Of a stretch of 53,648 nucleotides of DNA, positions 1-53,648 are shown in pieces (position 1 is the first letter of the stretch; each line of letters starts with the position of its first letter). Source of the DNA: Paludibacteraceae bacterium (lineage in GTDB: Bacteria; Bacteroidota; Bacteroidia; Bacteroidales; Paludibacteraceae); contig JAKSKV010000021.1 in the NCBI GenBank assembly GCA_024401555.1, forward strand, positions 1 to 53,648, in the 5' to 3' direction. Both the position numbers and the translations under genes were made by a program. The notes beneath the pieces were generated by a model, which was not told the DNA's origin, did no database searches, and saw nothing but the letters and a program-made list of their open reading frames with translations.

Positions 1-96
1 ATTGTTCGCGTCAATTTAATAGCTCCCCCTGTAATGATATAACATCCTGGTTCAACAAATATAATTGTTTATTTATGAATTACAACTGTCAGTTGT

Positions 97-135
97 AAAA
101 AAATAATCCGCGCCCCCTCACGAGGACTGCGGATT
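97..135 (-). terminator. Rho-independent terminator of metY-cysK
   Basis: Read on the minus strand, AATCCGC pairs with GCGGATT (arms at 129-135 and 105-111). The intervening bases can extend the stem with wobble pairs, and a T-rich tract corresponding to plus-strand A97-A103 follows. It lies just beyond the cysK stop codon. Positions 1-96 hold no gene I can support. Confidence 0.75.
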
Positions 136-158
136 TGCTTATGTAATTGTAGTGTATG

Positions 159-1091
159 TTAATCTGCGAAAAGTGGTGTGCTGAGGTAACGGTCGCCTGT
201 GTCTGGCAAAAGAACCACGATGTTCTTGCCTGCGTTTTCAGGACGTTTCGCCAATTCGATGGCTGCCCAAACGGCTGCACCAGCCGAGATGCCCACCAAG
301 ATACCCTCTTTCTTGCCGATCAACTTGCCGATGGCAAATGCATCTTCGTTTTGTACTGGGATGATTTCGTCATAGACCTTGGTGTCCAAGGTGTCAGGAA
401 CGAATCCCGCACCGATGCCCTGGATCTTGTGCGCACCTGCCACGCCTGTTGACAAAACTGCTGAAGTGGCTGGCTCTACGGCTACGACCTTCGTGTTTTT
501 GTTCTTGCTCTTCAAATAGGATCCTACACCTGTGATGGTACCGCCTGTACCTACGCCTGCCACGAATATATCCACCTTGCCGTCAGCGTCCTCGTAGATC
601 TCTGGACCTGTCGTTTCGAAGTGTGCCTTAGGGTTGGCTGGATTCACGAACTGGCCTGGAATGAAGCTGTTAGGATTCTCCTTGGCCAACTCCTCTGCCT
701 TGGCGATGGCGCCCTTCATACCCTTGGCACCCTCTGTCAAGACAAGCTCCGCACCGTAAGCCTTCATCAATTGACGGCGCTCCACGCTCATGGTCTCAGG
801 CATCACGATGATGATGCGATAGCCGCGTGCAGCCGCTACGCTGGCAAGTCCGATACCGGTGTTTCCGGAGGTGGGCTCGATGATCACTGAGTCTTTCTTC
901 AATTTCCCGCTCTTCTCGGCTTCGTCCAACATCGCCTTCGCGATACGGTCCTTGACACTACCGCCTGGGTTGAAATACTCTACTTTGGCGATCACATTCG
1001 CCTTCAAACCAAACTCTTTCTCTATATGGGACAACTCCAAAAGGGGAGTGTGTCCGATCAATTCATCTGCTGATTTATATATCTTTGACAT
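159..1091 (-). CDS. cysK: Cysteine synthase A (O-acetylserine sulfhydrylase)
   Basis: PLP enzyme of fold type II that makes L-cysteine from O-acetylserine and sulfide in the cytoplasm. The 310-residue product has the usual family length. Visible motifs are the PLP-lysine segment NPGGSVKDR (Lys47), the substrate loop PTSGNTG near residues 73-79, and the phosphate-cradling [10 protein letters not shown] near residue 185. It lies 64 bases downstream of metY on the same strand with no terminator between them, so the two are probably co-transcribed and end at the hairpin at 97-135. A purine-rich AGGAAGGG precedes the start. CysK and CysM are hard to separate by eye; the length and the GTGGT loop favour CysK. 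Confidence 0.95.
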
Positions 1092-1155
1092 ATTGTTGCC
1101 CTTCCTATTTTTTTGTTTATGAATAGTCTTTTAAAATTGACTATAAAGTTACGAA

Positions 1156-2448
1156 TTATTTTTTTATAGATTCAAATCCGTGCTTCAGATCCTCAATGAT
1201 ATCATCGATGTGCTCTGTTCCGATGGAGAGACGCACTGTGTTAGGCTTGATACCTGCGCCGAGCAACTCCTCTTCTGAAAGTTGGGAGTGGGTGGTGCTG
1301 GCTGGATGGATCACGAGTGACTTCACGTCAGCCACGTTGGCCAATAGTGAGAACAATTCGAGACTCTCTGTGAACTTCTTCGCATCCTCCGCGCTTCCCT
1401 TTACCTCGAAGGTGAAGATGGATCCTGCACCCTTCTTGAAGTATTGGTTGTACAATTCCTTCTCTCTGCCAGTGGCCAAAGATGGGTGGTTGACACGCTC
1501 CACTTGAGGATGGTTCTTCAAGAAATCGACCACCTTCAAGGCGTTCTCGACGTGACGCTCTACACGGAGTGACAATGTCTCCAAGCCTTGGATCAAAAGG
1601 AATGAGTTGAATGGAGAGATGGTTGCGCCTTGGTCTCTCATCAAAGTGGTACGAGCCTTCAAGATGTATGCCAAGTTGCCGCAAGCCTCTGTGAAGACCA
1701 CACCGTGGTAGGATGGATTAGGTTTGGACAATCCTGGGAATTTATCGTTTTGCGCCCAGTTGAATTTTCCGGCATCGACGATGACACCACCCATTACGCT
1801 TCCGTGGCCGCCGATGAACTTGGTGGCTGAGTGTACCACGATGTCCACACCATATTCGATTGGTCTGAGCAAGTATGGCGTGGCGAAGGTGCTATCTACG
1901 ATGAATGGGATGCCGTGCTTGTGGGCGATGTCCGCAATCGCTTGCAAATCGATGACGTTGGAATTAGGGTTGCCCAATGTCTCTGCGTACAGTAATTTGG
2001 TGTTAGGTTGGATTGCCTTCTCGAAGTTGCTGACATCGGAAGGATCCACAAAAGTAGTGGTCAATCCTTGCTCGCGCAATGTGTTGGCGAAGAGGTTGTA
2101 GGTTCCACCATAAAGATTGGCTGATGATACGATGTGGTCGCCTGCCGTCGCGATGTTTTGAATAGCGTATGTGATGGCCGCTGATCCACTGGCGGTGGCC
2201 AAAGCTGCCGCACCACCTTCCAAAGCCGCGATTCTCTTCTCGAATACGTCAGAGGTTGGGTTCATCAAACGGGTATAGATGTTACCACCCTCTGTGAGTC
2301 CGAATCTGCCCGCTGCTTGCGCGGAATCCTTGAATACATAAGATGTGGTGGCGTAGATAGGTACTGCTCTTGCGTCTGTTGCGCTGTCTGGTGTCTCTTG
2401 ACCTACATGGACTTGTAATGTCTCAAATTTGTAATTCTTTTGTCCCAT
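1156..2448 (-). CDS. metY: O-acetylhomoserine sulfhydrylase (aminocarboxypropyltransferase)
   Basis: Cys/Met-metabolism PLP enzyme (fold type I) that converts O-acetylhomoserine plus sulfide to homocysteine. With the start at 2448 the protein has 430 residues, normal for MetY and longer than cystathionine gamma-synthase (about 390). The PLP lysine lies in HSATKFIGGHG (Lys210); YTRLMNPT near residues 58-65 and ASGSAAI near 86-92 are family signatures. I chose Met at 2448 over an in-frame Met 16 codons upstream because an exact AAGGAGG lies 5-6 bases before it. It forms an operon with cysK. MetA in this window carries the residue linked to acetyl-CoA specificity, which supports acetylhomoserine as the substrate. 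Confidence 0.94.
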   Translation of the reverse strand: MGQKNYKFETLQVHVGQETPDSATDARAVPIYATTSYVFKDSAQAAGRFGLTEGGNIYTRLMNPTSDVFEKRIAALEGGAAALATASGSAAITYAIQNIATAGDHIVSSANLYGGTYNLFANTLREQGLTTTFVDPSDVSNFEKAIQPNTKLLYAETLGNPNSNVIDLQAIADIAHKHGIPFIVDSTFATPYLLRPIEYGVDIVVHSATKFIGGHGSVMGGVIVDAGKFNWAQNDKFPGLSKPNPSYHGVVFTEACGNLAYILKARTTLMRDQGATISPFNSFLLIQGLETLSLRVERHVENALKVVDFLKNHPQVERVNHPSLATGREKELYNQYFKKGAGSIFTFEVKGSAEDAKKFTESLELFSLLANVADVKSLVIHPASTTHSQLSEEELLGAGIKPNTVRLSIGTEHIDDIIEDLKHGFESIKK

Positions 2449-2450
2449 GT

Positions 2451-2460
2451 TTACCTCCTT
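2451..2460 (-). promoter_or_regulatory. Strong Shine-Dalgarno of metY
   Basis: The minus strand reads AAGGAGGTAA just before ATG at 2448, an almost full anti-16S match. Most gene starts in this window have A-rich leaders with no Shine-Dalgarno, as is usual in Bacteroidetes. This site decides the metY start. Confidence 0.85.
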
Positions 2461-2533
2461 TTTAATAGTTATATTTCTTTCTTTAATTATGTTCAATTTC
2501 TGAATCGTCGTAGTTTGTAACTCATCGACACTG

Positions 2534-2541
2534 CAAAGATA
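2534..2541 (-). promoter_or_regulatory. Promoter -7 element for metY-cysK
   Basis: The minus strand reads TATCTTTG, matching the Bacteroidetes TAnnTTTG -7 element, about 85 bases before the metY start. The -33 zone is not a good TTTG and instead coincides with the inverted repeat at 2560-2576. Confidence 0.7.
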
Positions 2542-2558
2542 GATATTAAATCCTAATA

Positions 2559-2582
2559 ACCTACTATGTTGGTAGGGAAATT
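2559..2582. promoter_or_regulatory. Candidate operator: inverted repeat over the metY -33 region
   Basis: CCTAC-N7-GTAGG (2560-2576) sits where the -33 element of the metY promoter should be. A similar sequence starting ACCTACT..GTTG recurs at 2645-2667. Its position suggests a repressor or activator site for sulfur amino acid genes. The binding protein is unknown; an Rrf2-family (CymR/IscR-like) regulator is only a guess. Confidence 0.4.
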
Positions 2583-2644
2583 TGAGTCTGTTTTGAAATT
2601 ATTTATTTAAACAATTGAAAATCAGTGATAAAAAATTCCTATTT

Positions 2645-2667
2645 ACCTACTGGGTTGTGGGGGAATT
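2645..2667. repeat. Second, imperfect copy of the metY operator-like sequence
   Basis: The sequence here shares the first seven bases (ACCTACT), the central GTTG, and the GGG and AA of the element at 2559-2582, 86 bases away, but its right arm has lost the palindrome. It lies in the 437-base gap between metY and the divergent decarboxylase gene, so it could serve either. Confidence 0.3.
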
Positions 2668-2775
2668 GTCTAATGTGTGATTGTTTGTTATATAACTATG
2701 TGAGATTTGTTGTGCGGAAAATGTATTCGAATGTATATTTCTTTCCGCATCTTTCGTTATTCTTAAATTATATTT

Positions 2776-2783
2776 TATTTTTG
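2776..2783 (+). promoter_or_regulatory. Promoter -7 element for the decarboxylase gene
   Basis: TATTTTTG matches TAnnTTTG, with TTCG at the -33 spacing (2753-2756). It implies a 5' UTR of about 95 bases before ATG at 2886. Confidence 0.55.
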
Positions 2784-2885
2784 CATCTGAATTCAACGGA
2801 TTGCGAATATTCTTCCAATCCAAGTGAGTCGGATGCGAATAATTTGTTGTATTTATTACGATTACTTTAAAGTTTTTTGCGAGGA

Positions 2886-4277
2886 ATGAAAAACAAGTAC
2901 GTGGATTTGATCGAACAATCGTTCGAGTTCCCTAATGAGGAGTTTAGTGTAAAAGATAATGAACTCTACTGGTATAATGTCCCTTTGATGGATATTATCA
3001 AGCAGTATGGAACCCCTTTGCGTATCTCCTTTTTGCCTAAAATCGCGATGAATATTCAGCGTGTCCGTCGTCTTTTCAATGTGGCGATGGCGAAGGTGGA
3101 TTATCAGGCGGACTACAACTATTGCTTCTGCACAAAGAGCTCGCACTTCTCTTTCGTGATGGAGGAGGTGTTGAGGCAGGATGTGAATGTGGAGATCTCG
3201 TCCGCGTATGACGTGAACCTCTTGGAGTGTTTGGAGGAGTCAGGACACTTGAAGAAAGATAAGTTCATCCTCTGCAATGGATTCAAAATACCTCAGTATA
3301 TAGAGAATATCCAACACCTCATCAACAAAGGTTATACCAAGGTGATTCCGATCCTCGACAACAAGGATGAGTTGGATATGCTCATGGATGGATTCGACCA
3401 AAATGTCAATGTCGGCATCCGAATCGCTACCGAGGAGGAGCCTAAGTTCGATTTTTATACCTCCCGCTTGGGTATCCGTGTGAAGGATATCATTCCTTTC
3501 TATAAGGAGAAGATCGCGAATAACAAGCAGGTGAAGTTGAAGATGCTCCACTTCTTTGTCAATACGGGTATCAAGGATACCTCTTACTATTGGAACGAGT
3601 TGAGCAAAGGCATCAACCTCTATTGTGAGCTTCGCAAAATCTGTCCGGATTTGGATTGCCTCAATATCGGAGGCGGTTTCCCTATCCAGGCGCACATGGA
3701 TTTCTCTTACGACTACGAGTACATGGCGGAGGAGATTGTGGCGCAGATCAAGAACACTTGCGCACAGCAGGGTGTGCCTGAACCACATATTTTTACTGAG
3801 TTCGGATCATATACCGTTGGCGAAAGCGGTGCGATGCTTTATTCGATCGTGAACCAGAAACAACAGAACGACCGAGAGTTGTGGAACATGATCGACAGCT
3901 CCTTCATTAATACCATGCCAGACACATGGGGCTTGAACCAACGCTTCCCCTTCTTGGCGATCAACAACTGGGATCAGGAGTATGAACGTGTCCATTTGGG
4001 CGGCTTGACTTGCGATAGCGAGGACTTCTATAATGCGGAGGTTCACTCTAATGCGATCTTCTTGCCGAAGATGCAACCTGGTCGTGAGCAGTTCATCGGA
4101 TTCTTCCACATGGGCGCTTACCAAGAGGCCTTGAGTGGTTACGGAGGTATTCAACACTGTTTGCTTCCTGCACCTAAGATGGTGGTGGTCGATGTGGATG
4201 AGAATGGTGAGTACTTTACCAAACTCTTCGCTAAGGAGCAGAGTTACAAGTCTATGTTGAAGATTTTGGGCTACTAA
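2886..4277 (+). CDS. Arginine decarboxylase-like PLP enzyme (fold type III)
   Basis: Probable biosynthetic amino-acid decarboxylase, most likely arginine to agmatine. The 463-residue protein has an alanine-racemase-like barrel. Lys84 in FCTKSSHFSF is the expected PLP lysine, LNIGGGFPI is the glycine-rich phosphate-binding loop, and FTEFGSYTVGESG and FFHMGAYQEALSG resemble segments of SpeA. It is shorter than classic SpeA (about 630 residues), so lysine, ornithine or carboxyspermidine-type substrates are possible. ATG at 2886 was chosen over an in-frame TTG at 2877. The phosphoesterase starts 4 bases after its stop, so the two probably form an operon. Arginine as substrate is supported by context only: aguA and aguB, which convert agmatine to putrescine, lie in the same window at 49-51 kb. 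Confidence 0.75.
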   Translation: MKNKYVDLIEQSFEFPNEEFSVKDNELYWYNVPLMDIIKQYGTPLRISFLPKIAMNIQRVRRLFNVAMAKVDYQADYNYCFCTKSSHFSFVMEEVLRQDVNVEISSAYDVNLLECLEESGHLKKDKFILCNGFKIPQYIENIQHLINKGYTKVIPILDNKDELDMLMDGFDQNVNVGIRIATEEEPKFDFYTSRLGIRVKDIIPFYKEKIANNKQVKLKMLHFFVNTGIKDTSYYWNELSKGINLYCELRKICPDLDCLNIGGGFPIQAHMDFSYDYEYMAEEIVAQIKNTCAQQGVPEPHIFTEFGSYTVGESGAMLYSIVNQKQQNDRELWNMIDSSFINTMPDTWGLNQRFPFLAINNWDQEYERVHLGGLTCDSEDFYNAEVHSNAIFLPKMQPGREQFIGFFHMGAYQEALSGYGGIQHCLLPAPKMVVVDVDENGEYFTKLFAKEQSYKSMLKILGY

Positions 4278-4281
4278 TTAG

Positions 4282-5634
4282 ATGAAAAAAAAGATATTCG
4301 CCATTCTCCTTTTGGTGGTTGCGGTCGTGATTTGCGTGACCAAATGGGGAAAGTGGTTCGGCAATCCGCCTGAGGCGGCTTATGAGCCACAGACGCAATT
4401 GTCTCGTCTCTTGTTGACGGTTGGCCCTGAACCCAATGAACGTTATCTCTCGTGGCAGTATGGCTCGGAGGTCCAATCGGGATGGTTGGATTATTGTTCC
4501 AAGGGGGGCGGCGATACGTTTACGGTGGAGACGCGAAGCAGGGTTTATCAATCCCGCGCGGGGGTGGGGGCCTATTTTTCCGCTTTGATGAGTGGCTTGG
4601 CCTTCGATAGCGCCTACGACTATCGGGTGCGTGTGGCACATGATACGACGGAGTGGTTCCATTTCCGGATGCCGAAGCGAGATTCTACCTTATCGTTTCT
4701 CTATTTCGGTGATGTGCAGGACGAGTTGGATGAGGTGGGGTTGGATACGCTTTTGCCTCAGATTGTGGAGCGTACGCCTGACGCCGCCATGTTGCTATTC
4801 GGCGGAGACCTCATAGAGCGCCCGATGGATCGCTATTGGGGAAAGGTTTTCTCTACGTTAGGCGAGCATGCGACAAGTTATCCGATCGTGTCGGTTCCCG
4901 GCAATCATGAATATTTGAAGGGAGTGGTCCGCCATTTGGAGGGAAGGTTTCCTTTGGTCTTTCCCTATTACGGTGATTTAGGTCCGGAGGATAATGCCCT
5001 CTTCTCCTTCTCAATGGGAGATGTACGCTTCTTCTTGTTGGATTCCAACAAGGATTCTTGGAACCTGCTGCCACAACGCTTCTGGTTGGAGGAGCAGTTG
5101 AAGGATTGTAAGGAGCGTTGGAAAGTGGTGGTGCTTCATCATCCGATCATCTCCATCAAGGGCTCCATGAATAATTTCTTAGTGAAGCAACTTTTTGATG
5201 ATTTGGTGCGTGAATATGGTGTGGATCTTGTCTTGCAAGGTCATGAGCACGGTTATGCCAGATTCAATGTGGCGCATGACGATTCGGGCGAAATGAGTGA
5301 ACCGCTTAGGTTGGTTTCGTTCTGTTCCCGCAAGGAGTATCCGCTTAGTTTTCATGGCGATGTGGCCCGATGGGGAACGGATGATCGCTATTATCAACGG
5401 ATTACGGTGTCGGATACCATGCTCTCTTTGGAATCCTTCACGGCAGATCACCAGTTGTACGACAAGGTGCGTATCTTGAAAAAGAATGGCAAAAGAGTCT
5501 GTGTGGCGGATAGCGTTGATGCCCCCGAAAGAGTCTATGTCTCCGAATGGTTCCGAAAGAATAAGAGCGCGAAGCGTGTAAAGGAGTTCGAGGAGAACAT
5601 CGCCAAATGGCGGCAATCCGTAGGGGCGTATTGA
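4282..5634 (+). CDS. Membrane-anchored purple-acid-phosphatase-like metallophosphoesterase
   Basis: Calcineurin-like phosphoesterase of 450 residues. Residues 4-20 form an uncleaved-looking N-terminal membrane helix. Residues about 40-130 look like the fibronectin-type domain of purple acid phosphatases. The catalytic domain follows, with metal-binding motifs YFGDVQDE (Asp144), GGDLIE (Asp176), PGNHEY (Asn208, His209), VVVLHHPI and QGHEHGYAR. It probably acts in the periplasm on phosphoesters; the substrate is unknown. It starts 4 bases after the decarboxylase stop, so co-transcription is likely, but no functional link is obvious. The stop codon lies in the loop of a 9-bp GC-rich hairpin (5623-5643). 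Confidence 0.85.
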   Translation: MKKKIFAILLLVVAVVICVTKWGKWFGNPPEAAYEPQTQLSRLLLTVGPEPNERYLSWQYGSEVQSGWLDYCSKGGGDTFTVETRSRVYQSRAGVGAYFSALMSGLAFDSAYDYRVRVAHDTTEWFHFRMPKRDSTLSFLYFGDVQDELDEVGLDTLLPQIVERTPDAAMLLFGGDLIERPMDRYWGKVFSTLGEHATSYPIVSVPGNHEYLKGVVRHLEGRFPLVFPYYGDLGPEDNALFSFSMGDVRFFLLDSNKDSWNLLPQRFWLEEQLKDCKERWKVVVLHHPIISIKGSMNNFLVKQLFDDLVREYGVDLVLQGHEHGYARFNVAHDDSGEMSEPLRLVSFCSRKEYPLSFHGDVARWGTDDRYYQRITVSDTMLSLESFTADHQLYDKVRILKKNGKRVCVADSVDAPERVYVSEWFRKNKSAKRVKEFEENIAKWRQSVGAY

Positions 5635-5643
5635 ATACGCCCC
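5623..5643. other. GC-rich hairpin enclosing a stop codon between convergent genes
   Basis: GGGGCGTAT and ATACGCCCC pair perfectly over 9 bp around a TGA loop, which is the phosphoesterase stop codon. There is no T-tract on either strand, so it is not a classic terminator. It sits between convergent genes, where it could protect or end both transcripts. Confidence 0.5.
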
Positions 5644-5659
5644 ATTATTGGATGACACA

Positions 5660-6226
5660 TTATTGAATAGCCGTGCTGTCCACCCAAACATAAGGAAGGA
5701 TCGCCTCGTAGGTCTCCTCTGAGAGGCCATAAACTGCTTTTAGTTGCTCTTTGGAAGAGAACCCGCCCAACTTTGTCCTGTATTTTACGATGCGTTGGGA
5801 GAGTTTGCTGCCGATGCCCCGCAGTTTTTTAAGCTCGGTCGTGTCCGCGCTGTTCAGTTCGATTCGTAACGATTCATATTCGTTGTGGACGCTTCTTGCG
5901 TTGACGTGACTGCTTCTGTCTGTCTGTTGTGAATACGTTCTCTTCGGTGGGGCGTAAGGTTGTTTCTCCTCTGTTTTCTCGCTCGGATCCGACTCTTTGT
6001 AGCTGTGTCTTTGTGGATATCGAGGTTTTTTCAGCAGTGTGGAATCCTCTGTTTGGGTGAGTAGGCTATCCGCCTGCCGCAAGTAGCTTTCCGCATGACC
6101 ATCTTGTTGCGGAAGGCAGAAGTTGATTGCGAACATCATTAAAATCAGGCCGCTTAGAAGGAGCAAACCTTGTCTCTCTCCCTTGGAGAAAAAGAAAAAA
6201 TCCTTAAAAAGATCTATTTTAAACAT
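5660..6226 (-). CDS. Membrane-anchored helix-hairpin-helix protein (ComEA-like)
   Basis: A 188-residue protein with one N-terminal membrane segment (GLLLLSGLILMMFAINF, about residues 19-35). A polar Pro/Ser/Lys-rich linker follows, then a C-terminal double HhH region: IELNSADTTELKKLRGIGSKLSQRIVKYR in overlapping pieces, then GGFSSKEQLKAVYGL. This is the ComEA-type DNA-binding fold. In naturally competent bacteria ComEA binds incoming DNA outside the membrane; in Bacteroidetes the role of such proteins is unproven. Met at 6226 is preferred because the -7 element at 6277-6284 lies downstream of the longer in-frame start at 6367, which therefore cannot be in the transcript. Confidence 0.8.
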   Translation of the reverse strand: MFKIDLFKDFFFFSKGERQGLLLLSGLILMMFAINFCLPQQDGHAESYLRQADSLLTQTEDSTLLKKPRYPQRHSYKESDPSEKTEEKQPYAPPKRTYSQQTDRSSHVNARSVHNEYESLRIELNSADTTELKKLRGIGSKLSQRIVKYRTKLGGFSSKEQLKAVYGLSEETYEAILPYVWVDSTAIQ

Positions 6227-6276
6227 AGGTGATTGTTTAGGTGAAACATCGTAGATTTTGAATGTTAAATATGATG

Positions 6277-6284
6277 CAAAGATA
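6277..6284 (-). promoter_or_regulatory. Promoter -7 element for the HhH protein gene
   Basis: The minus strand reads TATCTTTG, about 50 bases before the chosen start at 6226. Confidence 0.65.
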
Positions 6285-6409
6285 ATGTTTATTTTAAAAT
6301 AATGTGTAAAAAATACGGAAGTATCCATATTTTTTCGTGATGAGTACTTTCGATATGCTCCATTCATTCTAAATCTTGGGAACTATGCCCGTTTTTCGCA
6401 ATTCTTCCT

Positions 6410-6417
6410 TATCTTTG
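6410..6417 (+). promoter_or_regulatory. Promoter -7 element for the Ig-like lipoprotein
   Basis: TATCTTTG lies 17 bases before ATG at 6435, implying a very short 5' UTR. Confidence 0.65.
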
Positions 6418-6434
6418 TGTCAATTTGAAAGACA

Positions 6435-8303
6435 ATGAACAAAAGACTCATATCATATAGTTGGGTGGCGATGCTGCTCATGATGTTGGGTGCTTGCGCC
6501 AATATGGCACAAGGTCCGACGGGAGGAAAGCAGGATGTTATTGCCCCGAAGAAGGTTAGTTCAATTCCTGCGGATGGGGAGTTGAATGTCACGAAGACCA
6601 GGGTAGAGATTCTATTCAACGAGTTCCTCCAACTCTCCAATCCGGCCAAAAATCTTGTTGTTTCACCGCCTCAGAAAATCAATCCGGTCGCCAAAGCGGT
6701 CGGTAAAAAGATTGTGGTGGAGTTGCGCGATTCGCTTCAACCCGACAAGACCTATACTTTCGACTTCGGCGATGCGATCGGCGATTACACGGAGAACAAT
6801 CGTGTATCGAATTTCCTTTATTCGTTTTCAACCGGTGACCATATCGATTCCATGACCATTTCCGGTGTGGTGTTGAATGCCGCCACTTTGGTGCCGGAGG
6901 AGGATGTCTTGGTGGGTGTCCACAGCGATGATGCAGACTCCCTATTCCTCAAAAAGAGATTTGAACGTATTGGAAAAACCAATGCGGAGGGTCGCTTTTC
7001 TATCCGAGGTCTGGCCAGCAAGAAGTATCGCATATTCGCACTCCGTGATATGAACAACAGCCACTCTTTCGACCAATCTGCGGAAGAGATCGCGGTTCAG
7101 GAGATGCCGATGGAGATTCCCTCCATTACGGTGACGGAGAAGATGGATACGATCTATGGCGATTCGATGAAGATCGACACGATCATTGTGCGTCGGGAGG
7201 TGATCGCCAAGCCGAATGATGTCGTGCTTCGACTCTTCCAGGAGGAACAGCATTTCCAGAAGTTCCAAAAAATTGAGCGCCCCGACCGTAAATTCTTTAC
7301 CCTCTATTTCGAAAAGATGGAGCCGTCGATTCCGAAGGTGACGCTTTTGGACACCACGGTGGCTGGTTGGTGTAGGATAGAGGCGAGTCAGATGGGTGAC
7401 ACGGTGAAATATTGGTTCGCCGATAGTCTTTTGTGCAAAAAAGATACAATCCGTTTGTCCGTTTCGTACATGAAGACCGATTCCGCGGGAACGCTGGTGC
7501 CCGCAGAGGATACGTTGATGGCTACCCTTACCACCTCCTTCTTGAAGAACGAGGTGAAGATGCAGCAGCAGTTGCTGGCGCAGCAGAAACGGGCAGAGAG
7601 GCGTAATCGTCCGATGAAGCGAACAAATGTTTTGAATATGACTCCCTTCTCCCTGGTGGAGATCGACGACCAACCGGTGGTGGAGTGGGCCAACCCTGTG
7701 ACCTCCATAGACAAAGAGAAAGTTCACCTCTATCTTGCTTCGGATACTTTGAAGACACCGATTCCTTTTGCCCTCTCCTTCATGGAGAATAGAGGTAATT
7801 GCCGCTCTTACAACGTCAACTCCAATGGCTTGGCGGAGAATGAAACCTATGTTTTGGAGTTAGACTCTGCATGTGCATACGACCACTACGGCAACCACAA
7901 TGAGCCTATTACGATCCGTTTCAGGAAAAAGGCGGCGAATGAGTATGGCAAACTGGAATTGAAACTCTCCAATTTGGAGGAGAACGCTTTTGTCGAGTTG
8001 CTGAAGTCTTCGGATACCCCATTGCGCACCGTACAGGTGAAGGATGGTAAAGCGGTCTTTGATCATCTTCCTCCTGCCACCTATTTCGCCCGTGTCATTT
8101 TGGATAGAAACAACAATCAAAAGTGGGACACTGGTAAGTTTAGCGAGGGTGTTTTGCCGGAGTGGGTATATTACTTCCCGAAGGGGCTGAAACTTCGCGC
8201 CAATTGGGAGATGACCGAGGATTGGGATGTCAAGGCGGAGCCGTTGAACCAACAGCGTCCGTCAGGTCTGTCATCCAAAAAGAAGAAGAACAATGATAGA
8301 TAA
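6435..8303 (+). CDS. Ig-like domain outer-membrane lipoprotein
   Basis: A 622-residue protein with a lipoprotein signal peptide; the lipobox is MLGAC with Cys21. The conserved Bacteroidetes N-terminal segment follows (AQGPTGGKQDVIAPKKVSSIPADG), then a bacterial Ig-like (Big_5-type) domain, VEILFNEFLQLSNPAKNLVVSPP. The middle resembles a carboxypeptidase-regulatory beta fold (AEGRFSIRGLASKKYRIFAL), and DLPPATY-like DHLPPATYFARVILDRN occurs near the C-terminus. The function is not known. The wbqC gene starts inside its last codons, so the pair is translationally coupled. The tail is strongly basic (SSKKKKNND). Confidence 0.85.
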   Translation: MNKRLISYSWVAMLLMMLGACANMAQGPTGGKQDVIAPKKVSSIPADGELNVTKTRVEILFNEFLQLSNPAKNLVVSPPQKINPVAKAVGKKIVVELRDSLQPDKTYTFDFGDAIGDYTENNRVSNFLYSFSTGDHIDSMTISGVVLNAATLVPEEDVLVGVHSDDADSLFLKKRFERIGKTNAEGRFSIRGLASKKYRIFALRDMNNSHSFDQSAEEIAVQEMPMEIPSITVTEKMDTIYGDSMKIDTIIVRREVIAKPNDVVLRLFQEEQHFQKFQKIERPDRKFFTLYFEKMEPSIPKVTLLDTTVAGWCRIEASQMGDTVKYWFADSLLCKKDTIRLSVSYMKTDSAGTLVPAEDTLMATLTTSFLKNEVKMQQQLLAQQKRAERRNRPMKRTNVLNMTPFSLVEIDDQPVVEWANPVTSIDKEKVHLYLASDTLKTPIPFALSFMENRGNCRSYNVNSNGLAENETYVLELDSACAYDHYGNHNEPITIRFRKKAANEYGKLELKLSNLEENAFVELLKSSDTPLRTVQVKDGKAVFDHLPPATYFARVILDRNNNQKWDTGKFSEGVLPEWVYYFPKGLKLRANWEMTEDWDVKAEPLNQQRPSGLSSKKKKNNDR

Positions 8304-8910
8304 TATGGCGGATAGATTGTTGTTGTCATCGGCCTATTTGGCGCCGGTCTCCTATTACAGAGCATTGGCTTGTGGAGCGGATGCCCAGGTGGAGCAGTAT
8401 GACCATTACCACAAGCAGACCTATCGTAACCGATGCCGGATTATGACGGGAAACGGAGTGATGGAACTCTCCGTACCGGTGGTCAAGAGTGGCAACAAGG
8501 TGGCTGTCAAAGATTTGAGAATCGCCTATGTGGAGAGTTGGCAGCAGGTGCACTGGCGCGCGATCGCCTCCGCCTACAACTCATCCCCCTTCTTTGAATA
8601 CTACCGAGACGATTTTGAACCTTTTTTCACGAAGAAAACGGAGTTCCTTATCGATTTCAATATGGGCTTGATGGAGGTGGTGAACCAGTTGGTCGGCATA
8701 AAAACACCGATTTCGTTGACGAGCGAGTATGTGCCGTCGCCTCTCGACAGAGTTGATTTGCGGGAGAATTTCTCCCCTAAATCGCCTAATGCGTCGGAGA
8801 CTCCTTACTATCAAGTATTTGACCAGAAGTTTGGCTTCGTGCCCGATTTGAGCATCTTGGATTTACTCTTTAACATGGGACCTGAATCGTTGTTGGTGTT
8901 GCGGAAGTGA
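8293..8910 (+). CDS. WbqC family protein
   Basis: A 205-residue protein of the WbqC-like family, named after a gene in O-antigen clusters; its biochemical role is not established. Recognisable parts are the N-terminal LLLSSAYLAPVSYYRAL, the NRCRIMTGNGVMELSVPV segment, and WRAIASAYNSSPFFEYY. The ATG at 8293 overlaps the upstream stop by 11 bases. A second ATG at 8305, one base after that stop, is equally plausible, and either way translation is coupled to the lipoprotein. It converges on the TonB-dependent receptor with 9 bases between stops. Confidence 0.85.
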   Translation: MIDNMADRLLLSSAYLAPVSYYRALACGADAQVEQYDHYHKQTYRNRCRIMTGNGVMELSVPVVKSGNKVAVKDLRIAYVESWQQVHWRAIASAYNSSPFFEYYRDDFEPFFTKKTEFLIDFNMGLMEVVNQLVGIKTPISLTSEYVPSPLDRVDLRENFSPKSPNASETPYYQVFDQKFGFVPDLSILDLLFNMGPESLLVLRK

Positions 8911-8919
8911 GTCGCTCCG

Positions 8920-10830
8920 CTATTTTGAGTCGATTCTCCATTTTGCGCCCGCAAGGAAGTTCCTGCCTGGCATTCCCCGGAAGGGGAGGTTTTGATACTC
9001 CTTGTCCAATAGGTTGTTGATCTGCAGGGTGACGGTGATCTGTTGTTTTGCTTTGCTACCGCTCTTTTTCGGGAAGGAGAAGGTGTGGTTGATAGATAGA
9101 TCCATTAGGAAATACCCCTCCAATACATCGAAGATATCCGATGAGGTGCGCTCTCCCGTGTAGTTCCCGCTTACTGTGAGATCCGTCTCTTTGAACCGTA
9201 TGTTCCAAAAGCCCGCGAAGGTGTTTTGTGGCGTGAGGGGCATCTGATGACCTAAAAAAGGATGCATGTTTTGGAACCCTTTTTGTATCTCCGTGAAGCT
9301 GTGGTTGAAGGAGAACGATAGGCTGTTCTCCAATTTTGAGATGGGAAAACTGTGTCTTGATTCCACCTCCACACCGCGAGCCAAGACCTCTTCGATGTTG
9401 GTCGGTTTCCAGACAACGCCTCTTGGCATCCACATAATCCAGTTGTCCACATCGTTTCTGTACAGCGTGGCGCTTAGGTTACCTTTGTATCTCTTCAGAC
9501 GTAGTTCCCATCGGCTCTTCGCCTCCAGGTTGAAAGCGCTCTCCGCAGTCAGTTGTTTGTTGGCGTAATCCCCCCAGTACCGATCGTTCAGTGTCGGCAC
9601 CTTCGTGTTGCGGGCGATGTTGCCGCCTAAGGCCCACACGAAGCGCTCTTGGGAAAAGGGTTTCACCTCGAATCCGAAGGCGGGCGAGAAGGGGATTCCC
9701 ATCGATGTCACGAAGCTTTGTCGCAGATTGCCATGCAGGGATAGCCATTGGCAGGGCGTGAATTTGGATAGTAGGAAGATGGCGCCTCTCCATTCTTCTA
9801 CACCGCTCTTGTAGGCGTAAACTTCAGGTTTGATGTAGTGTAATTCGCCTCCAACCTCTATCATCACCCGTTTGAATCGTCTCCTCGCATTGGAGAGGAG
9901 CATCAAGTCGTGTGTGGCGATCAGATCGCCTTGGAAATGCTCCCGGTCGTTGACCCACGCCACTTTGTTTCTGAGGTGGAGCCATTTGCCGTTCAGCTCG
10001 TGGAATAGGATCGCCTTGGCGCTTTGGTCGTCGATTTGTTCGTATTTGGAGGGGTCGTCGTTGTTCTGCATCATGGGTTGTAGTTCCCGATTATACTTGG
10101 TGAACCACAATTTCGCACCGAGCAGGTGCTTGCTGTTGACTCGCCATTCCGTCTCGTTGAGGGCGCCGTAGTTGTTGTAGCTGGCATTCTTTTGTCGGAA
10201 TGTTTCATCCCTGAAATGAACGGTGAAGTTGTTCTCGCAACGGTTGTAAAAGATAGAGGTTCTGTTTTGGATGATGCTGTTGCCCAAATTTAGTTTGATG
10301 CCGGAGAATGATTTCCCGTAGGAGCCCAAATCCTGCTGCAGGATAAGACTTCTGCGTTGCGTGAAGTCGTTCTTGGATGAGAGGGAGACCGCTCCGCCGA
10401 TGGCGTTTCCGAAGAGTGCGCTCTCTCCCCCTGGAAAGATGTCTATGCCGTCGAAGAAGAAAATAGGGAGTGTGCTGTAATCGGTTTGTCCCATGGTGAG
10501 GGGACTGATGTTGATGTCATCCCACAAGGCTTGCGTGTGGGAGGCGGATGTGCCCCGTAGCGAGAGGGTAGTCATCATGCCATTGCCATTTTGCTTCACC
10601 ACATAGGGGGTGTGTTGGGCGATGAAATCCGCCAATGAGGAGTGTCGCTGGTTGTTGATAAGAAGCGTGTCGGCTTGGTAATGGGCCGCTTCTGAAAAAT
10701 CGGACAGCTGGTGCTGCTGCTCGCCGTAAACCTCCACCTCCTCCAGTTCGCTGTAGGAGCGCTCCTCCTCCGCAAGGGCGGAGAGAATCGTGGCGAAGAG
10801 ATATAGGATGGTTAGAATACGATTTTGCAT
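8920..10830 (-). CDS. TonB-dependent outer-membrane receptor
   Basis: A 636-residue receptor with a signal peptide (about residues 1-20), then a plug domain. The plug signatures are LADFIAQHTPYVVKQNGNG, TLSLRGTSASHTQALWDDI and GGESALFGNAIGGAVSL. A 22-strand-type barrel follows, ending with an inter-strand motif like LQINNLLDKEYQNLPFRG and a terminal aromatic/basic strand. It lacks the SusC-type carboxypeptidase-like N-terminal domain and is closest by eye to the BtuB/FhuA-like group. The substrate cannot be told from sequence; vitamin B12, siderophores or other metal chelates are typical. Its start overlaps the end of the EEP gene by 19 bases, making it the last gene of a four-gene cluster. 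Confidence 0.88.
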   Translation of the reverse strand: MQNRILTILYLFATILSALAEEERSYSELEEVEVYGEQQHQLSDFSEAAHYQADTLLINNQRHSSLADFIAQHTPYVVKQNGNGMMTTLSLRGTSASHTQALWDDINISPLTMGQTDYSTLPIFFFDGIDIFPGGESALFGNAIGGAVSLSSKNDFTQRRSLILQQDLGSYGKSFSGIKLNLGNSIIQNRTSIFYNRCENNFTVHFRDETFRQKNASYNNYGALNETEWRVNSKHLLGAKLWFTKYNRELQPMMQNNDDPSKYEQIDDQSAKAILFHELNGKWLHLRNKVAWVNDREHFQGDLIATHDLMLLSNARRRFKRVMIEVGGELHYIKPEVYAYKSGVEEWRGAIFLLSKFTPCQWLSLHGNLRQSFVTSMGIPFSPAFGFEVKPFSQERFVWALGGNIARNTKVPTLNDRYWGDYANKQLTAESAFNLEAKSRWELRLKRYKGNLSATLYRNDVDNWIMWMPRGVVWKPTNIEEVLARGVEVESRHSFPISKLENSLSFSFNHSFTEIQKGFQNMHPFLGHQMPLTPQNTFAGFWNIRFKETDLTVSGNYTGERTSSDIFDVLEGYFLMDLSINHTFSFPKKSGSKAKQQITVTLQINNLLDKEYQNLPFRGMPGRNFLAGAKWRIDSK

Positions 10831-11951
10831 GAGATAGGGTAGTGGTCGGAATAATCCTTGTCGCCGACATGGAACTGGATTGCCTTAGCCTCCTTGCTAT
10901 GCATGATTTGGTCTATCCTGAAGTGGAATAGTTGCTTGTTGTAGGTGTAGCCGTAGCCTGTGGCGCTCTCTTCGAATGCGTCCAACAACTTGTCGCCGCG
11001 GATGGTCTGGTAGGCGTAGGAGACTGGTACGTCGTTGAAATCACCGCAAAGGATAATCGGGAGAGGGCACTCTTTGATGAGCTGCTGGTGGATGATGTTC
11101 GCCTGTTTGGCCCTGTTCTTGTACGAAACGCTCATCTTGTTGGATACGGAGTTGACCACTTGGTTGGCGTCCTCTTTCGAGACGGCCTTGATCTTTTGCA
11201 AGGTTTTTTTCTCGTTCTCTGTGATTCTATTGCTTTCAAGGTGACAATTGATGATGCGGATGGTATCTCCCTTAAAGAGGATGTCGGCGTAGAGCACTCC
11301 CTTGATTTTTGTTCCTGTATTCTCTTCCAGGTTGATCACCCCGTGTCGAACGATCGGATGTTTGGATAGTATGGCCTCTCCGATTTCGGCGTTCCAGCTG
11401 AGATCGTTCCCCATGAATTTGTGGTGAGGATACAGACGGTAGAGAGATTGTTGGATATCTTTCTCCCCTAAGTGGTCCGACAGATTACTATGGCCGAACT
11501 CTTGGATGCAGAGAATGTCGGGTTGGACCTCTTCGATGAGTTGGAGAATATGGTTTTTCTTGCGAGGCGCGAAGAATTCAAACATCTGGACATTGTAGCT
11601 CATTACCGAGAGAGTGTCTCCTTCCGCATGGACGTCGTGGCCGATGGAGAAGGTGCGGCGCGTTTCAGGGTAGCAGATAAGCAGTGTCAGAATTGGCAGG
11701 GCGACATAATATTTTCGCTTGATGATCCAAAAGAGTAGGAAGAGCAAGTTCGCGATGACCAGGTAAGGGAAGGCCAATCCTAGATAGGAGGGGAGGATGT
11801 GGTCGAGCGGATTCACGAAGCAGGCAGCCTTTCCTAAGAGCGTGCAAATTGCCACAATCCCGTTTAGAAGGACCGCGAACGTGTAAATCGTGAATCGGAT
11901 GACTCCGAACCGTTTATTGGTTGTTCCCGAAGAGTCGTTTTTTCTCATCAT
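10812..11951 (-). CDS. Membrane endonuclease/exonuclease/phosphatase family protein
   Basis: A 379-residue protein with three N-terminal membrane helices (about residues 19-42, 52-76 and 80-96), then an EEP catalytic domain facing out of or along the membrane. Motifs in order are VMSYNVQMFEF, ILCIQEFG, IINCHLES, ILCGDFNDVP and the terminal DHYPISCKI, which carry the expected Asn, Glu, Asp, Asn and His residues. The family covers DNases, sphingomyelinases and inositol phosphatases, so the substrate is open. Both ends overlap neighbours, 38 bases with the rhomboid upstream and 19 bases with the receptor downstream. The order rhomboid-rhomboid-EEP recurs in Bacteroidetes as far as I recall. Confidence 0.85.
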   Translation of the reverse strand: MMRKNDSSGTTNKRFGVIRFTIYTFAVLLNGIVAICTLLGKAACFVNPLDHILPSYLGLAFPYLVIANLLFLLFWIIKRKYYVALPILTLLICYPETRRTFSIGHDVHAEGDTLSVMSYNVQMFEFFAPRKKNHILQLIEEVQPDILCIQEFGHSNLSDHLGEKDIQQSLYRLYPHHKFMGNDLSWNAEIGEAILSKHPIVRHGVINLEENTGTKIKGVLYADILFKGDTIRIINCHLESNRITENEKKTLQKIKAVSKEDANQVVNSVSNKMSVSYKNRAKQANIIHQQLIKECPLPIILCGDFNDVPVSYAYQTIRGDKLLDAFEESATGYGYTYNKQLFHFRIDQIMHSKEAKAIQFHVGDKDYSDHYPISCKIVF

Positions 11952-12804
11952 CGTTTAGCGAATCGTATCCGCTGCTCTTTATTTTGTCGAGGATCCTGTT
12001 GATCTCCTCGTTCTCTTGTTTCTTCCTGTAATTGTAGTCGTGGTCGCTCTCTCTCCTCTGATAGGTGGTTCCCTTCATCTTGGGTTTGCTACCTATTCTA
12101 TTGAGGAAGTTGACTATCCGATGGATGATTTGGCTGATCCAATGGGTGATGTCCACTCCTTTTTGGTGTTGCTTGGCGAACACATAACCTGCCAAGGCTC
12201 CTCCGATATGGGCCATCTGTCCACCTGCGTTCGTACCGCCCATGCCGAGCAGACTGATCAAGATGAGGGCGATTGCCAGCCATTTGAGCCTTACTTCGCC
12301 GATTAACGCCAACCGAATCGGTCTCTCCGGCGCAAAGATCGCTGTGGCGACCGTAATAGCCATGGTGGAGGCGGAGGCGCCTATTAGCGTGTAAAAGAAG
12401 TTGTGCTGGGAGAAGAGAGGGAAGAAATTTATGCCTAACATAAAGGTGATGCCGCCCGCTATTCCTCCTAAAATGTAGAGCCCCACCAAGGTGTGTTGCG
12501 TGGCGTATTCAAGGAAAATCCTTCCCATCCAATAAAGCGTCAGGATGTTGAAGAAGATATGGATGAAACTTTCGTGGAGGAACATATAGGTGATGAGGCT
12601 CCATGGTTGACGCAAGAAGTGTTCCCATTGGGCAGGACATGCGAGGTAGCCTACCCAGTTCGTGTCGCTGTTGAAGAGTTTGAATCCCACCAATAACAAG
12701 TTGACCAAGACGAATACGCCTAAGTTGATGTAGATCAGTTTGGTGAGCGTCGTTCCTTGTTTGAACGAGGCTATGATTTCATCTTTGATGTTGTTACCTT
12801 CCAT
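11914..12804 (-). CDS. Rhomboid family intramembrane serine protease (second of a pair)
   Basis: A 296-residue membrane protease with six or more hydrophobic segments. The catalytic serine is in IGASAS (Ser144) and the catalytic histidine in QMAHIGGALAGY (His199); the upstream FLHESFIHIFFNILTLYW supplies the conserved His/Asn of the oxyanion region. About 70 charged residues form a cytoplasmic C-terminal tail rich in Lys, Asn and Asp. The start at 12804 is chosen over 12825 because it gives the smaller overlap (11 bases) with the preceding rhomboid gene. Rhomboids cleave transmembrane helices of other proteins; the substrate here is unknown. Confidence 0.87.
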   Translation of the reverse strand: MEGNNIKDEIIASFKQGTTLTKLIYINLGVFVLVNLLLVGFKLFNSDTNWVGYLACPAQWEHFLRQPWSLITYMFLHESFIHIFFNILTLYWMGRIFLEYATQHTLVGLYILGGIAGGITFMLGINFFPLFSQHNFFYTLIGASASTMAITVATAIFAPERPIRLALIGEVRLKWLAIALILISLLGMGGTNAGGQMAHIGGALAGYVFAKQHQKGVDITHWISQIIHRIVNFLNRIGSKPKMKGTTYQRRESDHDYNYRKKQENEEINRILDKIKSSGYDSLNDDEKKRLFGNNQ

Positions 12805-13567
12805 AGTTTTGTTGGTTTTGTTCAAATCTTTTCTTCCCTTGATATCTCCAGTAAAGGAGCAGGATTAGTCCGAATAGCATTCCTCCCAAATGGGCGAAGT
12901 GCGCCACATTGTCGAAACTGAAATCTTTCACGCCGGCGAAAAGCTCCAGTAACGCATATCCGACCACGAGGTATTTCGCTTTGATGGGGATAGGGATGAA
13001 CATAATGAATAGGGGTGCGTTCGGGAACAACAAGCCGAATGCGATCAAAAGGCCAAACATGGCGCCTGACGCTCCGACAGTGATGTGTTTGTTGTAAACG
13101 TCGTCCGCGAAACGGGTGAGTTCATCCACACTGTGTAGAATGGTGCCGTTTCCGATGTCCAATCCGTTGGCGATACCCGATTCCGTCAGTTGCGCCACCT
13201 CCGCGGTGAAGGCGTGGAGGTCGTATGCCCAAGCTAATTCTTGGATGAGACCGGCTCCGATTCCCGTGAAGAAATAGTAGATGAGGAATCTCTTGGTACC
13301 AAACGCTCTCTCTAAAACGGTGCCGAAGGTGTAGAGGCAAACCATATTGAAGAGGAGATGATAGATGCTGCTGGTGTCATGCAGAAACATATAGGTCACC
13401 AATTGGATGGGGTTGAAGTCGGATCCCGCCCAGTAGTGAAGTCCGAACTTCTCAATTAGGTCAATGCCGATACGGGGAAGGAGCAGACTCGCTATCCAAC
13501 ATAGGACATTGATGATGACGAAGTGTATCGATATGGAGTTCTGTTGGTTACTAATTCCTAATTTCAT
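12794..13567 (-). CDS. Rhomboid family intramembrane serine protease (first of a pair)
   Basis: A 257-residue rhomboid with the canonical GASGAMFG motif (Ser167) and HFAHLGGMLFG (His226), plus FLHDTSSIYHLLFNMVCLYTFG in the second membrane segment. An insertion of about 50 polar residues (around 110-160) between helices 3 and 4 is longer than in the neighbouring copy. It is the first gene of the overlapping minus-strand cluster and has a -7 element at 13628-13635. The two copies differ a great deal, so they are not a recent duplication. Confidence 0.9.
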   Translation of the reverse strand: MKLGISNQQNSISIHFVIINVLCWIASLLLPRIGIDLIEKFGLHYWAGSDFNPIQLVTYMFLHDTSSIYHLLFNMVCLYTFGTVLERAFGTKRFLIYYFFTGIGAGLIQELAWAYDLHAFTAEVAQLTESGIANGLDIGNGTILHSVDELTRFADDVYNKHITVGASGAMFGLLIAFGLLFPNAPLFIMFIPIPIKAKYLVVGYALLELFAGVKDFSFDNVAHFAHLGGMLFGLILLLYWRYQGKKRFEQNQQNYGR

Positions 13568-13627
13568 AATTGTCTGAATCTATGTTTTGCTAAAAGTGTC
13601 TCTTGCAAAGCCCACTAATATATGGTG

Positions 13628-13635
13628 CAAAAATA
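13628..13635 (-). promoter_or_regulatory. Promoter -7 element for the rhomboid-EEP-receptor cluster
   Basis: The minus strand reads TATTTTTG, about 60 bases before the first rhomboid start. Confidence 0.6.
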
Positions 13636-13715
13636 GCGAAAATCCCCGCAGATTATGTTAATGAACATAAAAATGTATTTTTTTTTGTTTTAACAACATT
13701 TTTCCACCCAATTTT

Positions 13716-13746
13716 TTTGCGAAATTTAGATTGAATAGTATCTTTG
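13716..13746 (+). promoter_or_regulatory. Full Bacteroidetes promoter of the HU gene
   Basis: TTTG (13716-13719), a 19-base spacer, and TATCTTTG (13739-13746) match the Bacteroides primary sigma factor consensus exactly. The start of transcription is expected near 13753, giving a 5' UTR of about 110 bases, AT-rich and without an obvious ORF. Confidence 0.85.
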
Positions 13747-13864
13747 TTCCGCTTACATCAAGTTTTGGGAAGATAAATATGCTCAATAAATGATGTTGCA
13801 AGCTGATTTTATTGATAAGAAAGGATAAAAAATTTATTATATTACTTTAAAATTACATTTTGTT

Positions 13865-14137
13865 ATGAACAAATCAGAATTCATTAAGGCAATCGCAGAG
13901 AAGAGCGGTTTGACAATTGCTGACAGCAAGAAGGCTGTTGATGCATACGCAGAGGTTATCACAGAGGCTTTGAAGAGCAACGACAAGGTAGCTCTTATCG
14001 GTTTCGGTTCTTTCTCAGTAAAGGAGAATCCTGCTCGTGAGGGTGTTAACCCTGCAACTGGCAAGAAGATCAAGATCGCTGCTAAGAAGGTAGCTAAGTT
14101 CAAGGCTGGTGCTGAATTGAACAAGGCTCTCAACTAA
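13865..14137 (+). CDS. HU family DNA-binding protein
   Basis: A 90-residue histone-like protein of standard HU length. It begins MNKSEFIKAIAEKSGLT and contains the conserved beta-arm entry GFGSFSVKENPAREGVNPATG with the arm proline, then KIKIAAKKVAKFKAGAELNKALN. HU bends and compacts DNA as a dimer. It is monocistronic: it has its own strong promoter and is followed within 25 bases by a strong terminator. Codon use is biased toward the set used by highly expressed genes such as ilvC nearby. Confidence 0.96.
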   Translation: MNKSEFIKAIAEKSGLTIADSKKAVDAYAEVITEALKSNDKVALIGFGSFSVKENPAREGVNPATGKKIKIAAKKVAKFKAGAELNKALN

Positions 14138-14160
14138 TCATTGCTTTTGATTGAAGAGTT

Positions 14161-14197
14161 AAAGGCGACTTCGAAAGAGGTCGCCTTTCTTTTTGCG
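14161..14197 (+). terminator. Rho-independent terminator of the HU gene
   Basis: AAAGGCGAC pairs with GTCGCCTTT; the inner TTC/GAG extend the stem to 12 bp with a GAAA tetraloop. A T-rich tract follows. Confidence 0.9.
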
Positions 14198-14230
14198 TGT
14201 GAATTGGGTTTTAGAATGAAGAATTTTGCT

Positions 14231-14238
14231 TAATTTTG
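14231..14238 (+). promoter_or_regulatory. Promoter -7 element for argS
   Basis: TAATTTTG matches TAnnTTTG. It implies a leader of about 120 bases that contains GC-rich stretches (around 14270-14285) and a small GGGGA/TCCCC hairpin near 14326-14344. I see no leader peptide. Confidence 0.5.
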
Positions 14239-14363
14239 CGGCAGTTTTGTGGCGGATGTTTCGTCTGCGCTCCTTCGGGGAGGGGATAGGATTCCGACAC
14301 TTGCGTATTGATGGTGTAATACATTGGGGATTAACGGTTTCCCCGTAAAATAAATTTTTAGAG

Positions 14364-16157
14364 ATGAGTTTAGATACAACTTTGGTCCAATCAGTTAAGA
14401 AGGCGGTTGAGTCGCTTTATGGACAACCTGTGGATGAGAAGACGATTCAGATGCAGGCTACTCGTAAGGAGTTTGAGGGTGATTTGACCCTCGTGGTTTT
14501 CCCATTTGTGAAGATGTCGAAGAAGAAGCCAGAGGAGACTGCCGCGGAGATCGGTGATGAATTGATGAAGATCGATAGCGCTGTCGCTAAATACAATGTG
14601 ATCAAGGGGTTTTTGAATCTCTCTATCTCCAAGAGCAATTGGGTCAGCCAGTTGAACAATATGTTGGCGGATGACGCCTATGGTACCAAAAAGGCCACAG
14701 CTGATTCTCCGCTATTCATGGTGGAATACTCTTCCCCTAATACAAACAAGCCGCTTCACTTGGGCCACATCAGAAATAACCTTTTGGGATATAGCTTGTG
14801 CAAGATATTGGAAGCCAATGGTTTGAAGGTTGTAAAGACCAATATCGTGAATGACCGTGGTATCCATATCTGTAAGTCTATGTTGGCTTGGAAGCTCTTC
14901 GGAAATGGCGAGACGCCAGCCTCTACGGGAAAGAAGGGCGACCACTTGGTGGGCGACTACTACGTGAAGTTCGATAAGGAGTATAAAGCGCAGGTGAAGG
15001 ATTTGATGGCCCAAGGCAAGAGCGAGGAGGATGCGAAGCGTGAAGCACCGTTGATGGTGCAGGCCCAGGCGATGTTGAAGGCTTGGGAGGATGGCGACGC
15101 TGAGGTACGCAAGCTTTGGAACATGATGAATGACTGGGTTTATGCCGGCTTCGATGAGACCTACAAGCGTCTTGGCGTAGGTTTCGATAAAATCTATTAT
15201 GAGTCACAGACCTATTTGGATGGTAAGGCTAAGGTGAACGAAGGCTTGGCCAACGGTTCATTCTATCGCCGTCCTGATGGTTCCGTTTGGGCTGATTTGA
15301 CCTCTAACGGATTGGACGAGAAGCTTTTGCTCCGTGCCGACGGCACATCCGTTTACATGACGCAGGATATCGGAACGGCTACTCAACGTTTCAACCAATA
15401 CGACATCAACAAGATGATCTATGTGGTGGGTAATGAGCAAAACTACCACTTCCAGGTGCTCTCAATTTTGTTGGACCGACTTGGCTTCTCTTGGGGAAAG
15501 GACTTGGTTCACTTCTCCTACGGAATGGTTGAGTTGCCAGAGGGGAAGATGAAGTCACGCGAGGGTACTGTTGTGGATGCCGACGATTTGATGGATGAGA
15601 TGATCTCGACTGCGAGAGAGGTTTCCAACGAGTTGGGCAAATTGGACGGAATGTCAGAAGAGGATATCAACGAGATCGCCCGTATCTGTGGATTGGGCGC
15701 CTTGAAGTATTTTATCTTGAAGGTGGATCCTCGCAAGAACATGCTCTTCAATCCAAAGGAGTCGATCGACTTCAACGGAAATACAGGTCCGTTTATCCAA
15801 TATACACACGCTCGTATCTGCTCTGTGCTTCGTAAGGCCGCAGAGGGTAACGTGGTTCTTCCTGACGCTTTGCCTGCTGATTTGGACATCTCCGAGGTGG
15901 AGTCCAATTTGATTCAGACGTTGTCCAATTTCCCTGGCGTTGTGGCTCAGGCGGGTAAGGATTACAGCCCTGCGTTGATCGCTAATTATGTTTATGATTT
16001 GGTAAAACAATACAACTCATTCTATCATGACTTCTCTATTTTGAAGGAGGAGAATGAACAAATGAAACAATTCCGTTTGCTCTTGTCCCAAAAGGTGGCT
16101 GGTGTCATCAAGACGGGTATGGGCTTGTTGGGTATTGAGGTTCCTGAAAGAATGTAA
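14364..16157 (+). CDS. argS: Arginine--tRNA ligase
   Basis: Class I aminoacyl-tRNA synthetase that charges tRNA-Arg. It has 597 residues, the normal length. The N-terminal additional domain is followed by the HIGH-type motif NTNKPLHLGHIRNN, the YVVGNEQNYHF segment, the KMSKS-type loop MKSREGTVVDADDL, and a C-terminal anticodon-binding DALR domain ending LLGIEVPERM. The start is set by the ATG after TTTTTAGAG. It has its own promoter and terminator and so is probably a single-gene unit. Confidence 0.97.
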   Translation: MSLDTTLVQSVKKAVESLYGQPVDEKTIQMQATRKEFEGDLTLVVFPFVKMSKKKPEETAAEIGDELMKIDSAVAKYNVIKGFLNLSISKSNWVSQLNNMLADDAYGTKKATADSPLFMVEYSSPNTNKPLHLGHIRNNLLGYSLCKILEANGLKVVKTNIVNDRGIHICKSMLAWKLFGNGETPASTGKKGDHLVGDYYVKFDKEYKAQVKDLMAQGKSEEDAKREAPLMVQAQAMLKAWEDGDAEVRKLWNMMNDWVYAGFDETYKRLGVGFDKIYYESQTYLDGKAKVNEGLANGSFYRRPDGSVWADLTSNGLDEKLLLRADGTSVYMTQDIGTATQRFNQYDINKMIYVVGNEQNYHFQVLSILLDRLGFSWGKDLVHFSYGMVELPEGKMKSREGTVVDADDLMDEMISTAREVSNELGKLDGMSEEDINEIARICGLGALKYFILKVDPRKNMLFNPKESIDFNGNTGPFIQYTHARICSVLRKAAEGNVVLPDALPADLDISEVESNLIQTLSNFPGVVAQAGKDYSPALIANYVYDLVKQYNSFYHDFSILKEENEQMKQFRLLLSQKVAGVIKTGMGLLGIEVPERM

Positions 16158-16177
16158 GGATTTCCTTGTGGAAAAGG

Positions 16178-16209
16178 AAGGGCGTCGCTTGGAAGTGACG
16201 CCCTTTTTG
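16178..16209 (+). terminator. Rho-independent terminator of argS
   Basis: AAGGGCGTCGC pairs with GTGACGCCCTT (11 bp, one wobble) around a 6-base loop, followed by TTTTTG. Confidence 0.9.
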
Positions 16210-16379
16210 CTTGAAAAATGGTCGTGGAAGGTGGCGCGAAATGGAACCACCGATTTTTTGAAATTTTATTGTGTTTTTTCTGCCTAAAATATTTCTTTAT
16301 TTAAATTTTTTTTGCAAATTTGCGTGTAACGAACCTGAACTGAGCATTTTGCTAGTGACAGATAATGGTTAACGTTTTT

Positions 16380-16410
16380 TTTGGGATATAGTATATTGAT
16401 AATTACTTTG
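16380..16410 (+). promoter_or_regulatory. Promoter of the T9SS type B adhesin-like gene
   Basis: TTTG (16380-16383), a 19-base spacer and TTACTTTG (16403-16410), which fits the -7 element except at its second base. The start of transcription is expected near 16416, only about 10 bases before the first ATG. Confidence 0.65.
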
Positions 16411-16424
16411 TAAATTGAAGGATT

Positions 16425-19145
16425 ATGATTATGAGTAAGAAGCTTTACATATTTTTGTTGATGTTGATTGGATGCGCGACATCCCATTTGTTCGCTCAGG
16501 AAGTTTGGAAAACCGTTTATTACAATGATTTTGGAGGAAACAGCAAGTCCGATCCGTGGGCTGGCCCCGCTATCAGTGAGGTTCCAAGCAGCATCTATTA
16601 CGTGGATGCGGCCCAAGATAGGATGTACGGAAACGACTATACGGTGGTAAAGCACTACGACAACAACTCCGATTGGTACATCGGTGGTGACCACACCAAT
16701 CCATCGGACCGTGAGCAGGGTTACTTCGTTGTCATCAATCCGGATGGCGCCAAGAGTGATGTGACCGCCTTCGTGACACCTTTGAAGGGTTTGTGTAGAG
16801 GCGTTACCTTCAGATTCTCCGCATGGGTGGCAAATATGATGTTGCCTAACAAATCAGGTTCGTCTATGATCCCTTACGTCGGTGTCGGTGTGTATGAGTC
16901 TGACCAACCAGTCTCTTTGGTCTCTCCAAATGCGTACAAGGTGGAGAAGATCCCATGTGCCGAGCAAGATGTCGATAGCCCAAGCTTGGCATGGCAAGAG
17001 GTGGAGATCGAGTTTACTATGAACGGAAATAATGAGGAGGCATACTTTATCGTTGTGATGCACCAGCCAGAGTCTAACGGTTGGGACTTCGCGATCGATG
17101 ATATCCGAATTGAGGTGAAGCAACCTGAGGTGACTATCAGCCATGACGATATCTATTATGAGGATCCGTTGACATTGACCGCTTCTTTCGATAACAATGG
17201 TTTCTTCTCTGATATGAACAGTACTCAATATACTTGGGAGTACAGCGCAAATGGCAATGACTACGAGACTGTCAAAACAGAGAATTACAGCAACGACAAG
17301 AACTTCTCTTATACGATTCCTTCTTTTGACAGAACAAAAAACAATGGTTACTACCGTGTGACGATTGGAGAGAAGGGTAATATGGATTCTGAGGTTTGCT
17401 CTTTGACCAAGGTGATTCAAATCGATGAAGACAAGGATAAGGTAAAGGTTTCATTGTGTGCGGGTGAGTCCAAGACCATGAAGGATGGTACCGTAATTAA
17501 CGCATCCCAATATAAGACCGGAGATGTGAAAGTAAGCGCTGATGGTAAAATCACTTATTACATCACGGTGAAGGAACCTAAGACCATCAAGATGAATGAC
17601 GAATACATTTGTATCGGTTCAGAGTACAATGGTATGTGTGCCGATTACAAGGGTAAGGTGTTCGACAATGAGGAGAATATCAATGTAGAGATCGAATACA
17701 AGGATGAGGATGGTTGTTTGGATTCTGTCCAAACATGGACGATCCGTGTCTCTGGCCCTTCCGTCGTGAAGCGTGACGACAAGGTGATTTGTCAAAATGG
17801 AGAGGCTTACGGTAAGACTTACGACGAGGCTGGTGTTTTCGATGAGTCTGTGACAAATCCTGAAAATTCTTGCATCGAGTATATTTATCAGGTAACGGTT
17901 AACCCTATATACGATAGAACCGAGACCAAATATTTGTGCCAAGGCGAGAAGTTCAATGGTAAGACCTATAATGAGATCGGTGGTCCGTTCATGGATGCCG
18001 TTACTTACAAAACCAAAAGTTGCGGTTGCGATAGTACGGTGGGATATACCATCTATGTGACCGGTAAGACATATACCGACCTTGAGGATGTCACCTTGTG
18101 TTATGGCGACTCTTATTCATTCGGCAATGAGTCTTATTCCACACCTGGTGTCTATAACTTGGAGGATGTTTACACCAACACCTCTACAGGATGCGATAGT
18201 ATAGTCCGTTTGAAGTTGACGATCTTGGATAAGATCGAGAACAAGGATAATCCAATCGATACTTTGATCTGTTACGATTCAAAATTGTTCGGTGTCGTTT
18301 ATCCGGATCCTACCACTACACCGATTTTGGTCCGTGACCCTCAAACTTATGTTTCGGCCGCTGGTTGTGATAGTATCGTATGGTACAGCTTGACTGTATT
18401 GAAGATTCAATTGAAGTTGGAGGTTAAGTCTGATAGAAATACCGTATGCCGCGGTGAGGAGGTTGAGATTTACATCAAGGAGTTGAAACCAAGCAATGTT
18501 CCATATCAATGGTTCCCTAACTTGGGAGGATCCAACTCTTCAAAGAAGAACTTCACCCCTACTGGAGATATGGATTGCGTCGTAAAGGCTGAGCGTGTGA
18601 TCGACGCCACTTCAACTTGCGTCACAACTGATACCATCCATGTATATGTGAAGGAGTCTCCAGTCTTGGAGATCGAATCGGTTGACCAAAAGGAGAATCT
18701 TGTCATCTACTCGGTAACGGGAGGTTCTGAACCATATAAGTTCTCTTTGGACAAGAAGGATCTTGGTTCTGACAATTCAGGCGAGATCAGAGAATCTCCA
18801 ATCGGTGCCCACAAATTGGTTGTCACTGACGTGAACGAGTGTTCTGACGCTGGCTTCTACGAAATCTCTCCAATCCCTGTTACGCCGATGGAGTATTTCA
18901 CTCCTAACAATGACGGAGAGAACGATATGTGGTACATCGAGAATGCGGATGTTTATCCAAATTGCAAGGTTACCGTTTACGATCGTCACGGACGTGTCGT
19001 TTACCAATCACAAGGATATGATAATGCCGCTGGATGGGATGGTACCTATAACGGAAAGCCTATGCCGTCAACGGATTACTGGTATGTGATTAACCTTCCT
19101 GAGTCTGACACTCAGTTGATGGGTCACTTCACATTGCTTCGATAA
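16425..19145 (+). CDS. Secreted adhesin-like protein with T9SS type B (CHU_C) sorting domain
   Basis: A 906-residue secreted protein with a signal peptide of about 24 residues. It may start at the ATG at 16425 or the one at 16431. Residues about 25-230 form a jelly-roll-like, possibly carbohydrate-binding module (WDFAIDDIRIEV). Six repeats of about 50 residues follow, each opening with a cysteine motif (CAGE, CIGSE, CQNGE, CQGE, CYGD, CYDS). Most carry a second Cys late in the repeat, often as GCDSIV, so a disulfide per repeat is likely. The C-terminus (TPNNDGENDMWYIENADVYP, then VYDRHGRVVYQS) is the gliding-motility-associated C-terminal domain used for type IX export. It is probably a surface adhesin or structural protein; the ligand is unknown. 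Confidence 0.87.
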   Translation: MIMSKKLYIFLLMLIGCATSHLFAQEVWKTVYYNDFGGNSKSDPWAGPAISEVPSSIYYVDAAQDRMYGNDYTVVKHYDNNSDWYIGGDHTNPSDREQGYFVVINPDGAKSDVTAFVTPLKGLCRGVTFRFSAWVANMMLPNKSGSSMIPYVGVGVYESDQPVSLVSPNAYKVEKIPCAEQDVDSPSLAWQEVEIEFTMNGNNEEAYFIVVMHQPESNGWDFAIDDIRIEVKQPEVTISHDDIYYEDPLTLTASFDNNGFFSDMNSTQYTWEYSANGNDYETVKTENYSNDKNFSYTIPSFDRTKNNGYYRVTIGEKGNMDSEVCSLTKVIQIDEDKDKVKVSLCAGESKTMKDGTVINASQYKTGDVKVSADGKITYYITVKEPKTIKMNDEYICIGSEYNGMCADYKGKVFDNEENINVEIEYKDEDGCLDSVQTWTIRVSGPSVVKRDDKVICQNGEAYGKTYDEAGVFDESVTNPENSCIEYIYQVTVNPIYDRTETKYLCQGEKFNGKTYNEIGGPFMDAVTYKTKSCGCDSTVGYTIYVTGKTYTDLEDVTLCYGDSYSFGNESYSTPGVYNLEDVYTNTSTGCDSIVRLKLTILDKIENKDNPIDTLICYDSKLFGVVYPDPTTTPILVRDPQTYVSAAGCDSIVWYSLTVLKIQLKLEVKSDRNTVCRGEEVEIYIKELKPSNVPYQWFPNLGGSNSSKKNFTPTGDMDCVVKAERVIDATSTCVTTDTIHVYVKESPVLEIESVDQKENLVIYSVTGGSEPYKFSLDKKDLGSDNSGEIRESPIGAHKLVVTDVNECSDAGFYEISPIPVTPMEYFTPNNDGENDMWYIENADVYPNCKVTVYDRHGRVVYQSQGYDNAAGWDGTYNGKPMPSTDYWYVINLPESDTQLMGHFTLLR

Positions 19146-19200
19146 ATCCATATCGTTTCGATAAAAAGAAAATACTATTAACTTATCAATATATTTTGTT

Positions 19201-19650
19201 ATGTCACAGTTGTCAGATTTTATTTTGAAGCAAGCTCAGGCGGCTGCTTCCGGAAGTAATTTGGATAAGAGCGTATTGAATGGTTTGTCTGATTCTATTT
19301 TGAATAGTATGAAACAGACTGCATTGAAGCAAGGCGGAATCGAACAATTGACAGCTTTGTTCACTGGCAAGTCTTCTGCGGAGAACAGTCCAATCACTGC
19401 TTTGGCTTCTCAAATATTCTCTTCTCAGATTGCACCTAAGTTGGGATTGTCTTCTTCCGCATCTTCGGCTGCATCCAGCCTTTTGCCTACTATTTTGGGC
19501 GCATTGGTTACCGCCATTGTGAACAAAAAGGCTTCTGGTTTGGATTTGTCTTCTATCTTGTCCGCTTTGGGTGCAGGAAATAGTAACTCTTCGCTCGGCA
19601 AGTTGGGTTCAGTTGTTGGTGTTTTAGGCAAGTTGTTCGGAAAGAAATAA
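19201..19650 (+). CDS. Small Ala/Ser/Leu-rich protein, DUF937-like
   Basis: A 149-residue protein of low complexity, predicted helical, with no signal peptide. The segment APKLGLSSSASSAASSLLPTILGALV resembles the DUF937/YidB-type repeats in which short amphipathic helices are followed by LLP.LLGAL, but the match is by eye and weak. It lies 55 bases after the adhesin-like gene with no terminator between them, so it is likely co-transcribed, and a strong terminator follows. Its role is unknown. Confidence 0.75.
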   Translation: MSQLSDFILKQAQAAASGSNLDKSVLNGLSDSILNSMKQTALKQGGIEQLTALFTGKSSAENSPITALASQIFSSQIAPKLGLSSSASSAASSLLPTILGALVTAIVNKKASGLDLSSILSALGAGNSNSSLGKLGSVVGVLGKLFGKK

Positions 19651-19672
19651 TAGTTTAATAACAATTTAATGT

Positions 19673-19717
19673 AAATCCCAGGATGGTCTCATCTTGGGAT
19701 TTTTTATTTTTTTTCGA
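19673..19717 (+). terminator. Rho-independent terminator
   Basis: AAATCCCA-GGATG pairs with CATCT-TGGGATTT (13 bp, one wobble) around a 4-base loop, followed by a long T-rich tract. It ends the adhesin/DUF937-like unit. Confidence 0.92.
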
Positions 19718-19783
19718 CCTATGCAGCTATTCGGCGTAGGTATTTCTTCCTTTTGTGGTTTGTTAAGGTTTAATATATTATTT

Positions 19784-21046
19784 ATGGCAATACAATCTAC
19801 AAAATACCAGGCGCATATGTCGGCAGAATCGTTGTTAAAGGACTATTATGGATCCCAGTGGCATAGTTGGGTAGATGAGAAGTTAGCAGGTATTCCTTAT
19901 GAATTGCCTGAAGATGCTGACGAATCGATCGATTCGCTCATTGAGATGTATAAAAACAAGAAGAGCCGAAAAGTCGCCTATGCTTCGCGCAAACTTAAAA
20001 AGATGTTTTCGCATCTGCCTCCATTTGACCAACGTAAGGTCGGTATCGCCCTGTTGGAAGGCAACTGTACCGATTCGACTTATATATGCCTGCGTTTGAT
20101 TGACTATAAAAAGAGTCTCTACATCCCTTGGAAGATCAATTGGCATCCTGCCTATGCGAAGGCGGTCGAGTTGGCGTGGACTCGCTATCATGAATTCCAT
20201 TGTGGCCGTCTCATGATTCAGCATCTGGACGAAAAGGTGGTTCGAAGTTACTGGGATGAGTTGTCTGGTGATGAATATTATTTGTTGTTGTGCCGTCGTT
20301 TTGTCTGTGCGCCCTGGTTCCAATTGGATGTGGAACGTCTGAAGCGTGTGGCTGATATCAATGAGTATCTCTTCGTTATGTCCCGCACCGCCCAAGGTGT
20401 CTCATCTGAAGAGGCGCGGGAGTTGCTCTATCGTTGGATGGCGGTCTTCTCTTTTCGGGATTATCCTGTCAACATTGGTCTCTATTCGTTTTGGTCGCGT
20501 GTCCCTGACGATCTCTTTGTGGGACGAGTAGGGAATGGTAGCTATCATGTGTTGAATGGCTGGGGAGTAGATACCGCGCTTTTCTATTTGTTGATGATGG
20601 GGCATCAGTCTGTGGTGGAGGATTTTGTCCGTTGGGGAGATCGTGTCAGCCAATCGTTTTACAGTAGGGTGAATTCGTCAATGGGTAGTGCGCAGCAAAG
20701 TGAGTTGTTTTGTCGAACCATTGTAGATGAATTCCCTGCTGATTTGAAATATCTCACAGCTCTCGATGTGGAGAACTATCTCTATTTCGTCTATCCTTCG
20801 CATCCTTTTGTCACCCCTCGGTTGAGTTGCCCGATGTGGGCAACCGACGGTTATTGGGAACCATTACCCTCCTCAGAGAGGAAAGATAATTCTGATGAGG
20901 ACACTTCTTCAAGTCGTGAATGTCGTGAGGTAATGGTGGAGCGGAATCCTATCGTCAAAGATTTGTTCGATGCGTTGGATCCCTCATCCGCCATAGCTGT
21001 GCATTCCTCCGAAAAAGTAGTTGACGCCAAAGTAGGTGACCAATAG
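19784..21046 (+). CDS. Protein of unknown function
   Basis: A soluble-looking 420-residue protein that I do not recognise. It is rich in aromatic residues (Trp, Tyr) and charged helices and has no signal peptide or membrane segment. The last 60 residues are polar and look disordered (SSERKDNSDEDTSSSRE). Met at 19784 is chosen because the in-frame extension upstream starts inside the terminator T-tract and reads as hydrophobic non-coding translation. Its last 21 codons overlap, antisense, the end of the CcsBA gene. The CcsBA end is conserved, so this tail is probably free to vary. No neighbour suggests a job. Confidence 0.72.
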   Translation: MAIQSTKYQAHMSAESLLKDYYGSQWHSWVDEKLAGIPYELPEDADESIDSLIEMYKNKKSRKVAYASRKLKKMFSHLPPFDQRKVGIALLEGNCTDSTYICLRLIDYKKSLYIPWKINWHPAYAKAVELAWTRYHEFHCGRLMIQHLDEKVVRSYWDELSGDEYYLLLCRRFVCAPWFQLDVERLKRVADINEYLFVMSRTAQGVSSEEARELLYRWMAVFSFRDYPVNIGLYSFWSRVPDDLFVGRVGNGSYHVLNGWGVDTALFYLLMMGHQSVVEDFVRWGDRVSQSFYSRVNSSMGSAQQSELFCRTIVDEFPADLKYLTALDVENYLYFVYPSHPFVTPRLSCPMWATDGYWEPLPSSERKDNSDEDTSSSRECREVMVERNPIVKDLFDALDPSSAIAVHSSEKVVDAKVGDQ

Positions 21047-23191
21047 GCTGATAAAGGCGAAAAAGAGGAACAGGTGCATGTTGATACTCTTCTGCAAGGG
21101 AGGAATGAGTGAGGCGTGGAAAGCGAAACTGTACAAAAGGAGGGTGATCAACGCCCATGTCTCTTTGGGGTCCCAAGCCCAGTAATCTCCCCACGACACA
21201 TTGGCCCAAATCGCTCCGGTGAAGATGCCTATAGTCATGGCGAATAGGGTCGGATAGAGGAGTAGTTTGTTTAGGATCAAAAACCGCTCTTCCACTTCGT
21301 CGTTTGTGCGGATGAGGTGGGTGAGGATAGCGGCAAAACTGATCAGTGTGATGAATCCCGCTAATGTGTAGGAGATCATCATCAGCGATACATGTATGCT
21401 GAGCAGAGGCGAGTTGAGTACGGGCATCAACGGTGTGATTTTAGGGTCCATATCGCTCAGGGATGAGGCCAGTAGGGCGAATCCGGAAACGAGGATGCCG
21501 ACAGGAAGGCAAACTTTTAGTTTTCTGTTGCCGATGATGGCCAGCGCTTGTGATAGCCAACCAATGGTAAGCAGTGTCTCGTGTCCGTTGGAAAAGGGCA
21601 ATCTGCCTGAAATGATCATGCGCAGCGTGATGCAGTAGGTGAGATAGAGTAGGGATAAAATAATAAATAGGAGAAACGGTTTTTCGTTCCACCTTTTGTT
21701 AGGATGAAAGAGATGAATGCATAGCAGTATAAAGGCGAGAATGCCCACGGTTAGGACGATGTAACTATAGATTGCGGTCTGGTTGGTGTGGATGTAGAGG
21801 TGTTCCGCCTTCAGTTGCAATGTGGATGGAGCGGCCTCGCCCAATTTGTTTTGCTGAAGATGATGGAGCTTCTCAATCCATGGAACGCAATCTTCGCCCT
21901 CCTTGTGGGATTGGTAACAAAGGGAGAAGAAGTTTTTGATGAGCATCGCATTTTGTTCGTCAACAGAGGCGATCTCCGCCGTGTCGGTGGGTGCGATTAG
22001 GTGGTAGCCCTGTTTGGATTGGACGGGGAATATCTTGAGCGTGACGCCGGATTCCAACATGGCGATGATCTCCGCCTTCTCGTCCAATTTAGCCAGCTCT
22101 TTCCTCCTTTTGTCGCCCATGCCATTCCGTAGCCCTTCTATTTCCGCCAGTTTAATCTTATACTGTTTCTTTGAGTTGAAAAAATCCACGAAACGGGCCC
22201 TGCCTGTTATGCCTAAAAGTTCTCTGTCTTGGCTGTTTTTTATCTTTATCATGGGCTCGTATTGCCACTCTTCGGGGTTAAAAATCCATCCGAACAACAC
22301 TTGTGTGGCGGATAATCCATGGTAATGGCTCTTCCCGGTCAGTTTTTTTGTAAAGTCAGTGGCATAAACCTCTACCGTCGTAATCCGATCTTGGTATTCG
22401 ATTAGGAGATTACCCATGGCTTCTGCTGTGGCGGGGTCTATCGTTTGGGGAAGCTGACGCGCTGCTTGGCTCTCTTCATAGTTGCCCCATAGTGCGCCCG
22501 CCAGTATCAGTGATTTCCAAACTGGGTGGTGTAGTAATTGACGGAACCGGCTATTTTTGTCCAATAGTATGGATAGTATGCTGACGAGCAGAAGCAGGTA
22601 ACCCGTATAGGTGAGTCGTACGCCCCATTTGTCGTAACTGACCATGAGAATGGTGCCTTTCTGATCTTGGTCGTAGGAGTGTTGGTAGAAACGGTAACCC
22701 TCTCTCTCGAAGATGCGGTTCATCGATATGTGGATATCGGTGGTGTCGCTGTTAAGTTGAAGCGTGCTGCGGAAATCGGCGGCAGTGTGAGTGCCTTGGT
22801 ACGGGATGATTTCGAAGGATTTCAGTCGTAGAGAGAAGGGGAGTTGACGCTCCCCTTGCGTTGCACTGTAGATTTTGTCCGACGATTCGTTTTCACGAAG
22901 GTGGATGTTTCCTTTGTAGCTTGTGATGTGTGTTGTGAGCGCACCTGCTAAAATCAGCAGGAAGGAGATGTGAAATAAAAAGGATGATTTTATGCGGTGA
23001 AGCTTTCTCTTCATGATGATATAGAGGCTGCTGATGACAAGCGCACCCCAGATGCTTATCACGAGGGGGTGGGAATATAGTTGAATAGCGCTCTCCTCTT
23101 CCATGGATCTGCCGACGATGGTGAAGGCGGCCATTATTAGAATGAGCAGTAGTAGCAATGAGAAAGGTATCCATTGAAATCGTTTAATCAT
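20984..23191 (-). CDS. Cytochrome c assembly protein, CcsB-CcsA fusion
   Basis: A 735-residue multipass inner-membrane protein of the System II heme-delivery type. The N-terminal half is ResB/CcsB-like, with membrane helices near residues 8-28 and 36-58 and a large periplasmic part including HLRENESSDKIYS and MNRIFEREGYRFYQHSYDQ. The C-terminal half is CcsA with about eight helices. It contains the heme-handling tryptophan-rich motif WANVSWGDYWAWDPKETWAL and the family-typical end FGVNYFFGGMHSYGG. It would attach heme to periplasmic cytochromes c. A -7 element lies at 23218-23225. Convergent with, and overlapping by 63 bases, the unknown gene at 19784-21046. Confidence 0.9.
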   Translation of the reverse strand: MIKRFQWIPFSLLLLLILIMAAFTIVGRSMEEESAIQLYSHPLVISIWGALVISSLYIIMKRKLHRIKSSFLFHISFLLILAGALTTHITSYKGNIHLRENESSDKIYSATQGERQLPFSLRLKSFEIIPYQGTHTAADFRSTLQLNSDTTDIHISMNRIFEREGYRFYQHSYDQDQKGTILMVSYDKWGVRLTYTGYLLLLVSILSILLDKNSRFRQLLHHPVWKSLILAGALWGNYEESQAARQLPQTIDPATAEAMGNLLIEYQDRITTVEVYATDFTKKLTGKSHYHGLSATQVLFGWIFNPEEWQYEPMIKIKNSQDRELLGITGRARFVDFFNSKKQYKIKLAEIEGLRNGMGDKRRKELAKLDEKAEIIAMLESGVTLKIFPVQSKQGYHLIAPTDTAEIASVDEQNAMLIKNFFSLCYQSHKEGEDCVPWIEKLHHLQQNKLGEAAPSTLQLKAEHLYIHTNQTAIYSYIVLTVGILAFILLCIHLFHPNKRWNEKPFLLFIILSLLYLTYCITLRMIISGRLPFSNGHETLLTIGWLSQALAIIGNRKLKVCLPVGILVSGFALLASSLSDMDPKITPLMPVLNSPLLSIHVSLMMISYTLAGFITLISFAAILTHLIRTNDEVEERFLILNKLLLYPTLFAMTIGIFTGAIWANVSWGDYWAWDPKETWALITLLLYSFAFHASLIPPLQKSINMHLFLFFAFISLLVTYFGVNYFFGGMHSYGG

Positions 23192-23217
23192 CTCTCTTAT
23201 TATTTAAATGTCTGTTG

Positions 23218-23225
23218 CAAAAATA
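23218..23225 (-). promoter_or_regulatory. Promoter -7 element for CcsBA
   Basis: The minus strand reads TATTTTTG, with a TTCA at roughly the -33 position. It lies about 27 bases before the start codon. Confidence 0.55.
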
Positions 23226-23278
23226 CTGTTTTTAGACTTTGAAATGAATTTTCGGGGAAAAATCCCGAGGTGATGGTA

Positions 23279-23308
23279 ATAAAAAAAGTCCTGCCGTTAT
23301 GACAGGAC
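23279..23308 (-). terminator. Rho-independent terminator of valS
   Basis: On the minus strand GTCCTGTC pairs with GGCAGGAC (8 bp, one wobble) around ATAAC, followed by TTTTTTTATT. It lies 27 bases after the valS stop. Confidence 0.92.
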
Positions 23309-23334
23309 CTTCTCAATAACGCTATGGCGTGTGC

Positions 23335-26028
23335 TTATTTCATCTTTGCGATGTTCTCCTTCAATGTGGCGATCTTGCTCTCTGCGTCAGACTTCTTCTT
23401 ACGCTCCTTCTCCACGATTTCAGGCTTTGCGTTAGCGACGAACTTCTCGTTGCTCAACTTCTTTTCCACGCCTGCCAAGAAGCCTTCCAAGTACTTGATC
23501 TCCTCTTCCATCTTCTTGATCTCCTCTTCTACGTTTACGTTGTTGCCAAGAGGTACGGAAATCTCGATGGTGCCCACCATGAAGGTAGCGGCTGCGCCAC
23601 CCAAGTCATCAGTGGTCTCGGCGATCTTGCTGACGTTGGCCAACTTCTCGATGATGGCGTTGTTCTTATCGTCAAACTCCCCTTTGTAGAACATCTCGAA
23701 CGCCTCACGTGGGCTGATGCCCTTGTTGGCTCTGATGTTACGGATACCGGCGATGATGCCTTTGGTGATTTCCATGCGGTTGATGTTCTTCTCGCAGAAG
23801 TCCTCTGCGTTAGGAAGAAGGCTCAACATGATGGTATCCTTGGCGTCACGCTCCTTGATGTTTTGGTAAAGCTCCTCTGTGATGAAAGGCATGAATGGGT
23901 GGAGCAACTTCAACAAAGTCTCGAAGTAACCGAGGGTTGCCTCGTAGGTTGCCTTGTCGATCGGTTGTTGGTAAGCTGGTTTCACCATCTCCAAGTACCA
24001 AGAAGAGAATTCGTCCCAGAACAACTTGTAAACGGCCATCAAAGCGTCGCTGATTCTGTACTTGTCGAAGCAGTCATTGATTTCAGCGATGGTCTTGTTC
24101 AATTGGTGTTGGAACCATTTTACCGCTTTCTGTGCGGACTCTGGTTGCTCCATATCCTTAACTTCCCAGCCCTTTACCAAACGGAAGGCGTTCCAAATCT
24201 TGTTGTTGAAGTTTCTTCCTTGCTCACAAAGAGCCTCGTCGAATAGGATGTCGTTACCTGCAGGTGCGGAAAGCATCATACCCATACGGACTCCATCGGC
24301 ACCGAAACGGTCGATCAAATCCAATGGGTCTGGTGAGTTACCCAATGACTTGGACATCTTGCGTCCAATCTTATCACGAACGATACCGGTGAAGTAAACG
24401 TTCTTGAAAGGCATTTTACCCTCGTACTCATAACCAGCCATGATCATACGCGCTACCCAGAAGAAGATGATGTCCGGACCTGTTACAAGGTCGGAGGTAG
24501 GGTAGTAGTACTTAATCTCCTCGTTGCCTGGATTGTTGATTCCGTCGAACAAAGAGACTGGCCACAACCAAGAAGAGAACCATGTGTCAAGCGCATCCTC
24601 GTCACGGACCAATTGGTCAGCGGTGATGTTCTCGTAACCTGCGATCTTCTTCGCCTTTGCCAAAGCCTCCTCAACGGTGAGCGCAACGACGAATTTCTCC
24701 TCTGCGCCCTCAGCTGTTGGAAGGAAGTAGGCCGGAATTCTGTGACCCCACCACAACTGACGAGAGATACACCAATCTTGGATATTCTCCAACCAGTTCT
24801 TATAAGTAGAGACATATTTAGAAGGATAGAACTTCAACTCGCCATTTAAAACCGGAGGAAGCGCGATGTCTGCGAAGTGTTGCATGGAAAGGAACCACTG
24901 CTTGCAAAGACGAGGCTCTACGGCAGTGTCTTGATTACGCTCAGAATATCCTACCTTGTTGTCGTAATCTTCTACCTTTTCAAGTAATCCAGCTTTTTCA
25001 AGGTCGATGGCAATCTGCTTACGAACCTCGAATCTATCTTGACCTACGTACAAACCAGCAGCGTCTGAAATAGTTCCATCTGGATTGAAGATGTCAATTG
25101 TCTCAAGACCGTGGGTCTTACCTAGTGCGTAGTCGTTCACGTCGTGTGCAGGCGTAACTTTCAAACAACCAGTACCAAACTCCACGTCAACGTAACGGTC
25201 CTCGATGACTGGGATGACTCTGTTCACCAATGGAACGATCACCTTGTGACCCTTCAACCATTGGTTCTTCGGGTCCTTAGGATTGATACACATAGCGGTA
25301 TCACCCATGATGGTCTCAGGACGAGTAGTTGCCACAACTGCGTAGTAACCCTTCTCGTCCTTGTGTAGGATTTCACCCTCTTCGCCGGTTGGCTTAACGG
25401 ATGCGCTATCCTGTACATAGTATTTTAGATAGAACAATTTGCTCTTCTCCTCGCGGTAGATCACCTCTTCGGTTGAAAGCACTGTTTGCGCTTTGGGATC
25501 CCAGTTGACCATACGAAGACCACGGTAGATCAATCCCTTGTCGTAAAGGTCAACGAAAACCTTCAGTACCGACTCGGATCTCTTGTCGTCCATGGTGAAT
25601 GCGGTGCGGTCCCAATCGCATGAAGCTCCCAATTTCTTTAATTGCTCAAGGATGATGCCTCCGTGCTTTCTGGTCCAGTCCCAAGCGTGCTCAAGGAATT
25701 GCTCACGGGTAAGATCTTTCTTCTTGATACCCTCGCTGGCAAGTTTATTGACCACCTTGGCCTCTGTCGCGATGGATGCGTGGTCGGTACCTGGCACCCA
25801 ACATGCGTTCTTTCCCAACATACGGGCACGACGAACCAAGATGTCTTGGATCGTGTTGTTCAACATGTGTCCCATGTGGAGCACACCTGTCACATTTGGT
25901 GGGGGAATAACGATTGTGTAAGGTTCGCGACCATCTGGCTTCGATTTGAAGAAGCCATTGTCCAACCAGTATTGGTACCACTTCGACTCAACGTCGGCTG
26001 GGTTGTACTTGCTTGCCAATTCTTCCAT
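23335..26028 (-). CDS. valS: Valine--tRNA ligase
   Basis: Class I synthetase of 897 residues that charges tRNA-Val. It shows the HIGH-type motif [17 protein letters not shown], the editing-domain segment [17 protein letters not shown], the KMSKS motif [17 protein letters not shown], and the C-terminal coiled coil ([19 protein letters not shown] onward) typical of ValS. The length is normal. It has its own -7 element and a strong terminator, so it is a single-gene unit. Confidence 0.97.
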
Positions 26029-26068
26029 ATTGTTTGTCTATTCTAAATTATTTCGAAATATTAGGTTG

Positions 26069-26076
26069 CAAATTTA
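26069..26076 (-). promoter_or_regulatory. Promoter -7 element for valS
   Basis: The minus strand reads TAAATTTG, about 40 bases before the valS start; no clear -33 element. The promoter lies downstream of the orphan terminator at 26122-26158, so that terminator is unlikely to be a valS leader attenuator. Confidence 0.5.
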
Positions 26077-26121
26077 GTGAAAACAAATTGAAGATAAGAC
26101 TTTTGATGAGGTAAATGATGC

Positions 26122-26158
26122 AAAAAAATGGGCGTGTCATCTGTATCGACACACCCAT
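26122..26158 (-). terminator. Orphan Rho-independent terminator upstream of valS
   Basis: On the minus strand ATGGGTGTGTC pairs with GACACGCCCAT (11 bp, one G-T) around 9 bases, followed by seven T. No minus-strand gene ends here: the gap 26029-26410 holds only the valS and plus-strand promoters and this hairpin. It may end an unannotated small transcript or block read-through into valS. Confidence 0.75.
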
Positions 26159-26360
26159 TCCCTGAAAAGATACGAGTATTTACTTTAAAATTGGTTTTTC
26201 AGTCTATTACTACTTTACTATCTATTATACAAAAACCGTGCCAATGGATTGATTTTAATAAAATAAATATATGTAAACTTATGAAATATCTTATCGTTAA
26301 TCTGCTGGTTTCTCTATCCTGCTATCGTTTTTGTGAATAAAATATGTTGCGTGATGGGGT

Positions 26361-26368
26361 TACCTTTG
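26361..26368 (+). promoter_or_regulatory. Promoter -7 element for the small membrane protein gene
   Basis: TACCTTTG lies 42 bases before ATG at 26411. This favours that ATG over an in-frame GTG at 26333, which lies upstream of the promoter. Confidence 0.55.
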
Positions 26369-26410
26369 CCTCCTGAAAATGAGTTTAAAAGGTTTAATTT
26401 CATAAATAAA

Positions 26411-26932
26411 ATGGACAATTTTGAAGATATCGATTCGAAAATTCTCTCCATGGTAGAGGGGGAGATCGCGTTGAGGAAAGAGGGTTTTGCGAAACCTGCG
26501 ATAATGGTTGTGTTGGGCGTGTCGCTCCTCTTTTTATCGTCAAGGTCAGTTGACCTATTGCCAGAAGGCGCCGTGAAGATGGTGGGCTGTTTTTCAGGGC
26601 TGGCGCTGTGTGTGGGCGGCTTGTTGCTCTCCTTTAGCCGTCGGTCGCATCTCTTTCATGTGGCGAGCAATAGGCCTCTTCGTCGAATTATCCTTGATTT
26701 TGATGCGAAATCGTTGGACCGAGTGGTGGATCTGTATGAACGGAATGACTTCCATTCACTTATGGAGATGAGTCATGCCTCCAATGCCGGTGTGCGGATG
26801 ATGGTGTTGGGTTTGCCTGATGGTTCGCTCTGCTTCACGCAGTTGATGAAGTTCATACCTTATACTTTCGAACCTGTGACAGAGGTGCGGAGGCACGAGA
26901 ATGACATATCGATAAGGTCTCTATTTATTTAA
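26411..26932 (+). CDS. Small membrane protein of unknown function
   Basis: A 173-residue protein with an acidic N-terminus and two adjacent membrane helices (about residues 28-46 and 57-76). A soluble C-terminal domain follows, containing FDAKSLDRVVDLYERNDFHSLMEM. I do not recognise the family. Both ends of the protein should face the cytoplasm if the two helices form a hairpin. It stands alone between its own promoter and a weak hairpin at 26963-26992. Confidence 0.7.
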   Translation: MDNFEDIDSKILSMVEGEIALRKEGFAKPAIMVVLGVSLLFLSSRSVDLLPEGAVKMVGCFSGLALCVGGLLLSFSRRSHLFHVASNRPLRRIILDFDAKSLDRVVDLYERNDFHSLMEMSHASNAGVRMMVLGLPDGSLCFTQLMKFIPYTFEPVTEVRRHENDISIRSLFI

Positions 26933-26962
26933 TATTATTTTAATTTATTATTGTCAGATGAG

Positions 26963-26992
26963 AGGGCGCATGGCTGGGAGGTTGTGCGCCTT
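26963..26992. terminator. Weak hairpin between convergent genes
   Basis: AGGGCGCA pairs with TGCGCCTT (8 bp, one wobble) around 14 bases, with only three T after it. Lying between the small membrane protein and the U32 gene, it may end either transcript. Confidence 0.35.
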
Positions 26993-26998
26993 TGCCGG

Positions 26999-28810
26999 CT
27001 ATTGGGCATGGATGGTCATTTCGCAGGCTTTGCAGTCGAAAGAGAGCGTGTAAGCCTTGCCGTTGTTGGCGGTTAGTGTCAAAGGTTCTTGGATGCTATC
27101 TTTCGCTTTGTCGTGCAATTTGCAGTAGCCTAACGCATAGCGAAGGCAGTGTTTGCAGGTCATGACGGGAACGCCCGCCACAGCCTTTTTTTCGAAGGAA
27201 TCCGCGATTCGTTTCACATGATGCTGTTCGAAAAAATCTTTGGCCTTTTGGTTGTGGACATTGCCACGGTAGTCCAGTTCCTGGACGATATAGTGATGGT
27301 CGGTTTTCGGGAAGTGGATTTCGCTTCTATGGCGTTGGAGCGACCGTTCCGCTGTTAGCGCCTCCAACAGATCTCTTCTCCATTGGGTAAGAGCCCCAGC
27401 GGGGATGAAATAGATGTCGCTTCGGATTGTCACCTCATCCACACGGAAGATGGTATTGCCGCTCTTTTTGAAGATGGAGATCATATTCTCCCGTTGGCGG
27501 TCTGGCGATTTGCAAGGTTCCAGCGTCGCTGTGTGTCCTATGGTTGCCGAAATGTTGTCTTCGTCGGAGATGGTGGCGATCAACTGGTTGTCCCGCTCTT
27601 CAATAACTACCTTCGTCGCTATTTTCCGTTCTGCGGACTCTTTGGAGAGCGCTTTTTCGAACGCTTGGTCCAAATTGCGGTAGAGTATGGTGTTGCTTGG
27701 CACAAAGATCTTCTCCGAGGGGGTGATGATCTTCCCCTCAACGGTGTTGGCGCGGAATCCGTGAAATTCTCCGTTGCGTTCAGTGAAGCAAAATCCATCA
27801 CCGTTAGAGAGGCTCTTTTCGGTCTGGACGATGATCTTCCCGTTCCTTGAAAAGGCTGTTCCAATCCTTTCTCCTGTTGATTTGGGTGTCTCCATTTGGA
27901 TGATTTCACGCTTCCTTCCGTGTAGGAAGTAGTCAATAGAGCTGCGGTGGAAACTCTTCTCTGTATCGGGGGTGAAGGTGTAGGTGCAACGGCCGGAACT
28001 GGCTTGCTTGTATGTTTGTCCGTCCAATATACGGTCTAATGCCTGACGGTAGGACGCGGTGACGTTCTTGACGTAAGAGATGTCTTTTAGCCTGCCTTCG
28101 ATTTTCAGCGAAGATACGCCGGCGTCGATTAGTTCCGTCAGGTGGGCGGATAGGTTGAAGTCTTTGAGCGAAAGTAGGTATTTGTCTTGTGCCAATACTT
28201 TCCCTGTGGCATCCGTCAAGGAGTAGGGGAGACGGCAAAATTGCGCGCAGTTGCCTCGGTTGGCGCTTCTGCCGCAACCATTCTGGCTCATGTAGCAGAC
28301 GCCACTGTAACTGACGCAGAGGGCGCCATGCACGAAGGCTTCCAGCTGGACGTTTGTTGATTGCGCGATTTCTCTGATCTGTTCAATGGATAATTCCCTC
28401 GCCAAAACGACTTGCTCGAATCCCGCTTGTTCCAAAAATCGCACCTTCTCGACCGTGCGGTTGTCCATTTGGGTGCTGGCGTGTAGCGGAATCGGCGGTA
28501 TGTCCAATTGGGTAATACCAAAATCCTGAATAATCAGCGCATCTGTCCCTATGTCGTATAATTGGTGGATGATGGTACGGGCTTGTTCCAACTCCTCGTC
28601 GGTGAGGATGGTGTTGAGCGCCACATATACCTTCGCATAGTATTGGTGGGCATGTTTGACCAACCGCTCGATGTCTTCAATGCTACTGCCTGCCGCTGCT
28701 CTGGCGCTGAATTGGGGCGCTCCGATATAGACGGCGTCCGCACCGTGGTTGATGGCCTCGATGCCGATCTCCGCATTCTTTGCGGGAGAGAGCAGTTCTA
28801 TCTTGCGCAT
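26999..28810 (-). CDS. U32 family protein, probably an RNA-hydroxylation enzyme (RlhA-like)
   Basis: A 603-residue protein of the peptidase U32 family with a long C-terminal extension, as in the RlhA (YdcP) subgroup. In E. coli RlhA is needed for 5-hydroxycytidine in 23S rRNA; TrhP-type members act on tRNA. Visible parts are the N-terminal barrel start IELLSPAKNAEIGIEAINHGADAVYIG in pieces, the signature SGVCYMSQNGCGRSANRGNCAQFCR with four cysteines, SLKIEGRLKD, and a C-terminal cysteine cluster (CKHCLRYALGYC, CKAC). The start at 28810 overlaps the metA stop as TAATG, so translation is coupled to metA. True protease activity is doubtful for this subgroup. Confidence 0.83.
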   Translation of the reverse strand: MRKIELLSPAKNAEIGIEAINHGADAVYIGAPQFSARAAAGSSIEDIERLVKHAHQYYAKVYVALNTILTDEELEQARTIIHQLYDIGTDALIIQDFGITQLDIPPIPLHASTQMDNRTVEKVRFLEQAGFEQVVLARELSIEQIREIAQSTNVQLEAFVHGALCVSYSGVCYMSQNGCGRSANRGNCAQFCRLPYSLTDATGKVLAQDKYLLSLKDFNLSAHLTELIDAGVSSLKIEGRLKDISYVKNVTASYRQALDRILDGQTYKQASSGRCTYTFTPDTEKSFHRSSIDYFLHGRKREIIQMETPKSTGERIGTAFSRNGKIIVQTEKSLSNGDGFCFTERNGEFHGFRANTVEGKIITPSEKIFVPSNTILYRNLDQAFEKALSKESAERKIATKVVIEERDNQLIATISDEDNISATIGHTATLEPCKSPDRQRENMISIFKKSGNTIFRVDEVTIRSDIYFIPAGALTQWRRDLLEALTAERSLQRHRSEIHFPKTDHHYIVQELDYRGNVHNQKAKDFFEQHHVKRIADSFEKKAVAGVPVMTCKHCLRYALGYCKLHDKAKDSIQEPLTLTANNGKAYTLSFDCKACEMTIHAQ

Positions 28811-29727
28811 TATCGGATATGGCTGATGTTGTATGGAGTTTTTTGATAGACGAAGTAGTTCAACCAATTGGTGAACAGTAGATTGCCATGGCTTCTCCAC
28901 CGTACCACAGGCTTCTTTTGTGGATCGTCATCTTCGAAATAGTTGCATGGAATTTGGATCTCCAAGCCCTTCTCCTTGTCTCTGAAATACTCGTCCTTCA
29001 GCGTGTTGGGCGCATATTCGGAGTGCCCGGTGATGAAAAACTCACGGCCGTTTCTGCCTTGCACGATATAAACGCCCGCCTCTTCCGACTCGGAGAGGAT
29101 TTTCAAGCCTGAAACCTTTTCGATGTCGGCTCTTTTCACCTCGGTGTGACGGCTGTGGGGAGCATAGAAGATGTCGTCGAATCCTCTGAATATTGGATTC
29201 TTGGAATCCAACACTTTGTGTTTGAATACGCCGAATTTCTTTTGTGGCAATGGGTACTTGGGTACTCCGTAATAGTGGTACAGGCCCGCTTGGGCGGCCC
29301 AACAGATATAGAGGGTGGAGGTGACGTGCGTTTTTGCCCAGTCGAAAATCTCCACGATCTCATTCCAATAGGTCACCTCTTCGAACTCATAGTTCTCAAT
29401 AGGTGCGCCCGTGATGATCATACCATCGTACCTCTGCTTCTTAACAGTGTCGAAATCCTTGTAGAAGGTCATCATATGCTCCATCGGCGTGTTCTTTGAG
29501 GTGTGACTCTTGATTTTCAAGAGGTCCAACTCGATTTGCAACGGCGTGTTGGAGAGCAATCTGATAAGGTCTGTCTCTGTTGTGATTTTAAGGGGCATCA
29601 AGTTAAGCACAATGATCTTTAGCGGGCGGATGTCTTGGTTCGCCGCTGATTCAGAGTCCTTCACGAAGATGTTCTCCTTCTTCAATGCATCGACTGCTGG
29701 TAAGTTTGATGGTATGTTTAGTGGCAT
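28810..29727 (-). CDS. metA: Homoserine O-acyltransferase (MetA family, predicted acetyl-specific)
   Basis: First committed enzyme of methionine synthesis, 305 residues. The catalytic triad is visible: Cys142 in [10 protein letters not shown], His235 and Glu237 in TGHSEYAP. Residue 111 is Glu (TGAPIEN), whereas E. coli MetA has Gly there. Published work on MetA enzymes links Glu111 to acetyl-CoA use and Gly111 to succinyl-CoA use, so O-acetylhomoserine is the predicted product, consistent with metY in this window. A strong Shine-Dalgarno precedes the start. It is translationally coupled to the U32 gene. Confidence 0.93.
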
Positions 29728-29730
29728 ATT

Positions 29731-29738
29731 CTCCTCCT
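29731..29738 (-). promoter_or_regulatory. Strong Shine-Dalgarno of metA
   Basis: The minus strand reads AGGAGGAG ending 3 bases before ATG at 29727. Like metY, and unlike most genes here, metA has a strong anti-16S match. Confidence 0.75.
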
Positions 29739-29751
29739 ATTTTTCTTTGCG

Positions 29752-29759
29752 CAAAGATA
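29752..29759 (-). promoter_or_regulatory. Promoter -7 element for metA
   Basis: The minus strand reads TATCTTTG, giving a 5' UTR of about 20 bases. It is back to back with the rSAM/lipoprotein promoter. Confidence 0.65.
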
Positions 29760-29780
29760 CGAAAATCCGCAAAATATTAT

Positions 29781-29788
29781 TACTTTTG
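29781..29788 (+). promoter_or_regulatory. Promoter -7 element for the rSAM/lipoprotein pair
   Basis: TACTTTTG matches TAnnTTTG, about 58 bases before ATG at 29846. Confidence 0.5.
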
Positions 29789-29845
29789 CTTTTGAATTCA
29801 TTGGGGAATTAGTAATGTGTGTTTAATTTATTTAAATTTCTATTT

Positions 29846-30280
29846 ATGAAAATCAGAAAATTATTTCATTTGATGTTGACCTCCGTTTTGGGCATGTTGG
29901 GATGCTCGGAAATCACGGCGGACGAGTATGGCTGCCCTACTGCGGATTTCGAAATGAAGGGAAAGGTTACGAACGAAAAGGGTGAGGCTTTGCCTGATGT
30001 GGAGGTCTCCACTTCAATGATGGCAAAAGATTCGATTGTGCATTATCGTCGTCTTTCCACGACTGGAGAAACGGGCACTTATCAGTTTAAGGAAGATTTG
30101 ATTGGCTTGGGTTGGAAAGACGATGGCTATTCGTTCTCTTTTATCGGCGACACTACGTTGTATGAAACCTATGACACGGTTATCCCTGCTGACCAAATCC
30201 ATTTGAAGGGAGGCGACGGAAAATGGTACGAAGGCAAGGCCTCTTTGACGGTGGATGTTGTTTTGAAAGATAAAAAGTAA
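29846..30280 (+). CDS. Putative lipoprotein of the rSAM/lipoprotein system
   Basis: A 144-residue protein with a short signal peptide and lipobox MLGC (Cys20). After the lipid anchor comes EYGCPTADF (residues 27-35), which I recall as the conserved signature of the Bacteroidetes lipoprotein family always found beside a radical SAM enzyme (TIGR04134). The rest is a beta-rich, carboxypeptidase-regulatory-like fold (KGKVTNEKGEALPDVEV). Its stop overlaps the start of the radical SAM gene as TAATG, so the two are made together. It is plausibly the substrate or partner of that enzyme; the modification is unknown. Note the Cys at position 30 within the motif. Confidence 0.83.
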   Translation: MKIRKLFHLMLTSVLGMLGCSEITADEYGCPTADFEMKGKVTNEKGEALPDVEVSTSMMAKDSIVHYRRLSTTGETGTYQFKEDLIGLGWKDDGYSFSFIGDTTLYETYDTVIPADQIHLKGGDGKWYEGKASLTVDVVLKDKK

Positions 30281-31371
30281 TGGAGAAGGATCCTGAAAAA
30301 ATAGGTTTGAAGAAACGTGTGGCCTTGGCCTTGCATGACTGCTACCGTCATAATGCGGCTAAGATCCATGAATTGAAATATCTTTTCTGGGAGACCACTT
30401 TGCGTTGTCCTCTCAGTTGCCAACATTGCGGAAGTGATTGCCGTGCCGACTCTTCTGTCAAGGATATGCCTGTGGCTGATTTCGTGAATGCGGTGAAGCA
30501 AATCGTTCCGATTGTGGATCCTCACCATACGATGATTGTCTTTACAGGTGGAGAGTCTTTGGTGCGTCACGATTTGGAGGAGGCTGGTCAAGCCATGTAT
30601 GATTTGGGTTTCCCGTGGGGAATCGTGACCAATGGTTTTTTGTTGACGCCGCATCGTCTTCAATCACTGCTCAATGCAGGCATGCGTTCTTGCACCGTGA
30701 GTTTGGATGGTCTGGAGGAGTCCCATAATTGGTTGAGAGGTCATGCCGATTCGTTCCGTAGGGCGGTGGCGGCAATCAAATTGTTGCCTGCGACCAATCT
30801 TCGTTTTGATGTCTGTACTTGTGTGAACAATAGGAATTTTGAGGAGCTGCCGCAAATCAAGGAGTTGTTGATTGAATGCGGTGTGAAAGAGTGGCGTATC
30901 TTTACGATATTCCCTGTAGGAAGGGCGGCGAATAATCCTGAGTTGCAATTATCCGACGAGCGTTTCAAGGCGGTCTTCGATTTTATTCGGGAGACGCGCC
31001 AAGAGGGACGGATCAAGCTCTCGTATGGTTGCGAAGGCTTCTTGGGCGATTACGAGATGGATGTGCGTGACAATCTATTTTTCTGTCGCGCAGGTATCAA
31101 TGTAGGCTCTGTTCTGGTGGATGGAAGCATCTCCGCCTGCCCTGATTTGCGGGGACGCTTTATCCAAGGAAATATTTACAAGGATAACTTGGCTGATGTT
31201 TGGCAAAACCGTTATCAGGTCATGCGTGACCGCAAATGGACCAAGACGGGCATCTGTAAAGATTGCGATTTCTTCAAACACTGCGAAGGTAATGGCCTCC
31301 ATTTGCGTGATGAAGCCACGAATGAGCTGGCCTTCTGCCATTTGAAGCGGATTAAGGGCGGATGTAAGTGA
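30280..31371 (+). CDS. Radical SAM/SPASM enzyme of the rSAM/lipoprotein system
   Basis: A 363-residue radical SAM enzyme. The [4Fe-4S]-SAM motif is CPLSCQHC (Cys43, Cys47, Cys50), and FTGGESL is the GGE motif. The C-terminus carries a SPASM-type set of cysteines for auxiliary clusters (SYGCEG, FFCRAG, SACPDLRG, GICKDCDFFKHCEG, FCHLKR), with the typical QGNIYKDNLADVW between them. SPASM proteins usually modify peptides or proteins. The overlap with the lipoprotein gene points to it as partner, matching the family I recall as TIGR04133. No transporter or protease is adjacent. Because a lipoprotein is exported, modification would have to occur before export. Confidence 0.87.
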   Translation: MEKDPEKIGLKKRVALALHDCYRHNAAKIHELKYLFWETTLRCPLSCQHCGSDCRADSSVKDMPVADFVNAVKQIVPIVDPHHTMIVFTGGESLVRHDLEEAGQAMYDLGFPWGIVTNGFLLTPHRLQSLLNAGMRSCTVSLDGLEESHNWLRGHADSFRRAVAAIKLLPATNLRFDVCTCVNNRNFEELPQIKELLIECGVKEWRIFTIFPVGRAANNPELQLSDERFKAVFDFIRETRQEGRIKLSYGCEGFLGDYEMDVRDNLFFCRAGINVGSVLVDGSISACPDLRGRFIQGNIYKDNLADVWQNRYQVMRDRKWTKTGICKDCDFFKHCEGNGLHLRDEATNELAFCHLKRIKGGCK

Positions 31372-31386
31372 AGGGACTGCTTGTCC

Positions 31387-32385
31387 CTACCTATCCACCA
31401 AGAGCTCGTCGCCGATTTCTTTCGCTCCCGTCTCGTAAAAATGGTGGAAAATCTCGGTAATCTCGTCCAAATCGTCGGTAAGGGCGAGTTTGAGGTTTTT
31501 GTAGATGCCTCTCTCCATGAATTTCTCCAATAGCGGGTAGATCGGAACCTCTTTGCTCCAGAACTTTTTGCCGAGAAATACCATGGGGCTGGCGTAATCG
31601 AACGACAAATAATGGTTTTGAACCGCATCTTGGAAAATCTCTTGAAGGGTGCCTGCGCTACCTGGCGTGTAGATGATGCCTCCGAACGCAAGTGTGAGGA
31701 TGCTGTCTTCCCGTATGCTGTTTTCGAAAAATTTCGCGATGTGGGTAGCGAAAGGAGAGGCTGGCTCATGGCCGTAGGTCCAAGTTGGAATGCCTAAGCT
31801 TTGGTAGCCATCCTTTTTTGGGTAGGTCTGCATCACATGGAAGGCCGATGCCAACCAACCCTCGTCTCTGAAGGTGGGGTATTTATGCAGCTCTTTCAGT
31901 GATTCAGTCAATGCTTCGTCGGGATGTCCCGCCAACCATGCGCCTAAGTGGGTTGCCTCCATGGCGCCGGGTCCGCCACCGCTGATCATGACGAATCCTC
32001 GTTCGGTCAGTTTTTTGCTCAGCAAAGCGATTTGCCCATACATCTCGTTAGTGCGCGCCAACGCATGACCACCCATTACCGCGACGCCTCGTCTTTTGTT
32101 GTATTGCGTGAGAAATCTGCGCATGTTCTTGTTCATGGCGTAGTCGTGAAGCGAACGGGCGAGCAGCTCCTTCTCATCCTCAGCGATTTTCCCGGTCTCT
32201 ATGTAGTGTTGGTACACGACGCTGTCGTAGCAGGTCGTGAATGTTTCGGGTTTCGTGTAGTCGTAACCTCGGTAGAGGGATGCCGCATCGTATAAGCTAT
32301 CTTTCGCCACGTCGTAGGGCACGCTCTCCAGTGTCACAGCAATGTCTTTTACCCGCTCTCTTAGATTGTTATCCTTTTGTATCAT
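31387..32385 (-). CDS. LOG family protein (nucleotide N-glycosidase fold)
   Basis: A 332-residue protein with a Rossmann-like LOG domain. VAVMGGHALARTN starts the fold, MISGGGPGAMEATHLGA is the phosphate-binding loop, and TPGSAGTLQEIFQDA corresponds to the PGGxGTxxE motif with Ser-Ala in place of Gly-x; the catalytic Glu is kept. LOG enzymes release the base from nucleoside 5'-monophosphates; PpnN is the E. coli example. About 90 extra residues at the N-terminus are predicted helical. The substrate is not known. It is convergent with the rSAM gene, 15 bases apart. Confidence 0.82.
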   Translation of the reverse strand: MIQKDNNLRERVKDIAVTLESVPYDVAKDSLYDAASLYRGYDYTKPETFTTCYDSVVYQHYIETGKIAEDEKELLARSLHDYAMNKNMRRFLTQYNKRRGVAVMGGHALARTNEMYGQIALLSKKLTERGFVMISGGGPGAMEATHLGAWLAGHPDEALTESLKELHKYPTFRDEGWLASAFHVMQTYPKKDGYQSLGIPTWTYGHEPASPFATHIAKFFENSIREDSILTLAFGGIIYTPGSAGTLQEIFQDAVQNHYLSFDYASPMVFLGKKFWSKEVPIYPLLEKFMERGIYKNLKLALTDDLDEITEIFHHFYETGAKEIGDELLVDR

Positions 32386-32463
32386 ATCCTCGTTGCCTAT
32401 TGTCTTGACCGCAAGATACGAAAAATATGTACGTGTTATATGATTTGTCTGCCAAAATAATCG

Positions 32464-32471
32464 TACCTTTG
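32464..32471 (+). promoter_or_regulatory. Promoter -7 element for the aquaporin gene
   Basis: TACCTTTG, about 54 bases before ATG at 32525. A TTTG at 32444-32447 is spaced 16 bases away, shorter than usual. Confidence 0.55.
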
Positions 32472-32524
32472 CGCCAATTTTAGGTATGTACTAAATTATT
32501 AACTTTAAAATTTTATAAATTACA

Positions 32525-33217
32525 ATGAAAAAGTATTTGGCAGAAATGGTAGGAACCATGGTGTTGGTTCTTATGGGTTGCGGAGTAGCAGTTAGTTTGA
32601 ATTGCTCTTCTGATTGTTCAGCAGTTGTAAATGCAGGTTCAGTAATTGGTACCGCTATGGCATTCGGTTTGGCGGTTGTTGCGATGGCTTACACAATCGG
32701 TGGTGTGAGTGGTTGCCATATCAATCCAGCGATCACATTGGCTTGTTTGATTACGAAGAGAATCTCTCCAAAGGATGCGGGATGCTATATGTTGGCGCAA
32801 GTCGTTGGTGCGTTCTTGGGTTCTGGTATTCTTTGCTTGCTTACCAGCAATGTGGAAGGTTTGGCTGGAACTGGCGCGAATGCTTTGCAAGCGGGTGTTA
32901 GCCCATTGGCAGGTTTTGTCGCTGAGGTTGTTTTCACTTGCGTCTTTGTTTTCACTGTGTTGGGTACTACTGATAGCGAGAAGGGCGCAGGAAACTTCGC
33001 TGGTTTGGCTATCGGTCTTTGCCTTGTGTTGGTTCACCTCGTATGTATCCGTTACACTGGTACTTCCGTAAACCCAGCTCGTTCAATCGCTCCTGCGATT
33101 TTCCAAGGCGGTGACGCTCTTAATCAACTTTGGATCTTCATCATCGCTCCGTTTGTAGGTGCCGCTTTGGCTGCTTTCGTATGGTGCGCTGTCGCAGGTG
33201 ACTGCAAGAAGAACTAA
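32525..33217 (+). CDS. aqpZ: Aquaporin (AqpZ-like)
   Basis: A 230-residue MIP-family channel with six membrane helices and both half-helix motifs, HINPAITLA (first NPA) and SVNPARSIAPA (second NPA). The selectivity region LVHLVCIRYTGTSVNPAR has the His, Thr and Arg expected of a water-selective AqpZ-type pore rather than a glycerol facilitator, whose pore lacks that His and has an Asp after the second NPAR. It has its own promoter and terminator. Confidence 0.93.
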   Translation: MKKYLAEMVGTMVLVLMGCGVAVSLNCSSDCSAVVNAGSVIGTAMAFGLAVVAMAYTIGGVSGCHINPAITLACLITKRISPKDAGCYMLAQVVGAFLGSGILCLLTSNVEGLAGTGANALQAGVSPLAGFVAEVVFTCVFVFTVLGTTDSEKGAGNFAGLAIGLCLVLVHLVCIRYTGTSVNPARSIAPAIFQGGDALNQLWIFIIAPFVGAALAAFVWCAVAGDCKKN

Positions 33218-33256
33218 TGGGAAATGACGCATTAGAGAAATATTCTATTAAATGAT

Positions 33257-33300
33257 AAGAAATTCGTGAGTCATTTATGACTTGCGAATTTCTTTTTTTT
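33257..33300 (+). terminator. Rho-independent terminator of the aquaporin gene
   Basis: AAGAAATTCG pairs with CGAATTTCTT, and the helix continues through TGAGTCA to about 16 bp; a run of T follows. The -33 region of the ilvC promoter overlaps its right arm. Confidence 0.9.
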
Positions 33301-33302
33301 AT

Positions 33303-33310
33303 TATTTTTG
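33303..33310 (+). promoter_or_regulatory. Promoter -7 element for ilvC
   Basis: TATTTTTG with CTTG 18 bases upstream (33281-33284). The 5' UTR is about 45 bases, AT-rich, with no leader peptide, unlike leuA. Confidence 0.6.
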
Positions 33311-33361
33311 CACACAATTTAGACAGAATATATAATTGTTTTAAATACATATATTTACAAA

Positions 33362-34405
33362 ATGGCAGAAATGAATTTTGGCGGTGTAATCGAGAACGTA
33401 GTTACCCGCGAAGAGTTTCCATTGGAGAAAGCTCGTGAAGTTTTGAAAAATGAGACCATTGCAGTTATCGGTTACGGTGTGCAAGGACCTGGTCAATCAA
33501 TGAACTTGCGTGACAACGGTTTCAATGTGATCGTTGGTCAACGTCCAGGTAAGACATATGACAAGGCAGTTGCTGACGGATGGGTCCCAGGTGAGACTTT
33601 GTTCGGTATCGAGGAGGCTTGCCAAAAGGCTACTATCATCCAAGTTCTTCTTTCTGACGCAGCTCAAATCGAGTGCTGGCCAATGATCAAGAAGTACTTG
33701 ACTCCTGGTAAGACTTTGTATTTCTCTCACGGATTCGCAATTACTTGGAATGACCGTACAGGTATCGTTCCTCCAAAGGATATCGACGTTATCTTGATCG
33801 CTCCTAAGGGATCAGGTACTTCACTTCGTCGTATGTTCGTTCAAGGCCGTGGTTTGAACTCTTCATACGCTATCTATCAAGACGCTTCTGGCCACGCATG
33901 GGAGAAGGTTATCGCTCTTGGTATCGGTGTAGGTTCAGGTTACTTGTTCGAGACTACTTTCACTAAGGAGGCTACTTCAGACTTGACTGGTGAGCGTGGT
34001 TCTTTGATGGGTGCTATCCAAGGTTTGCTTTTGGCTCAATACGAGGTTCTTCGTGAGAATGGCCACTCTCCATCAGAGGCATTCAACGAGACAGTAGAGG
34101 AGTTGACTCAATCTTTGATGCCTCTCTTCGCTGAGAACGGTATGGATTGGATGTACGCTAACTGTTCAACTACTGCACAACGTGGTGCTTTGGATTGGAT
34201 GACTCCTTTCCACGATGCTATCAAGCCAGTTATGCAAAAGCTTTACAACTCAGTTATCACTGGTAACGAGGCACAAATCTCTATCGATTCTAACTCTAAG
34301 AAGGACTACCGTGCTGGATTGGAGAAGGAGTTGGCTGCTCTTCGTGAGAGCGAGATGTGGCGTGCTGGTGCAGTTGTTAGAAAGCTTCGTCCTGAGAACA
34401 ACTAA
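33362..34405 (+). CDS. ilvC: Ketol-acid reductoisomerase
   Basis: Second common enzyme of valine, leucine and isoleucine synthesis. The 347-residue short-form (class I) protein has the NAD(P)-binding loop VIGYGVQGPGQSMNLRDNG and the cofactor-specificity loop GQRPGKTYDKA. GYGVQGPGQ replaces the commoner GYGSQGHAH; as far as I recall this variant is normal for Bacteroidetes. Codon use is strongly biased (CGT, GTT, AAC, GGT), which suggests high expression. It is monocistronic, with its own promoter and terminator; the rest of the ilv/leu pathway except leuA is outside the window. Confidence 0.95.
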   Translation: MAEMNFGGVIENVVTREEFPLEKAREVLKNETIAVIGYGVQGPGQSMNLRDNGFNVIVGQRPGKTYDKAVADGWVPGETLFGIEEACQKATIIQVLLSDAAQIECWPMIKKYLTPGKTLYFSHGFAITWNDRTGIVPPKDIDVILIAPKGSGTSLRRMFVQGRGLNSSYAIYQDASGHAWEKVIALGIGVGSGYLFETTFTKEATSDLTGERGSLMGAIQGLLLAQYEVLRENGHSPSEAFNETVEELTQSLMPLFAENGMDWMYANCSTTAQRGALDWMTPFHDAIKPVMQKLYNSVITGNEAQISIDSNSKKDYRAGLEKELAALRESEMWRAGAVVRKLRPENN

Positions 34406-34426
34406 TCATTGCATTCTCTATAAGGA

Positions 34427-34455
34427 AAGGCGGTCCGTTGGATCGCCTTTTTTTT
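34427..34455 (+). terminator. Rho-independent terminator of ilvC
   Basis: AAGGCGGTCC pairs with GGATCGCCTT (10 bp, one G-T) around GTT, followed by eight T. Confidence 0.92.
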
Positions 34456-34555
34456 GTTGCCTGTTTGCGCTATCTTCAATTGTTTTGTGAAATTGTCTTA
34501 TATCTCTGTTGGGTAAGTCTGCCTATAAAATCACGTTACTGATAATTTTTTTTGA

Positions 34556-34687
34556 AACGACACGGTTTGTCGCTGGTCGAAATATTTTTGTGGTGTTATT
34601 CGGAATGAAGCTGAATCACCCATGGAATGGTTAGATGCACATAATCATTTATTGTTCCTTAGAGAGGCTTATGAAAAGTTGAATTAA
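34556..34687 (+). pseudogene. Possible gene remnant or 21-codon upstream ORF before the nitrilase gene
   Basis: An open frame with protein-like composition runs from 34556 to a stop at 34687, with no start codon at its head. Its last 22 codons start at ATG 34622 and encode MEWLDAHNHLLFLREAYEKL plus Asn. It could be the 3' fragment of a lost gene. Alternatively, because the candidate promoter at 34583-34590 precedes that ATG, it could be a real short ORF 17 bases before the nitrilase gene. The rest of the ilvC-nitrilase gap (34456-34555) shows nothing I can name. Confidence 0.3.
34583..34590 (+). promoter_or_regulatory. Candidate -7 element for the nitrilase operon
   Basis: TATTTTTG without a clear -33 element. 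The distance to ATG at 34705 would be about 115 bases. Confidence 0.35.
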
Positions 34688-34704
34688 AATTAAATATTTT
34701 CAAA

Positions 34705-36132
34705 ATGAAAAACGTTAACTTAAAAGTTGGCATGTTCCTTCAAATGAGAGGATTGCCGCAAGAGGCTTTTAATGCTCCGCAAAGTAAAGTGATTAATGCA
34801 ATTGATGATTTAAGAAAAAGAGCGGAGGTGGAGTTTGATAAAACGATGAAGTTGGTGAAGACATCCGATTTGGATCTGTTGGTCTTCCCGGAGTCTTGCA
34901 AGGTGCCTGATCGATATTTTAATGAAATTCCAGAAGAGGATTTCGAAGATTTGGCTTCTGTGTATGAGCAGATAGCCTTGAAGATTAGCCGTGAGATTGG
35001 CAAGGCTGTCATTGTTGGATTTGAGGATTGTTTGGATGAGGGTAAGTGTATGATCACAAATGCCTACGCCAATGCCCACGCTTTGGATAATGAGACTGGC
35101 TTGACCCATTATGATAAACATACGATGGTGGAGCGTTCTCCGTTTGATTTCGAGGATTATATGGACTACGGTGTCTGTGGCTATTTCCCCGTTATCAAAT
35201 TGAAGGGGTATAAGATCGGCATGACGATTTGTTATGATTGTAACCATGCTCCGTTTAGTCGTATTTATGGAATGCAGGGGGTGGATTTGCTAATCAATAG
35301 CAGTGGCCAGGACCTTGATTTCTACAAGTGGTATAAATACAACAAGGTGAGAGCGATAGAGAATGATTGCTTCAATCTGGTAGTGGATGGTTACATTGTG
35401 GATCAAAAGAAACAAGGTGCCTATGCTTTGGGTTATAACCCGGAAGGGAAAGAGTTGCCCTGTGTGGGTTTGAAAAGTGGAAAGCAATATCTCCGTCAAA
35501 ATAATATCTACGATTGGGGAGAGGTCTATGTGTTTGATCTATCGAAGGACAAGGGAGGGGCCTCTGTGGATACAACACTGGATCAAGAGGAAACACTTTG
35601 CAAATATGAGAATCTCTTTGTCCCTGTGGGTAATTCCGCCGTATTGTTAAAGAATGCCCAAAAGTTGAAAGAAAATCTCTATGTCATGCCACATCAGTAT
35701 ATACAGGATAAAAAGATTAACAATTGTCATGTGGTTTTCTGCGTAGTGGAGGGCGATGATATTTTCTTGCCGGAAAAGGTATTGTCTTTGCTTTATGCGA
35801 AGGAGTTGTCCTCGGTGAAGGATAAACGCTATGTCATTGTCAACCGGTATGGCGAGGTGGACAAGTCTTTCTATCAAACCAAATTGTCGGTGCTATTAAA
35901 GGTTCGTGCGATGGAAAATTATTGTGCGGTTCTGTTGGAATCGAAGAATTTGAACAAGTGCATTCAGACTACGATGAATAGAGGCACTCAAATGGTTAAA
36001 CCATTTCAAGGGAAATTTGGTATGGATTTGAATCGCACAACGGGTCCAGAGGCAATTTGGAAGAACAAAAAAGGAATGTCCGCCTCCTGGAGAAAAGGTT
36101 TTGAGTGGTTGGTTGATCAACTTAATTTTTAA
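34705..36132 (+). CDS. Carbon-nitrogen hydrolase (nitrilase superfamily) with a degenerate second module
   Basis: A 475-residue protein. Residues 1 to about 290 form a nitrilase-fold hydrolase with a visible catalytic triad: Glu63 (VFPESCK), Lys138 (HYDKHTM) and Cys176 (MTICYDCNHAPF). The usual downstream NKVRAIENDCFNLVVDG follows. Residues about 320-475 are an extra domain with LLKVRAMENYCAVLLES, a near copy of that segment, but no Glu-Lys-Cys triad, so it looks like a second, dead half-module. Superfamily members hydrolyse amides or nitriles; the substrate here is unknown. It is followed 20 bases later by the glycosylase-like gene, probably in one operon that ends at the terminator at 36934. 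Confidence 0.75.
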   Translation: MKNVNLKVGMFLQMRGLPQEAFNAPQSKVINAIDDLRKRAEVEFDKTMKLVKTSDLDLLVFPESCKVPDRYFNEIPEEDFEDLASVYEQIALKISREIGKAVIVGFEDCLDEGKCMITNAYANAHALDNETGLTHYDKHTMVERSPFDFEDYMDYGVCGYFPVIKLKGYKIGMTICYDCNHAPFSRIYGMQGVDLLINSSGQDLDFYKWYKYNKVRAIENDCFNLVVDGYIVDQKKQGAYALGYNPEGKELPCVGLKSGKQYLRQNNIYDWGEVYVFDLSKDKGGASVDTTLDQEETLCKYENLFVPVGNSAVLLKNAQKLKENLYVMPHQYIQDKKINNCHVVFCVVEGDDIFLPEKVLSLLYAKELSSVKDKRYVIVNRYGEVDKSFYQTKLSVLLKVRAMENYCAVLLESKNLNKCIQTTMNRGTQMVKPFQGKFGMDLNRTTGPEAIWKNKKGMSASWRKGFEWLVDQLNF

Positions 36133-36152
36133 TTTGTTAAATATTTGTGCAT

Positions 36153-36914
36153 ATGGAGAAAAAACATTGGCTAAATATATTGGAAGAGTATTTTGGTGGT
36201 GCCGCAAGTTTAGAGAGTTATGGAGATGTGGGCTACTGGGTGAGAAAACGCAAAGAGGGGCGCTCTTTCCCCTTTGAGGCACATTTGAAGGCTTTTATCT
36301 ATGCGCTCTTGACCAATCAACGGGAGTGGAGTGGTATAGCTGCCAAGATAGAAGAAATCAATGCTCTCTTTTTCCAATTTGACAAAGAAATGGTGAAGCG
36401 GCATGATGCTACCTATTTCATGGAGGGCATATTCCGACTGAAGTGTGGTAATGTCGCCACCAAGCGACAAATGGGTTCTTTGCACGAAAATATCCGTAAG
36501 ATGGAGGCTATTGAAAAGGATTATGGATCTTTGGACAAATTCGTTACCTCTGCAGATGCGAATACGATCGTTCGTTTGTTGTCGGATTCCCACAGTAAAT
36601 ATAAATTGAGTGGACTCGGTGTCGCTTTGGCGTGGGAGTATTTGCGCAATGTGGGTGTGGATGGCGCTAAACCTGACACTCATTTGCGAAGATTCTTGAG
36701 TGTGGATAGAGTAGGAACAGGTTCGAAAAAAATGGCGACGGAAGAGGAGGTGATTTCCCAAGTGGATGAGTTGGCGAAGATTACTCATAAGGAGAAGTGG
36801 CTGATAGATGGATTGATTTGGGAATATTGCAATGTGGAGGGAGCCAGTATCTGTGGGGCGGATCCGGATTGTCACAGGTGTGTCATTCGTTCATATTGTC
36901 ATCGAAATGTTTAG
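36153..36914 (+). CDS. HhH-GPD (endonuclease III-like) DNA glycosylase-like protein with Fe-S cysteines
   Basis: A 253-residue protein. FIYALLTNQREWSGIAAKIEEI (residues 48-69) matches the helix with the LLSAQ-like motif of EndoIII relatives. KLSGLGVALAWEYLRNVG (151-168) is the helix-hairpin-helix, KPDTHLRRFL (173-182) carries the conserved catalytic-type Asp175, and Cys234, Cys240, Cys243 and Cys249 form a C-x5-C-x2-C-x5-C set close to the EndoIII [4Fe-4S] pattern. The lyase lysine that follows the hairpin in EndoIII is absent, so a monofunctional glycosylase, or a non-catalytic DNA binder, is expected. ATG at 36153 is preferred to an in-frame GTG at 36147. Its target is unknown. Confidence 0.7.
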   Translation: MEKKHWLNILEEYFGGAASLESYGDVGYWVRKRKEGRSFPFEAHLKAFIYALLTNQREWSGIAAKIEEINALFFQFDKEMVKRHDATYFMEGIFRLKCGNVATKRQMGSLHENIRKMEAIEKDYGSLDKFVTSADANTIVRLLSDSHSKYKLSGLGVALAWEYLRNVGVDGAKPDTHLRRFLSVDRVGTGSKKMATEEEVISQVDELAKITHKEKWLIDGLIWEYCNVEGASICGADPDCHRCVIRSYCHRNV

Positions 36915-36933
36915 TTGTTAGGGATTTTTTTTG

Positions 36934-36966
36934 TTCGAGCGACATGAAGTGTCGCTCGAATTTTTA
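36934..36966 (+). terminator. Rho-independent terminator between glycosylase and WYL genes
   Basis: TTCGAGCGACA and TGTCGCTCGAA pair perfectly over 11 bp around TGAAG, followed by TTTTTA. It separates the nitrilase-glycosylase unit from the WYL unit. Confidence 0.93.
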
Positions 36967-36972
36967 TCTTTG
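36965..36972 (+). promoter_or_regulatory. Promoter -7 element for the WYL gene
   Basis: TATCTTTG overlaps the end of the terminator T-tract. Transcription would start near 36979, which favours ATG at 37010 over ATG at 36983. Confidence 0.6.
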
Positions 36973-37009
36973 TGGTAAAAGAATGAAATATCACGAAAAT
37001 GTATTGCAT

Positions 37010-37945
37010 ATGGCAAAGAAGTCCTATTTTGTGCGTTATACGACTATTGTGAAAGCCTTGAAAAAGGGAGAGAAGAGCTACCAGGAAATCTGTAAATCGA
37101 TAGAAGATGCCTATCGTGATTATGGACTCGAACCATTGTCTTATAGTCTTCGAACATTCCAAAGAGATATCAATGATATACTTTCTCTCTTTGAAATAGA
37201 GATTGCTTGCAATTCCGAATCTCTATATTACATCAAAGCGAATGATTCCGCCTATAAGGAGATGAATATGCGTATGATCGAGGATTTTGACCTTTCCCAT
37301 ACCATACGTTTCCAGAATAATGTGGAGCAGTATATCATGCTGCAATCCAGTAATATCCGTGGCACAGAGTATATACATCCTTTACTTTCTGCCTGCGATC
37401 ACCGCAAAGCAGTGAAATTCTCCTACCGTTTCGTGTGGCAGGAGTATACGGCCTCGCGAATGGTATATCCCCATGGACTGAAGGAGTTTGACCATATGTG
37501 GTACTTGGTGGCTTGGGATCCTCAGAAGAAAGGCATTCGAACATTCGGTTTAGACCGTATCCAAGATTTTGAGGTGACGGAACATGTTTTTAAGCGCCAG
37601 GAGAATTTTTCCATGGAGAAATATTTTGAACATTACTATGGTATTTGGGGCGGTGATGAACAATATGATGGACCCGTAGTGATTCGGTTGCTCTCAACGG
37701 CTAAATATGCGAATTACCTCAAAGCGGTCCCTTTGCACCATACGCAAAAAATTGTCGAGGAGGATGAATTTGAGTGCCTTTTTGAGTTGCGGCTTACGCC
37801 TTCGTGGGATTTCACTCAAAAATTGATGACGATGGCGGATCAGGTGCAGGTGGTTTCTCCAGAATCTCTCCGTGATGAGTTAGTTGAGGCCTTGGAATAT
37901 GGAATTGGATACCAAAATTGTGTAGATGAAGATGATGAATATTAA
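37010..37945 (+). CDS. WYL domain transcriptional regulator
   Basis: A 311-residue protein with an N-terminal winged-helix region (MAKKSYFVRYTTIVKALKKG; SYSLRTFQRDINDI as the likely recognition part). The central WYL domain contains VKFSYRF, YPHGLKEFDHMWYLVAWD and RTFGLDRIQDFEV, and a C-terminal WCX-like extension follows. WYL proteins bind nucleic acid or nucleotide ligands and often control defence or DNA-repair genes. Its own -7 element lies just upstream. The last 20 bases overlap the half-FtsA gene, or they abut if ATG 37947 is used. The perfect 11-bp hairpin directly before its promoter is a terminator, but its dyad could also serve as an operator. Confidence 0.83.
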   Translation: MAKKSYFVRYTTIVKALKKGEKSYQEICKSIEDAYRDYGLEPLSYSLRTFQRDINDILSLFEIEIACNSESLYYIKANDSAYKEMNMRMIEDFDLSHTIRFQNNVEQYIMLQSSNIRGTEYIHPLLSACDHRKAVKFSYRFVWQEYTASRMVYPHGLKEFDHMWYLVAWDPQKKGIRTFGLDRIQDFEVTEHVFKRQENFSMEKYFEHYYGIWGGDEQYDGPVVIRLLSTAKYANYLKAVPLHHTQKIVEEDEFECLFELRLTPSWDFTQKLMTMADQVQVVSPESLRDELVEALEYGIGYQNCVDEDDEY

Positions 37946-38432
37946 TATGCTGCAGGAACTCTACTTAACGGAGAAGGAGATGAATGAGGGCGTTCTGATG
38001 TTTCATGTCGAGGAAGAGCAGTCGTTTGTTTACTACTATCAAAATGGCACGTTGATGTATCTGCGTCTATTGGATGGGGAGTGTAATATGATTGAGAATT
38101 TGGCTCGTGATTTATCTTTGGATTTTGATTCTACATATAAACTTTGGAAAAGATTTGGAGATGTGGATCCGAATTTGGTGACGCCAGTGATAATAGTTGG
38201 TCTACCTGATGGAAGAGAGTTGGATAGTCCGTTATTGTCATCTTGTGTGGCGGATAAGTATGGTTCTTTTCTAGAACGCGTAGTTTTGGAGTTGGCTCCT
38301 ACGGGTATTCTTCGTGAATTGAAATCTGTTGTTTTAGTTGGATCGATATGTGAGATGCCTCACATTAGGGATTTTTTTTCGAAATATTTTACCGTTCCTG
38401 CAAGATTAGGTGTTGTTTCTGCTAAATACTAA
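37926..38432 (+). CDS. Half-length FtsA-like (actin-fold) protein
   Basis: A 168-residue protein. It lines up by eye with the second half of cell-division FtsA. GVLMFHVEEEQSFVYYYQNG corresponds to the beta hairpin of subdomain 2A. NMIENLARDLSLDFDSTYKL corresponds to the NxxTxDIA.....A..LK helix. LKSVVLVGSICEMPHIRDFF, then VPARLG, corresponds to the AGIVLTGG...GL/VRIG end. The nucleotide motifs are gone: the phosphate-2 DIGGGT position reads HVEEEQ and the adenosine TGG position reads VGS, so ATP binding is unlikely. Subdomains 1A and 1C are absent. Starts are possible at 37926 or 37947, after the WYL stop. It could be a domesticated partner of FtsA/FtsZ or a decaying duplicate; the intact frame favours use. 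Confidence 0.5.
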   Translation: MKMMNINMLQELYLTEKEMNEGVLMFHVEEEQSFVYYYQNGTLMYLRLLDGECNMIENLARDLSLDFDSTYKLWKRFGDVDPNLVTPVIIVGLPDGRELDSPLLSSCVADKYGSFLERVVLELAPTGILRELKSVVLVGSICEMPHIRDFFSKYFTVPARLGVVSAKY

Positions 38433-38571
38433 GTTTTTTTTCTGTGTAATAGTTGACTTGTAAACTTCAAAATTCCCCATTTCACCGAGAAAAACGCCTT
38501 TTGCCGATAAATTCGCCGAATTTTTCCCAATAGTTGCCGAATTATTACAATGCGAAGTCTATATGTCACCC

Positions 38572-38579
38572 TATATTTG
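38572..38579 (+). promoter_or_regulatory. -7 element of a candidate small RNA
   Basis: TATATTTG followed by C and, two bases later, ATGTC; the same string TATATTTGC..ATGTC occurs at 45304. No -33 TTTG at the usual spacing. Confidence 0.45.
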
Positions 38580-38585
38580 CAATGT

Positions 38586-38726
38586 CATCGGAAACGAACA
38601 GAGGTTCAGAACGATGACTCAGAATTAAACCAATTGACATATATGCTTACATTAATACAATAGTCTGCTCATTAATTGACAATCGTTAAAGGCCTCTCCA
38701 TTCTAAACCTTGGGAGAGGCTTTTTT
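38586..38726 (+). ncRNA. Candidate small RNA or leader upstream of the GH30 gene
   Basis: In the 447-base gap 38433-38879, a -7 element (38572-38579) is followed about 110 bases later by a strong terminator. In that terminator GCCTCTCC (38692-38699) pairs with GGAGAGGC (38713-38720), then TTTTTTG. The predicted RNA is about 140 nt and has no convincing ORF (MLTLIQ at 38644 is the only short one near the terminator). GH30 has a separate -7 element downstream, so this is more likely a free RNA than a leader. It shares short blocks with the unit at 45304-45420. Confidence 0.45.
38692..38726 (+). terminator. Rho-independent terminator before the GH30 gene
   Basis: Eight-bp GC-rich stem with a 13-base loop, followed by TTTTTTG. 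No plus-strand gene ends immediately before it; the half-FtsA gene stops 260 bases upstream. Confidence 0.85.
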
Positions 38727-38845
38727 GTTTTTCAGTGTTGAGATTTTAGAATTAAAAATTATGATTTAAATCTTGCTGTTTCCTTATTTCGTTGAATTGT
38801 TAGAATATTTTTTGCAAAAAAAGCACAATTACAAAAGTTTTATTT

Positions 38846-38853
38846 TAAATTTG
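38846..38853 (+). promoter_or_regulatory. -7 element for the GH30 gene
   Basis: TAAATTTG, 26 bases before ATG at 38880; no clear -33 element. Confidence 0.5.
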
Positions 38854-38879
38854 GGGCGTATGAGTAACATATATGCCGG

Positions 38880-41516
38880 ATGAATATCTTGAAAACACAC
38901 ATTATCCTACTCATTTCATTGCTGACCACACCTCTTTATGGAGCTGTCACTATGGATGTGAGACCTGCGACCACTTATCAGACGGTCGAAGGTATAGGAG
39001 GAGGTATTGTGTATTATCTGGATTGGATCGCCAAGCATAAAAATTGCGAGGCCATATATGATACTGTCTATAACGGATTGGGTTTGACCGGATTGCGCAT
39101 CGGCAACTGGGCGCAGGAACCTGACGCCGATTTGACCTTCGACTCTTTGATTGTCGCTGCAGGAAAGAAGCGCTTGGGCGATAATTTCTTCGTGGATATG
39201 ACCTCTTGGACTGCTCCCGCTTCGTTGAAATCCAATGGCAAAATGGAGGCAACCGGCGGAAAAGACAATGTCTCTTTGAAAAAGGAGTTTGGCGGATTTG
39301 TTTACGATAAGTTCGGCCAGTGGTGGAAACGCTCTTTGGAGCAGTATCGACGAGTGGGCATCTATCCTGATTACGTGAGCCTTCAAAATGAGCCTGATTG
39401 TAATCCTGATTATTATGGTATGGAATTGAACCCTGACGAGTCCAATCCCAATGTGGCCTCTTACGCGAAGGCTTTGAGTGCCGCTGCTAAGCAGATCAAT
39501 CAATTGCAGAATCCGCCTGTCATCATCGGCCCTGAGGTTTTGGGCATCGGATGGAACCGTGTGCAGGATTATTTAACCCCTGCTGATAAGAAATTGTTGG
39601 GTGGTTACTCATTCCACTACTATCATAGTGGTTTGAATGATCACGATGCGATTGATAAGCGATATGCCTATCCAGATGATTTCAAGGATGCGATGAGTGG
39701 TTTGTATAACACTTATGGCAAGGAGAATAAGCCTTTGTTTATGACCGAGAATAGTCCGTTGCGAGATCCGGTTGAAATGGATCCGATTTATACGGCTTGG
39801 TTTATGAATCTTGCTTTCACGGTGAATCATGCCGCTTCCTATCTACACTGGAATTTGATTTGGGGTGTTAGTGGTGATGCGTGCATCAACATTGATACAG
39901 TTTATGTGAATGGCAAGTACAAAACGCTTGAAAATGGTTATCGTGTGAATGGTGACTATCACGCTTTGCGTCACTATTCCAAGTTTGTGAAGCGTGGTTG
40001 GCAGATGCTCTATGCGACCACATCCGATGCGGATGTTCTGATCACTGCCTTCAAGAGTCCTTCTGATGATGCCTATTCTGTGATCTTGGTAAATAAGAGT
40101 CGCTTTGATAAGAGTTTGGAGTGCTCCTTCAATCCTACACAATGCACGCAGACTGTTATTCAGTCGGAGGTGATGAAGAAGAGTTGGAGCCAAGTGTTGG
40201 GAACCTATGATCATTTGAAGGAGTTGAATTTGCCGGGAAATAGTATTACCACCATCTCTTATAATCCTCGTCCCGCTACTTTGGTGTTCGACAATTTGCG
40301 AGAGATGGCGTGGAACAATGAGAAGGCATGGAATCCGCAACGGGTGCCGTCCGCCGACGATACGGTATTTGTAAAGAGAGGAACCCTGAATACGTCAGGT
40401 TTGTCGCAACGTGCGCCTTTCTCCATAGAGAAGGGAGCTGTTATTGCGATGGCGGGCGAGAACCGTTTTGGATCATTCGTTTCGGGGGGAGGTTCGCTCC
40501 GTTCCAATACTACCACTTCTATGGTGGCAGACACTATTATCGTGGATGATCAGACAACTATCCAGGTTGTCTCCAAAGATACTACGGCGAATATGTCGCT
40601 CAAGGGTGTTTTGGTGGGCAGCGACATCATCAATAAGATAGGAACAGATACGCTGAGCCTCTATGCGGACGCTTCGTCGTATACGGGTAGATGGGTGATC
40701 AGCGATGGTGTCTTCCGCGTTTGCGATGAGTATGCTTTGGGAGAGAATGGTGTCGATGTCATCCTTGGAACCATGCAGTTGAATTGTGATGCGCAGACCA
40801 GAAGTCTATATGTGGGAGGCGATGCCTCTTTGGAGTTAAACGGTACCTTGGTGGTTCAATCTGTCAGGTTGGGCGCCGATACGCTCTTTGGCGGTACCTA
40901 TACTTCTGCGGATTATCCTGATTTCTTGAAGGGAGAGGGGCTTCTTGTCGTGGATCGTCCTCGTCCTCAATTGGTTAAATCCTCATACAGCGATTCTGTC
41001 CAATCCTTCTATGTCGGTGACAGCATCGTACCATTGGTGTACCATTGGGAAAATGCCGACTCCGTTTCAGTGGATTGGGATCCAAACCAACCACAGGGAA
41101 TCTCTGTGGATATGGATACTGTTTTCTCAAGCGTTACCATCTCAGGTAAGTCTGATACTGTGGGAACTTTTGCATACTGCGTTTCCACGGTGGGTGAATA
41201 TGGACCTGTCGCAAGGGATAGTGGTGCACTCGTCTTCCAACCTGCTCCAGAGGGCTTGAAGAGTGTTAATGTGCCTGCGGAACATGTGCGAGTTCTCTTC
41301 CAGGATGGACATATCTCAATCTTTGCGGACGCTACCGTGGCAGGTGAGTGCAATATGCTCTTGGCCGATATGTCGGGTAGGGTGTTGGCCGCTAATAGCA
41401 CGGAGTTGATCCATGGCGAGAATGTCGTGGAGATTGGTGCCATTCCGATGGGTACCTATTTGTTGCAAATTCAAGGCAAAAACATAAACGAAACCTTCAA
41501 AGTTGTCTTTGAGTAG
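38880..41516 (+). CDS. GH30 family glycoside hydrolase with T9SS type A-like C-terminus
   Basis: An 878-residue secreted enzyme. The signal peptide (about residues 1-22) is followed by a TIM-barrel GH30 domain to about residue 380, with acid/base Glu171 in SLQNEPDCNP and nucleophile Glu290 in LFMTENSPL, then the family's beta side domain ending near residue 465. The middle (about 466-700) is a beta-rich autotransporter-like solenoid; a small Ig-like stretch follows. The C-terminal 80 residues (LADMSGRVLAAN...GENVVEIGAIPMGTYLLQI) match a type A T9SS sorting domain. GH30 enzymes cut glucuronoxylan or beta-glucans; a xylanase-like activity fits the neighbouring pectin-active enzyme, but substrate specificity is inferred. 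Confidence 0.87.
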   Translation: MNILKTHIILLISLLTTPLYGAVTMDVRPATTYQTVEGIGGGIVYYLDWIAKHKNCEAIYDTVYNGLGLTGLRIGNWAQEPDADLTFDSLIVAAGKKRLGDNFFVDMTSWTAPASLKSNGKMEATGGKDNVSLKKEFGGFVYDKFGQWWKRSLEQYRRVGIYPDYVSLQNEPDCNPDYYGMELNPDESNPNVASYAKALSAAAKQINQLQNPPVIIGPEVLGIGWNRVQDYLTPADKKLLGGYSFHYYHSGLNDHDAIDKRYAYPDDFKDAMSGLYNTYGKENKPLFMTENSPLRDPVEMDPIYTAWFMNLAFTVNHAASYLHWNLIWGVSGDACINIDTVYVNGKYKTLENGYRVNGDYHALRHYSKFVKRGWQMLYATTSDADVLITAFKSPSDDAYSVILVNKSRFDKSLECSFNPTQCTQTVIQSEVMKKSWSQVLGTYDHLKELNLPGNSITTISYNPRPATLVFDNLREMAWNNEKAWNPQRVPSADDTVFVKRGTLNTSGLSQRAPFSIEKGAVIAMAGENRFGSFVSGGGSLRSNTTTSMVADTIIVDDQTTIQVVSKDTTANMSLKGVLVGSDIINKIGTDTLSLYADASSYTGRWVISDGVFRVCDEYALGENGVDVILGTMQLNCDAQTRSLYVGGDASLELNGTLVVQSVRLGADTLFGGTYTSADYPDFLKGEGLLVVDRPRPQLVKSSYSDSVQSFYVGDSIVPLVYHWENADSVSVDWDPNQPQGISVDMDTVFSSVTISGKSDTVGTFAYCVSTVGEYGPVARDSGALVFQPAPEGLKSVNVPAEHVRVLFQDGHISIFADATVAGECNMLLADMSGRVLAANSTELIHGENVVEIGAIPMGTYLLQIQGKNINETFKVVFE

Positions 41517-41557
41517 CGTGATGATTTATTTTTACAAATCATTGACATGATTTTCTC

Positions 41558-41587
41558 CTTGTTTCCTCGTTAAGTTATATTACTTTG
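41558..41587 (+). promoter_or_regulatory. Promoter of the PL1-CE8 gene
   Basis: CTTG (41558-41561), an 18-base spacer and TTACTTTG (41580-41587), the same -7 variant as at the adhesin-like gene. It lies 32 bases before ATG at 41619. Confidence 0.5.
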
Positions 41588-41618
41588 TATTCGAAGAAAA
41601 CAATTAAATCGAATACAC

Positions 41619-44600
41619 ATGAAAAGAATTGCGAGAATCCTTCCACTTTTGTTGACACTATTGGCTGGTGAATGTTTCGCCGATACCCCTGCCTTCCCAG
41701 GTGCGGAGGGTTTTGGTATGTACACCACTGGTGGTAGAGGTGGTAAGGTTTATCACGTCACTACATTGGAAGATAATGGACAAGTGGGCTCCTTGCGTTA
41801 CGCTGTGGGGCAGTCCGGACCCCGTACCATCGTCTTTGATGTCTCCGGTACCATTGAGTTGACCTCACGTTTGAATATAACGAAAGGCGATTTGACCATC
41901 GCCGGCCAAACTGCTCCAGGGGACGGTATTTGCTTGAAGAATTATGAGACCTACCTGAATGCGGATAATGTGATCATTCGTTTCATCCGCTTCCGTTTAG
42001 GTACCGACAAGCCGGATGTGGCTTCGGATGGAACTATCTCCCAAGACCGCGATGCGATTTGGGGACGTAACCGAAAGAATATCATCCTCGACCACTGCTC
42101 CATGAGTTGGTGTACCGACGAGTGCGCCTCTTTCTACGGCAACCAAAATTTCACCATGCAGTGGTGTTTGGTGGCGGAGAGCCTTCGTGGATCCATCCAT
42201 CCGAAGGGGTACCATGGATATGGTGGTATCTGGGGTGGCCAGGGCGCCTCTTTCCACCACAATTTGGTGGCTCACCATGATAGCCGTACACCACGTCTTT
42301 GCGGTAGCCGTTATTCCAACGAGCCTGACAAGGAGTTGGTGGATCTTCGCAACAATGTCTTCTACAATTGGGGAAATACCAACAGCGGTTATGCGGGAGA
42401 AGGTGGTAGCTATAACTTTGTGAACAACTACTACAAATCTGGACCTGCCACTAAATCAAGTATCAAGTATCGTATCTTCGAGCCTTGGGCCGATGATGGC
42501 AAGAACAGCCAGCCACAGGGTGTCTATGGCCACTATTATGTGAAGGGTAATTATATGGAGGACAAGGGCGATAACTGGGATTGGAACGGTTTTGACGTGA
42601 ACAATTCCAACAACGGTTCGATGAACAAATCGTCCATCACCTCTTATTCGGAATATAAGGTGACACCTGTCTCCACCCACACCGCCCAGGTGGCCTATGA
42701 GAAGGTGCTGAAATATGCGGGAGCCTCTCTTCACCGAGATGCGGTGGATCAGCGTATCGCGAATGAGACCAAGAGCCGCTCTTATACTTACAAAGGTTCC
42801 GTGTTGGGCGGATTGGGTATTATCGACAAACCATCCGACGTGGGCGGTTGGCCCACCTTGAAGTCCGCATCGGCGCCGAAAGATTCCGATGGGGATGGTA
42901 TCCCTGATAGCTGGGAGTCTGCCCATGGCTTGAATCCAAACAACGCTTCGGATGGTAACGCCACCAATGCGGAAGGATATACCAATTTGGAACTTTATAT
43001 GAATTCCTTGGTCTGTGAGATGATGTCGGATGGTGTGGCGGACGCTTTGAACAGCGTCTCCAAGATCACCTGTGATGTGACCACCAATCCGGGTGCGGGC
43101 AATCAAGGAGGCGAAACCTCCGAGGATGATGGACAATATCAACCTTCTGCCACCGCCAACCATGGTAAATATGATTTCGTTGTTGGCGTGGATGGCAATT
43201 TCGCTGCGGCAAAGGCTGCGGCGGAGGCATCTTCTAAATCTCGCTTCATCATCTTCTTCCCGAATGGCAACTATAACATCGGCACGTTGACTGGTAACGA
43301 GAACCAGATGACCACCTGGGGAAAGGGCAATGTCTCCTTTGTCGGACAGAGCACCGCTGGCGTGACGATCTACAACGCGGCCTCTACAGAGGGAATCAGC
43401 GTCACCGCAACGCTCTGCTTCTCCTCTTCCGCCAGCAACCTCTATCTGCAGGATATAACCTTGCAGAACAAAGCTTATAATAATCCGACGGCCAGCGCCA
43501 ACCGCTTTGTCGTGGTGCAGGATAAGGGTAATAAGAACATTTACAAGCGAGTTAGAATGTTGAGTACGCAGGACACCTACTACTCGAATACGGGTGCGGG
43601 ACGTAGTTACTTGGAGGAGTGCGAAATACATGGAACAGTGGACTTCATTTGCGGTGGAGGTGACATTTTCTTCGATAGATGCCTGCTCTATTTGGAGAAC
43701 CGCGCCAACGATTGCATCGCCGCTCCTGCGGGAACGGGCGAGTGGGGTTATGTCTTCAGCAATTGCACCATTGATGGCTATGATAACACCAACAAGAACT
43801 ACACCTTGGGACGCGCTTGGAATAAATCGCCTCGTGCGGTTTACATCAATACGACCATGAAGAAGGTGCCTACCGATGCGGCATGGGGCAATCCGATCAA
43901 TGCGGTGATGCCAGTCCTCTTTGCGGAGTACAATAGCCGTGATGCGTTTGGTAATGCGTTGAACCTCTCCAACCGTCGCTCCTTCTATGAAAAGAATGGG
44001 GTGACAGCCTATGTGAACCCGGTGCTATCCGCTTCTGATGCGGCAAAATACACCTTGCGGAATGTCTTGTCCGGAAGTGATAATTGGCAGCCTGACAACG
44101 ATGTGAAGTTGGTGTCAGCGCCGAAGGTTGTCTTGAAGGATGGCTATTTGAAGTGGGTGGACAATGACTCCGCACTCTGTTATGTGGTTTTCAAGAACGA
44201 CACCTATGTGGCGAATGTGGCGACTAACTCTTATGCGCTTCCAGCTGGCACGCAGGAGTCGGATGTCTTTACCGTTCGTGCGGCGAACCGAATGGGCGGT
44301 TTGGGCGTAAGTTCCAATAAGGTGACCGCCAATGGTTTCAAGGAGCCTGTGATACCAGATGATCCTACCGTGCCGGTTACCAATAGCACCGTAGTATTCC
44401 ATTACAACAACGGATCGCTCTCTTCCTCTACGGGCAATGCGGACTATCTGAACCTTTGGACTTGCACCGATTCCGGCAAGGAGGAGTATGGGTGGTGTAT
44501 CACGGGCAATACGCAGAAGAGTGTCTTGTATGGAGAGAACATCTCCTACAATGGCGGATCCTATAAGACGATGAAGAATTCAAACGGTGCGCAAAATACG

Positions 44601-44999
44601 GTTTATCTTCCTAAGGATGTGGTGCCTGTGAAGATTACGTTTGTGGGATATACCAATGCGGAGGATGGTGTGGCGACGCTTTCCGAGGTGGCGGGCCATC
44701 AGGTAAGCATGCCGTTCTCTGTGAACAAATTGGAAAGTTATGGATCTAACCCTTCTGTTGTCTCTTATGAGTTCACGGAGGATATCCATGACTCCTTCAC
44801 TTTCACCTTTACGGACAAACAGGTTTGCTTCATTGCGTTCTTGGAGGTGAAGTCTGGCGAACCAACGCTTGTGGAAGATCTCTTCTCTACGGAAGAGGAG
44901 GGGGATGGACGCTGCTACGATATGTTAGGTCGTCCAGTGATGCCTACTGAGGGTATGATGTTTATTAGAAATGGAAAGCTATATATGATGGTGAAGTAG
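41619..44999 (+). CDS. Bifunctional pectate lyase (PL1) - pectin methylesterase (CE8) fusion, secreted
   Basis: An 1126-residue protein with a signal peptide to about residue 21. Residues 25-410 form a parallel beta-helix PL1 pectate lyase (FPGAEGFGMYTTGGRGG; catalytic-region Arg in HDSRTPRLCG, 220-229). DSDGDGIPDSWE (422-433) is a calcium-binding TSP3-like linker. Residues about 515-800 form a CE8 pectinesterase with Asp652 (TQDTYY), Asp675 (GTVDFICGG) and Arg732 (LGRAW). An Ig-like region and a beta-sandwich with lectin-like look (850-1080) follow, and YDMLGRPV...GMMFIRNGKLYMMVK is a T9SS-type C-terminal end. It would demethylate and then cleave homogalacturonan at the cell surface or outside. 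Confidence 0.9.
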   Translation: MKRIARILPLLLTLLAGECFADTPAFPGAEGFGMYTTGGRGGKVYHVTTLEDNGQVGSLRYAVGQSGPRTIVFDVSGTIELTSRLNITKGDLTIAGQTAPGDGICLKNYETYLNADNVIIRFIRFRLGTDKPDVASDGTISQDRDAIWGRNRKNIILDHCSMSWCTDECASFYGNQNFTMQWCLVAESLRGSIHPKGYHGYGGIWGGQGASFHHNLVAHHDSRTPRLCGSRYSNEPDKELVDLRNNVFYNWGNTNSGYAGEGGSYNFVNNYYKSGPATKSSIKYRIFEPWADDGKNSQPQGVYGHYYVKGNYMEDKGDNWDWNGFDVNNSNNGSMNKSSITSYSEYKVTPVSTHTAQVAYEKVLKYAGASLHRDAVDQRIANETKSRSYTYKGSVLGGLGIIDKPSDVGGWPTLKSASAPKDSDGDGIPDSWESAHGLNPNNASDGNATNAEGYTNLELYMNSLVCEMMSDGVADALNSVSKITCDVTTNPGAGNQGGETSEDDGQYQPSATANHGKYDFVVGVDGNFAAAKAAAEASSKSRFIIFFPNGNYNIGTLTGNENQMTTWGKGNVSFVGQSTAGVTIYNAASTEGISVTATLCFSSSASNLYLQDITLQNKAYNNPTASANRFVVVQDKGNKNIYKRVRMLSTQDTYYSNTGAGRSYLEECEIHGTVDFICGGGDIFFDRCLLYLENRANDCIAAPAGTGEWGYVFSNCTIDGYDNTNKNYTLGRAWNKSPRAVYINTTMKKVPTDAAWGNPINAVMPVLFAEYNSRDAFGNALNLSNRRSFYEKNGVTAYVNPVLSASDAAKYTLRNVLSGSDNWQPDNDVKLVSAPKVVLKDGYLKWVDNDSALCYVVFKNDTYVANVATNSYALPAGTQESDVFTVRAANRMGGLGVSSNKVTANGFKEPVIPDDPTVPVTNSTVVFHYNNGSLSSSTGNADYLNLWTCTDSGKEEYGWCITGNTQKSVLYGENISYNGGSYKTMKNSNGAQNTVYLPKDVVPVKITFVGYTNAEDGVATLSEVAGHQVSMPFSVNKLESYGSNPSVVSYEFTEDIHDSFTFTFTDKQVCFIAFLEVKSGEPTLVEDLFSTEEEGDGRCYDMLGRPVMPTEGMMFIRNGKLYMMVK

Positions 45000-45025
45000 G
45001 TTTTCCCTTTCTTTGCTGAAAAAAG

Positions 45026-45059
45026 AAATCCCCGCATTCGTTTGGATGCGGGGATTTTT
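45026..45059 (+). terminator. Rho-independent terminator of the PL1-CE8 gene
   Basis: ATCCCCGCAT pairs with ATGCGGGGAT (10 bp) around 8 bases; AAA precedes and TTTT follows. The next 244 bases (45060-45303) are AT-rich with no gene I can support. Confidence 0.93.
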
Positions 45060-45303
45060 GTTTTAAGATTTAAAATTGATGATGTATTGAATATATATCA
45101 AACATTAACCAAAAGTAGGAATAAAAAATGTTTTGGATATGATTATTTCTTTAAAAATACTTTGTAAAGATTAAATAGTATAAAAATGATAATTTTATAT
45201 TCCCTAATCCGCCCCATGATGATTCCCCATTTTTTCGGACAATTGAAAATAATGCGAAAATGAGGTTTCTATTTCCTCGCAAGCTCCGATAAATGCTGGC
45301 TTG

Positions 45304-45311
45304 TATATTTG
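45304..45311 (+). promoter_or_regulatory. -7 element of a second candidate small RNA
   Basis: TATATTTG, same wider string (TATATTTGC..ATGTC) as at 38572; no -33 TTTG at the usual spacing. Confidence 0.45.
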
Positions 45312-45317
45312 CGTATG

Positions 45318-45420
45318 TCGAAGTGTTTTCCTAAATTAGAGTATTACACATTAACACTGATTGTAAACTTACAAAGTATGTCAAAAAGGGGAGACGGCTT
45401 GTGAAAGTAGTCTCCCCTTG
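45318..45420 (+). ncRNA. Second candidate small RNA, downstream of the PL1-CE8 gene
   Basis: A unit of about 100 nt between the -7 element and a 10-bp hairpin, AAGGGGAGAC (45386-45395) with GTCTCCCCTT (45410-45419); the T-tract is weak (TTGTTATGTTT). No plus-strand gene follows for 2 kb, so it is not a leader. It shares short blocks with 38472-38726: ATTCCCCATTT, AATGCGAA and CCGATAAAT upstream of the -7 element, and ACATTAA.AC about 40 bases before the hairpin. Confidence 0.4.
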
Positions 45421-45458
45421 TTATGTTTATTAGAATTTTATTTCCGAAAAGGAATTGG

Positions 45459-47297
45459 TTAGATTTTCCCAGCTTTCAGATCTTGGATGAATTGTCGGAT
45501 GACAGGCATACACTCGTTGGGTGTGCTGCACTCTTTGACGCGTTTCTCCAGCGGACACCAATCTGTCTTAGCTCTGTTCTCGATGAATTCCACCTCCTGC
45601 TCGAAGGTGACCTTCACGCCGTGCTCCTCCAACATCTTTTTGGCCGGTGTGCAGATGATGTGTGTGCGGATTTGTGATACGCCACATTGGATAGCCAATG
45701 CCGCCGCTCCTTTGCCGATGATCTTGTCCGCCAATAAGGCGCCTTGGGTGAAGTTGTCGCCGCTCTCCGCCAACTCGTAAAGATCCATCACGCCTCGTTT
45801 GCTATAAACCCTGACCTCTTCGCCCTTGCCGATGACGCAGGAGTGGTTGCCCTCGTCCAGTTTCTTCATCAGAATGGCGAGGCGTGCGGCTGAACCTAAG
45901 TCGGCGCCATCCTTTTTGATGATTTCCACAAATTGGTCGATGCGCTGCATCTCCTTCGGGATGTTGATGCGTTGAGGACAAGCCTCCAGACATTTGCCGC
46001 AGCCGATACAGTGGTCCGCTTGGCGTAGTTTAGGAACCTGTCGGTCGTAGCCTACCAGGAAGGCTTTGCGAGCCTCTCTGTATTGCTCGTTGCCGCGGTC
46101 TTCGATGACCAATCCCTCGTTGAGGCACTTGTTGAAGTGGGTAAATATGGTCGGAATATCCAAACCGTAAGGGCATGGCATGCAATATTGGCAAGTGTTG
46201 CATGGCACCGTAGGGTAGTTGGCGTAGATGTCCGCGATCTCCATGAGCAGTTTTTCCTCCTTCTCGTTGATAGGAACGAGTGGGGAATAGGTCTTGACAT
46301 TGTCTTGTAGATGCTCCATGTAGGTCATTCCGCTGATGACGGACAATATGCTCGGTTGTGTACCCGCAAAACGGAAAGCCCAAGAGGCGATGCTTGCGTC
46401 TGGATCTTGCTTTTTGAGCAACTCGGTCGCATGGTTGTTGAGCTTCGCCAAGTTTCCGCCCAATAGCGGTTCCATGACGAAGGCCTTAATACCTCGTTTC
46501 TCTAACTCTCCGTAGAGGTATTCCGAGTTGGTGTTGCCTGGATTGATCTTCTTGGCGTGCTTCCAGTCCACATAGTTGTGCTGGATGAGAACGAAGTCCC
46601 AGTTGATCTCCTCGTGGCGGGAGAGCAGGTAGTCATAGACACGAATGTCTCCGTGATAGGAGAATCCCAAGTTCTTGATGCGCCCTGCTTTGCGCTCTTC
46701 CAACAAGAAGTCGAGCATGCCGTTGTTCAAGTAGCGGTCTGCCAAGAGCTTCATGGCGTCCTCGCCACCGCCCACGGCGTGGAGTAGGTAGTAGTCGATG
46801 TAGTCCACCTGCAACTCCTTGAAAGAGTTGTGGTACATCTCCAGGGATGCCTCTCTGGTGTAAACGCCAAAGTTGGAGAGTTTTGTGGAGACTTTATATT
46901 CGCTTCTTTTATGTCTGCTAAGGGCGATGCCGACAGCTTTTTCCGAACGTCCTTGGCAATAGGCAGGGGATGTGTCGAAGAGGTTGACGCCATGCGCGAT
47001 GGCGTAGTCCACCAATCGGTTCACCTCCTCTTGGTCGATCTCGTTCTTGCTGTCCTCACGGCCGCTGACACCCATAGTGGTAGGAAGGCGCATACATCCG
47101 TAGGCCAAGATGGAGACATCTTCGCCGTGCGCATCCTTCCTGTAGGTCATCTTGTCAGTGGGAATCTCTTGTGTGTTGGTGCCTTGCACCTTCTTCTCCT
47201 CCTCTTTGGAGCATCCTGTTAATACGGCTGCGGTGGCGAGGGTGGTTCCACCCAATTTCTTGAGGAAGTTTCTTCTTGAGATATCGCTGTTTTCCAT
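45459..47297 (-). CDS. Tat-exported lipoprotein: aldo/keto reductase - ferredoxin - DUF1893 fusion
   Basis: A 612-residue protein starting at Met 47297. It begins with a twin-arginine signal (ISRRNFLKKLGG) that ends in a lipobox (LTGC). Residues about 50-330 form an aldo/keto reductase with FDTSPAYCQGRSEK, VSTKLS and YLLHAVGG, carrying the usual Asp, Tyr, Lys and His. Two ferredoxin-like cysteine sets follow: CNTCQYCMPCP and CIGCGKCLEACP. The last ~140 residues (HSCVIGKGEEVRVYSKRGVMDL ... GAALADKIIGKGAAALAI in part) are a DUF1893 domain, a deaminase-like fold of unknown function. The longer in-frame start is rejected because the -7 element at 47348-47355 and the Tat motif place the start at 47297. 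Electron partners and substrate are unknown. Confidence 0.85.
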   Translation of the reverse strand: MENSDISRRNFLKKLGGTTLATAAVLTGCSKEEEKKVQGTNTQEIPTDKMTYRKDAHGEDVSILAYGCMRLPTTMGVSGREDSKNEIDQEEVNRLVDYAIAHGVNLFDTSPAYCQGRSEKAVGIALSRHKRSEYKVSTKLSNFGVYTREASLEMYHNSFKELQVDYIDYYLLHAVGGGEDAMKLLADRYLNNGMLDFLLEERKAGRIKNLGFSYHGDIRVYDYLLSRHEEINWDFVLIQHNYVDWKHAKKINPGNTNSEYLYGELEKRGIKAFVMEPLLGGNLAKLNNHATELLKKQDPDASIASWAFRFAGTQPSILSVISGMTYMEHLQDNVKTYSPLVPINEKEEKLLMEIADIYANYPTVPCNTCQYCMPCPYGLDIPTIFTHFNKCLNEGLVIEDRGNEQYREARKAFLVGYDRQVPKLRQADHCIGCGKCLEACPQRINIPKEMQRIDQFVEIIKKDGADLGSAARLAILMKKLDEGNHSCVIGKGEEVRVYSKRGVMDLYELAESGDNFTQGALLADKIIGKGAAALAIQCGVSQIRTHIICTPAKKMLEEHGVKVTFEQEVEFIENRAKTDWCPLEKRVKECSTPNECMPVIRQFIQDLKAGKI

Positions 47298-47347
47298 TTT
47301 CCGTTTTTGATTTGTCCGGTACTTATTTATACTTGCAATTATTGCGT

Positions 47348-47355
47348 CAAAGATA
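47348..47355 (-). promoter_or_regulatory. Promoter -7 element for the reductase fusion gene
   Basis: The minus strand reads TATCTTTG, about 50 bases before ATG at 47297. Confidence 0.65.
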
Positions 47356-47522
47356 GGAAATTTAATTAAGATGCTTTTTAATTTCTGTTGAAATATTTTG
47401 TCACACATCTGAAAGTAGACGATGGTTGAACGCATAGGTGGCATTGGGAAGCGCTTGCGGTTTCGCATTTGCGCATCTGAAAAAAATCCCATATCTTGCC
47501 GTCGATTTTTTACGTTTGAGAA

Positions 47523-49007
47523 ATGATGAAGCAGATTGTGATTTTGTTGGCCATCCATCTTGGTTATGCGCTAACGGGCATGGCGGCGGATTGGAAGCAT
47601 ATCACGCTCTCCTCTCAGGTGTCGCATGTGCAACCCATGACGGGTTTGGTTTTATGGCCAGAAGAGGCAAAGAACAGATTTTCGAGTTATGGCGATAGCC
47701 ACGCCTTGGAGTTTTCTTATGTGGCACCGAGTAAGGTGGTGGTCGGATGCGAAGAGGATGGCACGATACAGTATGACTGGCGTTACCTGAATAATCTTTT
47801 GGATGATGTCAAAAGCCGCAACCACCAGGCTATCATACGCTTCTTTTACGAATATCCAGGCGAACGAATGGTCGATGACAAACCAGGAAGTTCCGGGGTG
47901 CCTGCCTATATCAAGGCTATGCCGGACTATCAGGAAAGCTATAAAAATGTGGCGGGTGATGGCCCAACCTATTATGCGGACTGGAGCAACGTTGAACTCC
48001 AACGCTTCACCAAGCAATTCTATGCCGATTTCTCGAAGCAATATGAGAAGGATCCCCGCATCGCCTTCGTGGAGGTGGGCTTTGGCCATTGGTCGGAATA
48101 TCATATCTATGATGACAATGGCGTGAAGATCGAGTTTGGGAAAAACTTCCCGACGAAGGCGTACCAAAAAGAGTTTTTCCTCCACCTTTCGGAGGTGATG
48201 AATATTCCGTGGGCCATCAGCAAGGATGCGGCGAGCAGTGAATATACCCCCTTTGCCGCGGACAAGGAGTTGAAAGGTCTATCATTCGGTATCTTCGATG
48301 ATTCTTTCATGCATGAGAACCATGAGATCGGTTCGAGGGATGGTTACAACGAACGGTGTTGGAACACCATGGGAATGGAACGTTGGAAAACTGGCGTGTG
48401 TGGTGGTGAGGTAAGCTACTATTCCGATAAAGACCAGACAAATTTCACCAATCCAGAGGGATTGTATGGCCATACGTGGGAGGAACAATCCGCCAAATAT
48501 CATATCACATTTATGATTGCCAATGATAATCCTTCAGGACGCAATCCCTACAATACGGCTGTGCGCTTCAAGGAGTGCAGCATGGCCACTGGTTACCACT
48601 TTGTGGTGACGGATTGCCAAAGTGATGGTTTGCAGACCAAAATTATGGTGACCAATAGCGGTGTGGCCCCTCTTTACCGTGATGCCTATTTCGCCATCGA
48701 TGACATCCGTTCGGAGGAGTCTCTCCGAGGTTTGTTGCCAGGCGCCTCCATGGAGGTGACTATCCCCGTCGCATTGGCGTGCGACCACGATGGCACCGCA
48801 TTGTCCAGTCCTGCCGTTGTGAGTGGTTATATTCTTGACACACAAGTTATTGAGTATGATTTCGTGGCTTCTGAGACGGGCGTCCGAAATGTGGAACATT
48901 CCCAAGAACTGGATGACCAACCGCGATACAACCTGTTGGGCGTGGAGATCTCAAAGGAGTCTCAAGGTGTTGTCGTCACGAAAGGGAAGAAAACCTTGGA
49001 GCGATAA
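47523..49007 (+). CDS. Secreted DUF4832-like protein with T9SS-type C-terminal end
   Basis: A 494-residue protein (Met at 47523 or 47526) with a signal peptide ending near residue 21 (GMA). It has a TIM-barrel-like body with YNWRYL-type YDWRYLNNLLDDVKSRNHQAIIRF and FVEVGFGHWSEYH, which I associate with the DUF4832 family of glycosidase-like proteins. Residues about 350-450 are a beta-sandwich. The end YNLLGVEISKESQGVVVTKGKKTLER follows the xxLLGxxV...GxxVxxGKK pattern of T9SS-linked C-termini (stated in parts: YNLLGVEI, GVVVTKGKK). It is likely a surface or secreted carbohydrate-active protein; the activity is unproven. Confidence 0.72.
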   Translation: MMKQIVILLAIHLGYALTGMAADWKHITLSSQVSHVQPMTGLVLWPEEAKNRFSSYGDSHALEFSYVAPSKVVVGCEEDGTIQYDWRYLNNLLDDVKSRNHQAIIRFFYEYPGERMVDDKPGSSGVPAYIKAMPDYQESYKNVAGDGPTYYADWSNVELQRFTKQFYADFSKQYEKDPRIAFVEVGFGHWSEYHIYDDNGVKIEFGKNFPTKAYQKEFFLHLSEVMNIPWAISKDAASSEYTPFAADKELKGLSFGIFDDSFMHENHEIGSRDGYNERCWNTMGMERWKTGVCGGEVSYYSDKDQTNFTNPEGLYGHTWEEQSAKYHITFMIANDNPSGRNPYNTAVRFKECSMATGYHFVVTDCQSDGLQTKIMVTNSGVAPLYRDAYFAIDDIRSEESLRGLLPGASMEVTIPVALACDHDGTALSSPAVVSGYILDTQVIEYDFVASETGVRNVEHSQELDDQPRYNLLGVEISKESQGVVVTKGKKTLER

Positions 49008-49065
49008 GGCGAAGCGAAGAGGTCGATCCTGCTGCCTGGGATAGGAAATCCTCTTGGACTTGGAT

Positions 49066-49096
49066 TTTGATACAATCGGAGACTTTTATATCTTTG
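49066..49096 (+). promoter_or_regulatory. Full Bacteroidetes promoter of aguA-aguB
   Basis: TTTG (49066-49069), a 19-base spacer and TATCTTTG (49089-49096) match the consensus exactly. Transcription starts near 49103, which sets the aguA start at 49123 and rules out the in-frame ATG at 49054. Confidence 0.85.
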
Positions 49097-49122
49097 TCCT
49101 ATCAACTCTTAATTTGGAGAAT

Positions 49123-50148
49123 ATGGCATTATACCTACCCGCGGAATGGGCACCCCAAAGTGGCGTGATGATTACTTGGCCCCATGAGGAGACCGATTGG
49201 GCCTATATGTTGGACGAGGCAGTAGCCTGTTTTACGGATATAGCCCGTGAAATATCCCGCAGAGAGCCTCTGCTGATTGTGTGCAAGGATGAGGCGGCGG
49301 TGCGTGACGCTTTGGGCGACGCGATGAATGACAACATCACCTTTCGTGTGATGGAGACCAACGACACTTGGGCCCGCGACCATGGCCCGATTACCGTCTT
49401 CAAAGATGGGGAACCTTGCCTTTATGACTTCCAATTCAATGGTTGGGGCATGAAGTTCGCCGCCAATTTCGACAATCAGATAACCCGGAAATTGTATCAC
49501 TCCAACACCTTCGGAAAGAGGGTGGAATACAAGAATTTATTGTATTATACATTGGAGGGAGGAAGCATTGAATCGGATGGCTGTGGTACGATTTTGACCA
49601 CCGCCGAGTGCCTTCTTTCCCCTAACCGCAACGACCACCTATCGAAAGAAGAGGTGGAGGATTTCTTGAAAAAGAGCTTTGGCGCGAAGCGTGTTTTGTG
49701 GTTGAATTATGGTTACTTGGCAGGAGACGACACCGATAGCCATGTTGATACGTTGGCTCGCCTCTGTGATGAGAAGACCATCGCTTATGTGAAGTGTGAC
49801 GATCCGAGCGACGAGCATTATGAGGCGTTGAAAAAGATGGAGGATGAGTTGAAGTCTTTCAAAGATAATGAGGGAAACCCTTACCGTTTGGTCGCCTTGC
49901 CGATGGCGGATGGCCGATTTGAGGAGGAGTTCCGCCTCCCCGCCACTTACGCTAACTTCTTGATTATGAATGGTGCGGTGTTGATGCCGACCTACCGTTC
50001 GGAGAAGGATCAAGCGGCGATCGCCGCCTTGCGGACCGCCTTTCCTGGCCGAGAGATTGTAGGTGTGGATTGCTCCGCGTTGATTCATCAACATGGCTCT
50101 CTGCATTGCGTGACGATGCAGTTCCCCAAGGGTGTGTTAGGCGAATGA
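49123..50148 (+). CDS. aguA: Agmatine deiminase
   Basis: A 341-residue guanidine-modifying enzyme (peptidyl-arginine-deiminase family fold) that converts agmatine to N-carbamoylputrescine and ammonia. Visible: LPAEWAPQSGVMITWPHEETDW at the N-terminus (given in parts: PAEWAPQ, TWPHEETDW), TNDTWARDHGPI, YTLEGGSIESDG, GDDTDSHVDT, and the nucleophilic Cys near the end in HGSLHCVTMQFPKG. The perfect promoter at 49066-49096 fixes the start. aguB follows 47 bases later, so the pair is one operon. Confidence 0.94.
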   Translation: MALYLPAEWAPQSGVMITWPHEETDWAYMLDEAVACFTDIAREISRREPLLIVCKDEAAVRDALGDAMNDNITFRVMETNDTWARDHGPITVFKDGEPCLYDFQFNGWGMKFAANFDNQITRKLYHSNTFGKRVEYKNLLYYTLEGGSIESDGCGTILTTAECLLSPNRNDHLSKEEVEDFLKKSFGAKRVLWLNYGYLAGDDTDSHVDTLARLCDEKTIAYVKCDDPSDEHYEALKKMEDELKSFKDNEGNPYRLVALPMADGRFEEEFRLPATYANFLIMNGAVLMPTYRSEKDQAAIAALRTAFPGREIVGVDCSALIHQHGSLHCVTMQFPKGVLGE

Positions 50149-50195
50149 CTTTGTCCTAAATAGTAATTTGTAAATCGTAAATTGTAAATATAGTT

Positions 50196-51071
50196 ATGAA
50201 AGTAGGTTTGGTTCAGCAAAGTTGCACCTCTGATGTGAGGGCAAATGTGGAGAAACTGAAAAAGAATATAACCGAGTGTGCCCAAAAGGGCGCGGAGTTG
50301 GTGGTGTTGCAGGAGCTGCACAACTCGCTCTATTTCTGTCAGACGGAGGATACCGGCTGCTTTGATTTGGCGGAGACGATCCCCGGTCCATCGACGGAAG
50401 AGTTTTCCGCTTTGGCGAAATCTTTGAACATCGTGTTGGTACTTTCTCTCTTCGAGAAACGTGCGGTGGGTTTGTACCACAATACAGCGGTCGTGATTGA
50501 AAGGGATGGTTCCATTGCGGGGAAGTACCGCAAGATGCACATTCCGGATGATCCAGCCTATTACGAGAAATTCTATTTCACGCCAGGTGATCTGGGCTTC
50601 CATCCGATCCAGACCAGTGTGGGCAAGTTGGGCTTGATGGTTTGTTGGGATCAATGGTATCCGGAAGGCGCGCGTTTGATGGCGCTTGCCGGAGCGGACA
50701 TGCTGATCTATCCGACCGCTATTGGTTGGGAGAGCACCGATCCTCAGGATGAGAAAGATCGTCAACTGGGCGCATGGATGACGGTTCAGCGTGGCCATGC
50801 CGTGGCGAATGGTCTCCCTGTCATCACAGTCAACCGTACGGGTGTCGAAAAGGATCCTTCGGGCGAGACCAATGGTATCCAGTTCTGGGGCAATAGTTTC
50901 GTGGCGGGACCGCAAGGCGAGCTCTTGACTCAGTTCCCAAGCGACAAGGAGGAGAATAGGGTAGTGGAGGTCTCTATGACGCGTAGTGAGGATGTCCGCA
51001 GAATTTGGCCATTCCTCCGTGATCGCCGTATTGAGTGTTTCGGAGATTTGACGAAACGTTTTCGTGATTAG
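50196..51071 (+). CDS. aguB: N-carbamoylputrescine amidase
   Basis: A 291-residue nitrilase-superfamily amidase that releases putrescine from N-carbamoylputrescine. The triad is Glu40 (VVLQELHN), Lys113 (YRKMHIPDDP) and Cys150 (MVCWDQWYPEGARL); the last motif and the residues after it are diagnostic of AguB. It directly follows aguA. With the decarboxylase at 2886 it completes a route from arginine to putrescine. Confidence 0.95.
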   Translation: MKVGLVQQSCTSDVRANVEKLKKNITECAQKGAELVVLQELHNSLYFCQTEDTGCFDLAETIPGPSTEEFSALAKSLNIVLVLSLFEKRAVGLYHNTAVVIERDGSIAGKYRKMHIPDDPAYYEKFYFTPGDLGFHPIQTSVGKLGLMVCWDQWYPEGARLMALAGADMLIYPTAIGWESTDPQDEKDRQLGAWMTVQRGHAVANGLPVITVNRTGVEKDPSGETNGIQFWGNSFVAGPQGELLTQFPSDKEENRVVEVSMTRSEDVRRIWPFLRDRRIECFGDLTKRFRD

Positions 51072-51101
51072 TACGTATATTTAAATTTTTTTGATGTGAA
51101 G

Positions 51102-51836
51102 ATGGACAATTTGGAAAATGTTTGTGAGTGTGAGTGTGGATGCACCGAGAGAGAAGTCAAATCCAGTTCTCTGTTCCAGCGTAAGATGTTGGGCATTTTG
51201 TGCGGTTTGTTAGCCCCTGCTTGCGTGCTGTTGGGCATGATCGGTTCGGACAACAACCTTGACGGATGGTATCTGAGTATCAGTGCGACCTATTATGCCT
51301 CCTCCAAGATATGTATGATCGGACTGCTCTTCTCAGCGGCAGTATTCTTCCTTAGTTATATTTTCGAGGGTTACGATTGGCGAGATAAGGCTATGTCTAT
51401 TATCCAAGCGGCAGGTTGCTTGGGTGTTGTCGTATTCCCTTGTAGGACGCCGGGAGCGCCCGAAACAGTGGGAATGTTCAATTTGCCGATAGACATAAGC
51501 AACATTGTTCACACTGCCTCTGCATGTGTTTTGTTCATCGCTTTCGGCGTGAACATCATGTTCCTCTTCACCCTAGGTCATGCGGATTCCAATGTGATGA
51601 AACGGAAGAGAAATCGTGTCTATCGTATTTGTGGATCCGTTATTTTCGCCTTCTGCATCATTCAGGCTTTGACCGCGACGCCTGTGTTTGATTGGGTTCC
51701 CGCATGGTTCCCGCTCACTTGGTTGAATGAGTTTGTGATGTTGGTGGCCTTTTCTGTGGCGTGGTTGGTGAAAGCCGAGATGTTCTCGTCGCTCAATGAT
51801 AAGAGCGACATGGATAGGAAGCCAGCGATGCGATAG
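51102..51836 (+). CDS. Multipass membrane protein with a cysteine-rich N-terminus
   Basis: A 244-residue protein with six predicted membrane helices, preceded by a cytoplasmic-looking N-terminus containing CECECGC (residues 7-13), possibly a metal site. The first extramembrane loop SDNNLDGWYLSISATYYASSK resembles DUF998-type membrane proteins, but I cannot assign a family with confidence. ATG at 51102 is chosen over GTG at 51096. It lies 30 bases after aguB with no terminator, so it may belong to the aguA-aguB operon; a role in polyamine or agmatine transport is only a guess. Confidence 0.75.
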   Translation: MDNLENVCECECGCTEREVKSSSLFQRKMLGILCGLLAPACVLLGMIGSDNNLDGWYLSISATYYASSKICMIGLLFSAAVFFLSYIFEGYDWRDKAMSIIQAAGCLGVVVFPCRTPGAPETVGMFNLPIDISNIVHTASACVLFIAFGVNIMFLFTLGHADSNVMKRKRNRVYRICGSVIFAFCIIQALTATPVFDWVPAWFPLTWLNEFVMLVAFSVAWLVKAEMFSSLNDKSDMDRKPAMR

Positions 51837-51889
51837 AGGTTTATCCGTTCGTTTTTGGTGAAAATCAATGTTTTTTACCATAAAAAAGT

Positions 51890-51920
51890 TTGGACATTAT
51901 TAAAAAACACTCTAAATTTG
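51890..51920 (+). promoter_or_regulatory. Promoter of the leuA leader
   Basis: TTTG (51890-51893), about 19 bases, then TAAATTTG (51913-51920). Transcription would start near 51927, about 45 bases before the leader ORF and 225 bases before leuA. Confidence 0.8.
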
Positions 51921-51972
51921 TGTCGTTTTAATGGAGGTTCCATAAAAGAACTGATTTGAAAAATTAGATTGT

Positions 51973-52023
51973 ATGAATTTTGTCATTAACATACACATTT
52001 TGTTGCTTCTCTTGCAAAAGTAA
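51973..52023 (+). CDS. Leader peptide of the leuA attenuator
   Basis: A 16-codon ORF encoding MNFVINIHILLLLLQK. It has five consecutive leucine codons (TTG TTG CTT CTC TTG, 52000-52014) preceded by one Val and three Ile codons, so 9 of 16 residues are branched-chain. The stop codon TAA (52021-52023) directly touches the 5' arm of the antiterminator. Ribosome stalling at the Leu run when charged tRNA-Leu is scarce would cover 52007-52013 and free 52024-52036. The peptide itself need not have a function. There is no strong Shine-Dalgarno, as is usual here. Confidence 0.82.
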   Translation: MNFVINIHILLLLLQK

Positions 52024-52074
52024 GGGAGAGTGGGAATGTGTATATCAATATTTTAAAGCCTTTCTCACTTTCCC
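52007..52074 (+). promoter_or_regulatory. Competing RNA helices of the leuA attenuator (regions 1, 2 and 3)
   Basis: Region 2, GGGAGAGTGGGAA (52024-52036), can pair over 13 bp (two G-T) with region 3, TTCTCACTTTCCC (52062-52074), forming an antiterminator. Region 3 overlaps the left arm and loop of the terminator, so the two are mutually exclusive. Region 1, TTCTCTT (52007-52013, inside the Leu codons), can pair with GGGAGAG (52024-52030, 7 bp with wobble pairs), which would block the antiterminator when translation does not stall. Confidence 0.8.
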
Positions 52075-52096
52075 AGTGTGAAAGGCTTTCTTTTTT
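52055..52096 (+). terminator. Rho-independent terminator of the leuA attenuator
   Basis: AAAGCCTTTC (52055-52064) pairs with GAAAGGCTTT (52080-52089) over 10 bp; CAC/GTG continue past one mismatch, with a 7-base loop. TTTCTTTTTT follows. It lies 55 bases before the leuA start, inside the leader. Confidence 0.9.
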
Positions 52097-52150
52097 GTTA
52101 TGACACGGTTCGGGATCTATAAAAAAGAGTAAAAATAAAACATAAAAGAT

Positions 52151-53648
52151 ATGAGCGATAGATTATTTATTTTTGACACTACGTTACGTGACGGTGAGCA
52201 AGTTCCTGGCTGTCAGTTAAATACGGTGGAAAAGATCCAGGTTGCCAAGCAGCTTGAGATTTTAGGTGTTGATGTGATTGAGGCGGGATTTCCTATTTCC
52301 AGTCCTGGTGATTTCAATTCAGTGATCGAGATTTCCAAGGCCGTTACATGGCCGACCATTTGCGCGTTGACCCGTGCAGTGGAGAAGGACATCGATGTGG
52401 CTGCGGATGCTTTGAAATTTGCGAAGCACAAGAGAATCCATACTGGTATCGGTACTTCCGAATCACATATCCGTTATAAGTTCAATTCCACACCGGAAGA
52501 GATCATCGAACGTGCGGTGGCTGCGGTAAAGTATGCGAAACGCTATGTCGAGGATGTGGAGTTCTACGCTGAGGATGCCGGCCGTACCGACAATGAATAC
52601 CTTGCCCGCGTGGTGGAGGCTGTTGTGAAGGCTGGTGCTACAGTCGTGAATATTCCTGATACGACAGGTTTCCGTATTCCTAACGAGTATGGAGAGAAAA
52701 TCAAATATTTGATGGAGCATGTGGATGGCTTGTCCGCAGGCAAGGCGATCCTCTCTACCCACTGCCACAATGACTTGGGTATGGCTACCGCCAATACTAT
52801 TGCAGGAGCGATCAACGGCGCCCGTCAGGTGGAGGTTACCATCAACGGTATCGGTGAGCGTGCGGGTAACACTTCCCTTGAGGAGGTGGCCATGATCTTT
52901 AAGACGCACCCTGATCTCGGCATCGAGACCAACATCAACACCACCAAGATTTACCAAACCAGCCGTATGGTTTCCAGCTTGATGAACATGCCGGTTCAAC
53001 CCAACAAGGCGATCGTTGGTAAGAACGCCTTCGCTCACTCCTCTGGCATCCACCAAGATGGTGTGTTGAAGAATGCGGGCACCTACGAGATCATGGATCC
53101 TAAGGAGGTGGGTATCGACGATAACGCTATCGTGTTGACAGCCCGTAGCGGACGCGCCGCTTTGAAGCACCGTCTCCATGTGTTAGGTGTCGAGATGGAG
53201 GGCGAGAAGCTCGACCGTACCTACCAGGAGTTCTTGAAGTTAGCGGATAAGAAGAAGGAGGTGAACGACGACGATATCCTCGTATTGGCTGGTGCCGACA
53301 GGGCGACTACCCACAGCATCAAGCTCGATTTCCTTCAAGTTACCAGTGGATTGGGTACTCGTCCGGTAGCAAGCATCGGCTTGGATATCGCAGGCGAGAA
53401 GTTCGAGGCTGCCGCTACCGGCAATGGACCAGTAGATGCTGCCATTAAAGCTTTGAAGGTGATCATCAAGCGAGAGATGGTGCTCAAGGAGTTCACCATC
53501 CAAGCAATCAACAAGGGAAGCGACGATGTGGCGAAGGTTCACATGCAGGTGGAGTTCGAGGGGTCGGTTTACTACGGATTCGGTGCGGGAACCGATATCG
53601 TGACCGCATCCGTCGAGGCGTACATCGATTGTATTAATAAGTTTAGAA
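52151..53648 (+). CDS. leuA: 2-isopropylmalate synthase (3' end beyond window)
   Basis: First enzyme of leucine synthesis, condensing 2-oxoisovalerate with acetyl-CoA. The frame is open from ATG at 52151 to the last base (499 codons), so only a few residues are likely missing. The DRE-TIM barrel carries [13 protein letters not shown] (7-19), metal-binding [11 protein letters not shown] (His204, His206) and the [14 protein letters not shown] segment. The C-terminal part from about residue 370 ([20 protein letters not shown], in part [11 protein letters not shown]) is the LeuA allosteric dimer domain that binds leucine. Expression is predicted to be controlled by the leader attenuator, adding transcriptional to allosteric feedback. 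Citramalate or homocitrate synthase is less likely given length and context. Confidence 0.93.

Follow-up and report, generated by a model that had tools for sequence, protein, structure and literature searches.

The leuA gene of a Paludibacteraceae bacterium is preceded by a leader that very probably controls the operon leuA-leuC-leuD-citramalate synthase-like-leuB by ribosome-mediated transcription attenuation. The leader is located near the end of the 53,648-nucleotide contig analyzed here, hereafter the window. Its anatomy, its conservation in relatives, the covariation of both of its helices and the match between its codon tract and the pathway are established, and the unit is not due to chance. 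Anatomy and evolution together strongly imply the attenuator mechanism. The best reading of the sensed signal is leucine, joined in most relatives by isoleucine.

The window contig ends inside leuA; its last 55 bases are shared exactly with contig C7 of the same genome, on which the gene continues. In the genus relative L100, leuA is followed by leuC, leuD, a second synthase and leuB. The top model for the second synthase is (R)-citramalate synthase (NF042433), with 620.9 bits as compared to 349.7 for the next one, the cut-off of 950 not being reached; a truncated copy in the window's own genome (402 residues) scores 523.9 versus 313.9 bits. This gene is read as a predicted citramalate-synthase-like gene. 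Citramalate is a route to the isoleucine precursor, and the presence of such a gene in the leuA operon would explain the Ile codons of leuA leaders: the operon would serve isoleucine as well as leucine synthesis.

Anatomy and predicted folding of the leader

The promoter-to-terminator unit occupies the 262 bases preceding leuA (Table 1). All of its parts had been proposed in the first-pass annotation, and the sequence bears them out. The promoter is of the Bacteroidetes consensus type, and transcription would start near 51925-51928 (around 51927). The leader ORF is 16 codons long, with one Val and three Ile codons besides its five Leu codons in a row, and its stop codon, ending at 52023, abuts region 2, which starts at 52024. 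Regions 2 and 3 can form an antiterminator of 13 contiguous pairs (52024-52036/52062-52074; 11 Watson-Crick and 2 G-U), while regions 3 and 4 can form a terminator of 10 pairs (52055-52064/52080-52089), extended beyond the original description by three more pairs after one mismatch and followed by a T-tract. The two helices are mutually exclusive, bases 52062-52068 being common to both, in agreement to the base with the overlap first described. The features that define an attenuator are found together: a short ORF whose control codons specify the product of the operon, exclusive antiterminator and terminator helices sharing region 3, and, by sequence and energy, an intrinsic terminator with a U-tract ahead of the first structural gene.

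The RNA segment 51960-52110 folds with a z-score of -5.15, and none of 200 shuffles is equally stable. Direct calculation assigns -16.0 to -17.3 kcal/mol to the terminator hairpin, located ~55 nt ahead of leuA. A generic terminator scan of the window did not report this hairpin (0.7 expected by chance), probably because the scan requires an ungapped stem and a loop of 3-8. No Shine-Dalgarno-like site was seen by eye at the window's leader. The 1:2 protector hairpin is weakly supported in relatives, with a mean z of -0.75 and 42 of 94 leaders below -1.

Table 1. Features of the leuA leader in the window, and further leaders of the same genome (G000).
Feature	Position	Strand	Basis and remarks
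Bacteroidetes-type promoter	TTTG 51889-51892 and TAAATTTG 51913-51920	+	sequence; spacing 20 nt
Leader peptide ORF, 16 codons, MNFVINIHILLLLLQK	51973-52023	+	ATG 51973-51975, stop TAA 52021-52023
Five consecutive Leu codons, TTG TTG CTT CTC TTG	52000-52014	+	putative stalling site
Region 1	51991-52015	+	MFE fold: can pair with 52020-52043 (region 2 and flanks) if the ribosome is absent
Region 2, antiterminator 5' arm	52024-52036	+	13 pairs with 52062-52074; covariation
Region 3	52055-52074	+	partner is region 2 (52062-52074) or region 4 (52055-52064, 52066-52068)
Region 4, terminator 3' arm	52076-52089	+	pairing with region 3; covariation
T-tract (six T's) of predicted intrinsic terminator	52091-52096	+	sequence; predicted 3' end of the short transcript
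leuA (2-isopropylmalate synthase)	52151-53648	+	NCBIfam NF002086 721.5 bits, TIGR00973 646.2 bits, both above cut-off
ilvD leader MIKRMNFIQLHINIVPYLVVVKRR, tract LVVV	L264, G000:C95:8400-17500		terminator -8.9, antiterminator -16.5 kcal/mol
hisG leader MFNTKHHHNHHHYQR, tract HHHNHHH	L265, G000:C111:5400-6100		promoter box; terminator -19.0, antiterminator -14.9 kcal/mol
pheA (prephenate dehydratase) leader MTNKSLYYYFFFFYFMFS, tract YYYFFFFYF	L270, G000:C98, upstream of 12197		terminator -18.0, antiterminator -15.5 kcal/mol
trpB leader MNHKYWWWQSSEQNVVRAFAHPC, tract WWW	L275, G000:C97:7100-9500	-	terminator -22.6, antiterminator -14.1 kcal/mol

From this anatomy, we infer ribosome stalling, termination in vivo and a response to leucine. 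RNA polymerase would start near 51927, with a ribosome translating the 16-codon leader behind it. When charged tRNA-Leu is scarce, the ribosome would stall at Leu codons 10-13 and leave region 2 free to pair with region 3, and RNA polymerase would continue into leuA. When leucine is ample, the ribosome would reach the stop codon and cover region 2, the 3:4 helix would form and transcription would terminate near 52096.

Constrained folding gives a graded picture of these states. With the ribosome set at the stop codon, the 2:3 helix has a probability of 0.0 and the 3:4 helix of 0.97. With the ribosome stalled at Leu10-12 before region 4 is made, region 2 is left accessible and 2:3 reaches 0.99 with footprints of 12, 14 and 16 nt; without any ribosome, 2:3 is predicted at the same stage with 0.95. 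Once region 4 is present, a stall at Leu10-12 leaves 3:4 (0.59-0.70) ahead of 2:3 (0.23-0.35) in eight of nine settings, 2:3 being favored (0.65-0.69) in the ninth and in a variant set-up with the ribosome shifted by one base and the transcript two bases shorter. A stall at Leu14 favors 3:4 with all three footprints (0.93-0.97). The energies of the two helices being close once region 4 exists, antitermination would require 2:3 to be in place earlier, and folding by itself does not decide between the helices when both are able to form.

Conservation and covariation among relatives

Regions upstream of leuA were gathered from the best 80 named loci, from the genus (16 genomes, 15 with a leuA match) and from the family (150 genomes, 104 with a match, contributing 25 new loci plus 38 additional stretches), giving 154 unique regions. 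A terminator of at most -12 kcal/mol together with an antiterminator duplex of at most -16 kcal/mol is found in 76 of the 154, as compared to 8 of 616 shuffles; at -9 and -12 kcal/mol, the counts are 106/154 and 39/616. The regions failing number 78 at the stricter and 48 at the looser thresholds, and 30 of the 154 lack any candidate. When structure is ignored, a strict Leu/Ile-rich ORF occurs in 64 of 152 regions, in 50 of 1520 shuffles and on 10 of 152 opposite strands. Of 93 leaders, 87 have a TAnnTTTG box at a distance of 8-75 nt upstream of their ATG, versus 182 of 1860 shuffles. Within the genus, the attenuator unit is visible in 14 of the 15 genomes with leuA and absent from one, G011 (L099).

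The RNA core is strongly conserved in sequence (consensus GGAAGTGAG ... CCTTTCTCACTTCC), and the position of the leader stop varies from ahead of region 2 to well past it. The codons vary as well. The leader peptide of the nearest relative, L086, is identical to that of the window, and other genus leaders are Ile-rich with few Leu, such as MNFIININIIFIILLRSLRK. A run of five Leu is confined to the window and L086 among 94 leaders, a set obtained from 103 rows by removing nine by hand (L006, L007, L027, L050, L069, L071, L079, L122 and L124, of which L071 and L079 look genuine). The Leu run singled out in the first-pass annotation as something to find conserved is not general, most other leaders mixing Ile and Leu, and for this reason the term leucine attenuator should be read as leucine, and in most relatives isoleucine plus leucine. 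The enteric type proposed at first is supported by anatomy and covariation, while leucine as the sole signal does not extend across the family. Two family members, L143 and L144, possess regions 2, 3 and 4 unlike the usual GGAAGTGAG core (GAATCGGGA with CGTCTCG or TGTCTCG) and keep a predicted antiterminator and terminator, a possible core replacement.

Covariation of the two helices in related leuA upstream regions had been suggested as a check, and both helices pass it. Alignment A1 holds 58 of 72 non-redundant cores, every row having been picked for possessing both helices. All nine pairs of its 2:3 helix are changed on both sides, with 35 such cells versus 9.7 in shuffles, and 12 of 14 pairs of its 3:4 helix, with 46 cells versus 14.3. 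Because of this preselection, a covariance model, R1, was built with the terminator pairs only; it contains the sequence of region 2 without its pairing and was trained on leuA leaders alone. Its search of the order supplied a second alignment, A3, of 46 order matches whose rows were not chosen for 2:3 pairing. The input was 49 loci, namely 46 order matches (L230-L232 left out) and three genus ilvD loci, which have no R1 match at 1e-5; 12 rows of the 58-row alignment A2, mostly antisense, were left out of A3.

In A3, 82.0% of the cells of the 2:3 helix are paired, and compensated cells number 30 versus 10.6 in shuffles. Seven of the nine pairs are changed on both sides, a count equalled by 11 of 500 shuffles and by one-column slides of the helix. 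The other two measures are specific to the register: the paired fraction falls to 37-63% on every slide, and the covariation score of 0.187 drops to 0.053-0.123. For the 3:4 helix, 93.7% of the cells are paired and 12 of 13 pairs are changed on both sides, with 47 cells versus 10.1 and no comparable slide.

Control codons and related leaders

The R1 search covered 198 genomes of the order, 87 of them with a match at E <= 0.01. The 49 best matches outside the window's own genome, all listed up to E 7.9e-5, form the top set; 48 are from other families, and the remaining one, L192, coincides with L150 of the first set and comes from the window's family. Their gene labels were taken from N-terminal sequence, those of L193 and L230 being checked with NCBIfam. 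Twenty-five matches precede leuA and 21 precede ilvD (with leaders such as MKLLNTVLVVVVVVVLKNIE and MKALLSNIILVVVVVVLIIRSGVENGIA); the others are L230, before a glutamate synthase gene, and L231 and L232, without an amino-acid gene. L230 (G215:C2, near 74477-74560) displays a Lys/His-rich short ORF, MKTKHTSFANKHAYKHNKIVQ, whose codons are not obviously matched to glutamate synthase. In the window's own genome, R1 matches scoring below leuA (those on C77, C81, C2 and C35, and one antisense match) were set aside, the four that were read not being attenuator-like.

The codon tract matches the pathway: Leu and Ile for leuA, with Val added for ilvD. Both groups were read by one rule, the frame with most Ile+Leu+Val, which inflates the Leu and Ile totals. 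Leu, Ile and Val then account for 118, 110 and 6 of the 484 codons in the 25 leuA leaders of the top set (Val 1.2%), and for 84, 70 and 76 of the 426 codons in 20 ilvD leaders (Val 17.8%). One ilvD locus by sequence, L203, was put under "other" by pattern in this count. The Val contrast, which the rule does not favor, has a Mann-Whitney value of 6e-9 with kinship ignored, and valine is hardly part of the leuA signal. The rule does not favor the bias towards the Leu codon CTA either: this rare codon accounts for 120 of the 434 Leu codons of the 94 leuA leaders versus 27 of 1778 in the leuA genes of 69 of these 94 loci, and for 41 of 118 leader Leu codons in the top set versus 51 of 1507 in leuA and ilvD genes. 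The window's own leader has no CTA codon, and in its species the tract adjoining region 2 is pure Leu.

Upstream regions of five further gene families were inspected in the window's genome, and leaders, each with a predicted terminator and antiterminator, were found at four (Table 1). R1 flagged none of these, and the four leaders are therefore based on gene context and codon tracts. The energies of the ilvD leader are not distinctive by themselves, as 112 of 616 shuffles reach -8 and -8 kcal/mol; by eye, ilvD is followed at this locus by ilvB-like and ilvN-like genes. Within the genus, L258 and L260 carry the same or nearly the same hisG leader, and L262 carries a variant, MVQFFHHIHHYFQR. L259, one of the four hisG loci displayed, showed coding sequence. 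The trpB gene, identified by TIGR00263 (578 bits), sits upstream of trpE. For aspartokinase, no such leader was found at the two genes read (L271, L272) of the four matches in the genome.

Across the phylum, 10 of 296 genomes have an R1 match at E <= 1e-4, seven of them outside the order. Five of these seven combine a leader with a matching codon tract and the model's hairpin: one lies before ilvD; another, before trpE, has a WW leader (MKRNKTYYFNFTINFWWFTINTLT); the remaining three, before O-acetylhomoserine sulfhydrylase-like genes, have Cys/Met leaders such as MKFSTRYTDCKPACYCMCMCMMCT. Gene labels are from NCBIfam for L249, L251 and L252 and from sequence likeness for L250 and L255. In L250, L252 and L255, which belong to another class of the phylum, the hairpin lies 220-268 nt before the sulfhydrylase-like gene, and their leaders may constitute a methionine/cysteine attenuator. 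The other two matches, L253 and L254, were rejected as attenuators. The scarcity of R1 matches outside the order indicates that the modelled leuA/ilvD core belongs mainly to the order, the design being wider. A plasmid collection searched with a 20-residue leader peptide gave no match.

The conserved core and the shifting leader stop could also be understood if a protein bound the core, or if the core acted on translation, with the ORF playing a minor part. The Streptomyces ilvB and leuA leaders offer a precedent: in S. coelicolor, leaders of similar appearance did not behave as classical attenuators when mutated, according to the passages concerned of PMC1262725. A protein-binding core, however, needs no codon tract, whereas the tract here tracks the pathway, with His, Phe/Tyr and Trp tracts preceding his, phe and trp genes; furthermore, a predicted intrinsic terminator so close to leuA argues for control of elongation. 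A real leader of this non-classical kind is accordingly held to be improbable, and ribosome-mediated attenuation is preferred.

Known systems and significance

The choice between terminator and antiterminator ahead of an amino-acid gene is common to riboswitch and T-box classes, so that a leucine- or tRNA-binding RNA accompanied by an accidental short ORF has to be weighed as well. In the window and at the loci of 18 relatives, every Rfam family stays below its gathering score, and neither a T-box nor an amino-acid riboswitch is among the 12 window matches at E up to 5. Moreover, a large part of the stretch from the promoter to region 2 is occupied by the leader ORF with its codon tract, and such an RNA is disfavored as very improbable. 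RF00512, which we take to be the enteric Leu_leader family, is likewise without a match at gathering score and not among these 12. A weak match to Phe_leader (RF01859; 51967-52095, 27 bits, E 0.013) stays below its gathering score of 55 bits. A match to RF04177, BTnc201 (19.9 bits, gathering score 105), was treated as chance, BTnc201 being the intergenic sRNA MasB of Bacteroides as described in part of PMC10994844. That the hairpin, located between two same-strand genes, merely terminates the upstream gene (51096-51836), with ORF and antiterminator arising by chance, hardly deserves consideration, since a promoter separates that gene from the hairpin and the complete unit covaries and is found again ahead of leuA in many families.

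The predicted attenuator resembles the leu and ilv attenuators of enteric bacteria, represented by leuL and ilvL in E. coli and Salmonella. Rare CUA Leu codons occur in enteric leuL and likewise in the relatives of the window. Unlike the enteric systems, the window's leader lacks both an Rfam leader-family match at gathering score and a visible Shine-Dalgarno-like site, the leuA leaders of relatives combine Ile with Leu codons while Val is nearly absent, and leuA and ilvD leaders have one common RNA core. In Actinobacteria, the LEU element also places a Leu-rich ORF before leuA; it differs from the window in being, as portrayed in PMC1262725, a pseudoknot in which the leucine codons pair with the ribosome site of leuA to form the base stem.

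In 2010, leader-peptide systems were known only from Proteobacteria and Actinobacteria before Firmicutes were added, as stated in a passage of PMC2965389. The idea that the phylum lacks any example, the first-pass annotation having been aware of no characterized one, is too strong. For Flavobacterium psychrophilum, a 2021 account describes "strong clues" that amino-acid operons are preceded by leader-peptide attenuators, with 5' elements before pheA and hisG conserved in the family (PMC9723704). These leaders are like that of the window in phylum, kind of control and amino-acid operon context; in the relevant passages of the account, neither a leuA or ilvD element nor a test of covariation is mentioned (PMC9723704). 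In B. thetaiotaomicron, long 5' UTRs contain short ORFs recalling attenuation leaders, in a paper whose main text has neither "leuA" nor "leucine" (PMC7366714, relevant passages). Among the literature matches listed, none concerns a leuA or ilvD attenuator in Bacteroidales by title or abstract, though Lopatovskaya 2010 and Lyubetsky 2007 may predict attenuators for the phylum, and none has ribosome-polymerase coupling for attenuation in Bacteroidota as its subject by title or abstract. This kind of attenuation is already reported for the phylum, and the leuA leader is a well-supported further member.

Beyond leuA, amino-acid biosynthesis in Bacteroidales is likely to be governed by a complete set of attenuators that sense ribosomes (in one genome, those for leu/ile, ilv, his, phe/tyr and trp), the leuA and ilvD units sharing an inherited core that carries an exchangeable, pathway-matched tract. 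The leaders fill an annotation gap, Rfam having recognized none of those scanned. Five predicted attenuators in a single genome and a covarying leuA/ilvD family across the order would make natural reporters of coupling, tRNA charging and amino-acid starvation. If the reading is true, the shift from Ile plus Leu to pure Leu in the window's lineage would be a recent change of the sensed signal. Leader-peptide attenuation requires the leading ribosome to keep pace with RNA polymerase, and Bacteroidota, a dominant gut phylum, mostly lack Shine-Dalgarno sites. Ribosomes would then have to stay close behind RNA polymerase in bacteria whose translation mostly starts without such sites.
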